Positions 1 through 48,619 of a stretch of 48,619 nucleotides of DNA are shown here, piece by piece. Positions within the stretch are counted from its first letter, which is position 1. Every line of letters starts with the position of its first letter. Origin of the DNA: Bacillota bacterium (lineage in GTDB: Bacteria > Bacillota > Sulfobacillia > Sulfobacillales > Sulfobacillaceae); the NCBI GenBank assembly GCA_021784595.1, contig JAJYHT010000003.1:1-48619 (forward strand), in the 5' to 3' direction. A model generated the notes under the pieces. The model was given only the letters and a program-made list of their open reading frames with translations, was not told the DNA's origin and searched no databases. The translations under genes were made by a program, and so were the position numbers.

Positions 1-1
1 G

Positions 2-1189
2 GGAGGCGAGGTTACGCTAGACTACCCCAAGACCCTGGCAAAAAAAGACAAGGTGGTTACCCAACTGTGGAAAGGCGTCCAATTTCTTCTCAAGAAGAAC
101 AATGTGACCGTTTATCAGGGTTGGGGTCGACTGGTGAGTCCGCAGCAGATTCAAGTGGAACTGCCGGGACAGGATGCTGTGGTACTGAGCGCTCACGATA
201 TTGTTGTGGCGACGGGCTCAGTGCCGCGCGAACTGCCGGGCTTGCCATTTGATGGCATGCGAATCATTAGTTCGGACCATGTGCTGCAACGTCCAGATGT
301 TCCTAAATCCATCTTAATATTGGGTGGTGGCGCCATTGGGGTGGAGTTTGCCTCCATGTACAACGACTTTGGTGCCGACGTTACGCTGGTTGAGATGTTG
401 CCTCATTTATTGCCTCAAGACGATGAAGAGGTAGCCGCTGAATTGGCTAAATTATTGATCCGACGCGGAGTCAAAGTGCTGGCCGGAACCAAATTTGACA
501 TTGGAAGTGTCAGTGTGTCGGATGGCGGGGTCACCGCAACGGTGGAAAAGGCTGACGGAACCAAAGAAACGGTATCCGGCGAGGTGCTTTTAGTCGCCGT
601 GGGACGCAAAGCGGTGACGGAAAATATCGGCCTAGAGGCTGTTGGAGTGCTTGTTGAGCGAGGATTTATCACCGTAGATCAGCATTACCGAACCAACGTG
701 CCGCATGTTTTTGCCATTGGAGACGTCAATGGCGGCTACCTGTTGGCGCACGTGGCGGCCCATGAGGGCATGATTGCGATGGAGACTATTGCTGGCAAAG
801 ATCCCGAACTGCTCGATCCTCATCGCGTGCCGCGTGTAACCTATTCGCGCCCAGAAGTGGCTTCGGTGGGACTGACTCAAAAAGAAGCCGAGGCACAGGG
901 GTATGCCACCAAAGTGGGAATTTTCCCCTTCCGAGCCAATGGGAAATCCCTGATTTTAGGCGAGGCCGAAGGCATGGTAAAATTGGTAGCAGACCAAAAG
1001 ACGGATGCCTTGTTGGGGGCGCATATTGTAGGCCCGCACGCTTCGGACTTGATTAACGAGATGGCCTTGGCAAAGTTCCTGGAGGCCACGGCATGGGAAG
1101 TGGCAGAGAGTGTACACGCCCACCCAACGGTTTCTGAAGTGTTGCACGAGGCGGCTCTCGCTGTAGATGGTTTGGCGATTCACATTTAA
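2..1189 (+). CDS. lpdA: Dihydrolipoyl dehydrogenase (E3), 5' truncated by window edge
   Basis: FAD flavoprotein that reoxidises the dihydrolipoyl group of the E2 subunit and passes electrons to NAD+. The frame is open to the first base of the window, so the N-terminal FAD fingerprint and redox-active CxxxxC lie outside; a GTG at 53 is internal, not the start. Visible are the central ATGS motif of the FAD domain, the NAD-binding GGGAIGVEFA, the FAIGDV second FAD motif, and the C-terminal HAHPTVSE with the catalytic His and Glu of this family. It is 23 bp upstream of the E1-alpha gene, so it is the first visible gene of the 2-oxoacid dehydrogenase operon. Identification is certain at family level. 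Confidence 0.95.
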   Translation, partial: GGEVTLDYPKTLAKKDKVVTQLWKGVQFLLKKNNVTVYQGWGRLVSPQQIQVELPGQDAVVLSAHDIVVATGSVPRELPGLPFDGMRIISSDHVLQRPDVPKSILILGGGAIGVEFASMYNDFGADVTLVEMLPHLLPQDDEEVAAELAKLLIRRGVKVLAGTKFDIGSVSVSDGGVTATVEKADGTKETVSGEVLLVAVGRKAVTENIGLEAVGVLVERGFITVDQHYRTNVPHVFAIGDVNGGYLLAHVAAHEGMIAMETIAGKDPELLDPHRVPRVTYSRPEVASVGLTQKEAEAQGYATKVGIFPFRANGKSLILGEAEGMVKLVADQKTDALLGAHIVGPHASDLINEMALAKFLEATAWEVAESVHAHPTVSEVLHEAALAVDGLAIHI

Positions 1190-1212
1190 ATACCAAAGGG
1201 GGACTCCCATTT

Positions 1213-2208
1213 ATGGCAGGGAGCGATGCGCTCTACGGCCTAGGACTCGACGCCAAAAAAATTGAGACGATGTACTATTACATGGTTCTAAGCAGGGCGT
1301 TGGACGAACGAATGTGGATTCTGAACCGCCAAGGAAAGTCAGCTTTTGTAATTTCATGTCAGGGGCAAGAGGGCGCCCAAATTGGTGTGGCGGCTGCCCT
1401 TGACCCCGCTGTCGATTGGGTGGCGCCCTACTATCGGGATTTAGGGGTCGTATTATACTTTGGCATGACGCCGCGGGACATTATGCTAGGACAGCTGGCC
1501 AAAGCGGAAGATCCCAGTTCAGGCGGTCGCCAGATGCCAGCTCACTATGGCTCCCGCGCTCACCATATTTTGACGGGATCGTCTCCGGTGGCGACTCAAG
1601 TGCCCCATGCGGCGGGAATTGCGTGGGCTTTTAAACTTCGCCATCAAGAAGCCGTAGCGATGACTTCTTTGGGAGAAGGTTCCACCAATCAAGGCGAGTT
1701 TCACGAAGGACTTAATTTTGCTGCCGTACACAAATTGCCATTGCTTGTGGTGGTAGAGAACAATGGATTTGCAATATCGGTGCCGCAATCCAAAGAGATG
1801 GCCATACAGGATGTGGCGGCCCGAGCTGCCGGTTACGGCATTCCTGGCATTGTGGTGCGGGGCTCGGATCCCTTGGCCGTTTATCAAGCGGCGCATGAAG
1901 CGCGCCGTCGCGCCTTGGCCGGGGATGGCCCCACGTTGATCGAGATTAAGACCCACCGCTTTACGCCCCATTCCAGTGACGATGATGACCGATCGTATCG
2001 AACGCGTGAGCAGTTGACAGCCGAAAAAAAAGACGACGCGGTCCATCTTTTTCGGCATTGGATGGTCGAACAACAATTGTGGGACGACGAACGCGAAAAA
2101 GCCTTGCGTCAAAGAATCAGGGGAGAAGTAGATGACGCGACCGATTACGCGGAAGCCGCCCCGTATCCAGACCCTGCGAGCTTTTTGGGTCATGTGTATC
2201 ATACCTGA
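1213..2208 (+). CDS. 2-oxoacid dehydrogenase E1 component, alpha subunit (copy 1)
   Basis: Thiamine-diphosphate-dependent decarboxylase subunit of a pyruvate / branched-chain 2-oxoacid / acetoin-type dehydrogenase; 331 aa, the normal E1-alpha length. The ThDP-Mg motif begins near residue 154 with GEGSTNQGEFHE and ends in ENN about 25 residues later. The loop HSSDDDDRSYRTRE corresponds to the phosphorylation/active-site loop of branched-chain E1-alpha. The YRD, GGRQMPAH and HKLP segments favour the branched-chain family over classic PdhA, but substrate cannot be decided from sequence alone. ATG follows a GGGGG purine run. It is followed 41 bp downstream by a second complete E1-alpha. Confidence 0.93.
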   Translation: MAGSDALYGLGLDAKKIETMYYYMVLSRALDERMWILNRQGKSAFVISCQGQEGAQIGVAAALDPAVDWVAPYYRDLGVVLYFGMTPRDIMLGQLAKAEDPSSGGRQMPAHYGSRAHHILTGSSPVATQVPHAAGIAWAFKLRHQEAVAMTSLGEGSTNQGEFHEGLNFAAVHKLPLLVVVENNGFAISVPQSKEMAIQDVAARAAGYGIPGIVVRGSDPLAVYQAAHEARRRALAGDGPTLIEIKTHRFTPHSSDDDDRSYRTREQLTAEKKDDAVHLFRHWMVEQQLWDDEREKALRQRIRGEVDDATDYAEAAPYPDPASFLGHVYHT

Positions 2209-2249
2209 AAAGTCTTGAGGTTGGGAGCACAGAGAAAGGGGAATTACAG

Positions 2250-3224
2250 GTGGCAGACAACAGCGTAACACCTGAACTACAAAAAGATATTTATTATCAT
2301 ATGGCACTGGCCCGTGCTTTGGACGATCGGATGTGGATTTTGAACCGCCAAGGCCGGGCGCCGGTGGTGTATTCATCGAACGGCCACGAGGCGGCTCAAG
2401 TCGGATCGGCATTTGCCTTAAATCGTGGGGAAGATTGGATCGTGCCGTATTATCGAGATTTAGCGCTCGTTTTGGCGTATGGCATGACGCCGCGCGAAAT
2501 TATGCTTCATCTATTAGGAAAAGCTGACGATCCCAACTCCGGTGGACGGCAAATGCCAGCCCATTGGGGTCTCAAACGGCGCCATATTCTTACTACCGGA
2601 TCGGTGGTGGCGACGCAAGATATTCACGCCGCAGGTCTGGCCCTGGCTTCTAAGATTCTTAAGGATGGACGTGTTTCGGTGGCTTATTTCGGCGAGGGTT
2701 CGACGAGTCAGGGCGAGTTTCACGAAGCGTTGAACTTTGCGGCCGTGCACAAGTTGCCGGTGATTTTCTTCAATGAGAACAATGGCTACGCCATTTCAGT
2801 GCCAGCGCGCAAGCAAATGGCGGTCATGGATGTGGCCGCCCGTGCATCCGGTTATGGAATGCCGGGTGTGATTGTTGATGGCAACGATCCGCTTAAAGTC
2901 TATGAGGTGACCCGGCAGGCACGGGAGAGGGCCTTGGCGGGCGAAGGCCCCACCCTCATCGAAGCAAAGACCTACCGATTTGTGCCGCATTCCAGTGATG
3001 ATGACGATAGAGCCTACCGCAGTCGCGAAGAAGTAGCGGAATGGAAGAAACGCGACCCGTTGACCACGTTTGAAAAGTATGTGCTGGAAAACCAGATTCT
3101 GAGCGCAGACGAACATGCTGCGATGCAAAAGAAGATTAAAGAGACGGTCAACGATGCCACCGACTTTGCCGAAAAGGCCGCGTTGCCGGATCCAAGCACA
3201 CTTGAACTCCACGTCTATCATTAA
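2250..3224 (+). CDS. 2-oxoacid dehydrogenase E1 component, alpha subunit (copy 2)
   Basis: Full-length (324 aa) paralogue of the preceding E1-alpha, collinear with it throughout. ThDP motif near residue 148 (GEGSTSQGEFHE...ENN), loop HSSDDDDRAYRSRE, same GGRQMPAH segment. Start is GTG at 2250 behind AGAAAGGGG. Both copies keep the recognisable cofactor and loop residues, so neither looks like a pseudogene, yet only one E1-beta follows. They may be alternative partners giving different substrate range, or a recent tandem duplication being diverged. Copy 2 sits directly before E1-beta, making it the more conventional partner. Confidence 0.93.
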   Translation: MADNSVTPELQKDIYYHMALARALDDRMWILNRQGRAPVVYSSNGHEAAQVGSAFALNRGEDWIVPYYRDLALVLAYGMTPREIMLHLLGKADDPNSGGRQMPAHWGLKRRHILTTGSVVATQDIHAAGLALASKILKDGRVSVAYFGEGSTSQGEFHEALNFAAVHKLPVIFFNENNGYAISVPARKQMAVMDVAARASGYGMPGVIVDGNDPLKVYEVTRQARERALAGEGPTLIEAKTYRFVPHSSDDDDRAYRSREEVAEWKKRDPLTTFEKYVLENQILSADEHAAMQKKIKETVNDATDFAEKAALPDPSTLELHVYH

Positions 3225-3335
3225 GAAATCCATTCTCCATTCTCTGCGGAAGGCTCCCATAGGGAGCAATCTATTGAAGGAGGGCAGTCCCGGCAAGCGG
3301 GAATGGACGGACGAGGAGCACCGCCGGGGATACCA

Positions 3336-4319
3336 ATGGCTGTAATGACCTATCTTGAAGCGATTCGCGAGACGCTGCGCCAGGAATTGCGACGCGATAA
3401 TCGTATTATTATTTATGGTGAAGATGTCGGGGTGCGCGGTGGCGTGTTTCGAGTAACGGAGGGTTTGCAGGCGGAATTTGGGGAAGAACGCGTGATTGAC
3501 TCGCCCTTGGCCGAAGCGGCCATTATTGGTACGGCCATCGGTGCCGCCGTCAACGGACTGAGGCCAGTTCCCGAGATCCAGTTTGCTGACTTTATTTTCC
3601 CCGCTATTAACCAAATTGTGCAGGAAGCGGCGCGCATCCGGTATCGATCCAATGGCGATTTTGGAGTGCCGCTGGTGATCCGGGCCCCGTTTGGTGGCGG
3701 CGTGCATGGCGCCCTGTATCACTCCCAAAGCGTTGAGGCTTTTTTTGCTCATGTGCCCGGGTTGAAAGTGGTCATTCCCGCAACCCCCTACGATGCCAAG
3801 GGCCTTTTGGCATCGGCTATCCAGGATGAAGATCCGGTTCTCTATTTTGAACATAAGGCAGCGTACCGTTCGCTAAAGGGCGAGGTGCCTGATGAGCGGT
3901 ATCTGATTCCCATCGGAAAAGCAGACTTGAAGCGTGAGGGTAAAGATCTGTCCATTATCACCTATGGTTTGATGGTCAGCTATGCACAAAGAGCGGCTGA
4001 AACCCTCGACAAGGAGGGAATCTCGGTAGAGATCCTTGATTTGCGAACCATCCGTCCACTAGATGTAGAAGCGATCTTGGATACTGCCAAAAAGACAGGC
4101 CGGGTGCTGGTGGTGCACGAAGACAACCTGACGGGCGGCATTGGTGGCGAAGTGAGTGCCTTGATTGCCGAACATGCTTTGTTTTATCTTGATGCACCGA
4201 TAATGCGCCTAGCGGGACCGGATGTTCCGGCGATGCCATACAGTCCGCCCTTAGAGCACGCGTTTATGGTGACCCCGGACAAAATTGCCGAGGCAGCCCG
4301 TAAGTTAGCGAAGTTTTAG
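3336..4319 (+). CDS. 2-oxoacid dehydrogenase E1 component, beta subunit
   Basis: Transketolase-like beta subunit (327 aa) that completes the E1 active site. Seen: MTYLEAIRETL start, IYGEDVG, then SPLAEAAIIG and GAAVNGLRPVPEIQFADF, all typical E1-beta segments, and the C-terminal DLRTIRPLD with VHEDNLTGG of the transketolase C domain. ATG 3336 has a weak GGGGA five bases upstream; an in-frame ATG at 3303 and one at 3345 are alternatives, with AAGGAGGG at 3277-3284 perhaps serving the longer form. The N-terminus beginning MAV/MTYLEAI agrees best with the family. It serves both upstream alpha genes unless another beta exists elsewhere. Confidence 0.93.
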   Translation: MAVMTYLEAIRETLRQELRRDNRIIIYGEDVGVRGGVFRVTEGLQAEFGEERVIDSPLAEAAIIGTAIGAAVNGLRPVPEIQFADFIFPAINQIVQEAARIRYRSNGDFGVPLVIRAPFGGGVHGALYHSQSVEAFFAHVPGLKVVIPATPYDAKGLLASAIQDEDPVLYFEHKAAYRSLKGEVPDERYLIPIGKADLKREGKDLSIITYGLMVSYAQRAAETLDKEGISVEILDLRTIRPLDVEAILDTAKKTGRVLVVHEDNLTGGIGGEVSALIAEHALFYLDAPIMRLAGPDVPAMPYSPPLEHAFMVTPDKIAEAARKLAKF

Positions 4320-4344
4320 GCGACGTGACGAAGGAGGAATTAGT

Positions 4345-5625
4345 ATGGCTGAAACTGTTTTAATGCCCCAACTGGGGGAGTCGGTGACCGAAGGGACCCT
4401 TGGCCAATGGTTGAAAAAAGTTGGCGACTCAGTGGACAAGTATGAATCTCTGCTCGAAGTGACGACCGATAAAGTCAATGCCGAAGTGCCGTCTCCAGTC
4501 GCTGGAACTATTAGCAAAATTCTAGTGGAAGAAGGACAAACGGTACCGGTTGGCACACCCATTTGCGAAATTGCTGTCGAAGGTGGGGAGAGCGCCACAG
4601 TAGAGGATGAGGCTGCAACGGGTACGGAAGAGTCGTCGCCCGCCCAACCGCAACCAACTCAAGAGGCGGCATCAGCGCCTCAAGACGAAGCGCACCGTGG
4701 CCGTTATTCCCCGGCGGTTCGACGCTTGGCCAAAGAAACCGGGGTGGATCCGCTAACGGTGCAAGGCACTGGGGCCGGTGGCCGTGTGACCCGCAACGAT
4801 ATTTTGGAAGCTTCACAGCATAAGGCGTCCACTGCGCCGGCGACATCTCCCAAGCCTGCTGCGCCGACTCTTGCTCCGTCAGCCCCACCAGCGGTGGCGG
4901 CAGCGGGTGCACCCGCTGCAGTCGATGCTGATGATACATTCATTCCGGTCACCAATGTGCGGCGTGTGATTGCGGAGCGCATGGTTCGCTCCAAACAAAC
5001 CGTGCCCCACGCTTGGCTGATGGTTGAGGCCGACGTCACTGGGTTGGTAGCCTTGCGGGAAAAATTGAAAACTGAGTTCAAGACACGTGAAGGCGTGAAC
5101 TTGACCTATGTGCCCTTCATGCTGAGGGCAATAGTAGAAGCGTTGCGCGCAGTGCCGATGATGAATGCTCAGTGGAATGGCGACACTATCGTCATGAAAA
5201 AGCACATTAACATTGGGATGGCAGCGGCCACTGATCGAGGGTTAATCGTCCCGGTGGTTCGGGACGCAGACCAAAAGAATATTGTAGGGCTTGCCAAAGC
5301 GAGTCAGGATTTGGTCCAGCGATCGCGCACCGGGCGTCTTACCATGGACGACCTGAGCGGGGGCACCTTCACATTGGACAACACGGGGGCGGTGGGCACG
5401 GTGTTGACGTATCCTATCATCAATGCCCCAGAGGTAGGGATTGTCACGATGGAGTCCATTGTCAAACGGCCGGTCGTGGTGAACGACATGATTGCCGTGC
5501 GGTCTATGGTCAATGTGTGTCTATCGTTTGACCACCGGGTGGTGGATGGAGCGGAGGCCGGACTGTTTGTGCGTACGATCAAGCAACATCTGGAATCTAT
5601 TACGCCCCAAACCTCGATATACTAG
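4345..5625 (+). CDS. 2-oxoacid dehydrogenase E2, dihydrolipoamide acyltransferase
   Basis: Core acyltransferase, 426 aa. Domain order: one lipoyl domain (about 1-80, lipoylated Lys43 in TTDKVNAE), Ala/Pro-rich linker, peripheral subunit-binding domain (about 120-154, RYSPAVRRLA ... GRVTRNDIL) that docks E1/E3, second Ala/Pro linker, and the catalytic domain with SFDHRVVDG (His397, Asp401). Strong ribosome site AAGGAGG before ATG. The genes for making its lipoyl cofactor, lipA and lipB, follow at once, so the operon both builds and modifies the complex. Acyl substrate (acetyl or branched-chain acyl) is not resolved. Confidence 0.95.
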   Translation: MAETVLMPQLGESVTEGTLGQWLKKVGDSVDKYESLLEVTTDKVNAEVPSPVAGTISKILVEEGQTVPVGTPICEIAVEGGESATVEDEAATGTEESSPAQPQPTQEAASAPQDEAHRGRYSPAVRRLAKETGVDPLTVQGTGAGGRVTRNDILEASQHKASTAPATSPKPAAPTLAPSAPPAVAAAGAPAAVDADDTFIPVTNVRRVIAERMVRSKQTVPHAWLMVEADVTGLVALREKLKTEFKTREGVNLTYVPFMLRAIVEALRAVPMMNAQWNGDTIVMKKHINIGMAAATDRGLIVPVVRDADQKNIVGLAKASQDLVQRSRTGRLTMDDLSGGTFTLDNTGAVGTVLTYPIINAPEVGIVTMESIVKRPVVVNDMIAVRSMVNVCLSFDHRVVDGAEAGLFVRTIKQHLESITPQTSIY

Positions 5626-5673
5626 GTCAGATGGTCGGGAGGTTCGGCGCGTGTTGTGGGAGAAAGGAGTCTT

Positions 5674-6582
5674 ATGATGGAGTCTTTGCCAATTCTTCAC
5701 GCGGAGCGCAGTGAACCAGCGAGCAAGAGCTTGCCGCCCTGGTTGAAAATTCGATTGAGCCAGGGAGCCAACTATACCGAACTCAAACAATTAATGCGCT
5801 CGCAGACATTGCACACGGTATGTGAGGAAGCGCTCTGTCCTAATATTTATGAGTGCTGGGAATCTCGTACCGCTACCTTTCTCATTCTAGGGGATGTCTG
5901 TACCCGCAATTGCGGGTTTTGTGCGATCACCACGGGACGTCCCACGCAATTGGACCAGCAGGAACCGCTGCGGGTGGCTCAGTCGGTGAAAACTATGGGC
6001 TTGAACCATGTGGTCATCACCTCGGTGACACGTGACGACGTGAGCGATGGCGGTGCCGAGATTTTTGCGCGGACCATTGAAGAAATCCGCCGTGCGGTGC
6101 CAGGGTGCGGCATCGAAGTGTTGACACCAGACTTTATGGGGAATTGGGATGCCGTCGCAACGGTGGCAACTGCCCGTCCGGACATTTACAACCACAACAC
6201 CGAGACGGTTCCGCGCCTATATCGACGGGTGCGTCCCAAGGCTCGCTATGAACGGACGTTAGAACTCTTAAAACGGGTCAAAGATCAGGATTCCACCATC
6301 GTCACCAAAACGGGCATCATGGTGGGCTTGGGCGAGACGCGGGAAGAAATCCACCAGGTCTTTATGGACATGCGAGCGCACAACATCGAAGTGTTGACGG
6401 TTGGGCAATATTTAAGACCAGACCAAAAACATCTTCCGGTAGAGCGGTATTATCCGCCTGAGGAGTTTGCCGAAATTAAGGAAGAAGCGTTAGCTCTGGG
6501 ATTTTTGCATGTGGAGTCAGGACCCTTGGTACGTAGTTCCTATCACGCGGCATCACAGGTGCCAGCGCCGATAGGGGGATAA
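5674..6582 (+). CDS. lipA: Lipoyl synthase
   Basis: Radical-SAM enzyme that inserts two sulfurs into protein-bound octanoyl groups to give lipoyl groups. From ATG 5674 (302 aa): auxiliary cluster motif Cys50-x4-Cys55-x5-Cys61 and radical-SAM cluster Cys76-x3-Cys80-x2-Cys83 (CTRNCGFC), and the conserved RSSY near the C-terminus that provides the auxiliary-cluster Ser. AAGGAG at 5664-5669 supports ATG 5674 or 5677; the upstream GTG 5656 precedes the Shine-Dalgarno site and is unlikely. The next gene, lipB, starts 5 bp after the stop, so the two are translationally linked. Confidence 0.97.
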
Positions 6583-6587
6583 ATCCG

Positions 6588-7280
6588 ATGCGTGATGCCT
6601 GGGCTGTGGACTTGGGCCGGATGCCTTACCGGCCCGCATGGGATTTGCAGCGCAAAGTGGGGGCGGCCGTACTGGACGGCCGCATTCCAGACACCGTATT
6701 GCTGGTCGAACATACGCCGGTATACACCCTAGGACGTGCTGCTCATGGGCAATTTACCAATTTGGTATGGGACCGAGACCATCTGGCGCAAGAAGGCATT
6801 GATGTGGTGGAAGTCGATCGAGGCGGAGATATTACCTACCATGGGCCGGGCCAACTGGTAGGATATCCGATATTGCATCTGTCGGCCTATGACAACGATT
6901 TGCACCGTTATTTGAGAAATCTTGAGCAAGCTCTCATCAACGCACTGGGCGGTTTTCATATTGCAGCGATGAGGGTTCCGCCGCATACAGGGGTTTGGGT
7001 AGGGGACGAAAAGATCGCGGCCATCGGGGTTAAGGCTAGTCAATCCATCACCCAACACGGATTTGCCCTCAATGTGAATCCTAACCTATCCCATTTTACG
7101 GGTATCATTCCGTGTGGCATTCGTGACAAAGGCGTCACCTCTATGGCGGCACTGTTGAACGAGGCGCTCACCATAGAACAAGTGAAAAGTCCCGTGCAGT
7201 CGTCCTTGGCCGACGTCTTGCAACTCTCTTTCACCCAAAAGTCCTCCGCGGATTTGGAACTGTTGCTGACCCAGGTGTGA
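6588..7280 (+). CDS. lipB: Lipoyl(octanoyl) transferase
   Basis: Transfers octanoyl from acyl-carrier protein to the lipoyl-domain Lys, the step before LipA. 230 aa; LVEHTPVYTLGR, the signature RGGDITYHGPGQLVGYP, the catalytic Lys in AAIGVKAS (about 149) and catalytic Cys in IIPCGI (about 175) are all present. It is the last gene of the operon and is followed by a strong intrinsic terminator at 7318-7344. The E2 substrate is encoded two genes upstream. Confidence 0.97.
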   Translation: MRDAWAVDLGRMPYRPAWDLQRKVGAAVLDGRIPDTVLLVEHTPVYTLGRAAHGQFTNLVWDRDHLAQEGIDVVEVDRGGDITYHGPGQLVGYPILHLSAYDNDLHRYLRNLEQALINALGGFHIAAMRVPPHTGVWVGDEKIAAIGVKASQSITQHGFALNVNPNLSHFTGIIPCGIRDKGVTSMAALLNEALTIEQVKSPVQSSLADVLQLSFTQKSSADLELLLTQV

Positions 7281-7317
7281 TGGCCATTAAGATTGCAGAT
7301 TGCAAATTGAGAACCGG

Positions 7318-7344
7318 GCGGGACAAACATTTTGTCCCGCTTTT
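7318..7344 (+). terminator. Intrinsic terminator of the lpd-E1-E2-lipA-lipB operon
   Basis: Perfect 10-bp stem GCGGGACAAA (7318-7327) / TTTGTCCCGC (7331-7340), 3-nt loop, then TTTT. It lies 38 bp after the lipB stop and before the convergent permease gene. No T-run is present in the opposite direction, so it acts on the plus strand. Confidence 0.9.
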
Positions 7345-7381
7345 GGCTATGTTCTCGCAATGGACAGACCGAGGAAGATGA

Positions 7382-8449
7382 TTACAGCACATAGTGGGCC
7401 AACACACCCGTGGCCAGCCCAAACAGGGCTACCGTCAGCGCTATCTTTGTCAACACCCGGGGCGGCATGACTTGGCTGACCATGGCCATCGAGGGCAGGC
7501 TGATAGCGGGCAGGGTGAGCATTAGGGTGCCGGCTGCACCGAGTCCTAAACCATACTGCAGCAAAACCGCCACAATGGGGATTTCTCCGGCCGTGGGAAT
7601 GACGAATATGGTGCCAAACACCGCCAATAACAACCACAGCCAAAGAGTATGGCCAATGGCTGGGTTCATGGCAGGGAAGAGCCAGGCGCGGGCAGCGCCC
7701 AATACCATCACTAACCCAATATATTCCGGCAACAAACGAGTTGCCAGACGGGTCAACGATCGCAAAAAGCGCGCTATGATCTTGCTAGGCACCGGATCTG
7801 AAGGGGTGATCAAGGCGTTGGCCTGATTGGGCTGAACTCCTCCCGGCAGCCAGCGATCCCCCAATATGCCGAGAACCAAAACTAATGAGAGACCGACGAC
7901 GATGCGCAGCAAGGCCCAGTTCCACCCTAGCACGAAGCCCATGAATACGATCGTGGCCGGGTTTAAGACGGGGTTGGCGACCCAGTAGGACAAGACGGCC
8001 CCCGTCGAGACGTTTTGACGCTTGAGATTGACCACAATCGGGGACGAACAACAGGTGCACATCATCGAAGGGACGGCTGCCAGCGTTGCCCATAACCGAC
8101 TCTTCCATCCTATACGTCCCAAGGTGTTGGCCAGCCAGCCGGGCGTGAGCAGCGCCTCAACGCCGGCTCCGACGACCAATCCCGCCAGCAGCGCCGACCA
8201 AATGTCCTTGAAATAAGTCCAAGTGAAGGTCCAGGCAGCTTGCCACGACGGCGCTGGCGCACGGTCGTTCGAGCCGGTGACAATTGATGCGCCCAGTGTG
8301 TGCCGGGCGGCGACCGCCCACACCTTGTGCGAATAGGGACCCCATTTGGCATAATAGAGCAGCGCCACCGTGAGGACGATAAAAAGAGCCAATGCCCACT
8401 TGGGCCATGGCCGTTCTTGTTGCGGATTGAGCTCGGGCCCAAACACCAT
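7382..8449 (-). CDS. DUF318 / ArsP-type polytopic permease
   Basis: Integral membrane protein of 355 aa with about eight to ten hydrophobic segments. The segment around residues 127-140, PSMMCTCCSSPIVV (Cys131, Cys133, Cys134), is the conserved Cys-containing signature of the ArsP_1/DUF318 permease family, in which members export organoarsenicals or are linked to metal/metalloid or sulfur-compound handling. A second copy of the family repeat follows TAGEIPIVAV near the C-terminus. ATG follows AAGGAGG. It is divergent from a LysR regulator, whose predicted operator lies inside its promoter. The transported substrate is unknown. Confidence 0.82.
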   Translation of the reverse strand: MVFGPELNPQQERPWPKWALALFIVLTVALLYYAKWGPYSHKVWAVAARHTLGASIVTGSNDRAPAPSWQAAWTFTWTYFKDIWSALLAGLVVGAGVEALLTPGWLANTLGRIGWKSRLWATLAAVPSMMCTCCSSPIVVNLKRQNVSTGAVLSYWVANPVLNPATIVFMGFVLGWNWALLRIVVGLSLVLVLGILGDRWLPGGVQPNQANALITPSDPVPSKIIARFLRSLTRLATRLLPEYIGLVMVLGAARAWLFPAMNPAIGHTLWLWLLLAVFGTIFVIPTAGEIPIVAVLLQYGLGLGAAGTLMLTLPAISLPSMAMVSQVMPPRVLTKIALTVALFGLATGVLAHYVL

Positions 8450-8522
8450 CGTATTGCCTCCTTGAGTTCACCAGGTTTGCAAACCCACGCTCCTTACGAG
8501 AAAGTGGAGTTTTCCTCGTCAG

Positions 8523-8551
8523 ACTATACGAAATTGGTATAATGGTTACAA
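8523..8551 (-). promoter_or_regulatory. Predicted promoter of the permease gene
   Basis: Read on the minus strand: -35 TTGTAA (8551-8546), 17-bp spacer, -10 TATAGT (8528-8523). The spacer and -10 contain the LysR-type palindrome. The match to the vegetative consensus is 4/6 and 5/6. Confidence 0.6.
8525..8541. promoter_or_regulatory. LysR-type operator palindrome in a divergent promoter
   Basis: TATAC-N7-GTATA, a perfect inverted repeat with the T-N11-A form that LysR-family proteins bind. Its right arm overlaps TATAAT (8538-8543), the likely -10 of the lysR gene, and its left arm overlaps the permease -10. The regulator could therefore repress itself and control the permease from one site. 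Geometry is seen; binding is inferred. Confidence 0.65.
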
Positions 8552-8591
8552 CAGACGATGCGATTATTGCATGATCCAGGAGAGGGAAACC

Positions 8592-9494
8592 ATGAACCTT
8601 GAGGATTTGGAAGTGTTTCGCACGATTGCTTTTGAGGGCACGCTGTCCAAAGCGGCGCTGTGCCTAAATTTAAGCCAGCCCACCGTATCACGGCGAATTC
8701 AAGGTTTGGAGCATCAATTGGGCGTCACGCTGTTGGACCGTTCTACCAATCCCGTGCATGTGACTCCGCACGGTATCATGGTCTTGGAATTTGCCCAGTC
8801 TGTTTTGGACTCTTGGCGTGATTTGAAAACAGTCTTGAGCGATATCCCGGCGGTGAAGGGCACCGTTACGGTGGCGGCCAGCACGGTGCCAGCCAAACGC
8901 TTGGTGTTGCCTGCCATGGCCCACTTTTTGCGAGAATATCCTGAAGTCCAAGTCCGGGTGTCGGTCATGGATTCAGCTCGAGTGCTCGGCGCCTTAAATA
9001 CGGGAAATGTTGACGTGGGGTTTGTGGGCTTTGAACCATCGGGGGAGCAGTGGCATGTGGAATCGATTGCAGGAGACGAAATTGTTTTGGTCGTGCCAGA
9101 CACACCGCGCTATGCGCATTTACACTCGCCGGTGGCATTTTCTGCGTTGCAACACCTGCCTTTCGTCCAAAGAGAATCGGGGTCGGGAACCTGGAACACC
9201 GTGCGCGAGTACTTGCTGAGTCATGGTATAGCCCCAAATTTTCGCGTGGTATGCGAGGTCGACTCCAACGAGGCGATCATTCAAACTGTGGCAACCGGTG
9301 TTGGTGTGGGGTTTGCTTCCCAACAAATTGTTGCGATTGAAGGCAGCCCGGTCCGCGTGCTCACCCTTGAAGGGGGCCCGATCATGCGCAATTTGCATGT
9401 GGTAACGAAATGGGCAATGGATTTGTCCGATGCTGCAAATATTTTCATCCGGTATATCAATTTAATGTACATGCCGACAACATCCCTGGAGTGA
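8592..9494 (+). CDS. LysR-family transcriptional regulator
   Basis: 300 aa from ATG 8592, which has AGGAGAGG at a good distance; an in-frame ATG at 8571 lies upstream of that site and is rejected. N-terminal winged HTH (about 1-60: MNLEDLEVFRTIAFEGTLSKAA ... QPTVSRRIQGLE, given here in parts) followed by a substrate-binding effector domain of LysR type (about 88-295, SxxP-like TVAASTVPAK start, GVGVGFAS near the end). Overall layout resembles the CysL/YeiE/CbbR branch. It is divergent from the ArsP-type permease and shares one palindrome with it, so the permease is its likely target. The effector is unknown. Confidence 0.9.
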   Translation: MNLEDLEVFRTIAFEGTLSKAALCLNLSQPTVSRRIQGLEHQLGVTLLDRSTNPVHVTPHGIMVLEFAQSVLDSWRDLKTVLSDIPAVKGTVTVAASTVPAKRLVLPAMAHFLREYPEVQVRVSVMDSARVLGALNTGNVDVGFVGFEPSGEQWHVESIAGDEIVLVVPDTPRYAHLHSPVAFSALQHLPFVQRESGSGTWNTVREYLLSHGIAPNFRVVCEVDSNEAIIQTVATGVGVGFASQQIVAIEGSPVRVLTLEGGPIMRNLHVVTKWAMDLSDAANIFIRYINLMYMPTTSLE

Positions 9495-9534
9495 CGTCGA
9501 CGTTTAACCCTATCGGTCATATTATTCACCCCAA

Positions 9535-9795
9535 CTACTGGTGGATATCCAAGTAATTACTGCACGGCTCTCTCCCACCAAAAGGGCCGTGCTCCATATT
9601 AAACTGAGCGGGGCTTACCACTTCAACGTCAGCGTTATGTCTTATGGGCAACCCACTATTGGTCAGTACGGCTGCAATGAAGCTCCTTTTGGGGGCATCA
9701 TTGGGTTTCGTGAGTCTTAACCACGGTACGGAAAGATGCGTAGAAAGCGAAGTCTTGTTTGAGATCGTGAACCTGGTCGGGAGAATGGTCTCCAT
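9535..9795 (-). other. Unassigned 86-codon frame within a 394-bp gene-poor stretch
   Basis: Between the lysR stop and the MFS terminator nothing clearly genic is seen. The minus strand has an 86-codon frame without a good ribosome site; the plus strand has an equally long-looking open stretch from 9541 to a TAA at 9718 that ends NEAPFGGIIGFRES. Both strands being open with peculiar composition, and a stem-loop at 9562-9592, suggest a non-coding repeat or the worn end of a mobile element. I do not claim a protein here. Confidence 0.3.
9562..9592. repeat. Stem-loop in unassigned region
   Basis: Inverted repeat GCACGGC (9562-9568) / GCCGTGC (9586-9592), extendable inward with one mismatch. There is no T-run after it. 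It may be a structural part of the unassigned 9495-9840 element or a weak transcript end for lysR. Confidence 0.4.
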
Positions 9796-9843
9796 ATCAA
9801 GGCGGTAACACAGGTAACATACGGCGCCATTTTTTGATAGGGC

Positions 9844-9890
9844 AGCGAGGCTGGCGGAAGGAATTCTTGTGTCCTTCCCCTAGCCTCGCT
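9844..9890 (-). terminator. Large hairpin ending the tetR-MFS operon
   Basis: AGCGAGGCT (9844-9852) pairs with AGCCTCGCT (9882-9890) and GGAAGGA (9856-9862) with TCCTTCC (9872-9878), separated by a small internal loop. The stem includes the MFS stop codon. No good T-run follows on the minus strand, so it may act as a 3'-end stabiliser or a factor-assisted terminator. Confidence 0.55.
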
Positions 9891-11277
9891 ATCTGTGCTT
9901 TAGGTCAATAGGATGGGGGTTCTGGTTGATCACCGCCACGATGAGAAGAATTGTCCAGAGAATCAGCACGCCCCAAAATACCTGGTGCACGGCTTTGGTG
10001 AGAGAGAAAGCTATCTGGATGCCGTGAGTTCCTGATGAATGCTTCCACAGTAGCAGTACCAATCCCCCAATCACGCCCGGGCCCAGCGTGTTACCCAAAT
10101 TTCTCCCCAAATTATATAGTCCGGTGGCAGCACCCAGTTCGTCTCGTGGTATCTGGGACTGCACACTATTTAACGTAGCCATGATCACAACGCCGACACC
10201 AATGCCCAACAATATGCCGCCCAGCACTATCCATGGCCACTGGCCATGGCCGCCCACCACCTCATTGAGAGACATTCCTGCAATTATTCCTACCATGCCC
10301 ATGTGCACAGTCGAAGAAAGATTCATCCGCGCCATTATCGACGCCGTGACAAGGCTGCCCGCAGCCCATCCAACAGGTACCGGTAAAATGGCCAAACCAA
10401 CACTCAGTGGACTAAACTGCCATACGATGTGGAGCCATAAGGGAACGATCAGCACTGCCGCGTAAAGCGTACCGCTAGCAGTCATGGCCAGAAGACTAGG
10501 CACGGTAATACGGGGATCTTTCAGCCAATTTAGTGGAATTAGTGGGTGTGCGGAATGCTGTTCTGCACGCCACCATCCGAGGCTAAGTCCAACTGCCATA
10601 CCTAACAAAATCCAGCCCAGACTAGTTCGGGGATCCTGTTGAAATGCAGTGAGGGAACTGACCCCTGCAGTAAGACCGCCAGCCAGCCACAATGCTCCAG
10701 CCCAGTCAACGGTTCCTTTTATGGGAGGACGTACCGTTGAAAATAATGGCCCTAATGCAGCAAAAGCCACGGCGCCGATCAGCACATTGATCACAAAGAG
10801 TCCACGCCACGACACCCACTGAGCCATCATTCCCCCGAGAGTTGGACCTAGAAGGCCCGCAAGTCCCCACATGGCACTAAGCCGTCCCTGCATCCGAATT
10901 CTCTCAAGACCTTGATAGTGCTGACCCATGAGTATAAGTCCAAGAGTGAGAATCCCCCCGGCGCCAGCCCCTTGAAGAATTCTGGTGGCGATAAACCATC
11001 CCATGGATAAGGCGCTGGCACTGCCAATGGATCCCAGAAGAAAGATCGCAATACTCCAGCGGTATAGACTCTCTGGCGAATATTCACTGGATAGGTGGCC
11101 CACCAACGGCGTAATCACCGTGGCTGCAATCATAAAGCCCGTGAGCATCCAAGGATACCAGTCCAATCCACCTAGATGCTGAGCAATGCTGGGCCCAATG
11201 GTGCCCACAACGGTGCTATCCCATGCGGCCAGGAAGGTGGCTAGTAGCACTGATGAGGCCAAACGTTGGGTGCTCAT
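9889..11277 (-). CDS. MFS drug/efflux transporter, DHA2 (EmrB/QacA-like) type
   Basis: 462-aa polytopic membrane protein with about 14 hydrophobic segments. Early acidic motif AAWDSTVVGTIGPSIA is the DHA2 motif D1 in the first helix, RILQGAGAGG lies in helix 4, and GLAGLLGPTLGG in helix 5 is the antiporter motif C. This fits proton-driven export of toxic compounds. Its ATG overlaps the TGA of the tetR gene (ATGA), so the pair is one transcription and translation unit. The likely inducer is a substrate of the pump; which one cannot be told. Confidence 0.9.
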   Translation of the reverse strand: MSTQRLASSVLLATFLAAWDSTVVGTIGPSIAQHLGGLDWYPWMLTGFMIAATVITPLVGHLSSEYSPESLYRWSIAIFLLGSIGSASALSMGWFIATRILQGAGAGGILTLGLILMGQHYQGLERIRMQGRLSAMWGLAGLLGPTLGGMMAQWVSWRGLFVINVLIGAVAFAALGPLFSTVRPPIKGTVDWAGALWLAGGLTAGVSSLTAFQQDPRTSLGWILLGMAVGLSLGWWRAEQHSAHPLIPLNWLKDPRITVPSLLAMTASGTLYAAVLIVPLWLHIVWQFSPLSVGLAILPVPVGWAAGSLVTASIMARMNLSSTVHMGMVGIIAGMSLNEVVGGHGQWPWIVLGGILLGIGVGVVIMATLNSVQSQIPRDELGAATGLYNLGRNLGNTLGPGVIGGLVLLLWKHSSGTHGIQIAFSLTKAVHQVFWGVLILWTILLIVAVINQNPHPIDLKHR

Positions 11278-11867
11278 GATCGTCCCTCCTCATAGCGAGG
11301 CCTGACCCCGTCCAACGCTAAGCGCATGGGTAGCGCAATAGCAGCGCCGAGACGCTCACCACGGCGGAACCCCCAAATCAAAGCAATGAAATACGTCGAT
11401 AGGAGGTGGTCGACGATCTGAGGGACAGACAGGTCGTGCCTTAAATCGCCAGCAGATTGCGCTTGAGCCACCAACGGCCCGAATAACTGCTGCAAAGCGG
11501 TCGGCCGGCCATCATCCCACGGTTGGCCGAGTAACTCGGCTTGAATAATATAAGGGACAAGACCCAGGTCTTGCTCCACAGCCTCCGTCAATGCCTCCGT
11601 AGCCTGTTGCAGGCCGCTGAGAGGAGCAAGTTGCAGCCATTGTGGTAAAGACGGCAGCAGTTCAGCGGTAAGGTGGTCAACATACAGAGTAAAAATTGCA
11701 TCCTTCGTAGGAAAGTGTACAAAGAACGATCCTTTGGACACGCCGGCGGCCTGTACAATCTGATCAACGGAAGTTGCTTCTACCCCTTGCGTACGGAACA
11801 GGTGCAGGGCCGTGTCAAAAATTTTGCGGTGAGTCTCCCTCTTTTGCATGGCACGCGTAGTAGACAT
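11274..11867 (-). CDS. TetR-family repressor
   Basis: 197 aa from ATG 11867, which is preceded by AAGGAGGG at a 9-base distance; longer in-frame forms would start inside the operator and promoter and are rejected. N-terminal TetR helix-turn-helix around residues 15-60 (TSVDQIVQAAGVSKGSFFVH, FPTKDAIF), then an all-helical ligand domain. It is cotranscribed with the MFS exporter downstream (ATGA overlap), and a perfect palindrome sits across its own promoter, so it most likely represses this operon until a pump substrate binds. Confidence 0.93.
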   Translation of the reverse strand: MSTTRAMQKRETHRKIFDTALHLFRTQGVEATSVDQIVQAAGVSKGSFFVHFPTKDAIFTLYVDHLTAELLPSLPQWLQLAPLSGLQQATEALTEAVEQDLGLVPYIIQAELLGQPWDDGRPTALQQLFGPLVAQAQSAGDLRHDLSVPQIVDHLLSTYFIALIWGFRRGERLGAAIALPMRLALDGVRPRYEEGRS

Positions 11868-11889
11868 CAAAAACATCCCTCCTTTTTCT

Positions 11890-11918
11890 ATCCTAGACCA
11901 TAAACTGACCACGGTCAA
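11890..11918 (-). promoter_or_regulatory. Promoter of the tetR-MFS operon
   Basis: On the minus strand: -35 TTGACC (11918-11913), spacer of exactly 17 bp, -10 TAGGAT (11895-11890). The operator palindrome covers the -35 and the spacer, so bound repressor would exclude RNA polymerase. Confidence 0.7.
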
Positions 11919-11938
11919 TGACTGTGGTCAGTTTATGG
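11898..11938. promoter_or_regulatory. TetR operator, perfect 15-bp inverted repeat
   Basis: CCATAAACTGACCAC (11898-11912) and GTGGTCAGTTTATGG (11924-11938) are exact reverse complements, 11 bp apart. Each arm also begins a shorter dyad (TGACC-AC-GGTCA and TGAC-TGT-GGTCA), which would allow two repressor dimers. It overlaps the tetR promoter. Confidence 0.8.
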
Positions 11939-12161
11939 AATGCTAGCACTTTGGTGTGGAATAGCGTTCTTGGGAGAGCCGACCCTAGACGAAACGTGAA
12001 TCGCCCGAATCGGTGACTATAACAATTGCCGCAGGGGGGGAATCCAATAGATTGTTTTGCAATGATGATTCAAGGACTCTAATCAGTCAAGAAATACTCT
12101 AGGATCCTAAGGGATGGCCTACTTTATCAACATAGTCCTATCTTATACGATCTCTGCGATA
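11939..12161. other. Intergenic spacer, nothing assigned
   Basis: About 220 bp between the divergent tetR operator and the Fur-like box of the VIT1 gene. I looked for riboswitch motifs (manganese, fluoride, cobalamin, cyclic-di-GMP) and recognised none; there is no convincing reading frame. Confidence 0.4.
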
Positions 12162-12176
12162 GAATGATTCTCATTC
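12162..12176. promoter_or_regulatory. Fur/PerR-like box upstream of the VIT1-type transporter
   Basis: GAATGA-TTC-TCATTC, a perfect 6-3-6 inverted repeat similar to the half-site of Fur-family operators. It lies about 60 bp before the transporter start. A TATAAT at 12208-12213 is further downstream. The metal-transport function of the gene makes control by an iron- or manganese-sensing Fur-family protein plausible. Confidence 0.5.
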
Positions 12177-12232
12177 CCCTTAACGATTCAGACAGGTCCG
12201 ACATTTCTATAATGATTATGGAGGTGTTCAGT

Positions 12233-12949
12233 GTGGTGAGCCTAGCCAAAACCCATTCAGAACAAAAAATCCATACCCCGAAAGCGCGCTCGATTCGCGA
12301 AATCGTTTTTGGCGTGAATGACGGATTGGTGTCAATTACCGGCCTTATTGTGGGGGTTACGGCGTCTCGCATGAGTGCGCATCACATTTTACTTGCGGGT
12401 TTGGCCGCGGTGATGGCCGCCACCGTGGCCATGGGTCTGGGCGCTTACCTTTCGACTGCCGCCCAAAACGAGTATTTTATGGCAGAACGCAAGCGGGAAA
12501 TACGCGAAGTGCATGAGGTGCCTGAGGAAGAACGCCGCGAGGTGGAGGGGATCTATCGCGCCCAGGGCTTTACGCATGAACAGGTGGCCATGCTGACCGA
12601 CCACATTACGGCCGATAAAGAGCGCTGGGTTGACTTCATGATGAAAGAAGAGCTGGGGATTCCGATCGACAGCTTGGATAACCCGTGGACGTCGGCAGGT
12701 ATTATGGCTTTGGCGGTAGTGGTTGGTTCAATTCCCCCAATTGCGCCCTACATCATGATTGGGAATCCGCAAGTGGCATTGCTGTGGGCCATTGTGCTGG
12801 CGATGTTGACGGCTTTTGGGTTAGGCATTGCCAAGGCGCTGGTTGCCAAGACCGTGTGGTGGAAAAGTGGCGTTCAGTTTGTGATTGTGGCCGGCATAGC
12901 AGTAGTGGTGGGAATTTCTGCAGGCCACTTGCTGAGCCATATCTTATGA
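12233..12949 (+). CDS. VIT1/CCC1-family iron/manganese transporter
   Basis: 238 aa from GTG 12233 (12236 is equally possible), set by GGAGGTG at 12220-12226; a longer form starting at 12164 would begin inside the Fur-like box. REIVFGVNDGLVSITGLIVG is the first-helix signature of the VIT1/CCC1 family, which moves Fe2+/Mn2+ out of the cytoplasm in exchange for protons. Helices 1-2 are followed by a Glu-rich cytosolic segment (HEVPEEERREVEGIY), the metal-binding domain of the family, then three C-terminal helices (VVVGSIPPIAPY). Likely role is relief of Fe2+ excess, sensible for an iron-rich habitat. Confidence 0.9.
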   Translation: MVSLAKTHSEQKIHTPKARSIREIVFGVNDGLVSITGLIVGVTASRMSAHHILLAGLAAVMAATVAMGLGAYLSTAAQNEYFMAERKREIREVHEVPEEERREVEGIYRAQGFTHEQVAMLTDHITADKERWVDFMMKEELGIPIDSLDNPWTSAGIMALAVVVGSIPPIAPYIMIGNPQVALLWAIVLAMLTAFGLGIAKALVAKTVWWKSGVQFVIVAGIAVVVGISAGHLLSHIL

Positions 12950-13104
12950 TTGACCCGATTTATTTAAATGCCCTGGTGGATTTGGCGATTCAAGAAGAGG
13001 AGTCGGGAGACGAATGGTTTGTTCCCGAATTCACTGCGGTGTGGCATCTGGTGCGCAGTGGTCTTTTCCTGTGCGATCCATTTTGGCGCTTCATAATCTT
13101 CTAA
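12946..13104 (+). CDS. Small hypothetical protein coupled to the VIT1-type gene
   Basis: A 52-codon frame whose ATG overlaps the transporter's TGA as ATGA, the typical geometry for translational coupling. The product begins MIDPIYLNALVDLAIQEEES, is acidic in its first half and aromatic at the end (LFLCDPFWRFIIF). No family is recognised and no separate ribosome site is needed if coupled. It could be chance; composition and the overlap are the only support. Confidence 0.4.
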   Translation: MIDPIYLNALVDLAIQEEESGDEWFVPEFTAVWHLVRSGLFLCDPFWRFIIF

Positions 13105-13219
13105 CCTCGTTGGTCCACGGGTCCTGCAGAGTTTGCCGGGCTTTTTTCGTTGTATAGCCATCCAAACACCGCCCATGTCACGTATAAAGAAGTGAACACT
13201 AGTCACGGAGGTGGATGGG

Positions 13220-14290
13220 GTGTCCTTCTCAACACGTCACTGGCGTCATGCTATGGTCGTGGGCCTTTTAGTTCTAACGGGCTTTAGTCTATATCTCGCC
13301 AGCTGGCGCAGTGCCCTAGGCCCCCTAATGCCGGTAGCGCAGGCTGTTCATGAATGGGGTGGGGTACTGTACGGACTGGCCGTTTTGGGCTGGTCTGGGC
13401 GGTTTTATCCTTGGCCGGCCGATCGTAACGCAGGCACAAAAGCTCCCGGCTTTACAAAGTGGGCGTTTTTCTTCTTAGTGATGCTCTTTGTGAGCGGGCT
13501 AGGCCTTTTAGTGGGCCCATCATGGACCCGTGCCATTGCGACTATAATACATGGCCTTTTTGCTGCGGTCTTTGTGCTCTGGGTCGCCTATCATCTGGCG
13601 GTGCACTGGCCGGTAAACATCAGAAGAAAAAAACCACATATCAATTTGGCTCGGCGCCGCACCTTAAGGTGGCTGGTGGGGGCTGCAGTGACCGTGCCGG
13701 TGCTCGGGGCAATTCCTAGTGTGCTTACGATGCTCAGCGGCCGGATGTTTCACCAGGGATCCAACAACGGGGCTTTGCCCGGGTTTGTGCCGTACACGGT
13801 GGTAGGGGGTTATCCTGACCTCTCGCTTGAGACCTGGCGTTTGTCCATAGAGGGAACACATTATACTATGGAAGACCTGAAGAAGTTTGGGGTAGAGCGG
13901 CGCCATGTGAATTTTCAGTGCGTGACAGGCTGGGCTGTGGATGGCGTGGAATTTACCGGAATCGACCTGGAGCATTTTCTACGCCAAGTGGGGTGGAATT
14001 CCCAAACGCATCCTTGGGTGATGTTTTTTTCTGGAGATGGGGTCTATACTGAATCCTTAGACGTGCAGCAGATTGCAAAGTATCGACCGTTATTAGCATA
14101 CCAAATCGACTCGCGTCCTCTGCCGCAATCGCAAGGGTACCCTTTGAGGCTCTTAGTGCCAGGCATGTATGGATATAAGTCGATTAAGTGGCTGGTCGGA
14201 ATAAAACTGGTGAGCCACGACACGCTCGGGTACTGGGAGCAGCGCGGGTATCCGCAAAATGCATATCTAGGGTCTTATTCGGGCATTTAA
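13220..14290 (+). CDS. Fused cytochrome b561-like membrane domain and molybdopterin oxidoreductase domain
   Basis: 356 aa from GTG 13220 with GGAGGTGG just upstream; a GTG at 13211 lies inside that site. The N-terminal third has four hydrophobic helices with spaced His residues (AQAVHEWGG, ATIIHGLFA, VAYHLAVHW), as in di-haem cytochrome b561/ferric-reductase-like domains. A further hydrophobic stretch leads to a C-terminal sulfite-oxidase-fold domain where FQCVTGWAVDG supplies Cys234, the expected Mo-ligating thiolate. This puts the Mo centre and its electron route in one chain, unlike the two-gene MsrPQ pair. Substrate is unknown; a reductase of oxidised sulfur or nitrogen groups is possible. 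Confidence 0.82.
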   Translation: MSFSTRHWRHAMVVGLLVLTGFSLYLASWRSALGPLMPVAQAVHEWGGVLYGLAVLGWSGRFYPWPADRNAGTKAPGFTKWAFFFLVMLFVSGLGLLVGPSWTRAIATIIHGLFAAVFVLWVAYHLAVHWPVNIRRKKPHINLARRRTLRWLVGAAVTVPVLGAIPSVLTMLSGRMFHQGSNNGALPGFVPYTVVGGYPDLSLETWRLSIEGTHYTMEDLKKFGVERRHVNFQCVTGWAVDGVEFTGIDLEHFLRQVGWNSQTHPWVMFFSGDGVYTESLDVQQIAKYRPLLAYQIDSRPLPQSQGYPLRLLVPGMYGYKSIKWLVGIKLVSHDTLGYWEQRGYPQNAYLGSYSGI

Positions 14291-14326
14291 TGGAGGCAAG
14301 GTTTGGCGGTCGGGAGGGAATTTGCA

Positions 14327-15214
14327 ATGCAATTATCATTTCAGCAAGTCGATGTGTTCACTGATGAAATTTTTTATGGCAATCCACTGGCTGTGTTTTG
14401 GACCGGAGCGCATCACCTATCCGAGACCCTAATGCAAGAGGTTGCTCGTGAGATGAATCTTTCCGAAACCATTTTTGTCACAGAACCCCCTGATGCAAAA
14501 AAGGTCTATGGAGTCCGAATTTTTACTCCAGATCAGGAACTGCCTTTTGCGGGACATCCGACGATCGGGGGCTTTTATGTTCTCCGGTCTCAAGGTCTGG
14601 TAGATAACCATGGGGTGCAGCGCAGCGGGGCTGGCGAAACCATATTGGCCGTGGATGAACAGAATGTGATTTGGTTCAATCCGCCGTCGGGAAAGGTCAT
14701 GGAAGTTTCGGGTTCTTTTGAGCGGCTGGCCCAGGTCCTGCGCATTGATCTCTCCCGAATAAGCCAGAATACTCCGCCTGCCATGGCCGGAACCGGCCTC
14801 ATGCAACTGATGGTGCCACTCAAAGAGGATGTGGTGAGCGAAGTAAACCCGGATCGGGAGCAACTCTCGGTTCTCTTAAAGGAGTGGAATGCCAACGGGG
14901 TCTACGTGTTGGCACAGACTGGCCCTGCCGAGTATCATGCGCGATTTTTTGGCGCAGGTAATGGTGCCGTGGAAGATCCCGCAACGGGGTCGGCGGCTGC
15001 GGCATGGGGAACTTATCTTTTGCAGACGACAGGGGCTACCAGCATTAGTCGCCTTAAAATTCGCCAGGGAGAAGAAATGCTGCGCCCGTCCACCCTGTGG
15101 GTTCGCCTCAACGCGCAACATCCGGGATCGTTGGAAATCGGTGGCAATGTGGTCCGGGTAAGTTCAGGAATCTTGACGATTCCTAAGGGTGTGCTTTCGC
15201 GTGAACCGAAATAG
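14327..15214 (+). CDS. PhzF-family isomerase/epimerase
   Basis: 295 aa with the tandem diaminopimelate-epimerase-like fold. Seen: QVDVFTDEIFYGNPLAVF at the start, catalytic Glu47 in MNLSETIFV, PFAGHPTIGG in the first half, and EDPATGSAAAAWGTYL in the second. Members range from the phenazine enzyme PhzF to uncharacterised isomerases; no phenazine genes are nearby. ATG 14327 is chosen for GGGAGGG eight bases upstream. It follows the molybdoenzyme by 36 bp and is probably cotranscribed. Confidence 0.9.
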   Translation: MQLSFQQVDVFTDEIFYGNPLAVFWTGAHHLSETLMQEVAREMNLSETIFVTEPPDAKKVYGVRIFTPDQELPFAGHPTIGGFYVLRSQGLVDNHGVQRSGAGETILAVDEQNVIWFNPPSGKVMEVSGSFERLAQVLRIDLSRISQNTPPAMAGTGLMQLMVPLKEDVVSEVNPDREQLSVLLKEWNANGVYVLAQTGPAEYHARFFGAGNGAVEDPATGSAAAAWGTYLLQTTGATSISRLKIRQGEEMLRPSTLWVRLNAQHPGSLEIGGNVVRVSSGILTIPKGVLSREPK

Positions 15215-15223
15215 CTTCGGTTC
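15203..15223 (+). terminator. Hairpin at the end of the phzF-like gene
   Basis: GAACCGAA (15203-15210) / TTCGGTTC (15216-15223), 5-nt loop, including the stop codon. There is no T-run, so it may be a weak terminator or a 3'-end protector between convergent genes. Confidence 0.45.
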
Positions 15224-15260
15224 AGAGTCACGTTCAGCTGGGCTGGCCATGGATCTTCTG

Positions 15261-16013
15261 TCAGTCTGGCACGCTAGGCGTAAAAACCAGTCGTCGGCCA
15301 ATCTCACGATATCCCCACCGCACCAATAGCGGGTAGGATGTGGTCTCTTTGGCCTCGACGACGGTCCAGGCCAATCCCCGTTGGCGGGCATATTCCTCGC
15401 GGGCCGCTGTCAACGAACGATAAATGCCCCTGTTCCGCCACCGGGGGTCCGTCTGTCCTCCCCATAATCCCGCGTGGTTTCTATGGATTGTCATTCCGGC
15501 CGCGCCAATGACCAGGTTTTCATGCCATGCTACAAAAAGCCGGGTACTCGGGTTGGTCTGGTTAGACTCCGCCACCTCCCGCTGGATGGTCAAGGCGTCG
15601 GTGGGCGGGAATCGGAATACGCGTTGTTCTAATTGATGAAAGCCTTCCCAAGCCGCCAGGGTCAATGCAGGACCGATGCTGACCACGCGGGGGGTCTTGC
15701 ATCGGGGCGTCAAGAGGTCTTTAACCAAGATGATGTGGGTTTCGGACAGATGGTAATTCTGGGCCTTTAAAAAGCCTGGCAAAAAGTCGGGCTCGAGAGG
15801 ACCGACGTGGAAATCGGGCTTAATGCCGTGATAGCGGTCCATGGTCTGGTGCCAGTATTTTTCAAGATGGTCAGCCAAAGGTCTGAACCTAAAGACCACA
15901 TTGCCAAACCGTTTTGTGGGCCCGATCGTGCCGATGCCGTATTCATCGTCCCATCGCCGGGCGTGTGGCCAAGTCCAGATGGGATCCTGATCCCATTCAC
16001 GAAGATAATCCAT
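15261..16013 (-). CDS. GNAT-family N-acetyltransferase
   Basis: 250 aa. The C-terminal part holds the GNAT core: VIGAAGMTIHRNHAG strand pair, then GGQTDPRWRNRGIYRSL, which matches the acetyl-CoA-binding motif A (Q/RxxGxG/A type, here RNRGIY), and REEYARQRGL. The N-terminal half (about 1-110) is unlike known substrate domains I can name. Acceptor unknown. It lies alone between the convergent phzF-like gene and the PBP gene. Confidence 0.8.
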   Translation of the reverse strand: MDYLREWDQDPIWTWPHARRWDDEYGIGTIGPTKRFGNVVFRFRPLADHLEKYWHQTMDRYHGIKPDFHVGPLEPDFLPGFLKAQNYHLSETHIILVKDLLTPRCKTPRVVSIGPALTLAAWEGFHQLEQRVFRFPPTDALTIQREVAESNQTNPSTRLFVAWHENLVIGAAGMTIHRNHAGLWGGQTDPRWRNRGIYRSLTAAREEYARQRGLAWTVVEAKETTSYPLLVRWGYREIGRRLVFTPSVPD

Positions 16014-16115
16014 TGGCTAATTTTTTCACTGCCCCTCTGAGACTTTGCTTCTCTATTTAAGAGCGGTGATACTCCCCCAATATTATAAAACAGGATGCTC
16101 CATAAGCGTGCCCCT

Positions 16116-18203
16116 TTAGGGAATCAGCGACTTTAAAATTTGTTGCAGAAGATTTGTTCCCGAGGAGGGCGCTGCCGGGTTGGCACTGCCGGTTTTGCCC
16201 AGATATCCGCAGCCGGGGCTATACTTGGTCGGCTCGTGTCCGCGAATATAAACCTCGGAATAAGAGGTGCAACAGCCATTGTTAAGAAGTCCGGTTTGTC
16301 GGCAAACCGTGCGGGTAACAATGCCTGACGGTTTGGAAAAGGTCTCTACGGGCTGATTGACCAGAGCCCATTTCATAAAATGCGCCCATATGGGTCCGGC
16401 ACCCAGATCGCCCGTAAGGCCTAAAGGCGAGTCGTTGTCGTTGCCGACCCAGACAGCGGCGGCTAACTGGGGAGTAAACCCTACCAGCCAAGCATCGCGC
16501 TGTTGGGACGAGGTTCCGGTTTTAGCCGCCGCAGGGCGCGTAAAAATCGTTTGCAAGTCATGGGCGGTTCCTCCAGCATTTAAGAGGGGCGCATGAAAAA
16601 GATTGCCGACCACGTAGGCAACTTGCGGCGTTAGCACACGCGTGAGCTGCGGGGCTTGAGAGAACACCACATGTCCTTGGCTGTCCACGACCTTCAACAC
16701 ACAGATGGGTTGGACCCGATACCCGCCGTTGGCGATGGTGGACACGGCGCGCGCCATTTCATAGGTGGTCACCGAAGAAGAACCCAAAGCGGTTGTTAAA
16801 TTGTTTGCTAAGGGGCTGGTGATGCCCATCGAGTGGGCCATGTCAATCATGGCGGGAGGCGTGACGATATTCATCCATTTGACGGCGACAATATTGTCTG
16901 ACAAAGCAATGGCATACCGTATCGGCAGCGGACCGTTGTACACGTGCCCATAGTTGTGCGGCACGTACCATTTGCCGTTGCCGGCCGGAAAGCGGACAGG
17001 GGCCGAATCTTGAACGGCCGAAGTCGAATAGCCATCGTTAATCACGGTGGTGTAAAGAAAATACTTCATGGTGGAGCCTGGCTGGCGAGCCGCTTTGGTA
17101 GCCCGATCAAACTGCGAATTGGTGTAGTTGTCTCCTCCGACAATGGCCTCTACATAACCATTTTGGGGATCGATGGCACTGAGCCCCACCTCGGGCTCCA
17201 AGACGCCATTGACCTTTGCGGTCGGGGGCATATAATCAGCGACAGCCTGTTGCGCAGCTTGTTGCATGGTCCAGTCCATTGTGGTGGTAATGGAATAGCC
17301 ACCGTTGTACAGGCGCCGGGCTACCCCGGGATCCACTTGGGCCAGTTGATCTGCCAAATATTTCGTAAAGTATGGGGCACGATCCCCTAAGGGGGGACCG
17401 CCTCCTAGCGACAATGGGGTGTTGACCGCGACCGCTTCTTCTCCTGGAGTGAGATAGTGCAAGACCATCATTTGCTGCAAGACGAGGTTTCGTCGCGACA
17501 GCGCAGCGTTTGGGTGTAAATAAGGGTCGTAGTAGCTGGGGGCATTGACCAAACCGGCAAGCAATGCCGCTTCTGGCACGGTTAAACTCTGGGCTCCATG
17601 ACCAAAATAGACTTGACTGGCTGCTTGGACACCATAGGCCCCCTCTCCGAAATACACGTCATTCAGGTACATTCCGATGATTTGCCGTTTATCGTACATG
17701 GTTGAGAGCTTCATCGTGACAAAGAGTTCTTTGATCTTTCGGGAAAACGTGCGCACATCGGATAAATACAAGTTTTTGGCCAGTTGCTGAGTAATCGTGC
17801 TGCCGCCCTGAAGTATTTGTCCGGAAGAGATGTCGACCATCGCCGCGCGCAATATGCCGACCGGATCAATAGCGGGCTCTACCCAATAGGTGTTGTCTTC
17901 AATAGCTACAAGTGCGTTTTGCATGGCCGGAGGAATTTGGCTTAGCGGTATCGGCATCCTGTTTTCGGTTCCGTAAAGGACGCTTACCAATCGGCCCTTT
18001 TGATCATATATGGTGGTGTCCGCCGGCAAATTAGGCGCCGGCAAGGCCAGCCAGGCCGTGGGCAACAGTACGGCCGTGGCTCCCACCACCAACGTGGGCA
18101 AGCTAATCACCGCCCCGGTGTTGGTCACTTTATGCCGAAGACGGATCCAATAGGCGGCCCATCGCGACGGAGATCTGTGATGACGTGACTTGCGTGATTC
18201 CAC
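16116..18203 (-). CDS. Class A penicillin-binding protein (PBP1A)
   Basis: Bifunctional peptidoglycan synthase, 695 aa from GTG 18203, chosen for GAGGGGAGG just upstream; an ATG at 18263 has no such site. Order: short basic cytoplasmic tail, one membrane anchor, GT51 glycosyltransferase (AIEDNTYW with the catalytic Glu, GGSTITQQLAKNLYL), transpeptidase with SxxK as STMK in RQPGSTMKYF, SxN as SDN, and KTGT. The C-terminal tail has paired Cys (VCRQTGLLNNGCC) as in several Firmicutes PBP1A proteins. In the glycosyltransferase motif the usual EHHGID reads VEPAID, so the conserved His is absent while the catalytic Glu remains. Confidence 0.93.
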   Translation of the reverse strand: MESRKSRHHRSPSRWAAYWIRLRHKVTNTGAVISLPTLVVGATAVLLPTAWLALPAPNLPADTTIYDQKGRLVSVLYGTENRMPIPLSQIPPAMQNALVAIEDNTYWVEPAIDPVGILRAAMVDISSGQILQGGSTITQQLAKNLYLSDVRTFSRKIKELFVTMKLSTMYDKRQIIGMYLNDVYFGEGAYGVQAASQVYFGHGAQSLTVPEAALLAGLVNAPSYYDPYLHPNAALSRRNLVLQQMMVLHYLTPGEEAVAVNTPLSLGGGPPLGDRAPYFTKYLADQLAQVDPGVARRLYNGGYSITTTMDWTMQQAAQQAVADYMPPTAKVNGVLEPEVGLSAIDPQNGYVEAIVGGDNYTNSQFDRATKAARQPGSTMKYFLYTTVINDGYSTSAVQDSAPVRFPAGNGKWYVPHNYGHVYNGPLPIRYAIALSDNIVAVKWMNIVTPPAMIDMAHSMGITSPLANNLTTALGSSSVTTYEMARAVSTIANGGYRVQPICVLKVVDSQGHVVFSQAPQLTRVLTPQVAYVVGNLFHAPLLNAGGTAHDLQTIFTRPAAAKTGTSSQQRDAWLVGFTPQLAAAVWVGNDNDSPLGLTGDLGAGPIWAHFMKWALVNQPVETFSKPSGIVTRTVCRQTGLLNNGCCTSYSEVYIRGHEPTKYSPGCGYLGKTGSANPAAPSSGTNLLQQILKSLIP

Positions 18204-18316
18204 GCTGTTCGCCTCCCCTCGGGAGGTAGTATGGCCATGTTTGCAGCCACTCTTTCTCACCATTTGGCAATTTCTCTAAAAAAGTGACGACACGGGTATG
18301 CTACAGGAGAAAAACG

Positions 18317-18344
18317 TTGTATTCTAAAGTTCGTCTGCTATAAT
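18317..18344 (+). promoter_or_regulatory. Promoter of the polyamine operon
   Basis: -35 TTGTAT (18317-18322), 16-bp spacer, -10 TATAAT (18339-18344), about 40 bp before the predicted GTG start of the arginine decarboxylase. It is divergent from the PBP gene. Confidence 0.7.
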
Positions 18345-18384
18345 GTGCGAAGAATTTTGGGTAGCCGAGGGAGGAAATGGGATC

Positions 18385-18846
18385 GTGTTAGAGACCCCAA
18401 AGAAGTTTACTGTGTTAGCCGGGAGTGCAGAAGGGCCCACTCGTCTTAACGCTTTCGACAATGCTTTGTTGGCAGCAGGAATAGGGAATGTCAATTTATT
18501 GCGGGTTAGTTCAATATTACCTCCCCATGCGGTGCAGGTGGCGCATTTGGAGATTGTTCCGGGCCAACTCATGCCCACTGCCTATGGAACCATCACTTCC
18601 GAAAACCAGGGAGAAACCATAGCCGCAGCAGTGGCCATAGCGATTGGCGGGCCAGCGGAATACGGGGTAATTATGGAGTTTTCGGGCCGCTGCACTAAAG
18701 AGGAAGCCGAGGAACAAGTCGCCGAAATGGCGCGCGCAGCGTTTTTGCAGCGCAATCGGGAATTGCAGCGGATTGTGGTGCAGGCCGTAGAGCATCGAGT
18801 CGTCGGCATTGGATGCGCGTTCGCTGCCGTGGCTCTATGGTATTAA
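18385..18846 (+). CDS. pdaD: Pyruvoyl-dependent arginine decarboxylase
   Basis: Converts arginine to agmatine. 153 aa from GTG 18385, with GGGAGG ten bases upstream; an in-frame ATG at 18343 overlaps the promoter -10 and is impossible as a start. LLRVSSILPP contains the Ser42-Ser43 self-cleavage site that produces the alpha chain with its N-terminal pyruvoyl group; LVPGQ-like IVPGQLMPTAYG and EYGVIMEFSG are further family segments. The family is best known from archaea and some bacteria. The next two genes complete the route agmatine to putrescine and spermidine. Confidence 0.93.
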   Translation: MLETPKKFTVLAGSAEGPTRLNAFDNALLAAGIGNVNLLRVSSILPPHAVQVAHLEIVPGQLMPTAYGTITSENQGETIAAAVAIAIGGPAEYGVIMEFSGRCTKEEAEEQVAEMARAAFLQRNRELQRIVVQAVEHRVVGIGCAFAAVALWY

Positions 18847-18873
18847 GCCGCTGGATGAAAGGAGATTTCCCAG

Positions 18874-19695
18874 ATGCATATTTGGTTTACTGAAAACCAA
18901 ACGGAAGACGTGAGCCTCGGCCTTAGAATCCAGTCGGTGCTATGGAAAGAGACCACGGCATTTCAAGAATTGGTGGTGGCGGACACCCTAGCGTATGGAC
19001 GCATGTTGACACTTGATGGAGCGGTCCAGACCACCATTGGTGATGAATTCGTGTATCACGAAATGATCACCCATGTTCCCTTGAGCCTTCATCCAAACCC
19101 CAAAAAGGTTGCGGTGATTGGAGGGGGAGATGGGGGTGCCATTCGTGAAATCCTCAAACATCCGACTGTTGAAGAAGCGCATTTGATTGAAATCGATGAC
19201 AAAGTGGTCGAAACCGCCAAACGGTTTTTTCCAGAGATTTCAGGGAGCTTGGACGACGACAAAGCATTTGTGCATTACACCGATGGCATTCAATGGGTCA
19301 AAGAGGCAACAAACTTTGATGTGATTATTGTGGACTCGACAGATCCGGTGGGACCAGCCCAAGGGCTGTTTACTCCTGAATTTTATCAAAGCATCTACCA
19401 AGCGTTAGGTGAGCATGGAATCATGGTGGCCCAATCGGAGTCCCCGTTTTTACAACCACACCTGATTCAGCGCGTATTTCAGGGCGTATCTTCGGCGTTC
19501 CCCATGACGCGGCTGTATTTGGCCTCGGTGCCCACCTACCCTAGCGGATTGTGGAGCTTTACGCTCGGTGCCAAAGGCGACGTTACGACACAAATCCGCC
19601 CAGAATTGTTCGATCTCGCCACCCGCTATTGGACTCCGCAAATTCAACACAGCTGCTTTGCGCTGCCAAAGTTTGTGCAAGAGTTGGTGCGTTAA
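18874..19695 (+). CDS. speE: Spermidine synthase
   Basis: Aminopropyltransferase, 273 aa: putrescine plus decarboxylated SAM to spermidine. LTLDGAVQTTIGDEFVYHEM, the SAM-type nucleotide loop VIGGGDGGAIREIL, the acidic ligand EIDD, and DSTDPVGPAQGLF with the catalytic Asp are all present. ATG follows AAAGGAG. Its stop codon is immediately followed by the agmatinase ATG. The SAM decarboxylase needed to supply the aminopropyl donor is not in the window. Confidence 0.96.
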   Translation: MHIWFTENQTEDVSLGLRIQSVLWKETTAFQELVVADTLAYGRMLTLDGAVQTTIGDEFVYHEMITHVPLSLHPNPKKVAVIGGGDGGAIREILKHPTVEEAHLIEIDDKVVETAKRFFPEISGSLDDDKAFVHYTDGIQWVKEATNFDVIIVDSTDPVGPAQGLFTPEFYQSIYQALGEHGIMVAQSESPFLQPHLIQRVFQGVSSAFPMTRLYLASVPTYPSGLWSFTLGAKGDVTTQIRPELFDLATRYWTPQIQHSCFALPKFVQELVR

Positions 19696-20559
19696 ATGGC
19701 GGACTGGTTTTATCGCACTGACCGGTTTTTGGGTATGAACAGCGGGTGGCCAGCGGCGGACTGGATTTATTTTGGGATCCCCATGGACTTTACCGCCTCT
19801 TTTCAACCCGGCTCGCGATTTGGACCAGCCCGTGTGCGAGAAAGCTCGTACGCGGTGGAAACCTATTCATGGGCTCAAGACCGCGATTTGGAAACGTTAA
19901 ACATTCACGATGCAGGAGATTTGGAGTTGCCCTTTGGCAATGTGTTGGCAAGTTTGGACCGCATTCGCGATGCGGCTGATTCCGTGTTGGCTGAGGGCAA
20001 ACGATTTTTCGGGCTGGGTGGGGAGCACTTAGTGACATTGCCGCTCGTGGAGGCGGTCCTCAAGCGTTATCCCGATTTGGTTGTAGTGCATTGGGATGCG
20101 CATGCGGATTTGCGCGACCAATATATGGGCGAGCGCTTATCCCATGCTACTGTTTTGCGAAGGGTGGCTGAACGATTGCAACCGGGCCACTTATATCAAT
20201 TTGGTATCCGTTCGGGTACAGCGGATGAAGCGCGATTTGCCCAAAAACACACCCGGCTCTATCCTCACGAGGTGCTACGTCCATTGACGGAGGTGATGGA
20301 TGAGTTGCGTGTCCGTCCAGTCTATGTCACCATAGACATTGACGTGGTAGACCCCGCGTTCATGCCGGGGACAGGAACCCCTGAACCGGGTGGCATTTCT
20401 TCCCAGGAAGCGCTGGCGGCACTACGTGCGCTCAGCCAGTTGACTGTGGTCAGCATGGATTTGGTAGAGGCGATGCCGGCTCACGATATGTCGCAGCGTT
20501 CGGGGGTTTTGGCAGCTAAAATGGTGCGTGAAGGGTTGCTGGCAATAGCGGGCCGTTAA
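19696..20559 (+). CDS. speB: Agmatinase
   Basis: Manganese ureohydrolase, 287 aa: agmatine to putrescine and urea. Metal ligands are visible in GGEH, WDAHADLRD and TIDIDVVDP, and MPGTGTPEPGG is the substrate loop of the family. The gene abuts speE with no spacer. With pdaD and speE it gives a complete arginine to spermidine route apart from SpeD. Confidence 0.95.
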   Translation: MADWFYRTDRFLGMNSGWPAADWIYFGIPMDFTASFQPGSRFGPARVRESSYAVETYSWAQDRDLETLNIHDAGDLELPFGNVLASLDRIRDAADSVLAEGKRFFGLGGEHLVTLPLVEAVLKRYPDLVVVHWDAHADLRDQYMGERLSHATVLRRVAERLQPGHLYQFGIRSGTADEARFAQKHTRLYPHEVLRPLTEVMDELRVRPVYVTIDIDVVDPAFMPGTGTPEPGGISSQEALAALRALSQLTVVSMDLVEAMPAHDMSQRSGVLAAKMVREGLLAIAGR

Positions 20560-20585
20560 CGTATACATAAGTGTGGAGGATAACA

Positions 20586-22256
20586 ATGGCGGTGTACTCT
20601 CGAATGGGGGAGGCTCGCGACTATATTGCGCGAACCTTGGATGATTCTTTGCGCCGACGAGGTTTTGAGAACCTCGGAGTCTACATCGAGGTGGATCGGC
20701 CAACCGAAGAGGGCCACGGCGACCTGACCTCCAATGTAGCACTTAAGGTTGCGCGCTTTACTAAAATGGCACCAAAAATCTTGGCTGGAGAGCTCGCGTC
20801 TCGATGGCCTCAAGATGACATCGTGGATAGCGTGGAAGCAAAGGGTGCAGGGTTTTTAAACTTTACTCTGAAAACGCGCTGGTTGGCTGAGGTGGTAAAC
20901 CAGGTCAGGGCCGATCCCGCCGGATATGGCGCCAGCGACGCGGGTCAAGGTGCCCGCGTGCTGATTGAATTTGTATCAGCCAACCCGGTGGGTCCCATGG
21001 TGATCGTCAATGGCCGTGCAGCAGCGGTGGGCGACAGTATGGCCCGAATTATGAACAAGGCGGGGTTTTTGGCTCATCGCGAATTTTACGTCAACGACGG
21101 CGGCAATCAGGTATTGAAATTAGGGCAGGCCATATGGCTTAGGCTTTTAGAAATGACCGGCATAGATGTCACGACCAACTGGCCCGAGGATGTCTATCCC
21201 GGTGCTTATGTGAAAGACGTGGCGGCCGCTTGGCGCCGGGACCACCCTGAGGTGCCCTTGGATCAATTAGGGGAGCATAGTTGGGAGCTTTTGGGTGATT
21301 ACGGGGCCCGGGTGTTTCAAAAACAGCATGAAAAGGTGCTACGGCAGTTTGGCGTGGAATTTGACCGCTGGTTTCATGAGAAGGAGCTCCGTCAAGCCCA
21401 TGCTCCCGAAGCGATTGTCGAGCGTCTGGACCGACTCGGATATATTGCAACTGAAGACGGGGCTCGGTGGTTCCTTTCGGAGCGATTTGGGGACGATAAA
21501 AATCGGGTCATGGTCAAGTCCGATGGCACCATGACATATTTTGTGCCAGATGCAGCGTACCATGCAGACAAGTTTGACCGCGGCTACCAATACGTCATCG
21601 ACCTCTTGGGTCCCGACCATCATGGCTACGTGGGGCGCATGCGGGCGGTAGTGCAAGCGCTCGGATATCCCCCCGACCGACTTGAGATTCTCATCATCGG
21701 GTTGGTGCGCCTTTTACGCGGTACCGAACTGGTGAGGATGTCCAAGCGCAAGGGAAGTTTTGTCTTGTTGGAAGATCTGATCGAGGAAGCTGGCGTAGAT
21801 CAGGCGCGATATTTCTTTTTAGAAAGGGCGCCGGAAACGCCCATGGATTTCGATTTGGACTTAGCGCAACTGCGTGACTCAAAAAATCCGGTCTATTACA
21901 TCCAATATGCGGGAGCAAGAATCCACGGGATTCTTCGCCAATGGCGGGAGAGTGAACAGCAGGCGGCGCCGCTTAATCTGGATGTCTTGACGTCACCTCT
22001 GGAACGTGTCCTGATGATACTTCTCAGCCGATTCCCCGATGTGATAGCCCGATCTGCGATGGATCGGGCCCCGCAGTACCTGCCCCGCTATCTCACGGAA
22101 TTGGCGGGCGCCTTTCATGGGTTTTACCGAGAACACCGTATCTTGGATGAAGAAGCTCCACTGCGTCAGGCACGGCTCGCTTTGATTGAGGCCGTTTTGG
22201 CCGTGTTGGCGACAGGGTTGGGGCTTTTGGGCATTTCACTGCCCCAGCGGATGTAG
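20586..22256 (+). CDS. argS: Arginyl-tRNA synthetase with a degenerate HIGH motif
   Basis: 556 aa, class I synthetase. Start ATG 20586 follows GTGGAGGA. N-terminal Add1 tRNA-binding domain (GHGDLTSNVAL), catalytic fold (EFVSANPVGPM, YVNDGGNQV, DLLGPDHHGYVGRM), KMSKS-equivalent RMSKRKG (about 384-390), and the C-terminal anticodon-binding helices (NPVYYIQYAGARIH). The odd point is the HIGH position: residues 139-142 read VIVN, so both catalytic His and the Gly are replaced. This may be a lineage-specific variant of a working enzyme. The gene is 26 bp after speB in the polyamine operon. Confidence 0.93.
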   Translation: MAVYSRMGEARDYIARTLDDSLRRRGFENLGVYIEVDRPTEEGHGDLTSNVALKVARFTKMAPKILAGELASRWPQDDIVDSVEAKGAGFLNFTLKTRWLAEVVNQVRADPAGYGASDAGQGARVLIEFVSANPVGPMVIVNGRAAAVGDSMARIMNKAGFLAHREFYVNDGGNQVLKLGQAIWLRLLEMTGIDVTTNWPEDVYPGAYVKDVAAAWRRDHPEVPLDQLGEHSWELLGDYGARVFQKQHEKVLRQFGVEFDRWFHEKELRQAHAPEAIVERLDRLGYIATEDGARWFLSERFGDDKNRVMVKSDGTMTYFVPDAAYHADKFDRGYQYVIDLLGPDHHGYVGRMRAVVQALGYPPDRLEILIIGLVRLLRGTELVRMSKRKGSFVLLEDLIEEAGVDQARYFFLERAPETPMDFDLDLAQLRDSKNPVYYIQYAGARIHGILRQWRESEQQAAPLNLDVLTSPLERVLMILLSRFPDVIARSAMDRAPQYLPRYLTELAGAFHGFYREHRILDEEAPLRQARLALIEAVLAVLATGLGLLGISLPQRM

Positions 22257-22266
22257 GAGGAGTCGT

Positions 22267-23304
22267 ATGCGACTGTCAAACGAGAATCTTATCCGAGAGC
22301 ATATTCACGCACTGGTGGAGGAGGGTGTCTTACCCGGAGCGGTTTATGGGGCGGCATCCCATGATGCGGTCGTGGCGTTAGGGGCAATAGGATTCCGTCA
22401 GATGCAGCCGACCATTTTGCCGATGACGGAAGACACGTTGTTTGACTTGGCATCATTAACCAAAGTGGTGGCCACCACGGCCATTGCAATGCGCTTATTG
22501 GAGCGAGGCGCCTTTCGTTACGACGATCTCGTCAGTCGGTACGTCCAAGAAGACTTTGGCCCGGTGCGCCTGAACCATCTTTTAACGCATACCTCGGGAT
22601 TTCCCGCCTGGCTCGACCTCACCGCATATCCAGAGCGCGCACAACGGATTGGGGCGATCGCCAAAGCGTCTCGTTTGTATGCCCCGGGGACCGAAGTCCT
22701 GTATTCTGATCTCAATTACATCCTGTTGGGGTATATTCTGGAACTGGTGGCGAACCAGCCCTTGGACCAGCTCTTCACGGAAGAAGTGGCCGCTCCCCTG
22801 CAAATGCACCACACGAGCTACTTGCCTATCACCAACGGGCCGATCGCCTCTACTGAATGGGATGTCAAGGCTGGTCAGTTTTTGACCGGCGTGGTGCATG
22901 ATGAAAATGCGCGCAGTGCGGGCGGAGTATCCGGCCATGCGGGTCTTTTTGGAACGGCGTCGGATTTATTGACGTTTGGGCAAGCACTGTTGCGGGACAA
23001 AAGCAGCTGGCTGTCGGCGGCCACCGTGGCGGCCTGGCAACAGGCGCGCACAAGCGGCCTGCCAGGCGAACTGCGGGGTTGGGGATTTCAAAAACCCCAC
23101 CCGCTCTCCTCTGCTGGCGACTTAGCATCACCACGCGCGATGGGCCATACCGGATTTACAGGAACCTCGCTTTGGATTGATCCGACGTATGATATCGTCA
23201 TGGTTCTTTTGACGAACCGAGTGCATTTGGGCAGGGACAAAAATGCGCCCATTCGATTGCGCCCTATTTTTCACAATCTCGTTTTGGCCGGACTGCGGCC
23301 ATGA
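22267..23304 (+). CDS. Serine hydrolase, class C beta-lactamase family
   Basis: 345 aa beta-lactamase/transpeptidase-fold protein (esterase, D-aminopeptidase or PBP4*-like). SxxK is Ser63-Leu-Thr-Lys66; the second element is YSDLNY (about 147), and HTG in GHTGFTGTSLW is the third. ATG 22267 has GGAGGA upstream and begins 10 bp after argS. No signal peptide is visible, so the product is likely cytoplasmic. Its stop overlaps the start of the AAA gene (ATGA). Confidence 0.88.
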   Translation: MRLSNENLIREHIHALVEEGVLPGAVYGAASHDAVVALGAIGFRQMQPTILPMTEDTLFDLASLTKVVATTAIAMRLLERGAFRYDDLVSRYVQEDFGPVRLNHLLTHTSGFPAWLDLTAYPERAQRIGAIAKASRLYAPGTEVLYSDLNYILLGYILELVANQPLDQLFTEEVAAPLQMHHTSYLPITNGPIASTEWDVKAGQFLTGVVHDENARSAGGVSGHAGLFGTASDLLTFGQALLRDKSSWLSAATVAAWQQARTSGLPGELRGWGFQKPHPLSSAGDLASPRAMGHTGFTGTSLWIDPTYDIVMVLLTNRVHLGRDKNAPIRLRPIFHNLVLAGLRP

Positions 23305-24647
23305 GACCCGGGGAATTGGCGGCGCGACTGTTGGTATGGCGCCGTGCAGGGCTCAAACTCGTGATAGTGCGAACCGATGACGAGATGGCGCTAAGACGGG
23401 CTGTGGACAATTTGGAGGGAGACGACATCTGGCAGTGGTCCCAGGTCCAAGGGCTCAGACGTCGTAGCGAGAAACTTGGAGCCCAATTAACCCGAGATCC
23501 CGAGACCATGCTGCAAAAAGTGTTGAGTTTGCCCCAAGGTTTGGTTGTGGCTTATGACCTGTCCGCATTTTGGGACAATCCGGGGGTCACCCGAGCGCTG
23601 CGAGAAATTGCCCAGGGTTTGCCTCCCATGCAGATCGTCGTGGTGACCAGCGGAGCATTGCCCATTCCCGCCGCGCTTCAAAGAGTGGGACTAGAAGTGT
23701 GGCTGGATCCTGAGTCTGCCAGCCCTGGCTTGCCTTTAACCAGTTTGGAAGATCAATGGAGCAAAAGCCCAGAAGCACCTGAACTGGGGGTATTGGTGCG
23801 AAGCCGTCTGGTACGGGGAACTCCTGGTCTAGAATGGGTTGAGCCGGGAGTCGGGTTTGACGAGGTCGGGGGGCTCAATCGCCTCAAGCAGTGGGCAGAG
23901 AGAAGAAAGTTGGCCTGGGATCCTGACAGTGCCTTGCCATGGCCGCGTGGATTGTTGCTGTTCGGAATGCCCGGCACGGGCAAGAGCCTGTCGGCTAAAG
24001 CTTTAGCCGCCTATTGGAACATTGCGTTGTTGCGTTTGAACGTGGGACAACTGTTCGCAAGCTACGTAGGGCAGTCCGAAGCACAATGGCAGTGGGCTTT
24101 GGCCAAGGCCGAGGAACTGGCGCCCGTCGTTTTGTGGGTGGACGAACTAGAAAAAGTCTTGGCAGGCCAGCAAAGCTCTCACGCGTCAGATGCCGGGACG
24201 ACCTCGCGAGCCTTAGGATACTTTCTTACTTGGCTTGAGGAACACCAACGTCCTGTCGTTGTGGTGGCCACAGCCAATGAAGTGGAACAGCTGCCGCCTG
24301 AGTTGTTGCGACGGGGACGCTTTGACGCGCTGTTCTTCGTCGATTTGCCCGATGAAGCGGACAGGAAAGCCATCTTGGACATCCACCTGCGAAACCAAGG
24401 GATTTCAACGGATATCTTGGCGCCAGCCGATTGGGAGCTTTTGCTCAGTCAAACGGAGGACTTTTCGGGAGCCGAACTGAAGGATTTGGTGACCGAGGCC
24501 CGATTTGTGGCGGCAACACGCCAGGGGTCGGTCAGCATAAATGATTTTGTGCAAGCCTTGCGTGAAATGGTGCCTTTAGCAAAAAGCATGAAGGAAAGTT
24601 TAGCGTCTCGCCGGGCCTGGGCCATAGGGCGTGGAAGGCGTGCCTAA
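23301..24647 (+). CDS. Ycf46-like AAA ATPase
   Basis: 448 aa. The N-terminal part (about 1-170) matches the Ycf46-type domain preceding the ATPase (LVIVRTDDE, LPQGLVVAYDLSAFWDNP). The AAA module follows: Walker A GMPGTGKS (about 225-232), Walker B VVLWVDELEK, sensor VVATANE, arginine finger in RRGRFDALF, and a C-terminal lid (FSGAELKDLVTEARF). Ycf46 proteins are of uncertain role; in cyanobacteria they are linked to CO2 response. ATGA overlap with the hydrolase gene shows coupling. Confidence 0.87.
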   Translation: MRPGELAARLLVWRRAGLKLVIVRTDDEMALRRAVDNLEGDDIWQWSQVQGLRRRSEKLGAQLTRDPETMLQKVLSLPQGLVVAYDLSAFWDNPGVTRALREIAQGLPPMQIVVVTSGALPIPAALQRVGLEVWLDPESASPGLPLTSLEDQWSKSPEAPELGVLVRSRLVRGTPGLEWVEPGVGFDEVGGLNRLKQWAERRKLAWDPDSALPWPRGLLLFGMPGTGKSLSAKALAAYWNIALLRLNVGQLFASYVGQSEAQWQWALAKAEELAPVVLWVDELEKVLAGQQSSHASDAGTTSRALGYFLTWLEEHQRPVVVVATANEVEQLPPELLRRGRFDALFFVDLPDEADRKAILDIHLRNQGISTDILAPADWELLLSQTEDFSGAELKDLVTEARFVAATRQGSVSINDFVQALREMVPLAKSMKESLASRRAWAIGRGRRA

Positions 24648-24648
24648 A

Positions 24649-25254
24649 TTAGGGGAGGAAGACGTCAAAAAACGGCTTGGCATCCGTCTTGAAGCGCGAT
24701 TGAGGTTGAGCCGGCGGGGATGGCTGCACCCACTCCAGATCAGGTGAATGGTAGGCGACCCAGACTTGGGCTTCTTCTTTGCTGGTACAGGCGCTAATCG
24801 GCTTTTTGGCCAAGGCTTCTTCGGCACGTTGCAGCGCTAGAGATTGATTGCGAAGGATCTTGAGAATTACTGGATGGGTAGGACGGAACCCAGTCCAAGC
24901 AATGAATTGATCGGGCAGCGCATTGTTTCGGCTGTGGTTGCAGGCCCGGCACGCAATGACGCAGTTGTCCAAAGACGTGCCCCCGCCCCAGCAGACGGGA
25001 ATCACGTGCTCCAAAGTTGAGCCTACGCCATGACACCAGGCACAAGTCAAACCATCCCGCTGGCGGACCTGGCGATAGACTGTGCGGTATGCCATGGGAC
25101 GATAATTGAGCCGCAATATCCCCGAGTCGAACTGGGCCAAACCATCGCGAAGATTCTGTTCAACTTTTTCCATTGTGCAGGGCGACAAAGGTCGTCCTTG
25201 CAAATCAACCACCGGTACTAACTCGACCGATGCTCCAGATTCCACTTCAGCCAA
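24649..25254 (-). CDS. HNH endonuclease with a PLMP-like N-terminal segment
   Basis: 201 aa from TTG 25254 (GAGGTAGGG upstream). Residues about 12-45 (VPVVDLQGRPLSPC ... GLAQFDSGILRLN) resemble the PLMP/RRXRR segment that opens IscB/IsrB-type proteins. An HNH module follows: CAWC, LEHVIPVCWGGGTSLDN, CRACNHSRNN, with Zn Cys pairs and catalytic His/Asn. There is no RuvC domain, as in the IshB group, though ordinary chromosomal HNH proteins share part of this layout. It converges with the AAA gene with no spacer. Function unknown. Confidence 0.72.
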   Translation of the reverse strand: MAEVESGASVELVPVVDLQGRPLSPCTMEKVEQNLRDGLAQFDSGILRLNYRPMAYRTVYRQVRQRDGLTCAWCHGVGSTLEHVIPVCWGGGTSLDNCVIACRACNHSRNNALPDQFIAWTGFRPTHPVILKILRNQSLALQRAEEALAKKPISACTSKEEAQVWVAYHSPDLEWVQPSPPAQPQSRFKTDAKPFFDVFLP

Positions 25255-25292
25255 AATTTACCCTACCTCTAGTTTAAATTCTCTCAATTCAT

Positions 25293-25298
25293 ATTATA
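25293..25298 (-). promoter_or_regulatory. -10 element of the HNH gene
   Basis: TATAAT on the minus strand, about 40 bp before the TTG start. I cannot find a good -35 at 16-18 bp, so the promoter call is partial. Confidence 0.4.
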
Positions 25299-25360
25299 CC
25301 GTTTTACAGGCCAAAGATCATGGGGGCGCCAGTCGTTGGAATCAAACCATGGGGGGGACT

Positions 25361-26836
25361 TTAAGGAGACTCGCTTAACGACTCGTCCATGGTTTCAAAT
25401 AATTCTTCCAGTTCTGCCGCCCATTGGGGGTCTAGTATGCTGCCTGCTTGGCATTTCGCCTGTATAAGCGCATCGCTATGCTTTACGCCCTCTTGAATCA
25501 CGTTCCAGGCATAGCTGTGGGCGACTTGAAACACCAGGGCCATCGGTGGAATTTCTTCTAGAGGTTTGCCCGCGGGGAATCCCAGACCGTCGGGTTGTTC
25601 ATGGTGGTCTCTAATGGCGCTGGTGACTTCGCTCGGAAGGGACAATGACTCCAGAAGTCGGATCGACAATTCCGGGTGTTTTTGGTATCTCCGCCAAGCC
25701 GCCACTGTTTTCTTGGGATCATGCAAAATGTCATAATCGATTGCGGTCAGACCATAATCGGCCAGCCTACAGACCAAGTTCAGCGCCTCGCGTTCCTTGG
25801 CCGTCCAACCTCTTTGCTGTGCCAAGGCCTGGGCAATTTGTGTGCGTACGTCGGCTATGGCCGCAAGGTTGGGATGCAAGATATCTTGAGCCAGCATGGC
25901 TTGTAGAAGCTGGGTGAAGCGTAAAACCTCCTCAAAAAAAGGAGCAGGCGGCGAAGACCGGATGTCTCTAACGGGGGCGAGATCCTCTTGCAGGCGGCGC
26001 CATTGGCGCCACATGCCCAGTTGACCGTACAGAGCCTGCGAGGTGTCAATTAGTTGGGAACGCAAGGCTGAAGCACCCCAGTGGCCCGCCAATCGCGCCA
26101 AAACTTCGCACAAAAGGGCCAGTTCTCCCTTTTCAAAAGTCATCAGGGAGCCCCACATGACACTCATCGCACGGGTGCCATACTGATACGCGGCTTCCTC
26201 ATCGCCCGTTAACTGGGCTAGATGGGTCAGCTCATTGAGGGCATGGATGCCTTTCCCTCGGGTTAGCCGCAATGCTTGGGTCAATGAGTCACGTGCGGTG
26301 TTCCAGTCGGATAGTTCCAACAGGACCACTCCTAAATTGGTATATAAGGCGTATCCAAAGTCTTCGGACTCATTGCTTGACGATAGGACTTGAGCTTTTT
26401 GAAGGCGGACCAATGACTGGGGGTAAAATTCATTGTGCATATACATTACGGCGAAATTCATTTGAAATATGGCCTGCTGTCGAGGCGATTGGATCGCCGC
26501 ATAGGACTCTAAGTGCTGCATTCCACGAATCGCCCGATCGACATGGCCCTCCGCGGCCATGGCCATATTAAGACGGACTTGAATGGCAAAGGTGAGAGGA
26601 TTGCTGGCATCTGCATCCAAGGCTTGCAGAGCGCGCCGAAACCAGTTGGAGCCAGTCGTGAACCGATTGCGCCGCACGGCGATGCGCCCTAAAAAGTCTG
26701 CCAGTTGGGCCGCCATCATGGGGTCGTCGGTCGAAAGAGAAAATGCATCCTCCAACGCTTCACGAGAAGCGTCCAGCCATCCATGGCGATACAATGTCTG
26801 AGCTTTGTGCCACAACGTTTCAGGGTTTTGGGACAT
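25361..26836 (-). CDS. TPR protein with C-terminal degenerate HD-GYP domain
   Basis: 491 aa from ATG 26836 (GAGGTGG upstream), overlapping the kinase gene end by 17 bp. About residues 10-280 form TPR-like helical repeats (ALEDAFSLSTDDPMMAAQLA, YALYTNLGVVLLELSDWNTA), a peptide/protein-binding scaffold. The C-terminal part is HD-GYP-like: KHPELSIRLL and DHHEQPDGLGFP keep the HHE-DG-G(Y/F)P core, but the HDxGK motif reads LADYGL and the late VADxxDA reads VAHSYA. The catalytic metal set is incomplete, so it probably binds rather than hydrolyses cyclic-di-GMP, or works as a scaffold. It is the last gene of the riboswitch-led operon. Confidence 0.8.
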   Translation of the reverse strand: MSQNPETLWHKAQTLYRHGWLDASREALEDAFSLSTDDPMMAAQLADFLGRIAVRRNRFTTGSNWFRRALQALDADASNPLTFAIQVRLNMAMAAEGHVDRAIRGMQHLESYAAIQSPRQQAIFQMNFAVMYMHNEFYPQSLVRLQKAQVLSSSNESEDFGYALYTNLGVVLLELSDWNTARDSLTQALRLTRGKGIHALNELTHLAQLTGDEEAAYQYGTRAMSVMWGSLMTFEKGELALLCEVLARLAGHWGASALRSQLIDTSQALYGQLGMWRQWRRLQEDLAPVRDIRSSPPAPFFEEVLRFTQLLQAMLAQDILHPNLAAIADVRTQIAQALAQQRGWTAKEREALNLVCRLADYGLTAIDYDILHDPKKTVAAWRRYQKHPELSIRLLESLSLPSEVTSAIRDHHEQPDGLGFPAGKPLEEIPPMALVFQVAHSYAWNVIQEGVKHSDALIQAKCQAGSILDPQWAAELEELFETMDESLSESP

Positions 26837-27509
26837 GACCACCTCTGGGTAGTGTGAAGTGAAGAGTGGTACCGGCACCCGGAGTGGACGTGATGGTGCC
26901 TAAACCGCCTAAGTATTGCACTCGGTCCAACATTCCTGCCAGGCCAAAATGACCTGCCGTGTTGGCGGAGGGATCAAATCCCACGCCGTCATCGACGATG
27001 GAGACCGTTAAAAGGTTTGGGGCAAGGTCTAGTGTGAGATTTACGTGACGGGCCGCAGCATGTTTGTGGATATTGTTAAAAGCTTCTTGGACCAGTCGGT
27101 AGACCGCGATGGTTTTGGCAGGAGTGAGGCCTATCTCCGTGTTTATGGTGGTGGGGAGCTCAAGGGTAAAAGTTAAGCCCCATTCTTTTTCGGCTCGTAT
27201 CACTAAGGCTTGAATAGCCGCGTATAATCCCACTTCGTCGATAGCCACGGGTTGCAGGTCATAAATGAGTTGGCGGATTTCATTTATGGACCCGATGAGC
27301 CGCTGCTGAATGCGGTTCAACTCTTCTTCGGCCAAAGCAACGTCTGTTTTGATCATGCGTTGAATAATTTGCATGCGCATACTGAGGTTAATTAATACTT
27401 GAATAGGGCCATCATGCAAGTCGCGAGCTATCCGGCGCCGTTCCTCTTCTAGTAACCGAATGCCCCAGTCCTCAGGATCGACAATCGAAAAATCTTCCGG
27501 ATGTTCCAT
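26820..27509 (-). CDS. Soluble histidine kinase, NarL/DegS type
   Basis: 229 aa from ATG 27509. No membrane segment and almost no sensor domain: HisKA_3 dimerisation/phosphoacceptor helices begin at once (EEERRRIARDLHDGP, phospho-His32), followed by an HATPase_c domain (QEAFNNIHKHA N-box, VDDGVGF G1, FGLAGMLDRV G2). It most resembles DegS/LiaS-type kinases that sense through partner proteins. No NarL-type response regulator is adjacent. It lies between the secreted-peptide gene and the TPR gene, so one or both could supply its input. Confidence 0.88.
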   Translation of the reverse strand: MEHPEDFSIVDPEDWGIRLLEEERRRIARDLHDGPIQVLINLSMRMQIIQRMIKTDVALAEEELNRIQQRLIGSINEIRQLIYDLQPVAIDEVGLYAAIQALVIRAEKEWGLTFTLELPTTINTEIGLTPAKTIAVYRLVQEAFNNIHKHAAARHVNLTLDLAPNLLTVSIVDDGVGFDPSANTAGHFGLAGMLDRVQYLGGLGTITSTPGAGTTLHFTLPRGGHVPKP

Positions 27510-27537
27510 ATTATTACCAGCCTTATCTGTCGGTGTG

Positions 27538-27562
27538 ACAGGCAGGAGAATCTCCTGCCTGT
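27538..27562 (-). promoter_or_regulatory. Perfect intercistronic hairpin between peptide and kinase genes
   Basis: ACAGGCAGGAG (27538-27548) and CTCCTGCCTGT (27552-27562) form an 11-bp stem with a 3-nt loop, starting 3 bp after the peptide stop. No T-run follows on the minus strand. Such a hairpin may end or protect most transcripts so that peptide is made in excess over kinase. Confidence 0.7.
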
Positions 27563-27564
27563 GG

Positions 27565-27702
27565 CTAGTCGTCCCAGTACCACACGGGACCGTTGGTTTG
27601 GGCGCCTTGACTGGGGGCGGCCGTGGCCGCAAAAGCGGGAAGGGATCCTAACAGCAATACCCCCAGCGCCAGTCCAATCAGAGCGATTCGTTTAATCATC
27701 AT
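27565..27702 (-). CDS. Small secreted peptide precursor (45 aa)
   Basis: Start ATG 27702 or the adjacent ATG 27699, with AAAGGAG (27713-27707) at the right distance; stop TAG at 27567-27565. The product begins MMIKRIALIGLALGVLLLGS, a positively charged tip and hydrophobic core, with a signal-peptidase site after LPAFA. The remaining tail is about 20 residues and ends in GPVWYWDD. It is the first gene after a cyclic-di-GMP riboswitch and precedes a soluble kinase and a TPR protein. It looks like a pro-peptide for cell-cell signalling or a small exported effector; no known family is recognised. Confidence 0.75.
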   Translation of the reverse strand: MMIKRIALIGLALGVLLLGSLPAFAATAAPSQGAQTNGPVWYWDD

Positions 27703-27717
27703 ACCACTCCTTTCGAA

Positions 27718-27735
27718 GCCGGAACCAGCTCCGGC
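27718..27735 (-). promoter_or_regulatory. Expression-platform hairpin of the riboswitch
   Basis: GCCGGA/TCCGGC 6-bp stem with a 6-nt loop. Its 5' arm uses the GCC that ends the conserved GGGTTGCC of the aptamer, so aptamer and hairpin compete. The Shine-Dalgarno site follows within about 10 bases and no T-run is present, pointing to control of translation rather than termination. Confidence 0.5.
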
Positions 27736-27822
27736 AACCCGGCTACCGTGGTCTTGGCGACAACCAAGACGTTAGGCCCGTGGCTTTGCGCCCCCGCCTT
27801 TCGGTCGGGTTTGCGGATGATG
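27728..27822 (-). promoter_or_regulatory. Cyclic-di-GMP-I riboswitch (GEMM-I)
   Basis: Read on the minus strand the conserved core is complete: GCAAACC at the first stem, a GAAA tetraloop closed by CC/GG, GGCGCAAAGCCACGGGCCTAA between stems, a second stem GTCTTGG/CCAAGAC, then GGTAGCCGGGTTGCC. These are the consensus blocks of the Vc2-type aptamer, including the G before CAAACC that contacts the ligand. It starts about 10 bp after the promoter -10 and ends about 25 bp before the peptide ATG. It should put the peptide-kinase-TPR operon under control of the second messenger; on or off is not decided by sequence. Confidence 0.92.
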
Positions 27823-27829
27823 CTCTTAC

Positions 27830-27858
27830 ATTTTAGACCCGAAATTGCCGATGGTAAA
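27830..27858 (-). promoter_or_regulatory. Promoter of the riboswitch-peptide-kinase operon
   Basis: Minus strand: -35 TTTACC (27858-27853), 17-bp spacer, -10 TAAAAT (27835-27830). The expected start point falls just before the riboswitch aptamer, which fits well. Confidence 0.7.
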
Positions 27859-27976
27859 ATATTAGGGAAATATCTTAGGGTAATGCCCGGAGTTTCCCTC
27901 AAGGCTCGTCATGCTGGCACCCTGGATCTGCTCCCTAAGGATGTTGTCGGTTAAATGCTTAGCGAAAGCCCACATA

Positions 27977-29788
27977 TTACTCATCTGCCCACAACTCGGC
28001 TTGAGGCAGTTTGACCAGAGGGTGCAGAAAAGCCTGTTCCGCCAGGGGCTGGCCTCTTTCGAGCCGTTTCTGCTCCATGATAGTGGTTACCAGGGCGCTA
28101 TGGGAAAAGAGCTGAGGAAAGTTTCCGCGCACCGTGCCGGTTTTCTCGTCGCTATGTTCGCCGAAGAGTCCCAACGGGGTAGCCTGTTCCAGGTGGCGCT
28201 CAATGACTGTCTGGGCCTCTTGCTGCCGGCCTTGCCGCAGCAAAATTCTCGCATACCAAAAACCGACCAGAAGAAAGGGAAAACGAGTCTCTCCCAAGTC
28301 ATCGGCCCGGTAACGATAGACAAGCCCATCATTCACCAACTCTCGTTCGATTGTCTGCAAGGTAGTGAGAAAATAAGGGTCATGAACTGACACAAACCCG
28401 TAAAGTGGCAACGTGAGAAGCGCAGCATCGGGTATGCCTCCGGTAGATCGGGGCAAAAATGAACCGGCCAGTTGGGCCTCGCGCCACAAGGTGTCGGCGA
28501 TTTTTGTCGCCGCGTCATGCCAGCGCTTGGCGTTGGGCTCATCGTGCATCGCATTTCGAGCAAGCTGCGATGCGACTTTTAGACCCACCCAGTTCATCAT
28601 GCGCGAATGCGTGTGCTGTCCGCGGATGGTCCGGTACTCCCATAAGGATGCGTCAACCTGAGTCCAGGTTTTTTGAGCCCAATCCGCCAATGCGGCGATT
28701 GCCCACCAGTAGGACTCGATGAAGGTGTTGTCATGCGTTTCCTGCCAGATCCGATATACTAGCCAGAGCACACTGCCCACGAGGTCTAGTTGGCGTTGAG
28801 AAATCGCCCCATTGCCGACACGGGCGGGTCGGGTCTGCTCGTAACCTCTGAGCCATAAAAGGTCTTGTTCGCGCTCGGGGACGGTTCCGTCCACACGGAG
28901 AAAAGGTGTCGAGTATACGCGACCGTTCAGCAGCACGCTGTTGAGCAAAAATTCCGCAATGCGCCGCGCATCCACCACATTGCCAGCCAACAGAAGAGCC
29001 TCGCCGCTGTATGCGCTGTCACGCACCCAGACATAGCGGTAGTCCCACTGCCGCGCTTCGCCTGGCACCTCCGGAAGCGAAGTGGTGGCCGCCGCTACCG
29101 GTGCCCCGGTGGGCCGATAAGTCAAGCCTTTGATGATTTGCAGACTGCGATGAACGGGTTCACCCGCCGATTGCGCGATCAAGGGAATGGTCCAGAAGGG
29201 TGACGATTTGACCCAAATACGCGCGGCGTCAGCAGATATCGGGGCCGATAGCCAACGCAGATCCGGCTTGGCTTCCATGAGCACCCGGAACACGACTATG
29301 AGGTTGCCGGGAGCGCATCGCCATTGGTCCATGCGCTCATCAGGATGAGCAGGTCCATGAATCAACAGTGTCGCCTGTCCGGGTCCCAAGGGATTGACGT
29401 AGTGCATGCCGTGCGGTACTGGCACGAAAGACGGCCGGACCACACCGTAATCAAAACTGGGGCGACAGGTCAGAACTAAGGGAAGGGTACTCTCAGCAGT
29501 CATCCACAAGGCATTGCGCCCCACTTCAAGGCCCACCGTGATGGTGGCCATTCCCTGCGGGGAAGTAAACCTAGTTTCCAGAAATAGTCCTTCAGGACGG
29601 TAGCGCTGTTCTACCGTCGTCCACTCCAAGGGCTGCAGACTGAGATATCCTCCTGCATGATGGTCCAGCAATCGGCTAAAGATGGTTGGACCGTCAAAAC
29701 GCGGCACCGGCCACCAGTCGACCGCGCCGGTAGGACCAGCCAAAGCTGCTGTCACGCCATTTCCTAGCAATGCATAAAACGATTTCAT
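27977..29788 (-). CDS. GH15-family glycoside hydrolase (glucoamylase/trehalase-like)
   Basis: 603 aa from ATG 29788; longer in-frame starts lack support. The N-terminal beta-sandwich starts YALLGNGVTAALAGPTGAVDWW, typical of bacterial GH15. The (alpha/alpha)6 barrel has WDYRYVWVRDSAY, SLWEYRTIRGQHTHS with the general acid Glu, and GLFGEHSDEKTG with the general base Glu before GNFPQLFSHSAL. No signal peptide, so it acts on sugars inside the cell. It follows the sugar importer genes by 135 bp, so it likely hydrolyses the imported alpha-glucoside (maltose, maltodextrin or trehalose). Confidence 0.9.
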   Translation of the reverse strand: MKSFYALLGNGVTAALAGPTGAVDWWPVPRFDGPTIFSRLLDHHAGGYLSLQPLEWTTVEQRYRPEGLFLETRFTSPQGMATITVGLEVGRNALWMTAESTLPLVLTCRPSFDYGVVRPSFVPVPHGMHYVNPLGPGQATLLIHGPAHPDERMDQWRCAPGNLIVVFRVLMEAKPDLRWLSAPISADAARIWVKSSPFWTIPLIAQSAGEPVHRSLQIIKGLTYRPTGAPVAAATTSLPEVPGEARQWDYRYVWVRDSAYSGEALLLAGNVVDARRIAEFLLNSVLLNGRVYSTPFLRVDGTVPEREQDLLWLRGYEQTRPARVGNGAISQRQLDLVGSVLWLVYRIWQETHDNTFIESYWWAIAALADWAQKTWTQVDASLWEYRTIRGQHTHSRMMNWVGLKVASQLARNAMHDEPNAKRWHDAATKIADTLWREAQLAGSFLPRSTGGIPDAALLTLPLYGFVSVHDPYFLTTLQTIERELVNDGLVYRYRADDLGETRFPFLLVGFWYARILLRQGRQQEAQTVIERHLEQATPLGLFGEHSDEKTGTVRGNFPQLFSHSALVTTIMEQKRLERGQPLAEQAFLHPLVKLPQAELWADE

Positions 29789-29923
29789 GGTAATGATAGG
29801 GCCTGCCTTTCCAGTGGTCGCCACTTTTCTACACATCCAGTGATGCTCAAAAGCCTCTGTGATTTTGGTCCTGGTCCCGGAAGACACGGTCCGTTTTAAG
29901 CCATCTCCATGTATGATGTCAGG

Positions 29924-30751
29924 TTAACCCTTGACACTGCCGGCGGTTAAACCCGCTTCAATCCGTCGTTGCAAAAAAAGCACAATCAGGGCAATGGGCA
30001 GCGACGCCACCACCACGCCGGCATAAATTTGTCCGTAATGAACATAGTAGGCATTGCGAAAGTTGACTAGGGCCAACGGCACGGTTTGCATGTTGGGGCT
30101 TTGTATAAACGACAGGGCAAATAAAAAGTCATTCCACGATAACAGAAATCCTAAAATCGCTGCCGTAAAGATTCCCGGCATGGCAATGGGGGCAAACACT
30201 TTGACGATGGTCTGTCGGATTGATGCCCCATCCACCATTGCCGCTTCTTCGATATCTGCTGGAATTTGGCTAAAAAAAGCAGTTAAAATCCACGTGGTGA
30301 TGGGAAGCGATAGGATCAGATATGGCACGATGAGACTTTGATAGGTATTGAGCCAATGCAAATGCCGGAATACTAAAAATAGCGGACCTACCATCGCTAT
30401 TTGCGGAAAGAACGACACTAAAAGGATAAATCCCAGAATAAGGACCTTGCCGCGGATCGGCATGCGGGCTAACCCGTACGCGGCCATGGAACCCAAAATT
30501 ACCGAAATCACGGTGGCCGATCCCGCGACAAACATGCTATTAAGCAAAGGTCGCAAGAAGTTTTCTACCGCAAAAATGACTTGATAGTGCACCCACGTCC
30601 ATTGCAAGGGCCATATACTTGATGTCGGTTGGTTAAGCGCGATGCTGGATTCCAGTGATGATTTGAAAACCCAATAAAATGGGAAGAGTGAATACAAAAT
30701 AATCAGCACAACTAAAATATTAAAGCCTGCGCGTCCTAACCAAGTTTTCAT
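29924..30751 (-). CDS. Sugar ABC transporter permease, MalG type
   Basis: 275 aa, six predicted helices. The EAA loop reads EEAAMVDGASIRQTIVKVF...PIAMPG near residue 185, the contact site for the ATPase. FSLFPFYWVFKSSLES-like start (YSLFPFYWVFKSSLE) is typical of the MalG branch. Its ATG overlaps the MalF stop (ATGA). The cognate ATPase is not in this window and may be a shared MsmX-type subunit. Confidence 0.93.
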   Translation of the reverse strand: MKTWLGRAGFNILVVLIILYSLFPFYWVFKSSLESSIALNQPTSSIWPLQWTWVHYQVIFAVENFLRPLLNSMFVAGSATVISVILGSMAAYGLARMPIRGKVLILGFILLVSFFPQIAMVGPLFLVFRHLHWLNTYQSLIVPYLILSLPITTWILTAFFSQIPADIEEAAMVDGASIRQTIVKVFAPIAMPGIFTAAILGFLLSWNDFLFALSFIQSPNMQTVPLALVNFRNAYYVHYGQIYAGVVVASLPIALIVLFLQRRIEAGLTAGSVKG

Positions 30752-31695
30752 GATAAAAACTCTCCCCGTTGCTGCAATAACCGTACATAGAGCGCTGCCA
30801 GCGCCAGCGCAAAGATCGTGATTATCACGGCCACTGTTGCCCCTACGCCAAAATTCAACGACACCAAATACTTATACCAGTCATAATAGGCAATGACCTC
30901 GGTACTCTGACCCGGTCCGCCTCCGGTCAACACATAGACCACATCAAACACCAACAGAGCACTTAATGTTCGGAAAATCAGGGCAACCATAATAGCCGGT
31001 CTTAAAAGGGGCAACGTTAACGATCGAAACGATTGCCAGGCACTCGCCCCATCCATACGTGCACTCTCGTAAATCTCCAAGGGAATGGTCTGTAATCCGG
31101 CAAGAAGCAAGAGGGCAATAAAAGGAGTGTTTTTCCACATATCACTCACAATAATAGGAACCCATGCCAAGGTCGGTGAGTTAAACCAAACCATATTGGC
31201 TCCTGGCAAGTGCAGGGCATGTAAAGCAAAATCAACAAAGCCCGACCGTGTGTCAAAGAACATCTTCCAGAGCAGCGCGGATACCGCCGTCGGAATGGCC
31301 CATGGGATTAAAATAGAAGCGCGCACTAGTCCACGGGCCTTGAACTGTTGATGGACCACCAGAGCCAATATGAGACCCGCAACAAATTCCAGCGTGACGG
31401 ACACTACCATAAAAATGCCGGTGCGGCCCATGTCTGCCCAAAAATGGGCATTGCTGAGAATTTGCTGGTAATTGCCTAGTCCCACAAAATGGCTTGTGCC
31501 TGGTTGGGTCAACACATCATAGCGGGTCGACAGCACCACGTTATAAACTAAGGGGTAGAGGGAAATCATTCCCAAGACCACCAATGTGGGCAGTACCAAT
31601 AAATACCCGATACGCTGGCGAGACGCAAGATACGATCGCGGTCGCCTTCTTGGTTTCGCCAGGTACGGCGTGTTGAGTTGCGGCTTAGTTGCCAT
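30748..31695 (-). CDS. Sugar ABC transporter permease, MalF type
   Basis: 315 aa, six helices after a basic N-terminus. EAA loop YESARMDGASAWQSFRSL...LPLLRPA about residue 220. Overlaps the binding-protein gene end by 11 bp and the MalG start by 4 bp, so the three importer genes are translationally coupled. Confidence 0.93.
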   Translation of the reverse strand: MATKPQLNTPYLAKPRRRPRSYLASRQRIGYLLVLPTLVVLGMISLYPLVYNVVLSTRYDVLTQPGTSHFVGLGNYQQILSNAHFWADMGRTGIFMVVSVTLEFVAGLILALVVHQQFKARGLVRASILIPWAIPTAVSALLWKMFFDTRSGFVDFALHALHLPGANMVWFNSPTLAWVPIIVSDMWKNTPFIALLLLAGLQTIPLEIYESARMDGASAWQSFRSLTLPLLRPAIMVALIFRTLSALLVFDVVYVLTGGGPGQSTEVIAYYDWYKYLVSLNFGVGATVAVIITIFALALAALYVRLLQQRGEFLS

Positions 31696-32956
31696 TATTA
31701 TTCAAAATGGCTTGAATCGCCTGTTGGGCTTGATCCAACGCTTTGGTTGGCGTGGTTTGCCCCGAATAGACGGCCGACAAGGCCTCTTGAATTTTCGCAG
31801 AGATCTGTGGATACAAAGGAGTCACAGGTCGTGGCGTGGCATATTTATAAACTGCCTCTTCTTGCTTAAACCAGGGCGCCGTCTTCAACAGACTGGCCGT
31901 ATAGGCATCGGTCCGTGCCGGGGGATCACCAGAAATCAAAGCCCGATGCATCATAGTTGAGGCCGAGGTCAAATATTGAACGAGTTCCCATGCCTGTTGG
32001 GGATATTTGGTGTTTTTATTTATCACCAAAGAGTCACCCCCTAACGATGCAGTTGGGGTGCCATTCTGCACCGGTGGCGGAACAAATCCTACCTTGCCTT
32101 TGACGGCTGATCCAGTTTGCTCAGCCAATGGGTAGAGATAAGGCCAGTTGGTGGCAAAGACTGCATCCCCAGACAAAAAGGCTTGTTGTACATTCCCCTC
32201 TTCCCATGTCGTTGCGGCCTGGGGTGTCAAACCCGTCTTTAGGGCGTTGTCGAGCCAGGTTAAGGCTTCAATGTTTTGTGGGGAATTTATCACGGGTTTA
32301 CCTTGAGCATTGAGAAAGGCACCCCCAAAGCCGCCCGAAACATCCTGAAAAACCGTCACAGCCCCTTCATACTTGTTGCCCTCAAAGGCTAGCCCCATCA
32401 ACTTGGGGTTTTTGGACATTGCGCTTTTGGCATCGCTAATCAGTTGGGCAAACGTGGTAGGAGGCGTCTTGACCAGGTCGGTGCGATAATAGAGACCTTC
32501 CACGTTGATAAACCATGGCATGGCGTAGAGTTCGTTATGATAGACGCCCGCCTTTACCATGCCTGGGAAAAAAGCGGATAGTTTTGGATGAAACTGGTTG
32601 AGCGGCATAATCCATTTGGCGGCGGCAAAGGTTGCCGGCCAAATCACATCTGAGGTAATGACATCGGGGGTGGCTGAACCTGAAGCCAGGTCTGTCACTA
32701 GACTTTGATACGCATTATTGGACGAGGCTGACAGGGTTTCGATTTGCACGTGAATATGGGGATGGATCTTTTCAAAGGCGGCCACTGCAGCATTTGTGGC
32801 CTGGGCTTCGGTGCCTAGTCCCTGAGTGGCAAAAACCAGCGTGACATTATGTGCCACAGCGCTTGTTGATGAGCCGCAACCTGCCAGCGTTAACGTCAAG
32901 GTTGCAGCACCCAATACTCCAAGACTGCTTCGACGAAATTTCGTAAGTTCGCGCAC
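31685..32956 (-). CDS. Sugar ABC transporter substrate-binding lipoprotein
   Basis: 423 aa from GTG 32956, with GAGGGAGG at 7 bases; a longer frame to 33103 lacks a ribosome site. The signal peptide ends in the lipobox LAGC (Cys about 25), then a family-1 solute-binding fold (VTLVFATQGLGTEAQATNAA, FEKIHPHIHVQIET, GGDSLVINKNTKYPQQAWELV) as in MalE/ThuE/LpqY-like proteins for maltose or trehalose. First gene of the importer operon, with operator-like palindromes near its promoter. Confidence 0.93.
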   Translation of the reverse strand: MRELTKFRRSSLGVLGAATLTLTLAGCGSSTSAVAHNVTLVFATQGLGTEAQATNAAVAAFEKIHPHIHVQIETLSASSNNAYQSLVTDLASGSATPDVITSDVIWPATFAAAKWIMPLNQFHPKLSAFFPGMVKAGVYHNELYAMPWFINVEGLYYRTDLVKTPPTTFAQLISDAKSAMSKNPKLMGLAFEGNKYEGAVTVFQDVSGGFGGAFLNAQGKPVINSPQNIEALTWLDNALKTGLTPQAATTWEEGNVQQAFLSGDAVFATNWPYLYPLAEQTGSAVKGKVGFVPPPVQNGTPTASLGGDSLVINKNTKYPQQAWELVQYLTSASTMMHRALISGDPPARTDAYTASLLKTAPWFKQEEAVYKYATPRPVTPLYPQISAKIQEALSAVYSGQTTPTKALDQAQQAIQAILNNNGN

Positions 32957-33134
32957 GACATATCCTCCCTCGCAGTGTTTATCTGTGATGGCGGCCCGGA
33001 TTTTTTGTCGCCAGCACACGATAACGGTCATCGACCGCCTTCCGGAGATTGCTGTAGGGGACGTTGTCTCCACTTCTTGTCGCGTCATATGCCGAAAGTT
33101 CAAACGTCGACCAAACCGTATGAGAAACCTACCG

Positions 33135-33151
33135 ATAGTATGTCATACTAT
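33135..33151. promoter_or_regulatory. Operator palindrome in the sugar importer promoter
   Basis: ATAGTATG-T-CATACTAT, perfect 8-1-8 inverted repeat. It covers the -10 and part of the spacer of the predicted promoter, so a bound repressor would block transcription. The form recalls GntR-family sites, but the regulator is not identified. Confidence 0.6.
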
Positions 33152-33165
33152 TGGCAAAAATTCAA
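33137..33165 (-). promoter_or_regulatory. Predicted promoter of the sugar importer operon
   Basis: Minus strand: -35 TTGAAT (33165-33160), 17-bp spacer, -10 CATACT (33142-33137), each 4/6 to consensus. It would give a leader of about 175 nt before the GTG start. The overlap with two operator-like elements supports it. Confidence 0.45.
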
Positions 33166-33173
33166 ACGTTTCA
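33162..33173. promoter_or_regulatory. LacI-type operator candidate
   Basis: TCAAACGTTTCA, a near-perfect 12-bp palindrome with central CG as in LacI/CcpA-type sites. It overlaps the -35. CGTTTCACT is repeated at 33180-33188 and TTCAAACGT recurs at 33099-33107, so several half-sites may lie here. Confidence 0.5.
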
Positions 33174-33189
33174 CTGAATCGTTTCACTA

Positions 33190-33690
33190 AACTTTTTGCG
33201 GGTCTGCAGGCGCATTAAGCCGTATATTGGTCGTGCACTCTTCTTGCGGGGGGTGGGCACGCGCGGATTTTTTGTCCGAGGAATATCGCAGGATAGCTGT
33301 TGCAAGCGGTCAAACTTCCTACATTGGAACACGTTGATTGAACGATGGGTGGAGGGCAGGCGCACGTGCACAAACTCCCCGAATATTCTTGATCCGCATG
33401 GTACATATTCGGTCTGTGGAGCGTCGTTATCACTTTGGTGTGAAAAATCAGGCACGCCGGCCACCCACCCTTATTTAATGAGGTTTTTGCGTGATGGGGG
33501 AGATCGCTGCCGTGCTTCCCACCGAGGGCTCAGTGAGAAATTCGTGCAGGGTGCCTCGATTTTTGAGGTGATGCAATCGCTTGTCCGCCACACCGAACAC
33601 GTAAGGACTCCCGACTCGCAGAGCTAGTCCAACCATGTCTTGCACCATACAGCGGATTATTCCGTAGATCCAATCACCCAGATTTTGCAC
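33190..33690. other. Gene-poor stretch with no assignable feature
   Basis: About 500 bp between the sugar operon control region and the receiver gene. Several short frames on both strands are open, none with a ribosome site plus recognisable protein. It could be a worn-out insertion or an unrecognised RNA; I see no terminal repeats. Confidence 0.4.
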
Positions 33691-33697
33691 AAAACAG

Positions 33698-33719
33698 GCC
33701 GAATCACTTGTGATTCGGC
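33698..33719 (-). terminator. Probable terminator of the receiver gene
   Basis: GCCGAATCAC (33698-33707) / GTGATTCGGC (33710-33719), a 10-bp perfect stem. On the minus strand it is followed by CTGTTTTG. It lies about 85 bp after the receiver stop codon. Confidence 0.6.
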
Positions 33720-33804
33720 AAAAGCCCATTCAACCCCAGATTGCAAAAAGCCAAAAGCAAGACGGGCCCTCACTATGCATGACAGCACCGTCTCTCGCGT
33801 ATGG

Positions 33805-34233
33805 TCAGATTTTTTCTGGATGGGGTGTCCATTGAGCCAACCAACGGTCCCAATCCTCAGCATCGCGCGGAATGCGTTCTAGAGAAGCAACCAGTGTTTG
33901 GAGGGTAGCCAGCGTGATCGGTTTAGGCAAGAACATGTCGATGCCGGCGAATGCGGCTTGTTCGCGCAGACGCGGGTCGTCGAGTACTGTAATCATGACC
34001 AAAGTGGCCCGCGGATAACGTATTCTCAGTTCTTGAGCCAAAGTAATCCCATCCATTATGGGCATTTGATAATCTGTGAAAATCAAATCGGCTGGGTGGG
34101 TTTGTAGGAATTCCAGTGCCGCGACGCCGTCTGCAACCGAGCCAATTACTTCTGCGCCGGCTTCTGCCACCAAAATTGATAAGACCTCCCGGGTCTCTTC
34201 CGTATCGTCCACGATAAGCGCGGTAATGGGCAT
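33805..34233 (-). CDS. Single-domain response regulator (CheY-like receiver)
   Basis: 142 aa from ATG 34233 (AAGGAGG nine bases upstream). Acidic pair Asp9-Asp10, phospho-acceptor Asp54 in DLIFTDYQMPIMDG, Thr in VMITVLDD, and Lys in LPKPIT are all present; no output domain. It lies 108 bp downstream of the EAL protein on the same strand, so it may deliver phosphorylation input to it or to another c-di-GMP protein. Confidence 0.9.
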   Translation of the reverse strand: MPITALIVDDTEETREVLSILVAEAGAEVIGSVADGVAALEFLQTHPADLIFTDYQMPIMDGITLAQELRIRYPRATLVMITVLDDPRLREQAAFAGIDMFLPKPITLATLQTLVASLERIPRDAEDWDRWLAQWTPHPEKI

Positions 34234-34341
34234 GTTCTCCCCCTCCTTGCGATATTCTATTAGTCCATCCATTCATATCGTACCTAGTGAAAATTCGAGG
34301 ACGGCGGCGGATTTCCTTTTTTTAAGCTCCAGTATTTTCTT

Positions 34342-36855
34342 CTAAGGGCGGTCGACTATCTCTTGGGACGCTATGAGGAGCGTTGCTTGATTAAAAACCA
34401 GAGGCGGTGCAATGAGGTATCCTTGGGCTCTTTGGCACCCCAAACCTTGCAATAAAGCCCACTCGGCCTCTCGTTCCACTCCCTCGGCGACAATGTCCAG
34501 CATAAAGGTCTGCGCCACGGCAATGGTGGCTTGGATAATGGCGCGAGTTTTGGGTTCTTCGGAGTGCATCACAAAGGTTCGATCAATTTTTATTTCATCC
34601 AACGGAAGATTGTGAAGAGCGGCCAACGAAGAATATCCGGTGCCGAAGTCATCGAGCGACCATAATACGCCCAAGTTGTGCAATTCCGTCATAATCGCAA
34701 CAACCTGATCCAGGTTTTTGACAAGAATAGATTCGGTGATTTCCAATTTTAACAGGGCCGGGTTAAAGCCGGTCTGCTTAAGGGCGTTTTTCACCATGTT
34801 GGTAAATTGGGGGTCTTCCAGTTGCCGGGCAGATACATTGACATTGACACTCAAATTGGGGCAGTGCGAACCGAGTTGCCAGCTTTGGACCGCCAGCAAC
34901 GATTCTCGCAGCACCCAAGCCCCCATCGGCACAATCACTCCGGTCCGTTCCGCTGCCGGAATGAAGTCCGCTGGAGCTATCAGACTGCGTTCAGGATGGT
35001 TCCAGCGCAACAACGCTTCGAATCCTTGAATTTGGCGAGTCTGCATCGATACAATGGGCTGAAACATGAGCATGAACTGATCTTTGACCAATGCCCGTTT
35101 CAATTCTCCCTCCATGGTCGCCGCTTTAAGTCGTCGTGATTCCATGTGAGGATTATATTTTTTACACTGGGAACCTCCTGCTGCTTGTGCTTCCAAGAGG
35201 GCGATGGTGGCCTGTTGCAGCAATTTTTGAAGGTGGCTTGATTGATATTGCGCTTGGACCATTCCTATACTGACGGTGGGTGTCCACTCATCCTCGAAGG
35301 CGGTGTTGAGCACCTCGTTGATGGTGTCTAACAAACGGGCGGCAACGCCTTTGGCTGGAGCGTCAATGAGGACACCAATGCGGCTTTCGGTGATCTGGGT
35401 GACGATCGCCTTGGGGTTGAGGTGGTGGCGAGTGGTGTCGGCTATCAGCCGCATGACTTGTGCCACTTGAACCCGGCCTTGATGTGCTGCAAAGACAGGA
35501 TATTGATCCAGTTCAATGACAATCAATGCCACGACATCAAATTGCTCGGCGAAGGCCAGGGATCCAGAGTCCCAAAATCCCAAAAGAGGTAATCGAGTGA
35601 TGGGGTCCAGCATTAATTCTCCTGAGCGAAATAATTGGCGAACCTCATGAGGGGACAGTTCACGGGTCACGGATTGGAATCGGATGCCAGGCTCAAGGTC
35701 CGTCAGGATGGACTCAATCCATTGAAATTCGACGGTTTTGCGCCGCACGCGATAGATGGCCCGGGACGACCCGTTGGTGCGCATTTCGTGGAGAGCAGAT
35801 GTCATGCGATACCAGTCGCCGGGATGGGTAAATTCTCCAGGATAATGGCCTAAAAGATCCTCTTTGTGGTATGACCCCAGCAATAAACCAGAAGAACGAA
35901 TTTCGGTGAACCGGCCGTCTTTGTCATGGAATGCGACGATGGGCGCGGGAATTTCCTCGTCATCCGTGATGGCTGATTTGGATTGGGAGTCAATGAGATA
36001 GGTTGCCCATCGGCGCATGGCGTACATCCATTCTAAATCATACGGTGTGGGAGCAGCGGGTGTCGTGGCATACAGGGCTAGTGTGCCCAGGATCCTGCCT
36101 GCATCTGACACCAGCGGCACAGACCAACATGCCGCCAAATTTCGTTGAGTGGCCAAATCGCTAAAACCGTCCCAACGTCGATCGTGGGCGATGTCCAACG
36201 TATAAATAGGACGTTGGTAATAGGCTGCGGTTCCGCACGATCCAGCTTGCGGTCCGATTTGCAGGCCGTTGATCTTGTCTAAAAACTCCTGCGGCAGGCT
36301 TGGAGCCGCGCCGATTTGCAGATGTCCCCGGTTATTTACAAGAACAGAGGCCAACAAATGCGGGCGTTGCGTTTCAATGTAGCGCATTAATATCTCCAAT
36401 GGCGCCCAGCCCGCGCTACGTTCCAATAGTTTATCCAACCTAGGGGGCAGTGACGACGTGACACTACGATGATCGGTCAGAGGATCGCGGATGGCCGCCA
36501 TGCGCAAGAACCACGATAGGTCCCGCCAGGCGCCTATAGTTGGCGCCGGATCGGCAAGTTGCAAAACCGTTCCCGTACCCTGTCCTTGCCCTATCACCAG
36601 CCAAGTTTCATCGCTCTTTGGCGTGCTGATGCGCCCGGGGACATCCCACCCCTCCTCCAGTAACCACGGGACAATATGTTTTTGGGCCGTTTTCTCGAGG
36701 ATTAATGCGCCTCCAGCGTTTAGGGAGACCTTTCCCGCTTCTCTAGCCTTTAGCACCTCGGCTAGGGTGCTGATAGCGGCCGCATAGAGACCATTAGATG
36801 GTTGGGCGGATAAGCGTTGCCAGGCGCTGAGCAAAGAAGAGGATATGGTCGTCAT
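34342..36855 (-). CDS. GAF-PAS-GGDEF(degenerate)-EAL protein, probable c-di-GMP phosphodiesterase
   Basis: 837 aa from ATG 36855 (GGGAGTG upstream). GAF domain about 160-290 (IGPQAGSCGTAAYY, ACWSVPLVSDAGRILGTLALY), PAS-like segment about 300-410, a GGDEF-fold domain whose signature is lost (ITESRIGVL at that place), and an EAL domain with FEALLRW, VNVSARQLE, ITES, DDFGTGYSSL, IKIDRTFV and AEGVE...QGYL, all expected catalytic residues. It should hydrolyse cyclic-di-GMP to pGpG, with the GGDEF-like part possibly sensing GTP. No membrane segment. A c-di-GMP riboswitch sits about 7 kb away. Confidence 0.92.
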   Translation of the reverse strand: MTTISSSLLSAWQRLSAQPSNGLYAAAISTLAEVLKAREAGKVSLNAGGALILEKTAQKHIVPWLLEEGWDVPGRISTPKSDETWLVIGQGQGTGTVLQLADPAPTIGAWRDLSWFLRMAAIRDPLTDHRSVTSSLPPRLDKLLERSAGWAPLEILMRYIETQRPHLLASVLVNNRGHLQIGAAPSLPQEFLDKINGLQIGPQAGSCGTAAYYQRPIYTLDIAHDRRWDGFSDLATQRNLAACWSVPLVSDAGRILGTLALYATTPAAPTPYDLEWMYAMRRWATYLIDSQSKSAITDDEEIPAPIVAFHDKDGRFTEIRSSGLLLGSYHKEDLLGHYPGEFTHPGDWYRMTSALHEMRTNGSSRAIYRVRRKTVEFQWIESILTDLEPGIRFQSVTRELSPHEVRQLFRSGELMLDPITRLPLLGFWDSGSLAFAEQFDVVALIVIELDQYPVFAAHQGRVQVAQVMRLIADTTRHHLNPKAIVTQITESRIGVLIDAPAKGVAARLLDTINEVLNTAFEDEWTPTVSIGMVQAQYQSSHLQKLLQQATIALLEAQAAGGSQCKKYNPHMESRRLKAATMEGELKRALVKDQFMLMFQPIVSMQTRQIQGFEALLRWNHPERSLIAPADFIPAAERTGVIVPMGAWVLRESLLAVQSWQLGSHCPNLSVNVNVSARQLEDPQFTNMVKNALKQTGFNPALLKLEITESILVKNLDQVVAIMTELHNLGVLWSLDDFGTGYSSLAALHNLPLDEIKIDRTFVMHSEEPKTRAIIQATIAVAQTFMLDIVAEGVEREAEWALLQGLGCQRAQGYLIAPPLVFNQATLLIASQEIVDRP

Positions 36856-36961
36856 GAGCGGCGTTGTCACTCCCGTCAGTCGTTTGTAATGTTCCGCAAT
36901 TCGACCAGGTGCGACAAATCTCCTTCTTAGAGGTCTAATTTTTATTGCCTCGTGGCGAGGG

Positions 36962-38458
36962 CTAACTGGGTTGACGAACCAGTCTTAGTGTGCCAGGCCG
37001 TGTATCACTGGCGGCAGGCGATGAAAAAAAGAGGCGGCGCGCGTTATTGTGGATAAGGTTTTGAAACGTTTCTGGCGCGACATCGGGCTCGAGTTGCTTT
37101 AATTTATCCCATTCTGTTCCAAAATCAGAGGCCAAGCCCCCGCTTCCAAACACTACACGGTCACTCGCGACGGCAAGAGCTTCCTTGATTGCCGAAAGTG
37201 GGGCCCGGCTGGTTTCCAGCCATACTTGAGAATGTCGTTCCAGGAGCATCAGGGCTTCTTCCAAATACGGAGATCGTCCTCCCATGTGCAGTAAGACAAG
37301 AGGGATGGCGGGAAACTCCAATAAAAAGTCGTCCCATAGCAAGGGGCTGTCATACCGAAGGGGTGCCGGCCCTGGCCCTGTATGCACCAAAAGGGGTCTT
37401 CGAAACAGGGATAATACTTTTCCAAGGTCTCCTACAGGCTCTGCATAAGGAGCAATGCCGTCCAGACCCGGGTATGCGAATGCTCCGCGAGCTCCCTCGT
37501 TGAGCAAAAGGGATAATTCGCGGCTCGCCATGGGGCGTGCCGGAGCCAGCGCCAACCAGCGGGGATTGCCGTTGGATAGCGACAAAATTTCGCGGCCTGC
37601 TGCCGTGGGATCCGAGGCCTTTAGCGCGCCCCAGTCTAAGATCACCTTTTTTTCGGCTTCCGGGCCTAAAGTATGTTTAGGGTCAACCGTGATGCCTTTG
37701 GGAGGGGAGCTTAGGGGGACGTAACAGGACACGTCGACCACGCCTAGTTGAATCAACGGGGTCTTGGGGTCCTGCGCCATAAGCAGTGTTTCACTGTCAT
37801 CTGCGCTCGAGATAATGCGGCCTTGGTGGGCAATGACCGCACCGCCGCTGTACTGCACTCCGCCAAAACGCCCTAGCAAAGGCGCTAAGACCACCGTGGC
37901 GCCGAGCTCCAGACTTCTGGTCACGGTCACTTCTTGCAATTGATGGCGTTCGGTGGCGGTGCGGGGGTTAGCCGCCATGACGATTAAGTTGGGGTGCAAT
38001 TTAAGGGCATCTTGCCAAATCACCGGGTCGGTGGCGTCCAAACCGAGCAAGACGATAATTTTGCCCCAACTGGTGTTAATCGGTGCAATATTGATGCCAG
38101 GTTCGAACCAGGGACGTTCGGTGGGTTGAAACAAGATTTTGGACTGTGAGCCCGCGAGGGCGCCATCTCGTTCAATGACCAGGCCGCGCTGTTGCTTTTT
38201 GCCGGTTTCTCCATCCAAAACGCGCAGACTACCGGTAATCACCAGCAAATTCAATTCTTTAGCCAGCTGTCCAAGTTTTTCCGTATAACGATTGGGGATT
38301 ACTTCTACGGGATTCAGTCCCATAAACCATTCGGGAAATACGATAAGGTCCACCCCGTGGCTGGCAGCTTGGCGCATATGTCCTAAGACACGATTAAGGG
38401 CGAGCTCTACTTCGCGAACATATGGAGTCTGACTTACAGCGACACGTGGAACAGACAC
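36962..38458 (-). CDS. Fusion of a nitrilase-like domain lacking its Cys and an amidohydrolase-like domain
   Basis: 498 aa from GTG 38458 (AGAGGGGAA upstream). Residues 1 to about 265 follow the carbon-nitrogen hydrolase fold: Glu43 in VFPEWF and Lys107 in QSKILF are kept, but the nucleophile position is Gly139 in LLGLD, where ICYD is expected (GGT instead of a Cys codon). The C-terminal part resembles an amidohydrolase-2 barrel (PLLVHTG, VLLHMGG, NNARRLF), yet the usual GSDxP metal Asp reads GSGGLA. Both modules look impaired, so the protein may bind rather than cleave. It lies next to an intact paralogue. Confidence 0.75.
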   Translation of the reverse strand: MSVPRVAVSQTPYVREVELALNRVLGHMRQAASHGVDLIVFPEWFMGLNPVEVIPNRYTEKLGQLAKELNLLVITGSLRVLDGETGKKQQRGLVIERDGALAGSQSKILFQPTERPWFEPGINIAPINTSWGKIIVLLGLDATDPVIWQDALKLHPNLIVMAANPRTATERHQLQEVTVTRSLELGATVVLAPLLGRFGGVQYSGGAVIAHQGRIISSADDSETLLMAQDPKTPLIQLGVVDVSCYVPLSSPPKGITVDPKHTLGPEAEKKVILDWGALKASDPTAAGREILSLSNGNPRWLALAPARPMASRELSLLLNEGARGAFAYPGLDGIAPYAEPVGDLGKVLSLFRRPLLVHTGPGPAPLRYDSPLLWDDFLLEFPAIPLVLLHMGGRSPYLEEALMLLERHSQVWLETSRAPLSAIKEALAVASDRVVFGSGGLASDFGTEWDKLKQLEPDVAPETFQNLIHNNARRLFFSSPAASDTRPGTLRLVRQPS

Positions 38459-38490
38459 ACGAATTCCCCTCTTCTGCCAATGTATGGAAT

Positions 38491-38519
38491 ATTATAGCTA
38501 TAATAGAAAGAAATGGCAA
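38491..38519 (-). promoter_or_regulatory. Strong promoter of the nitrilase-amidohydrolase fusion gene
   Basis: Minus strand: -35 TTGCCA (38519-38514), exactly 17 bp, -10 TATAAT (38496-38491). One of the best vegetative promoter matches in the window, which argues the fusion gene is expressed separately from its upstream neighbour and is not a decaying pseudogene. Confidence 0.8.
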
Positions 38520-38553
38520 TTCAAAATTGCCAAAGATAAATGTATAGGAAGAT

Positions 38554-39588
38554 TCAGGAAAAATTCCAACTGGCGTGAACGATCTCTTCCGCCTCCGGGC
38601 GTGCCTGGTAATCCGCACTTTGAGCCAAAATTTGGATGCCGTCATGGGGGGTTCGTGCCAAGATGACACTGGTGCCGTCAAAATGGACGTCCAATAGTTG
38701 AAGGAGAAGCTGGGGGTTGATGACGACTTCGATGGACTGACAGTCTTCTAGCGCCGCCATCGCGCCTTCGTCCCACCATTGTTGGCGCCGTGTGCGGTGT
38801 CTGGGGGTTTGATCGAAAACCCAAGGTTCCTGCCACCACCAGGGGTTGGCCGAGGGCTGAGCGACAATACGCGCTCCGTTTTTGTCCAACAGAGGCATTA
38901 ACGGGGTGAAATCAGGTTCTCCCGTGGTATGGGGCACCCGAAATCCATCGTAGCAGATAGCGGTGGCCATTGGTATCTGGTTCCAAGAACAGACGGCTGC
39001 CGCGGCATCCAAGGGACCGGGCGACAAATCCAAGACATCCTCTTGGGTGGGCACCAGATTGACCTTGCGCGTGGAGTACAGGATTTGCCCCCTGGGGTCG
39101 ACGGTAAAACTGAAGTTAAAAATTCTTGCGGACTGGGCGCGGAATAAGGCCGGATTTGGGTCCAGGCGATTTTGGGGCAGCAAGGCGGAGCCAGCCACAA
39201 TGGTGATGTTGTATTTTTTTGCCAACTGGGTCATGGTCGTGTACCAAATTCGCCATACGTCTTTTGCTGTCCAGACAAAAAAGGCCTCTTTCAGCGAACG
39301 GGTTCGGTATTTGGCCATGGTCGCTATAATAGACGGGAAAAGATGTTTGCCGATGCGGGCAAACGCCTCGTCCAAGGTGTGCGCGTTGCCGATCAAGGAC
39401 ACCCGATTGGCTATCACTAAAAAGGTTGCCAGATCTTCAGGGAATACCGCCAGGGCTGCTTGACTGGCAGGATCTCGGAGCAGAGCGGTTTGCTGCAAAA
39501 GGGAATCGATTTTGCGGAAAAAGGCGGACTCGTTCGCATAATCGTCCAACGTCATGTATGGTTGAACGGCAAACAAATCGACGCGCAT
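38554..39588 (-). CDS. Carbon-nitrogen hydrolase (nitrilase family), intact triad
   Basis: 344 aa from ATG 39588 (GGGAGAGG upstream). Glu51 in AVFPEDL, Lys about 178 in STRKVNLVP, and Cys about 211 in ATAICYDGF give the full triad of the amidase/nitrilase superfamily. It has long insertions before the Lys and after the Cys (AQPSANPWWWQEPWV). Substrate unknown; divergent from hutU with 102 bp between. An N-carbamoyl or omega-amidase activity in histidine breakdown would be a guess. Confidence 0.85.
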   Translation of the reverse strand: MRVDLFAVQPYMTLDDYANESAFFRKIDSLLQQTALLRDPASQAALAVFPEDLATFLVIANRVSLIGNAHTLDEAFARIGKHLFPSIIATMAKYRTRSLKEAFFVWTAKDVWRIWYTTMTQLAKKYNITIVAGSALLPQNRLDPNPALFRAQSARIFNFSFTVDPRGQILYSTRKVNLVPTQEDVLDLSPGPLDAAAAVCSWNQIPMATAICYDGFRVPHTTGEPDFTPLMPLLDKNGARIVAQPSANPWWWQEPWVFDQTPRHRTRRQQWWDEGAMAALEDCQSIEVVINPQLLLQLLDVHFDGTSVILARTPHDGIQILAQSADYQARPEAEEIVHASWNFS

Positions 39589-39690
39589 TAGAAGACCTCT
39601 CCCATTTAATTTTCTCTTAGTAGTATAAAATTTTAAGAAGGAATTTTGGGGAGCGTAAACGAAATTTTTCACTGAGGAGGCTTTTGGGGA

Positions 39691-41397
39691 ATGGATGAAA
39701 AATTAAGGACCCAGTTGCAAACGGCGTTGCGTGCAACAGTGCGGTCGCGTCACATTCATGCTTTGAGAGGGCAGGAGCGGCTTTGCAAGGGCTGGGCGCA
39801 AGAAGCGGCTTTGCGGCTTCTAATGAACAACCTGGATCCTGAGGTGGCAGAAAAACCCCAAGAGTTGATTGTATACGGTGGGAGTGGCAAGGCGGCCCGC
39901 AACTGGGATTCTTTTGATGCCATTGTGGCGGCCTTGACGGATCTCGAAAACGACCAAACGCTGATCATTCAATCCGGGAAACCAGTGGCAGTTTTTCAAA
40001 CCCACGAGAGGGCTCCACGCGTCTTAATCGCCAATAGTCTCTTGGTCCCCCACTGGGCGACCTGGGAAAATTTTTGGGCGTTGGAGCAAAAGGGTTTGAC
40101 CATGTATGGGCAAATGACTGCGGGTTCGTGGATCTATATTGGGAGCCAGGGAATTTTGCAAGGAACTTATGAGACGCTGGCCGAGTTGGCCGCTCAGCAT
40201 TTCGGCGGCACACTCAAGCACCGCGTGGTCCTCACGGCGGGTTTAGGGGGAATGGGTGGAGCGCAACCCCTGGCCACTACCATGAACGATGGGGTAGCCT
40301 TGGTGATTGAGGTCGACGCCCACCGGATGCAGCGACGGCTGGAGACACGCTATTTGGATCGGGGAGTCTATGATCTGGATGAGGCGCTGCATTTGGTAGA
40401 ATCAGCCAAGAAAGCAGGCGAAAGGCTTTCGGTAGGATTATTGGGCAATGCCGCCGAAATATTGCCGGCACTGGTGCAAAGGGGATTTCGACCTGATGTG
40501 GTGACCGATCAGACGTCGGCCCACGATCCGCTAAATGGGTATGTGCCAGCTGGACTTAGCTTGGACGAGGCTAATAGACTTCGTCAGGCTGACCCCACAG
40601 CCTATGTCGAACGAGCCATAAAATCTATGGGCACGCATGTGCAAGCGATGCTCGACTTTATGGATGAGGGCGCCATAGTATTTGACTACGGCAACAACTT
40701 GCGCCAGAACGCCGCGTCCGCTGGCGTGGCGCGCGCATTTGACTTTCCAGGCTTTGTTCCTCAATACATACGGCCGCAATTTGAAGAGGGTCGTGGACCA
40801 TTTCGTTGGGTGGCTTTGTCGGGCGATCCCGAAGATATCAAAAAAACAGACGCCAAGGTGTTAGAACTGTTTCCCGAGGACGAGAGACTGCGGCAATGGA
40901 TTACGATGGCAGAGGAACGCGTAGCATTTCAAGGATTGCCCGCACGAATTTGTTGGCTTGGGTATGGTGAGCGGGCTAAATTTGGGCTGGCAATTAACGA
41001 GATGGTCAAGAGTGGCGAGTTGAAGGCTCCGATCGCAATTGGCCGTGACCACTTGGATGCAGGATCGGTCGCCTCACCCAATCGTGAGACCGAAGCGATG
41101 AAAGATGGGTCGGACGCCATTGCGGATTGGCCGATCCTGAACGCTTTGCTGAACACTGCGGCCGGAGCCAGTTGGGTGTCCGTGCATCATGGGGGTGGCG
41201 TGGGGATCGGCTATAGTCTGCATGCCGGCATGGTGGTTGTCGCTGATGGGACCGCCGAGGCTGATTGGAGATTGTCTCGGGTGTTGACTACAGATCCCGG
41301 GATGGGTGTCGTACGGCATGCGGATGCGGGTTATCAAAAGGCGCGCCGTGTCGCACGAGAACGCGGCATTAATATGCCCATGCTAGACTATGACTAG
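39691..41397 (+). CDS. hutU: Urocanate hydratase
   Basis: 568 aa, NAD+-dependent hydration of urocanate to imidazolonepropionate, second step of histidine degradation. [20 protein letters not shown] and [14 protein letters not shown] are family signatures, and Cys421 in [11 protein letters not shown] is the conserved active-site Cys. ATG 39691 has GAGGAGG upstream. hutH, hutI and hutG are absent here, so this copy is isolated from the usual hut operon. A histidine-kinase gene follows by 19 bp. Confidence 0.96.
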
Positions 41398-41416
41398 ATA
41401 GAACTGGGGGATTCCC

Positions 41417-42289
41417 ATGGAATTAATCCAAAAGGTGCTGGGCGAGATTTTGACATGGGCTGAAACGGTGGGCATAGGTCTGATTGGATTGTCCTTAGGG
41501 GAAGCTGTGCGGGGCGACTTCACTGGGGGGCAGTTTACCGTAGAACAAAAAACCCGGGGGGGCGTCTTGATCTTGTGTTTTGATCAGCCGGTTCCCCCAA
41601 GCATGCCCCTTTTGGTGGCGCGCTTAGTGGAAGAGCGTGTCGACCATGAATCTTTGATGTTCTTGATGTCAACCGCCGTGCATGATGCGAAAAGCTCATT
41701 GGCGGTAGCGGCGGGATATCTGGAGCTGATGCAATGGCAAAATCCTCAAGATGAATATGTGCAGCGTGCACAAACACAACTGGTGCGATTAAGCGAGCGT
41801 TTGGAAGAAGTCTTGGGCGGCATTGCATCCTATCCTCCGATGCCGTTGGACCCTAAAAATTTGATTCAGCAAATTGTTGACGAGCTAAGCCCCTATTACA
41901 AAAGCCAAGGGATTGACCTGACTTTTTATGCCAGTCATGGCAGGGTCTTGGCGGATCGCAGGCGGCTGGGACAGGTCGTTCACAATTTGCTGAACAATGC
42001 GGCACAGGCCATTACAGCTCCTGGATATATCATCATTGAAATGAGACCTGACACCGATTGGATTGAAATACGCATTCGCGATTCAGGTCCTGGTGTCGAT
42101 AGAGATCTCTTGTCCCGGCTGTTTACTCCGTCTATGACGACTAAAGCAACCGGCCACGGTCTAGGTTTGGCATTTTCCCGACGCATTGTGGAGTCCTGGG
42201 GCGGCACCTTGAGGTATGAAGAGGGAAATCCGGGAGCGGTCTTCGTGATGCGCCTGCCGTCCATGAACGGCCGTTATGAACCTCAATGA
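41417..42289 (+). CDS. Histidine kinase with short N-terminal region
   Basis: 290 aa, no membrane segment. N-terminal 80 residues of unknown fold, then a phosphoacceptor helix with His89 in STAVHDAKSSLAVAAG, and an HATPase_c domain (HNLLNNAAQA N-box, DSGPGVD G1, FTPSMTTKATGHGLGLAFS F/G2). The HD-AK pattern resembles NtrB/KinA-like kinases. It is 16 bp before the next kinase gene and 19 bp after hutU. Confidence 0.88.
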   Translation: MELIQKVLGEILTWAETVGIGLIGLSLGEAVRGDFTGGQFTVEQKTRGGVLILCFDQPVPPSMPLLVARLVEERVDHESLMFLMSTAVHDAKSSLAVAAGYLELMQWQNPQDEYVQRAQTQLVRLSERLEEVLGGIASYPPMPLDPKNLIQQIVDELSPYYKSQGIDLTFYASHGRVLADRRRLGQVVHNLLNNAAQAITAPGYIIIEMRPDTDWIEIRIRDSGPGVDRDLLSRLFTPSMTTKATGHGLGLAFSRRIVESWGGTLRYEEGNPGAVFVMRLPSMNGRYEPQ

Positions 42290-42305
42290 GAAAGAGGATC
42301 GTTAG

Positions 42306-43904
42306 TTGAACAATGATATGTCATTTCAATTGATTGCGGAATTTCAACGGTTTGTCGATCGCTCCAGGGGTGATGCCAATATTCGGTTTATGGCGTCCCA
42401 ATGGATTATTGATCGAGTCTTGCAGATGTTTCCCGGCCCCGGCCTGTCGATTCGGCTCTGGAACCCCAAATGGGAAATTTGGGAACGGGTAGCCGTGGGA
42501 GGACTAGACTTGTCGCGTGACGAAGACATTGCTGAAAATCCGCAGTTTCTCACGTATGTCCATCTGATCCGCCAGGACAAAGAGCCGGTGTACGTCGATT
42601 TGACTAAGACAGACGTGCCTTCATGTTGCCATGGGGTCATCAGCCATGGCGTAGAAAGTCTTTGGACATTTCCACTGTCCAATGGGCATGATGAGGTGAC
42701 GGGACTTTTTACGCTGTATTGGACCCATGAGCCCAAAGCGAGTCAAGAGATAAAAATGCGCTGGAGCAACATTTCGCACACCGTGGGGATGATGATTCAT
42801 TGGGTCGTTATGCTTCAAACCCAGCAGAATGAGCAGACCATGATGCAAACTCTGCTGGATTTAACCGGCATGGCCGCTGTATACAGCCAGGGCAACGAGG
42901 TGGGCTACGCCAATGATCGATTCTTGCAGCTGTGGGGGCTGGCACGCTCAGATCTGAGACTAGACCGTGATCAAATTTTAAAGAAGATGTCTGTTCGTTT
43001 GACAGATCCCGCTGCTTGGTGTGAGGTCGTCAGCTCGAACCCAGCTGAAGATGTGGACCATATCGTCGAGATGAAAGGAATGCCCGCGCGCTACATCCGC
43101 TGTCGGATTCATGGGTTGAGAAGTCCTTCAGGCCAATTGATTGGGCGTCTGGCGGTCTATACGGAAATCACGGAACAGATGGCCATCAAAAAGGAGCGGG
43201 ACGCGTTTTTGTCATTGGTAGCCCATGAATTTCGCACTCCGATTACGGTGATTGAAGGATTGGCCGACTGGATGACCCGACCCGAATCTGCGGTGAGTTC
43301 AGAGGTGGGAGAAAACTTACGGGCGATTTGGCGAGAATCGTCTCGTCTGGCGCGATTGATTCGCGAGATATGGACGGCATCGCAAGTACAGGATCCGAGT
43401 TGGGCGCCAAATTGTGACAAAGTGGATTTAGCGTCCCTGGTACGCGATGAAGTGGAGATGAGGGGACGAATTTGGCCCGGGCGACCTTGGCGCTACGACG
43501 GCCCTGGCACGATGCCCGTGGTAGGCAATGCAGAACTTTTGACGATGGTCGTGCAGGTCCTGCTGTCCAATGCCAACCGCTTTTCGGATTCCGAGAAGCC
43601 AGTGGATATTCGGCTTGGGGCAGACGGGCTCACGGCACGGCTGGAGGTGATGGATCGGGGGTTTGGGATATCGTCGTTAATGGCGAAAGAATTATTCGAG
43701 CACATGCCCGATCCCACCAAACGACCGGCTACGGGCGGCATTGGGATTGGCCTCTATTTATCGCGCAAGGTTCTCGAAAAAATGCAAGCCAGCATTGCCT
43801 ACCAGCCTAGGCCTTACGGAGGCTCGATTTTTACGGTGCGTATTCCTCGTGCGCTGAGGGGGGCAAAACGCTTTCCACCGTCTTCCACAATTGAGCCAAC
43901 TTGA
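42306..43904 (+). CDS. GAF/PAS sensor histidine kinase
   Basis: 532 aa from TTG 42306 with AAAGAGGA upstream; an ATG at 42318 is the alternative. A GAF-like N-terminal domain (about 1-170, including CCHGVISHGVESLWTFPL), a PAS domain (about 185-290, GMAAVYSQGNEVGYANDRFL), HisKA with His307 in VAHEFRTPIT, and HATPase_c (QVLLSNANRF, DRGFGISS, GGIGIGLYLS). It is soluble. Its 3' end overlaps the convergent receiver gene by 74 bp, so the two transcripts can pair. Confidence 0.9.
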   Translation: MNNDMSFQLIAEFQRFVDRSRGDANIRFMASQWIIDRVLQMFPGPGLSIRLWNPKWEIWERVAVGGLDLSRDEDIAENPQFLTYVHLIRQDKEPVYVDLTKTDVPSCCHGVISHGVESLWTFPLSNGHDEVTGLFTLYWTHEPKASQEIKMRWSNISHTVGMMIHWVVMLQTQQNEQTMMQTLLDLTGMAAVYSQGNEVGYANDRFLQLWGLARSDLRLDRDQILKKMSVRLTDPAAWCEVVSSNPAEDVDHIVEMKGMPARYIRCRIHGLRSPSGQLIGRLAVYTEITEQMAIKKERDAFLSLVAHEFRTPITVIEGLADWMTRPESAVSSEVGENLRAIWRESSRLARLIREIWTASQVQDPSWAPNCDKVDLASLVRDEVEMRGRIWPGRPWRYDGPGTMPVVGNAELLTMVVQVLLSNANRFSDSEKPVDIRLGADGLTARLEVMDRGFGISSLMAKELFEHMPDPTKRPATGGIGIGLYLSRKVLEKMQASIAYQPRPYGGSIFTVRIPRALRGAKRFPPSSTIEPT

Positions 43905-44208
43905 AAGGTTTGGCCAAAGATGTTGTAATCGCAGGGTGTCGTGCCATTTGTTCCAATTCTCCCGACGCGGACAGCAAGATGATGGGAGCCTGGCCGCCTT
44001 GGTGCCGGTAAAGGTCTGCGACTTGGTGCCCAGGAATATCTGGCAGGCGGAGGTCGACAATAATGACATCGGGATCTCCGGCCAGAGCTGATGCGAGACC
44101 GGTTTCGCCGTTGGACGCCTCAGATACCGAGACGCCGAACTTCGCTAAAGCGAGCTTGATGATATGCCGAATACCGGCTTCATCGTCGATCACCAAAATG
44201 TGTGGCAA
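43831..44208 (-). CDS. Single-domain response regulator
   Basis: 125 aa from TTG 44208 with GGGAAAGG upstream; longer frames exist without support. Asp8-Asp9, phospho-Asp52 in DVIIVDLRLPDIPG, Ser in ILLSASG and Lys in LAKPFK. No output domain. Convergent with and overlapping the GAF/PAS kinase, its likely partner. Confidence 0.88.
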   Translation of the reverse strand: MPHILVIDDEAGIRHIIKLALAKFGVSVSEASNGETGLASALAGDPDVIIVDLRLPDIPGHQVADLYRHQGGQAPIILLSASGELEQMARHPAITTSLAKPFKLAQLWKTVESVLPPSAHEEYAP

Positions 44209-44358
44209 TGGTTCCAAGTCCTTTCCCTGATGTCGGTGGGTGTCGACGGCAACGCAGAGAATTATCCTCGAAATTGACGGCATTTTCAAGGGGGACTTGA
44301 CGGAATCTCGGGTGGCTGGTTAGGGTAGAGGTTAGCGACAAAGAAAAGAGGGACGCGT

Positions 44359-45192
44359 GTGTCTGCAACTGGGTTATTTCGTATGGCTTGGCGTCAAATC
44401 TGGCTAAAGCCAGGCATTTTGGTCATGTCGTTTTGGTATCTCTTTATTACCTCGCTCTTTCAACTGTTTGTGCTAAGCCGGCTGGCCTCAGTACTTCCCC
44501 CATCCCTCACTCACTTAACCATGCAAACCATGCTGTCTCCGCATTTTCCGCATGTCTCCCCCAATGTGCTGTTCAAAGTGGGACTGGTGTATTTGACTTT
44601 GGTGCTGATTGTGTTGCCCTTTGTGATGGGAGGGCTCTACGGGGGAGCGGCCGAAGCGGCCCGCGAAAATGCGCCGCTTACTGGGTTGTTTGGATTCTTC
44701 AAGTTTGGTGGCCGCAATTTTTGGCGGACCTTTACTTTAGTGGTTTTGGCGGCTTTAGGGTTTGTGGTGGTGTTTTTGATTCTTATGGCGGTGTCGTTTC
44801 TGTTAAGTCTAGGGAGCCGGGCCATCCCTTCCATTGCTGCAGTGTTTAACATCATTGCCATGGTGGTGTTAATTGGGGTGATGATGATGTGGTTTGCAAC
44901 TGTGTTGTATTGGGTGGGAGCGGTGTTCTACGGACAGGTCAGCCCTGTCGCTGGCTTAGGAGAGGCTTTGAAGTGGATTATAGGCCATTGGTCATTTGGT
45001 TTGCGTTTCGTGTTATTAGAAGCAGCTTTGTTGGCAGCGTTTCTTCTGGCCATGGCCCTTTTGAGCAACATTCCCCTGTTAGGCGGAGTACTGGCTTTGG
45101 TGGGATCCGGCATCATGCTGGCCTGGATTGCTTACCAGGCGATGTTTTTGTATCGAGAAAGCATTCGCCATGACATTCAGCCGCCTATTTAG
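44359..45192 (+). CDS. Polytopic membrane protein of unknown function
   Basis: 277 aa from GTG 44359 (AGAGGGA upstream). About six hydrophobic segments, among them ILVMSFWYLFITSLFQLFVL and a long stretch from 165 to 200. The early GLFRMAWRQIWLKPGI and internal FKFGGRNFWRTF resemble the spacing of DUF975-like or glycerophosphodiesterase-membrane domains, but I cannot name the family. No adjacent gene gives a function. Confidence 0.75.
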   Translation: MSATGLFRMAWRQIWLKPGILVMSFWYLFITSLFQLFVLSRLASVLPPSLTHLTMQTMLSPHFPHVSPNVLFKVGLVYLTLVLIVLPFVMGGLYGGAAEAARENAPLTGLFGFFKFGGRNFWRTFTLVVLAALGFVVVFLILMAVSFLLSLGSRAIPSIAAVFNIIAMVVLIGVMMMWFATVLYWVGAVFYGQVSPVAGLGEALKWIIGHWSFGLRFVLLEAALLAAFLLAMALLSNIPLLGGVLALVGSGIMLAWIAYQAMFLYRESIRHDIQPPI

Positions 45193-45245
45193 CGCTGCGC
45201 ATAAATATGCCCTCCCCGGGAAATTCTTGCTAAGGGGGGGTTTTT

Positions 45246-46196
45246 ATGTCGCAATCAACATCTGCAGTGACTTTTCCGCAGGAAAAGCTCACGCGGCGTG
45301 GTCTCTTGGGCGGCTTAGGTATGGTGGCGGGACTGGTGGGAGGCAGTACGGTTTTTCGTTATGCGGCATACGCCCAGTCCAGGGCCGCAATAGAGCCCAT
45401 TCAACCGTTTCGCTTTGTCCATTTGACCGACACTCAGCTAGGGTACGTGGGCGATGCCAACCGCAGCGTCCTAGGATCCTTGCAATTGGCTCTAGAGGCA
45501 ATCGGGGCGCTTTCCCCAGCGCCTGACTTCATGCTCGTCACAGGAGACTTGACGCAAGGTACTCCATCGGATCGAGAGCGCAAAAATCGTTTAGTTTTTT
45601 TTCAACAGACGCTAGAAGCTGTCAAGATCCCGTTTTACACTGTGCCGGGAGAACATGACGCATTAATGGATAGAGGCAAAGTCTACCAAACGGTGATGGG
45701 GGATCTACGCTATGGATTTTTACATAAAGGGGTCCAGTTTATAGGGCTGGACAATGTGTCACAAGGGTTCTTTCTGGGGAAGGACCAGTTAGCCTGGTTT
45801 AACGGGCAAATAGAGAAGATGGATGTCACGAGACCGTTGATTCTCTTTTGCCATGCTCCCTTGTACAACGTGTTTGCACCTTGGAATTGGTACACCTTTG
45901 ATGGCAATATCCTCCGGGCCATGTTATCGCGCTTTCGCCGAGTCACCGTGCTTTATGGCCACGTGCACCAAATTATCGCTCACACGACTCAAAATATCCG
46001 CCATTATGCAGGGCTGCCCACCGCGTGGCCGCTACCTGAGCCTGGCCCCCTGGTGGAATTGAAGCCATGGCCCCAAGGGGCGACTCATCCGTATCTGGGA
46101 TTGGGGTTGCGGGTGGTGGATGTTCTGGCTAGCGGAGATTTGAAGTTAACCAACTTGCTGTTATCCGAGGTGAGCCATGTCAGTGCATTGGAGTAA
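45246..46196 (+). CDS. Tat-exported metallophosphoesterase
   Basis: 316 aa. Twin-arginine signal TRRGLLGGLG (Arg17-Arg18) with hydrophobic stretch and a cleavage site after AAYA. Calcineurin-like motifs: HLTDTQLG (His of DxH replaced by Gln, as in CPPED1-like members), VTGDLTQG, PGEHDA (GNHD variant), FCHAPLY and YGHVHQ. A dinuclear metal site is likely. ATG 45246 has AAGGGGGG upstream. The next gene, a cytochrome c, starts 20 bp before this one ends. Confidence 0.87.
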   Translation: MSQSTSAVTFPQEKLTRRGLLGGLGMVAGLVGGSTVFRYAAYAQSRAAIEPIQPFRFVHLTDTQLGYVGDANRSVLGSLQLALEAIGALSPAPDFMLVTGDLTQGTPSDRERKNRLVFFQQTLEAVKIPFYTVPGEHDALMDRGKVYQTVMGDLRYGFLHKGVQFIGLDNVSQGFFLGKDQLAWFNGQIEKMDVTRPLILFCHAPLYNVFAPWNWYTFDGNILRAMLSRFRRVTVLYGHVHQIIAHTTQNIRHYAGLPTAWPLPEPGPLVELKPWPQGATHPYLGLGLRVVDVLASGDLKLTNLLLSEVSHVSALE

Positions 46197-46659
46197 ATGG
46201 GGGTTTTTGCTGTGGTCTTCGTGCATATGGCTAACCATCTCGCCGGGCGCGGCCGTGGCAGCGAGCAGCTTTCCCCTTCGGCATCGCGTGGTGCCCAAGC
46301 CGGTGCCACGGGTGCGCACAGAGCCCAGCATTGCCGCCGGGGCGGCGCTTTATGTCCGCGGGTGTCTCTCGTGCCATGGCCCGAGGGGAAATGGCGAAGG
46401 CTTTTGGTCCTTGCCCACGGGAGGCCAGGCGCCCCGGCTGGATCAATTGGACGGATCTGCCTGGACACCGTCGGCGGTTTCTGCCGTTATTCGGCAAGGC
46501 GGCGGATTGATGCCGTCATGGGGAAAGGTCCTGACCCCTGGGCAAATTCAGAGCCTAGCGATGTACGTGGAGTCGCTCAATCAGCGGGTGGCGCCGGTTC
46601 CGAAAACAGAGACGCCAGAACCGAAGTCGACGCGTGAACTTTGGCATAGGTCCCATTAA
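46177..46659 (+). CDS. Exported monohaem cytochrome c
   Basis: 160 aa. Signal peptide to about residue 29 (GAAVAAS), then class I cytochrome c: CLSCH (Cys63, Cys66, His67), GPRGNGEG, and Met112 in GLMPSWG as the sixth ligand. It overlaps the metallophosphoesterase gene by 20 bp and runs 83 bp into the convergent isochorismatase gene. It would carry electrons outside the membrane; no oxidase subunit is adjacent. Confidence 0.9.
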   Translation: MSVHWSKWGFLLWSSCIWLTISPGAAVAASSFPLRHRVVPKPVPRVRTEPSIAAGAALYVRGCLSCHGPRGNGEGFWSLPTGGQAPRLDQLDGSAWTPSAVSAVIRQGGGLMPSWGKVLTPGQIQSLAMYVESLNQRVAPVPKTETPEPKSTRELWHRSH

Positions 46660-47152
46660 GCGCGGCTAAAAAACTGGTTTGCACATCGGTGGCTAAGACT
46701 TCATTGCCCGCAAAGCGCAGGTCGCGCGTGGCCGTCGCGTCACTGGCCACCTGGCAGGTGTAACCTAAATCGACTGCTTGACGCGTGGTGGCATCTACAC
46801 ACATGTGAGTCATCATGCCGGCAATGACCAGGCTGTCCACCTTATGACGCTGCAGTACGTCTTGCAGCTCGGTTGCGCGAAAGCTGTTGGGGAAGTGTTT
46901 GACTAACACGGTTTCTTCAGAGCTGGGTGCTACGAGCGGATGAATTTCGATGCCGTGGGTATCAGGCAAAAAGAAGGTCGCACCAGGTCGGTCAGAAATG
47001 TGCTTAAGAAAGATGACCGGCCACTGATGCGCACGAAAGGCGTCCAAAAGACGTTTGGCTTCTCCTGCGGCAGCATCTGGGTCGGCCAGCGGCATACTTC
47101 CTCCCAAGAAGTAGTCCATCTGAATATCAATCATTAAAAGAGCCGTCGGCAT
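46577..47152 (-). CDS. Isochorismatase-family cysteine hydrolase
   Basis: 191 aa. Triad Asp9 in LMIDIQMDYF, Lys in VLVKHFPNSF, Cys about 117 in MMTHMCVDATTR. Members hydrolyse isochorismate, nicotinamide or N-carbamoyl amines; nothing here fixes the substrate. Start ATG follows GGGAAGGG. Downstream of the J-domain gene by 29 bp, likely cotranscribed. Confidence 0.9.
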   Translation of the reverse strand: MPTALLMIDIQMDYFLGGSMPLADPDAAAGEAKRLLDAFRAHQWPVIFLKHISDRPGATFFLPDTHGIEIHPLVAPSSEETVLVKHFPNSFRATELQDVLQRHKVDSLVIAGMMTHMCVDATTRQAVDLGYTCQVASDATATRDLRFAGNEVLATDVQTSFLAALNGTYAKVHASTSVLASLFSEPAPPAD

Positions 47153-47181
47153 ATTATCATCCCTTCCCCCAATGGGGCGTT

Positions 47182-47862
47182 CTATAGATGTTTGGATTCG
47201 ATGGCGAATTTATTCCACTGGCTTAATCCTTCATAAAGGCTGTAGAGGCCTGCGAGAATTAAGCTATACGGAAAAAACAGCAAAGCCAGACATCCCATCC
47301 AACGTTTTCGCCTCAACCATCCAATGCCCAAGAGAGCCAAATAGCCCAACACACTCCATAATAATACCGCAGACGAAAGCCCAATGGCACGCAACAGCGC
47401 GATCCCTGCAACCAAAGGCAGCCATTCGCGCACCACGCGATTGCGATACCCCTTCAAGACCGATCGCCGGTAGTGTTTGGCGCAAAGGAACGTATAAAAC
47501 CCAATGCACTGGGTGCACAGAGGTTCCTGGCAGCGCTGGCACACGCGCAACACCGGTTGGTGGTGGCGGTTGCACAGAGTCGGCGGAGGAGCATGAGGCC
47601 GAGGAGGCGGCGGCGGTGGTGCAGGCGCAGAGTGGGGTGCAGGCGCGGTGTGGAACGCTTGGCCCGACAAAATCACTTGATAGGCGCGATTTATCTCCTT
47701 CATCGCCTCTTCATGTCGGCCAAGCTGTTCGGGGTCACGTTGGTACTGGTCGGGATGGTGCAGGCGGACAGCTTTCAAGTAGGCTTGCCGAATCGCCTCT
47801 TTATCGTGGGTAGGGGCGAGCCCGAGCACATCCCATGGATTTTTGACAGCCCTATCCGCCAT
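47182..47862 (-). CDS. Membrane-anchored J-domain protein with a B-box-like zinc ribbon
   Basis: 226 aa from ATG 47862 (AGGGAGTGG upstream; GTG 47874 lies on the ribosome site). J domain about 8-70 with His36-Pro37-Asp38, a Pro/Ala-rich linker, then CNRHHQPVLRVCQRCQEPLC ... CAKH, a Cys/His pattern like B-box or zinc-ribbon domains, and two to three C-terminal hydrophobic segments. It may recruit DnaK to the membrane. Architecture is unusual for DnaJ proteins. Confidence 0.82.
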   Translation of the reverse strand: MADRAVKNPWDVLGLAPTHDKEAIRQAYLKAVRLHHPDQYQRDPEQLGRHEEAMKEINRAYQVILSGQAFHTAPAPHSAPAPPPPPPRPHAPPPTLCNRHHQPVLRVCQRCQEPLCTQCIGFYTFLCAKHYRRSVLKGYRNRVVREWLPLVAGIALLRAIGLSSAVLLWSVLGYLALLGIGWLRRKRWMGCLALLFFPYSLILAGLYSLYEGLSQWNKFAIESKHL

Positions 47863-48024
47863 TGGTTTTTCCACTCCCTATGATTGCGGCTTCATTGATT
47901 TATATTATTATGCCCGTTTCCAATGCTCTAAGGTAATCCGCAAATACCGGCAATGCTAGTCAATAGTCTTACGGGATTGTACACTAATTCGTAAAGTCAA
48001 GAACCCATGGGAGTGGTGAAAATT

Positions 48025-48619
48025 ATGGCGCAACCGCCCAATGGCGGCACGGATTTTCATTTAAGCGGATTTCGGCGGACTAGCCGACTGTTTCGGTGGC
48101 TTGGGATCTTAAAGGCGCAGCCGCGGATGACGAAAGAAGTGCTGGTTCAAGAGGGATTAGAACACCCAGTAGAGGTGCGCTGGGATGAGGTGGGCGTCCC
48201 CCACATCAATGCCCAAACCATGCTTGACGCCTTGTTTGCACAAGGCTACCTGCATGGGCGCGAACGGGCCTTTCAAATGGACATGTCGCGCAGATTGCCA
48301 GCGGGCGAGTTGGCGGAATTGGTGGGCGAGAGTGCGCTGCCCTATGACCGCTTTATGCGTCGTTTGAATTTGACATATTGGGCGAAAAGAGCTCCTGGCA
48401 CGTGGAGTGAGAATACCCGACAGTATGCTGACACTTACGTGAAGGGAGTCAACCTGGCTTTTAGTCAAAATCCGCTGCCTCCAGAATATCGGTTTCTCAA
48501 GCAAGCATTGCGTCCTTGGACAGTGGACGACAGCAATCTTTTGGTCTACCAGTTGGCCTGGACTCTTAACACCATCTGGACTGCCAAGTGGGGATATGAA
48601 CAGGTCCAAGAATTCGAAC
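48025..48619 (+). CDS. Penicillin acylase family protein, 3' truncated by window edge
   Basis: Open frame from ATG 48025 (GGGAGTGG upstream) to the window end, 198 codons, no stop. VEVRWDEVGVPHINAQT and LFAQGYLHGRERAFQMDMSR, followed by RLPAGELAELVGE, are signatures of the alpha-chain region of N-terminal-nucleophile acylases (penicillin/cephalosporin/AHL acylases). The catalytic Ser of the beta chain lies beyond the window. No clear signal peptide is visible, which is unusual for the family. Confidence 0.85.
   Translation, partial: MAQPPNGGTDFHLSGFRRTSRLFRWLGILKAQPRMTKEVLVQEGLEHPVEVRWDEVGVPHINAQTMLDALFAQGYLHGRERAFQMDMSRRLPAGELAELVGESALPYDRFMRRLNLTYWAKRAPGTWSENTRQYADTYVKGVNLAFSQNPLPPEYRFLKQALRPWTVDDSNLLVYQLAWTLNTIWTAKWGYEQVQEFE

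Follow-up and report, generated by a model that had tools for sequence, protein, structure and literature searches.

A conserved fusion of nitrilase-like and amidohydrolase-like domains in the order around Sulfobacillus, both lacking key catalytic residues

The gene at positions 36962-38458 (minus strand) of the window, the whole 48,619-nucleotide stretch of Sulfobacillaceae DNA that we analyzed, encodes a 498-amino-acid fusion of a dead nitrilase-like domain and a shortened, equally dead amidohydrolase-like domain. Its retention across the order around Sulfobacillus, the invariance of a glycine (Gly139) at the position of the nucleophilic cysteine, and a low dN/dS ratio support well the conclusion that the gene is an ancient double pseudoenzyme, maintained by selection and not the outcome of a recent mutation. 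Since the fusion has been kept throughout the order, it probably serves a different function instead of being a damaged enzyme; binding a small molecule or steadying a partner enzyme is the most likely one.

The reading frame begins with a GTG codon preceded by a purine-rich stretch and continues without breaks. The initial annotation had described a long, intact gene for a nitrilase-like/amidohydrolase-like fusion, and Pfam recognizes both parts. The CN_hydrolase domain of the nitrilase superfamily (PF00795; E 1.7e-14; 54.3 bits against a cut-off of 23.2) spans residues 5-229 (37772-38446, minus strand), and the Amidohydro_2-like part (PF04909; E 4.8e-13) spans residues 352-477 (37028-37405, minus strand). 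This second match covers profile positions 137-287 of 289, that is, the C-terminal half of a domain that is not full-length; in profile comparison, the similarity reaches as far as about residue 281 on the N-terminal side. None of the NCBIfam models matched the fusion at or above its cut-off. By sequence, the nearest solved structures are amidases of the nitrilase superfamily. The predicted model of the fusion is weak (mean pLDDT 59.9) and served only to identify the fold of the N-terminal part, for which Foldseek returned amidases and nitrilases (best E 8e-14).

In the nitrilase superfamily, a cysteine forms the covalent intermediate. The corresponding LLGLD segment of the fusion (residues 137-141) aligns without gaps to the ICYD-type motifs of intact relatives, placing Gly139 (38042-38044, minus strand) exactly where the nucleophile is expected. 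All 36 readable copies, from 37 loci of which one lacks the N-terminal part, carry this glycine and the nearby Asp141. The remaining catalytic positions are equally invariant (36/36 each), with Glu43 at the position of the catalytic base (38330-38332), Lys107 at that of the catalytic lysine (38138-38140), and Glu114 at that of the second glutamate (38117-38119; all minus strand). Such constancy is not expected of drifting relics. Among the matches listed, the 17 nitrilase-like relatives from outside the order all have cysteine in the nucleophile column and keep the glutamate and lysine in place; at the position of the second glutamate, 13 have E as aligned, 2 have D, and 2 have another residue. 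These 17 sequences are nitrilase-part matches from the class and phylum searches, some of which lie within longer open reading frames, and, like the outside amidohydrolases described below, they were selected with the fusion's own profile. No cysteine elsewhere in the fusion that might substitute for the lost one is invariant among the aligned copies. The near-invariant residues of the C/S/T/Y/H/K type are Y13, K88, K107, S182, S417, and S439, and the further invariant polar residues are Q10, N49, R57, R79, Q89, Q90, S182, and D242. The initial annotation, made from the window alone, had noted that the glutamate and lysine are kept while the cysteine is glycine, and had proposed a retained fusion of two dead enzymes; the conservation of Gly139, which it had singled out for checking, extends this reading to every readable copy. 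Homologues of the same fusion with cysteine at this site, which it had named beforehand as the sign of a sporadic mutation, did not turn up in searches of the order, the class, and a sample of the phylum.

The metal site of the second domain has been dismantled from several sides. We take the DxHxH, middle-histidine, and final-aspartate motifs to be metal ligands, in line with general knowledge of the amidohydrolase superfamily. When the C-terminal part of the fusion was compared by hhalign with 28 amidohydrolases from outside the order (a set that excludes the duplicate L195 and two nitrilase-only matches, L122 and L126), 192 columns were aligned with an E-value of 1.9e-33, starting at column 81 of the outside profile in local mode or at column 53 when a global alignment was forced. 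The first 52 to 80 columns of that profile, which include the DxHxH motif carried by 27 of the 28 outside relatives, have no counterpart in the fusion. By eye, LDWGAL stands in place of an IDFHTH-like segment, marking residues 277 and 279 as the likely counterpart of DxHxH; none of the 37 fusion copies has a histidine at either residue. Seven of the 37 copies do have an HxH past residue 230, but it sits at 333 or 407-409 and not at the DxHxH place. The two middle histidines, present as aligned in 27 and 28 of the 28 outside relatives, are relics in the fusion that have been lost in some lineages: H359 is found in 30 of 37 copies and H391 in 20 of 36, with serine in 15. At the last metal-ligand position, Gly440 (37139-37141, minus strand) replaces aspartate in all 36 copies (FGSG for FGSD). 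The FGSGG of the fusion sits at the site of FGSD or a similar motif in intact amidohydrolases, and 27 of the 28 outside sequences have an acidic residue there by motif count, which was used instead of the messy alignment of residue 440 in this set (17 D, 1 E, 2 G, and 8 gaps). The initial annotation had likewise noted GSGGLA in place of GSDxP in the window's copy.

The initial annotation had suggested searching for the same fusion in other genomes. A full-length profile (A3) detected it in 37 of the 42 genomes of the window's order but in no further class genome among the 112 searched. Contig ends truncate two of the copies, that of G031 at its start and that of G033 at its end. A phylum sample of 299 genomes included two of the order, both with the fusion; none of the remaining 297, a few of which also belong to the class set above, carries the full fusion. 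Outside the order, the matches at E up to 1e-10 are partial ones to one domain or the other. The order genomes without the fusion are G001 (71% complete), G002 (63%), G015 (83%), G010 (96%), and G036 (97%); in G036 and G015, the open reading frames of at least 90 amino acids around NIT2, the gene described below, gave no profile match at E up to 10. Across the order, the copies are 43-76% identical to that of the window. A scan of named genomes with the window protein as the sole query yielded four relatives at 64-76% identity, in Sulfobacillus benefaciens AMDSBA4 and Bacillota bins, and a plasmid search returned eight records, none with query coverage above 46%. No stop codon interrupts any of the 37 fusion matches. 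For L002-L003, the one pair similar enough to avoid saturation at synonymous sites and the sole basis of the selection figure, dN/dS is 0.050 for the fusion (0.036/0.718) and 0.151 for NIT2 (0.102/0.675); ratios between the window and its relatives were left unused because synonymous distances are saturated in most comparisons.

Upstream of the fusion and on the same strand lies NIT2 (38554-39588, minus strand), a nitrilase-superfamily protein with a complete catalytic set. Its Glu51, Lys175, Glu183, and Cys212 are invariant in 14 of 14 aligned copies, and Cys212 is present in 30 of 30 copies in a larger comparison. The neighbor had been called an intact paralogue of the fusion: intact it is, but a paralogous relationship finds little backing, as BLASTP between the two proteins gave nothing better than E 0.33 and profile comparison a 64% probability over 57 columns. 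The predicted NIT2 model was poor (mean pLDDT 33.9) and was set aside. NIT2 occurs in the fetched stretch of 31 of the 37 fusion loci, once as a fragment, and six loci have none there; in all 31 it is upstream of the fusion and on the same strand. Measured from the last aligned NIT2 residue to the inferred fusion start, the distance is at most 435 bp in 27 of the 37 loci, where the fusion stands beside a catalytically complete candidate partner, and 3.4 to 5.2 kb in four exceptions, one of them with the NIT2 fragment. Loci in which NIT2 is kilobases off, a fragment, or not in the stretch include L037, L038, L051, L052-L054, L058, L061, and L063.

At the genome level, with NIT2 counted at E up to 1e-100, both genes are present in 33 of the 42 order genomes and neither in three (G001, G002, and G010). 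A complete NIT2 is missing from four fusion-bearing genomes (G005, G013, G021, and G007, the last with a fragment only), and two, G015 and G036, have NIT2 without the fusion. The pair is therefore not obligatory, and in the genomes without a complete NIT2, if not elsewhere, the fusion must be useful independently of it. In the copies from G013 and G021, H359 is also replaced. NIT2 relatives exist outside the order in genomes free of the fusion, the best being in G119 (E 3.8e-100). We also compared evolutionary distances over the 20 loci that have the fusion, NIT2, and a neighboring membrane protein. The correlation between fusion and NIT2 (r 0.858; partial r 0.36) is no better than that between the fusion and the unrelated membrane protein (0.904), and NIT2 and the membrane protein correlate at 0.863; this test therefore does not single out NIT2.

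The fusion appears to have a promoter of its own, TTGCCA-N17-TATAAT (38491-38519, minus strand; 11 of 12 positions matched). Among the 10 promoter-like sites between 33500 and 44500 it ranks first, which agrees with the earlier description of one of the best promoters here, though the total of 10 is not above that of shuffled sequence (mean 7.7, sd 2.9), and the scan alone therefore proves little. TTGCCA-N16/18-TANNNT lies in the 130 bases ahead of the inferred fusion start in 20 of 36 loci, as against none of 29 NIT2 genes and 13 of 3600 stretches drawn at random from these loci. L070, which lacks its start, and genes whose matches are weak or begin late do not enter this count, and the 20 loci are related and so do not represent independent events. 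Four more loci have TTGACA ahead of the fusion without a TANNNT box, and 11 of the 36 have no TTG[CA]C[AG] there at all. Given its own promoter in many loci, the fusion is not simply read together with NIT2. A perfect 8-bp inverted repeat, TGGCAATT-TTG-AATTGCCA (38514-38532, minus strand), overlaps the -35 box and could be an operator or a weak NIT2 terminator. By eye, it is not kept as such in most relatives' upstream stretches; L041 and L042 show a similar TGGCA-N5-TGCCA arrangement.

The wider neighborhood of the pair includes genes of several pathways. The urocanase gene hutU (39691-41397, plus strand) and NIT2 are transcribed divergently in the window, an arrangement shared by relatives from two families but not by every locus; HutI is encoded elsewhere in the genome. 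Beside HutU and NIT2, the segment 41417-44289 holds two histidine kinase genes (41417-42289 and 42306-43904) and a response regulator gene (43831-44289), and at least one of these recurs beside NIT2 in a number of relatives. Downstream of the fusion, 34342-36870 (minus strand) encodes an 842-amino-acid protein with GAF, PAS, GGDEF, and EAL domains, for which the clustering of open reading frames in the other fetched loci yielded no counterpart. Further away, 19696-22256 (plus strand) contains an arginase-family gene followed by an apparent arginyl-tRNA synthetase gene (the family was tested for the arginase, and the synthetase named by eye). In a number of relatives, arginase-family and arginyl-tRNA synthetase-like genes lie downstream of the fusion itself, in a set that includes spermidine synthase-like and pyruvoyl arginine decarboxylase-like genes (named by eye).

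We favor, with a probability of roughly 40%, the explanation that the fusion is an ancient pseudoenzyme that binds a ligand without hydrolyzing it and acts most likely as a regulatory or scaffold partner of NIT2, a role that we infer from sequence and gene order. An ancestor of the order already carried the fusion, with glycine in place of the nucleophilic cysteine and with an amidohydrolase-like domain devoid of its final aspartate and of the metal-binding segment at its N-terminus. Its thiol-free nitrilase pocket may bind an amide-, carbamoyl-, or carboxylate-like ligand and, being unable to form an acyl-thioester, would hold such a ligand rather than cleave it. The loss of the nucleophile beside a frozen remainder of the catalytic set fits a binding, non-cleaving site, and the entry titles of Cys-to-Ala amidase mutants with bound amides (4izs, 5ny7, 6ypa) suggest that pockets of this kind can hold substrate. 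The metal-less second domain could serve as an interaction surface. The conserved gene order makes NIT2 the first candidate partner, and in the least certain step of the proposed mechanism, the fusion would control NIT2 assembly, stability, or activity. The initial annotation had considered a sensor or regulatory partner made from two dead enzymes possible. Of this idea, the partnership gains from the conserved order of the two genes but is weakened by the four genomes without a complete NIT2 and by the weak test of correlated evolution.

The chief rival is a repurposed enzyme that has dispensed with the thiol. Here, the pocket formed by Glu43, Lys107, and Glu114 would react with water or a substrate group as the nucleophile, with Gly139 giving room, and the protein would be a lyase, hydratase, or hydrolase of a non-thiol type. 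The three residues are fixed in all 36 copies, those from genomes without a complete NIT2 included, and the invariant Q10, N49, R57, R79, Q89, Q90, S182, and D242 could form a new pocket. Set against this are the role of the cysteine in making the covalent intermediate in this superfamily, where no case of turnover in its absence is known to us, the loss of the metal site in the second domain, and the amide-bound Cys-to-Ala mutants cited above; we consider such an enzyme unlikely, if the most serious competitor. A more doubtful proposal, which we regard as improbable, makes the fusion a stand-alone ligand sensor that feeds the neighboring two-component system (41417-42289, 42306-43904, and 43831-44289). 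Kinase and regulator genes do lie divergently beside the NIT2-fusion pair here and at several other loci, but no kinase of these two clusters adjoins the pair in, for example, L041, L042, and L045-L049, the kinases and the fusion are oppositely transcribed, and Pfam finds no signalling domain in the fusion.

Least probable of the functional proposals, and in our estimate very improbable, is a part in histidine or polyamine metabolism, as a helper of HutU or of the arginase-family and related genes found downstream in relatives. The divergent placement of hutU, seen here and among relatives from two families, speaks for the former, and the arginase-family gene cluster and arginyl-tRNA synthetase gene nearby in a number of loci for the latter, but the neighbors vary between lineages. 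HutI, moreover, was sought in 31 genomes that carry the fusion and fell short of its family cut-off in 12, among them G012 with a truncated match just under that threshold; the fusion therefore does not follow the histidine pathway, and we rejected a link to histidine catabolism. As for a sporadic mutation or a gene decaying in one genome, the missing cysteine itself, and nothing more, would suggest it, whereas glycine in 36 of 36 copies, 37 matches free of internal stops, and a dN/dS of 0.05 (one pair) rule it out, leaving it a negligible probability.

By Pfam and Foldseek, the fusion shares its N-terminal fold with the nitrilase superfamily, represented by the Nesterenkonia amidase (3hkx/4izs) and the Bacillus cereus formamidase (5g3o). 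Like these, it has the glutamate, the lysine, the second glutamate, the K-x4-P-x-E motif, and the strand before the nucleophile; unlike them, it has glycine for cysteine in all 36 copies and is joined to an amidohydrolase-like domain. The amidase's F-P-E after the nucleophile and A-N further on are also replaced. With Amidohydro_2 (PF04909), the fusion has in common the VHTG, LLHMG, and LETS motifs and the alignment over 192 columns (E 1.9e-33), but it lacks the DxHxH segment, has glycine in place of the last aspartate, and has lost the middle histidines in some lineages. A search at the level of titles and the beginnings of abstracts, with most subscription journals outside its scope, found no paper on the fusion protein or on a family of nitrilase-superfamily pseudoenzymes. 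A Glu-Lys-Glu site that has stayed fixed order-wide without a thiol and is combined with a metal-free amidohydrolase-like domain might tentatively be viewed as a new functional class of the nitrilase superfamily, serving in non-covalent catalysis or as a small-molecule receptor.

Pseudoenzymes are well described among kinases and phosphatases. Dihydroorotase belongs to the amidohydrolase superfamily, and the nitrilase active site of NitFhit is complete. NitFhit (1ems, a Foldseek match) and other fusions of the nitrilase superfamily join a nitrilase-like and an unrelated domain, as here, but the second domain of our fusion is a different one. The pseudo-dihydroorotase of Pseudomonas is inactive yet needed by the active aspartate transcarbamoylase (PMC7053772). 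It resembles the fusion as an inactive amidohydrolase relative, with a partner role that is experimental there and would hold here by analogy; unlike for the fusion, the part of PMC7053772 considered here describes no nitrilase-like domain. The fusion is a pseudoenzyme built from two well-known superfamilies. A nucleophile-free family in which the catalytic remainder is frozen offers a clean test of what a Glu-Lys-Glu pocket does without its thiol, and the complete hydrolase NIT2 that adjoins the fusion is an obvious candidate partner.
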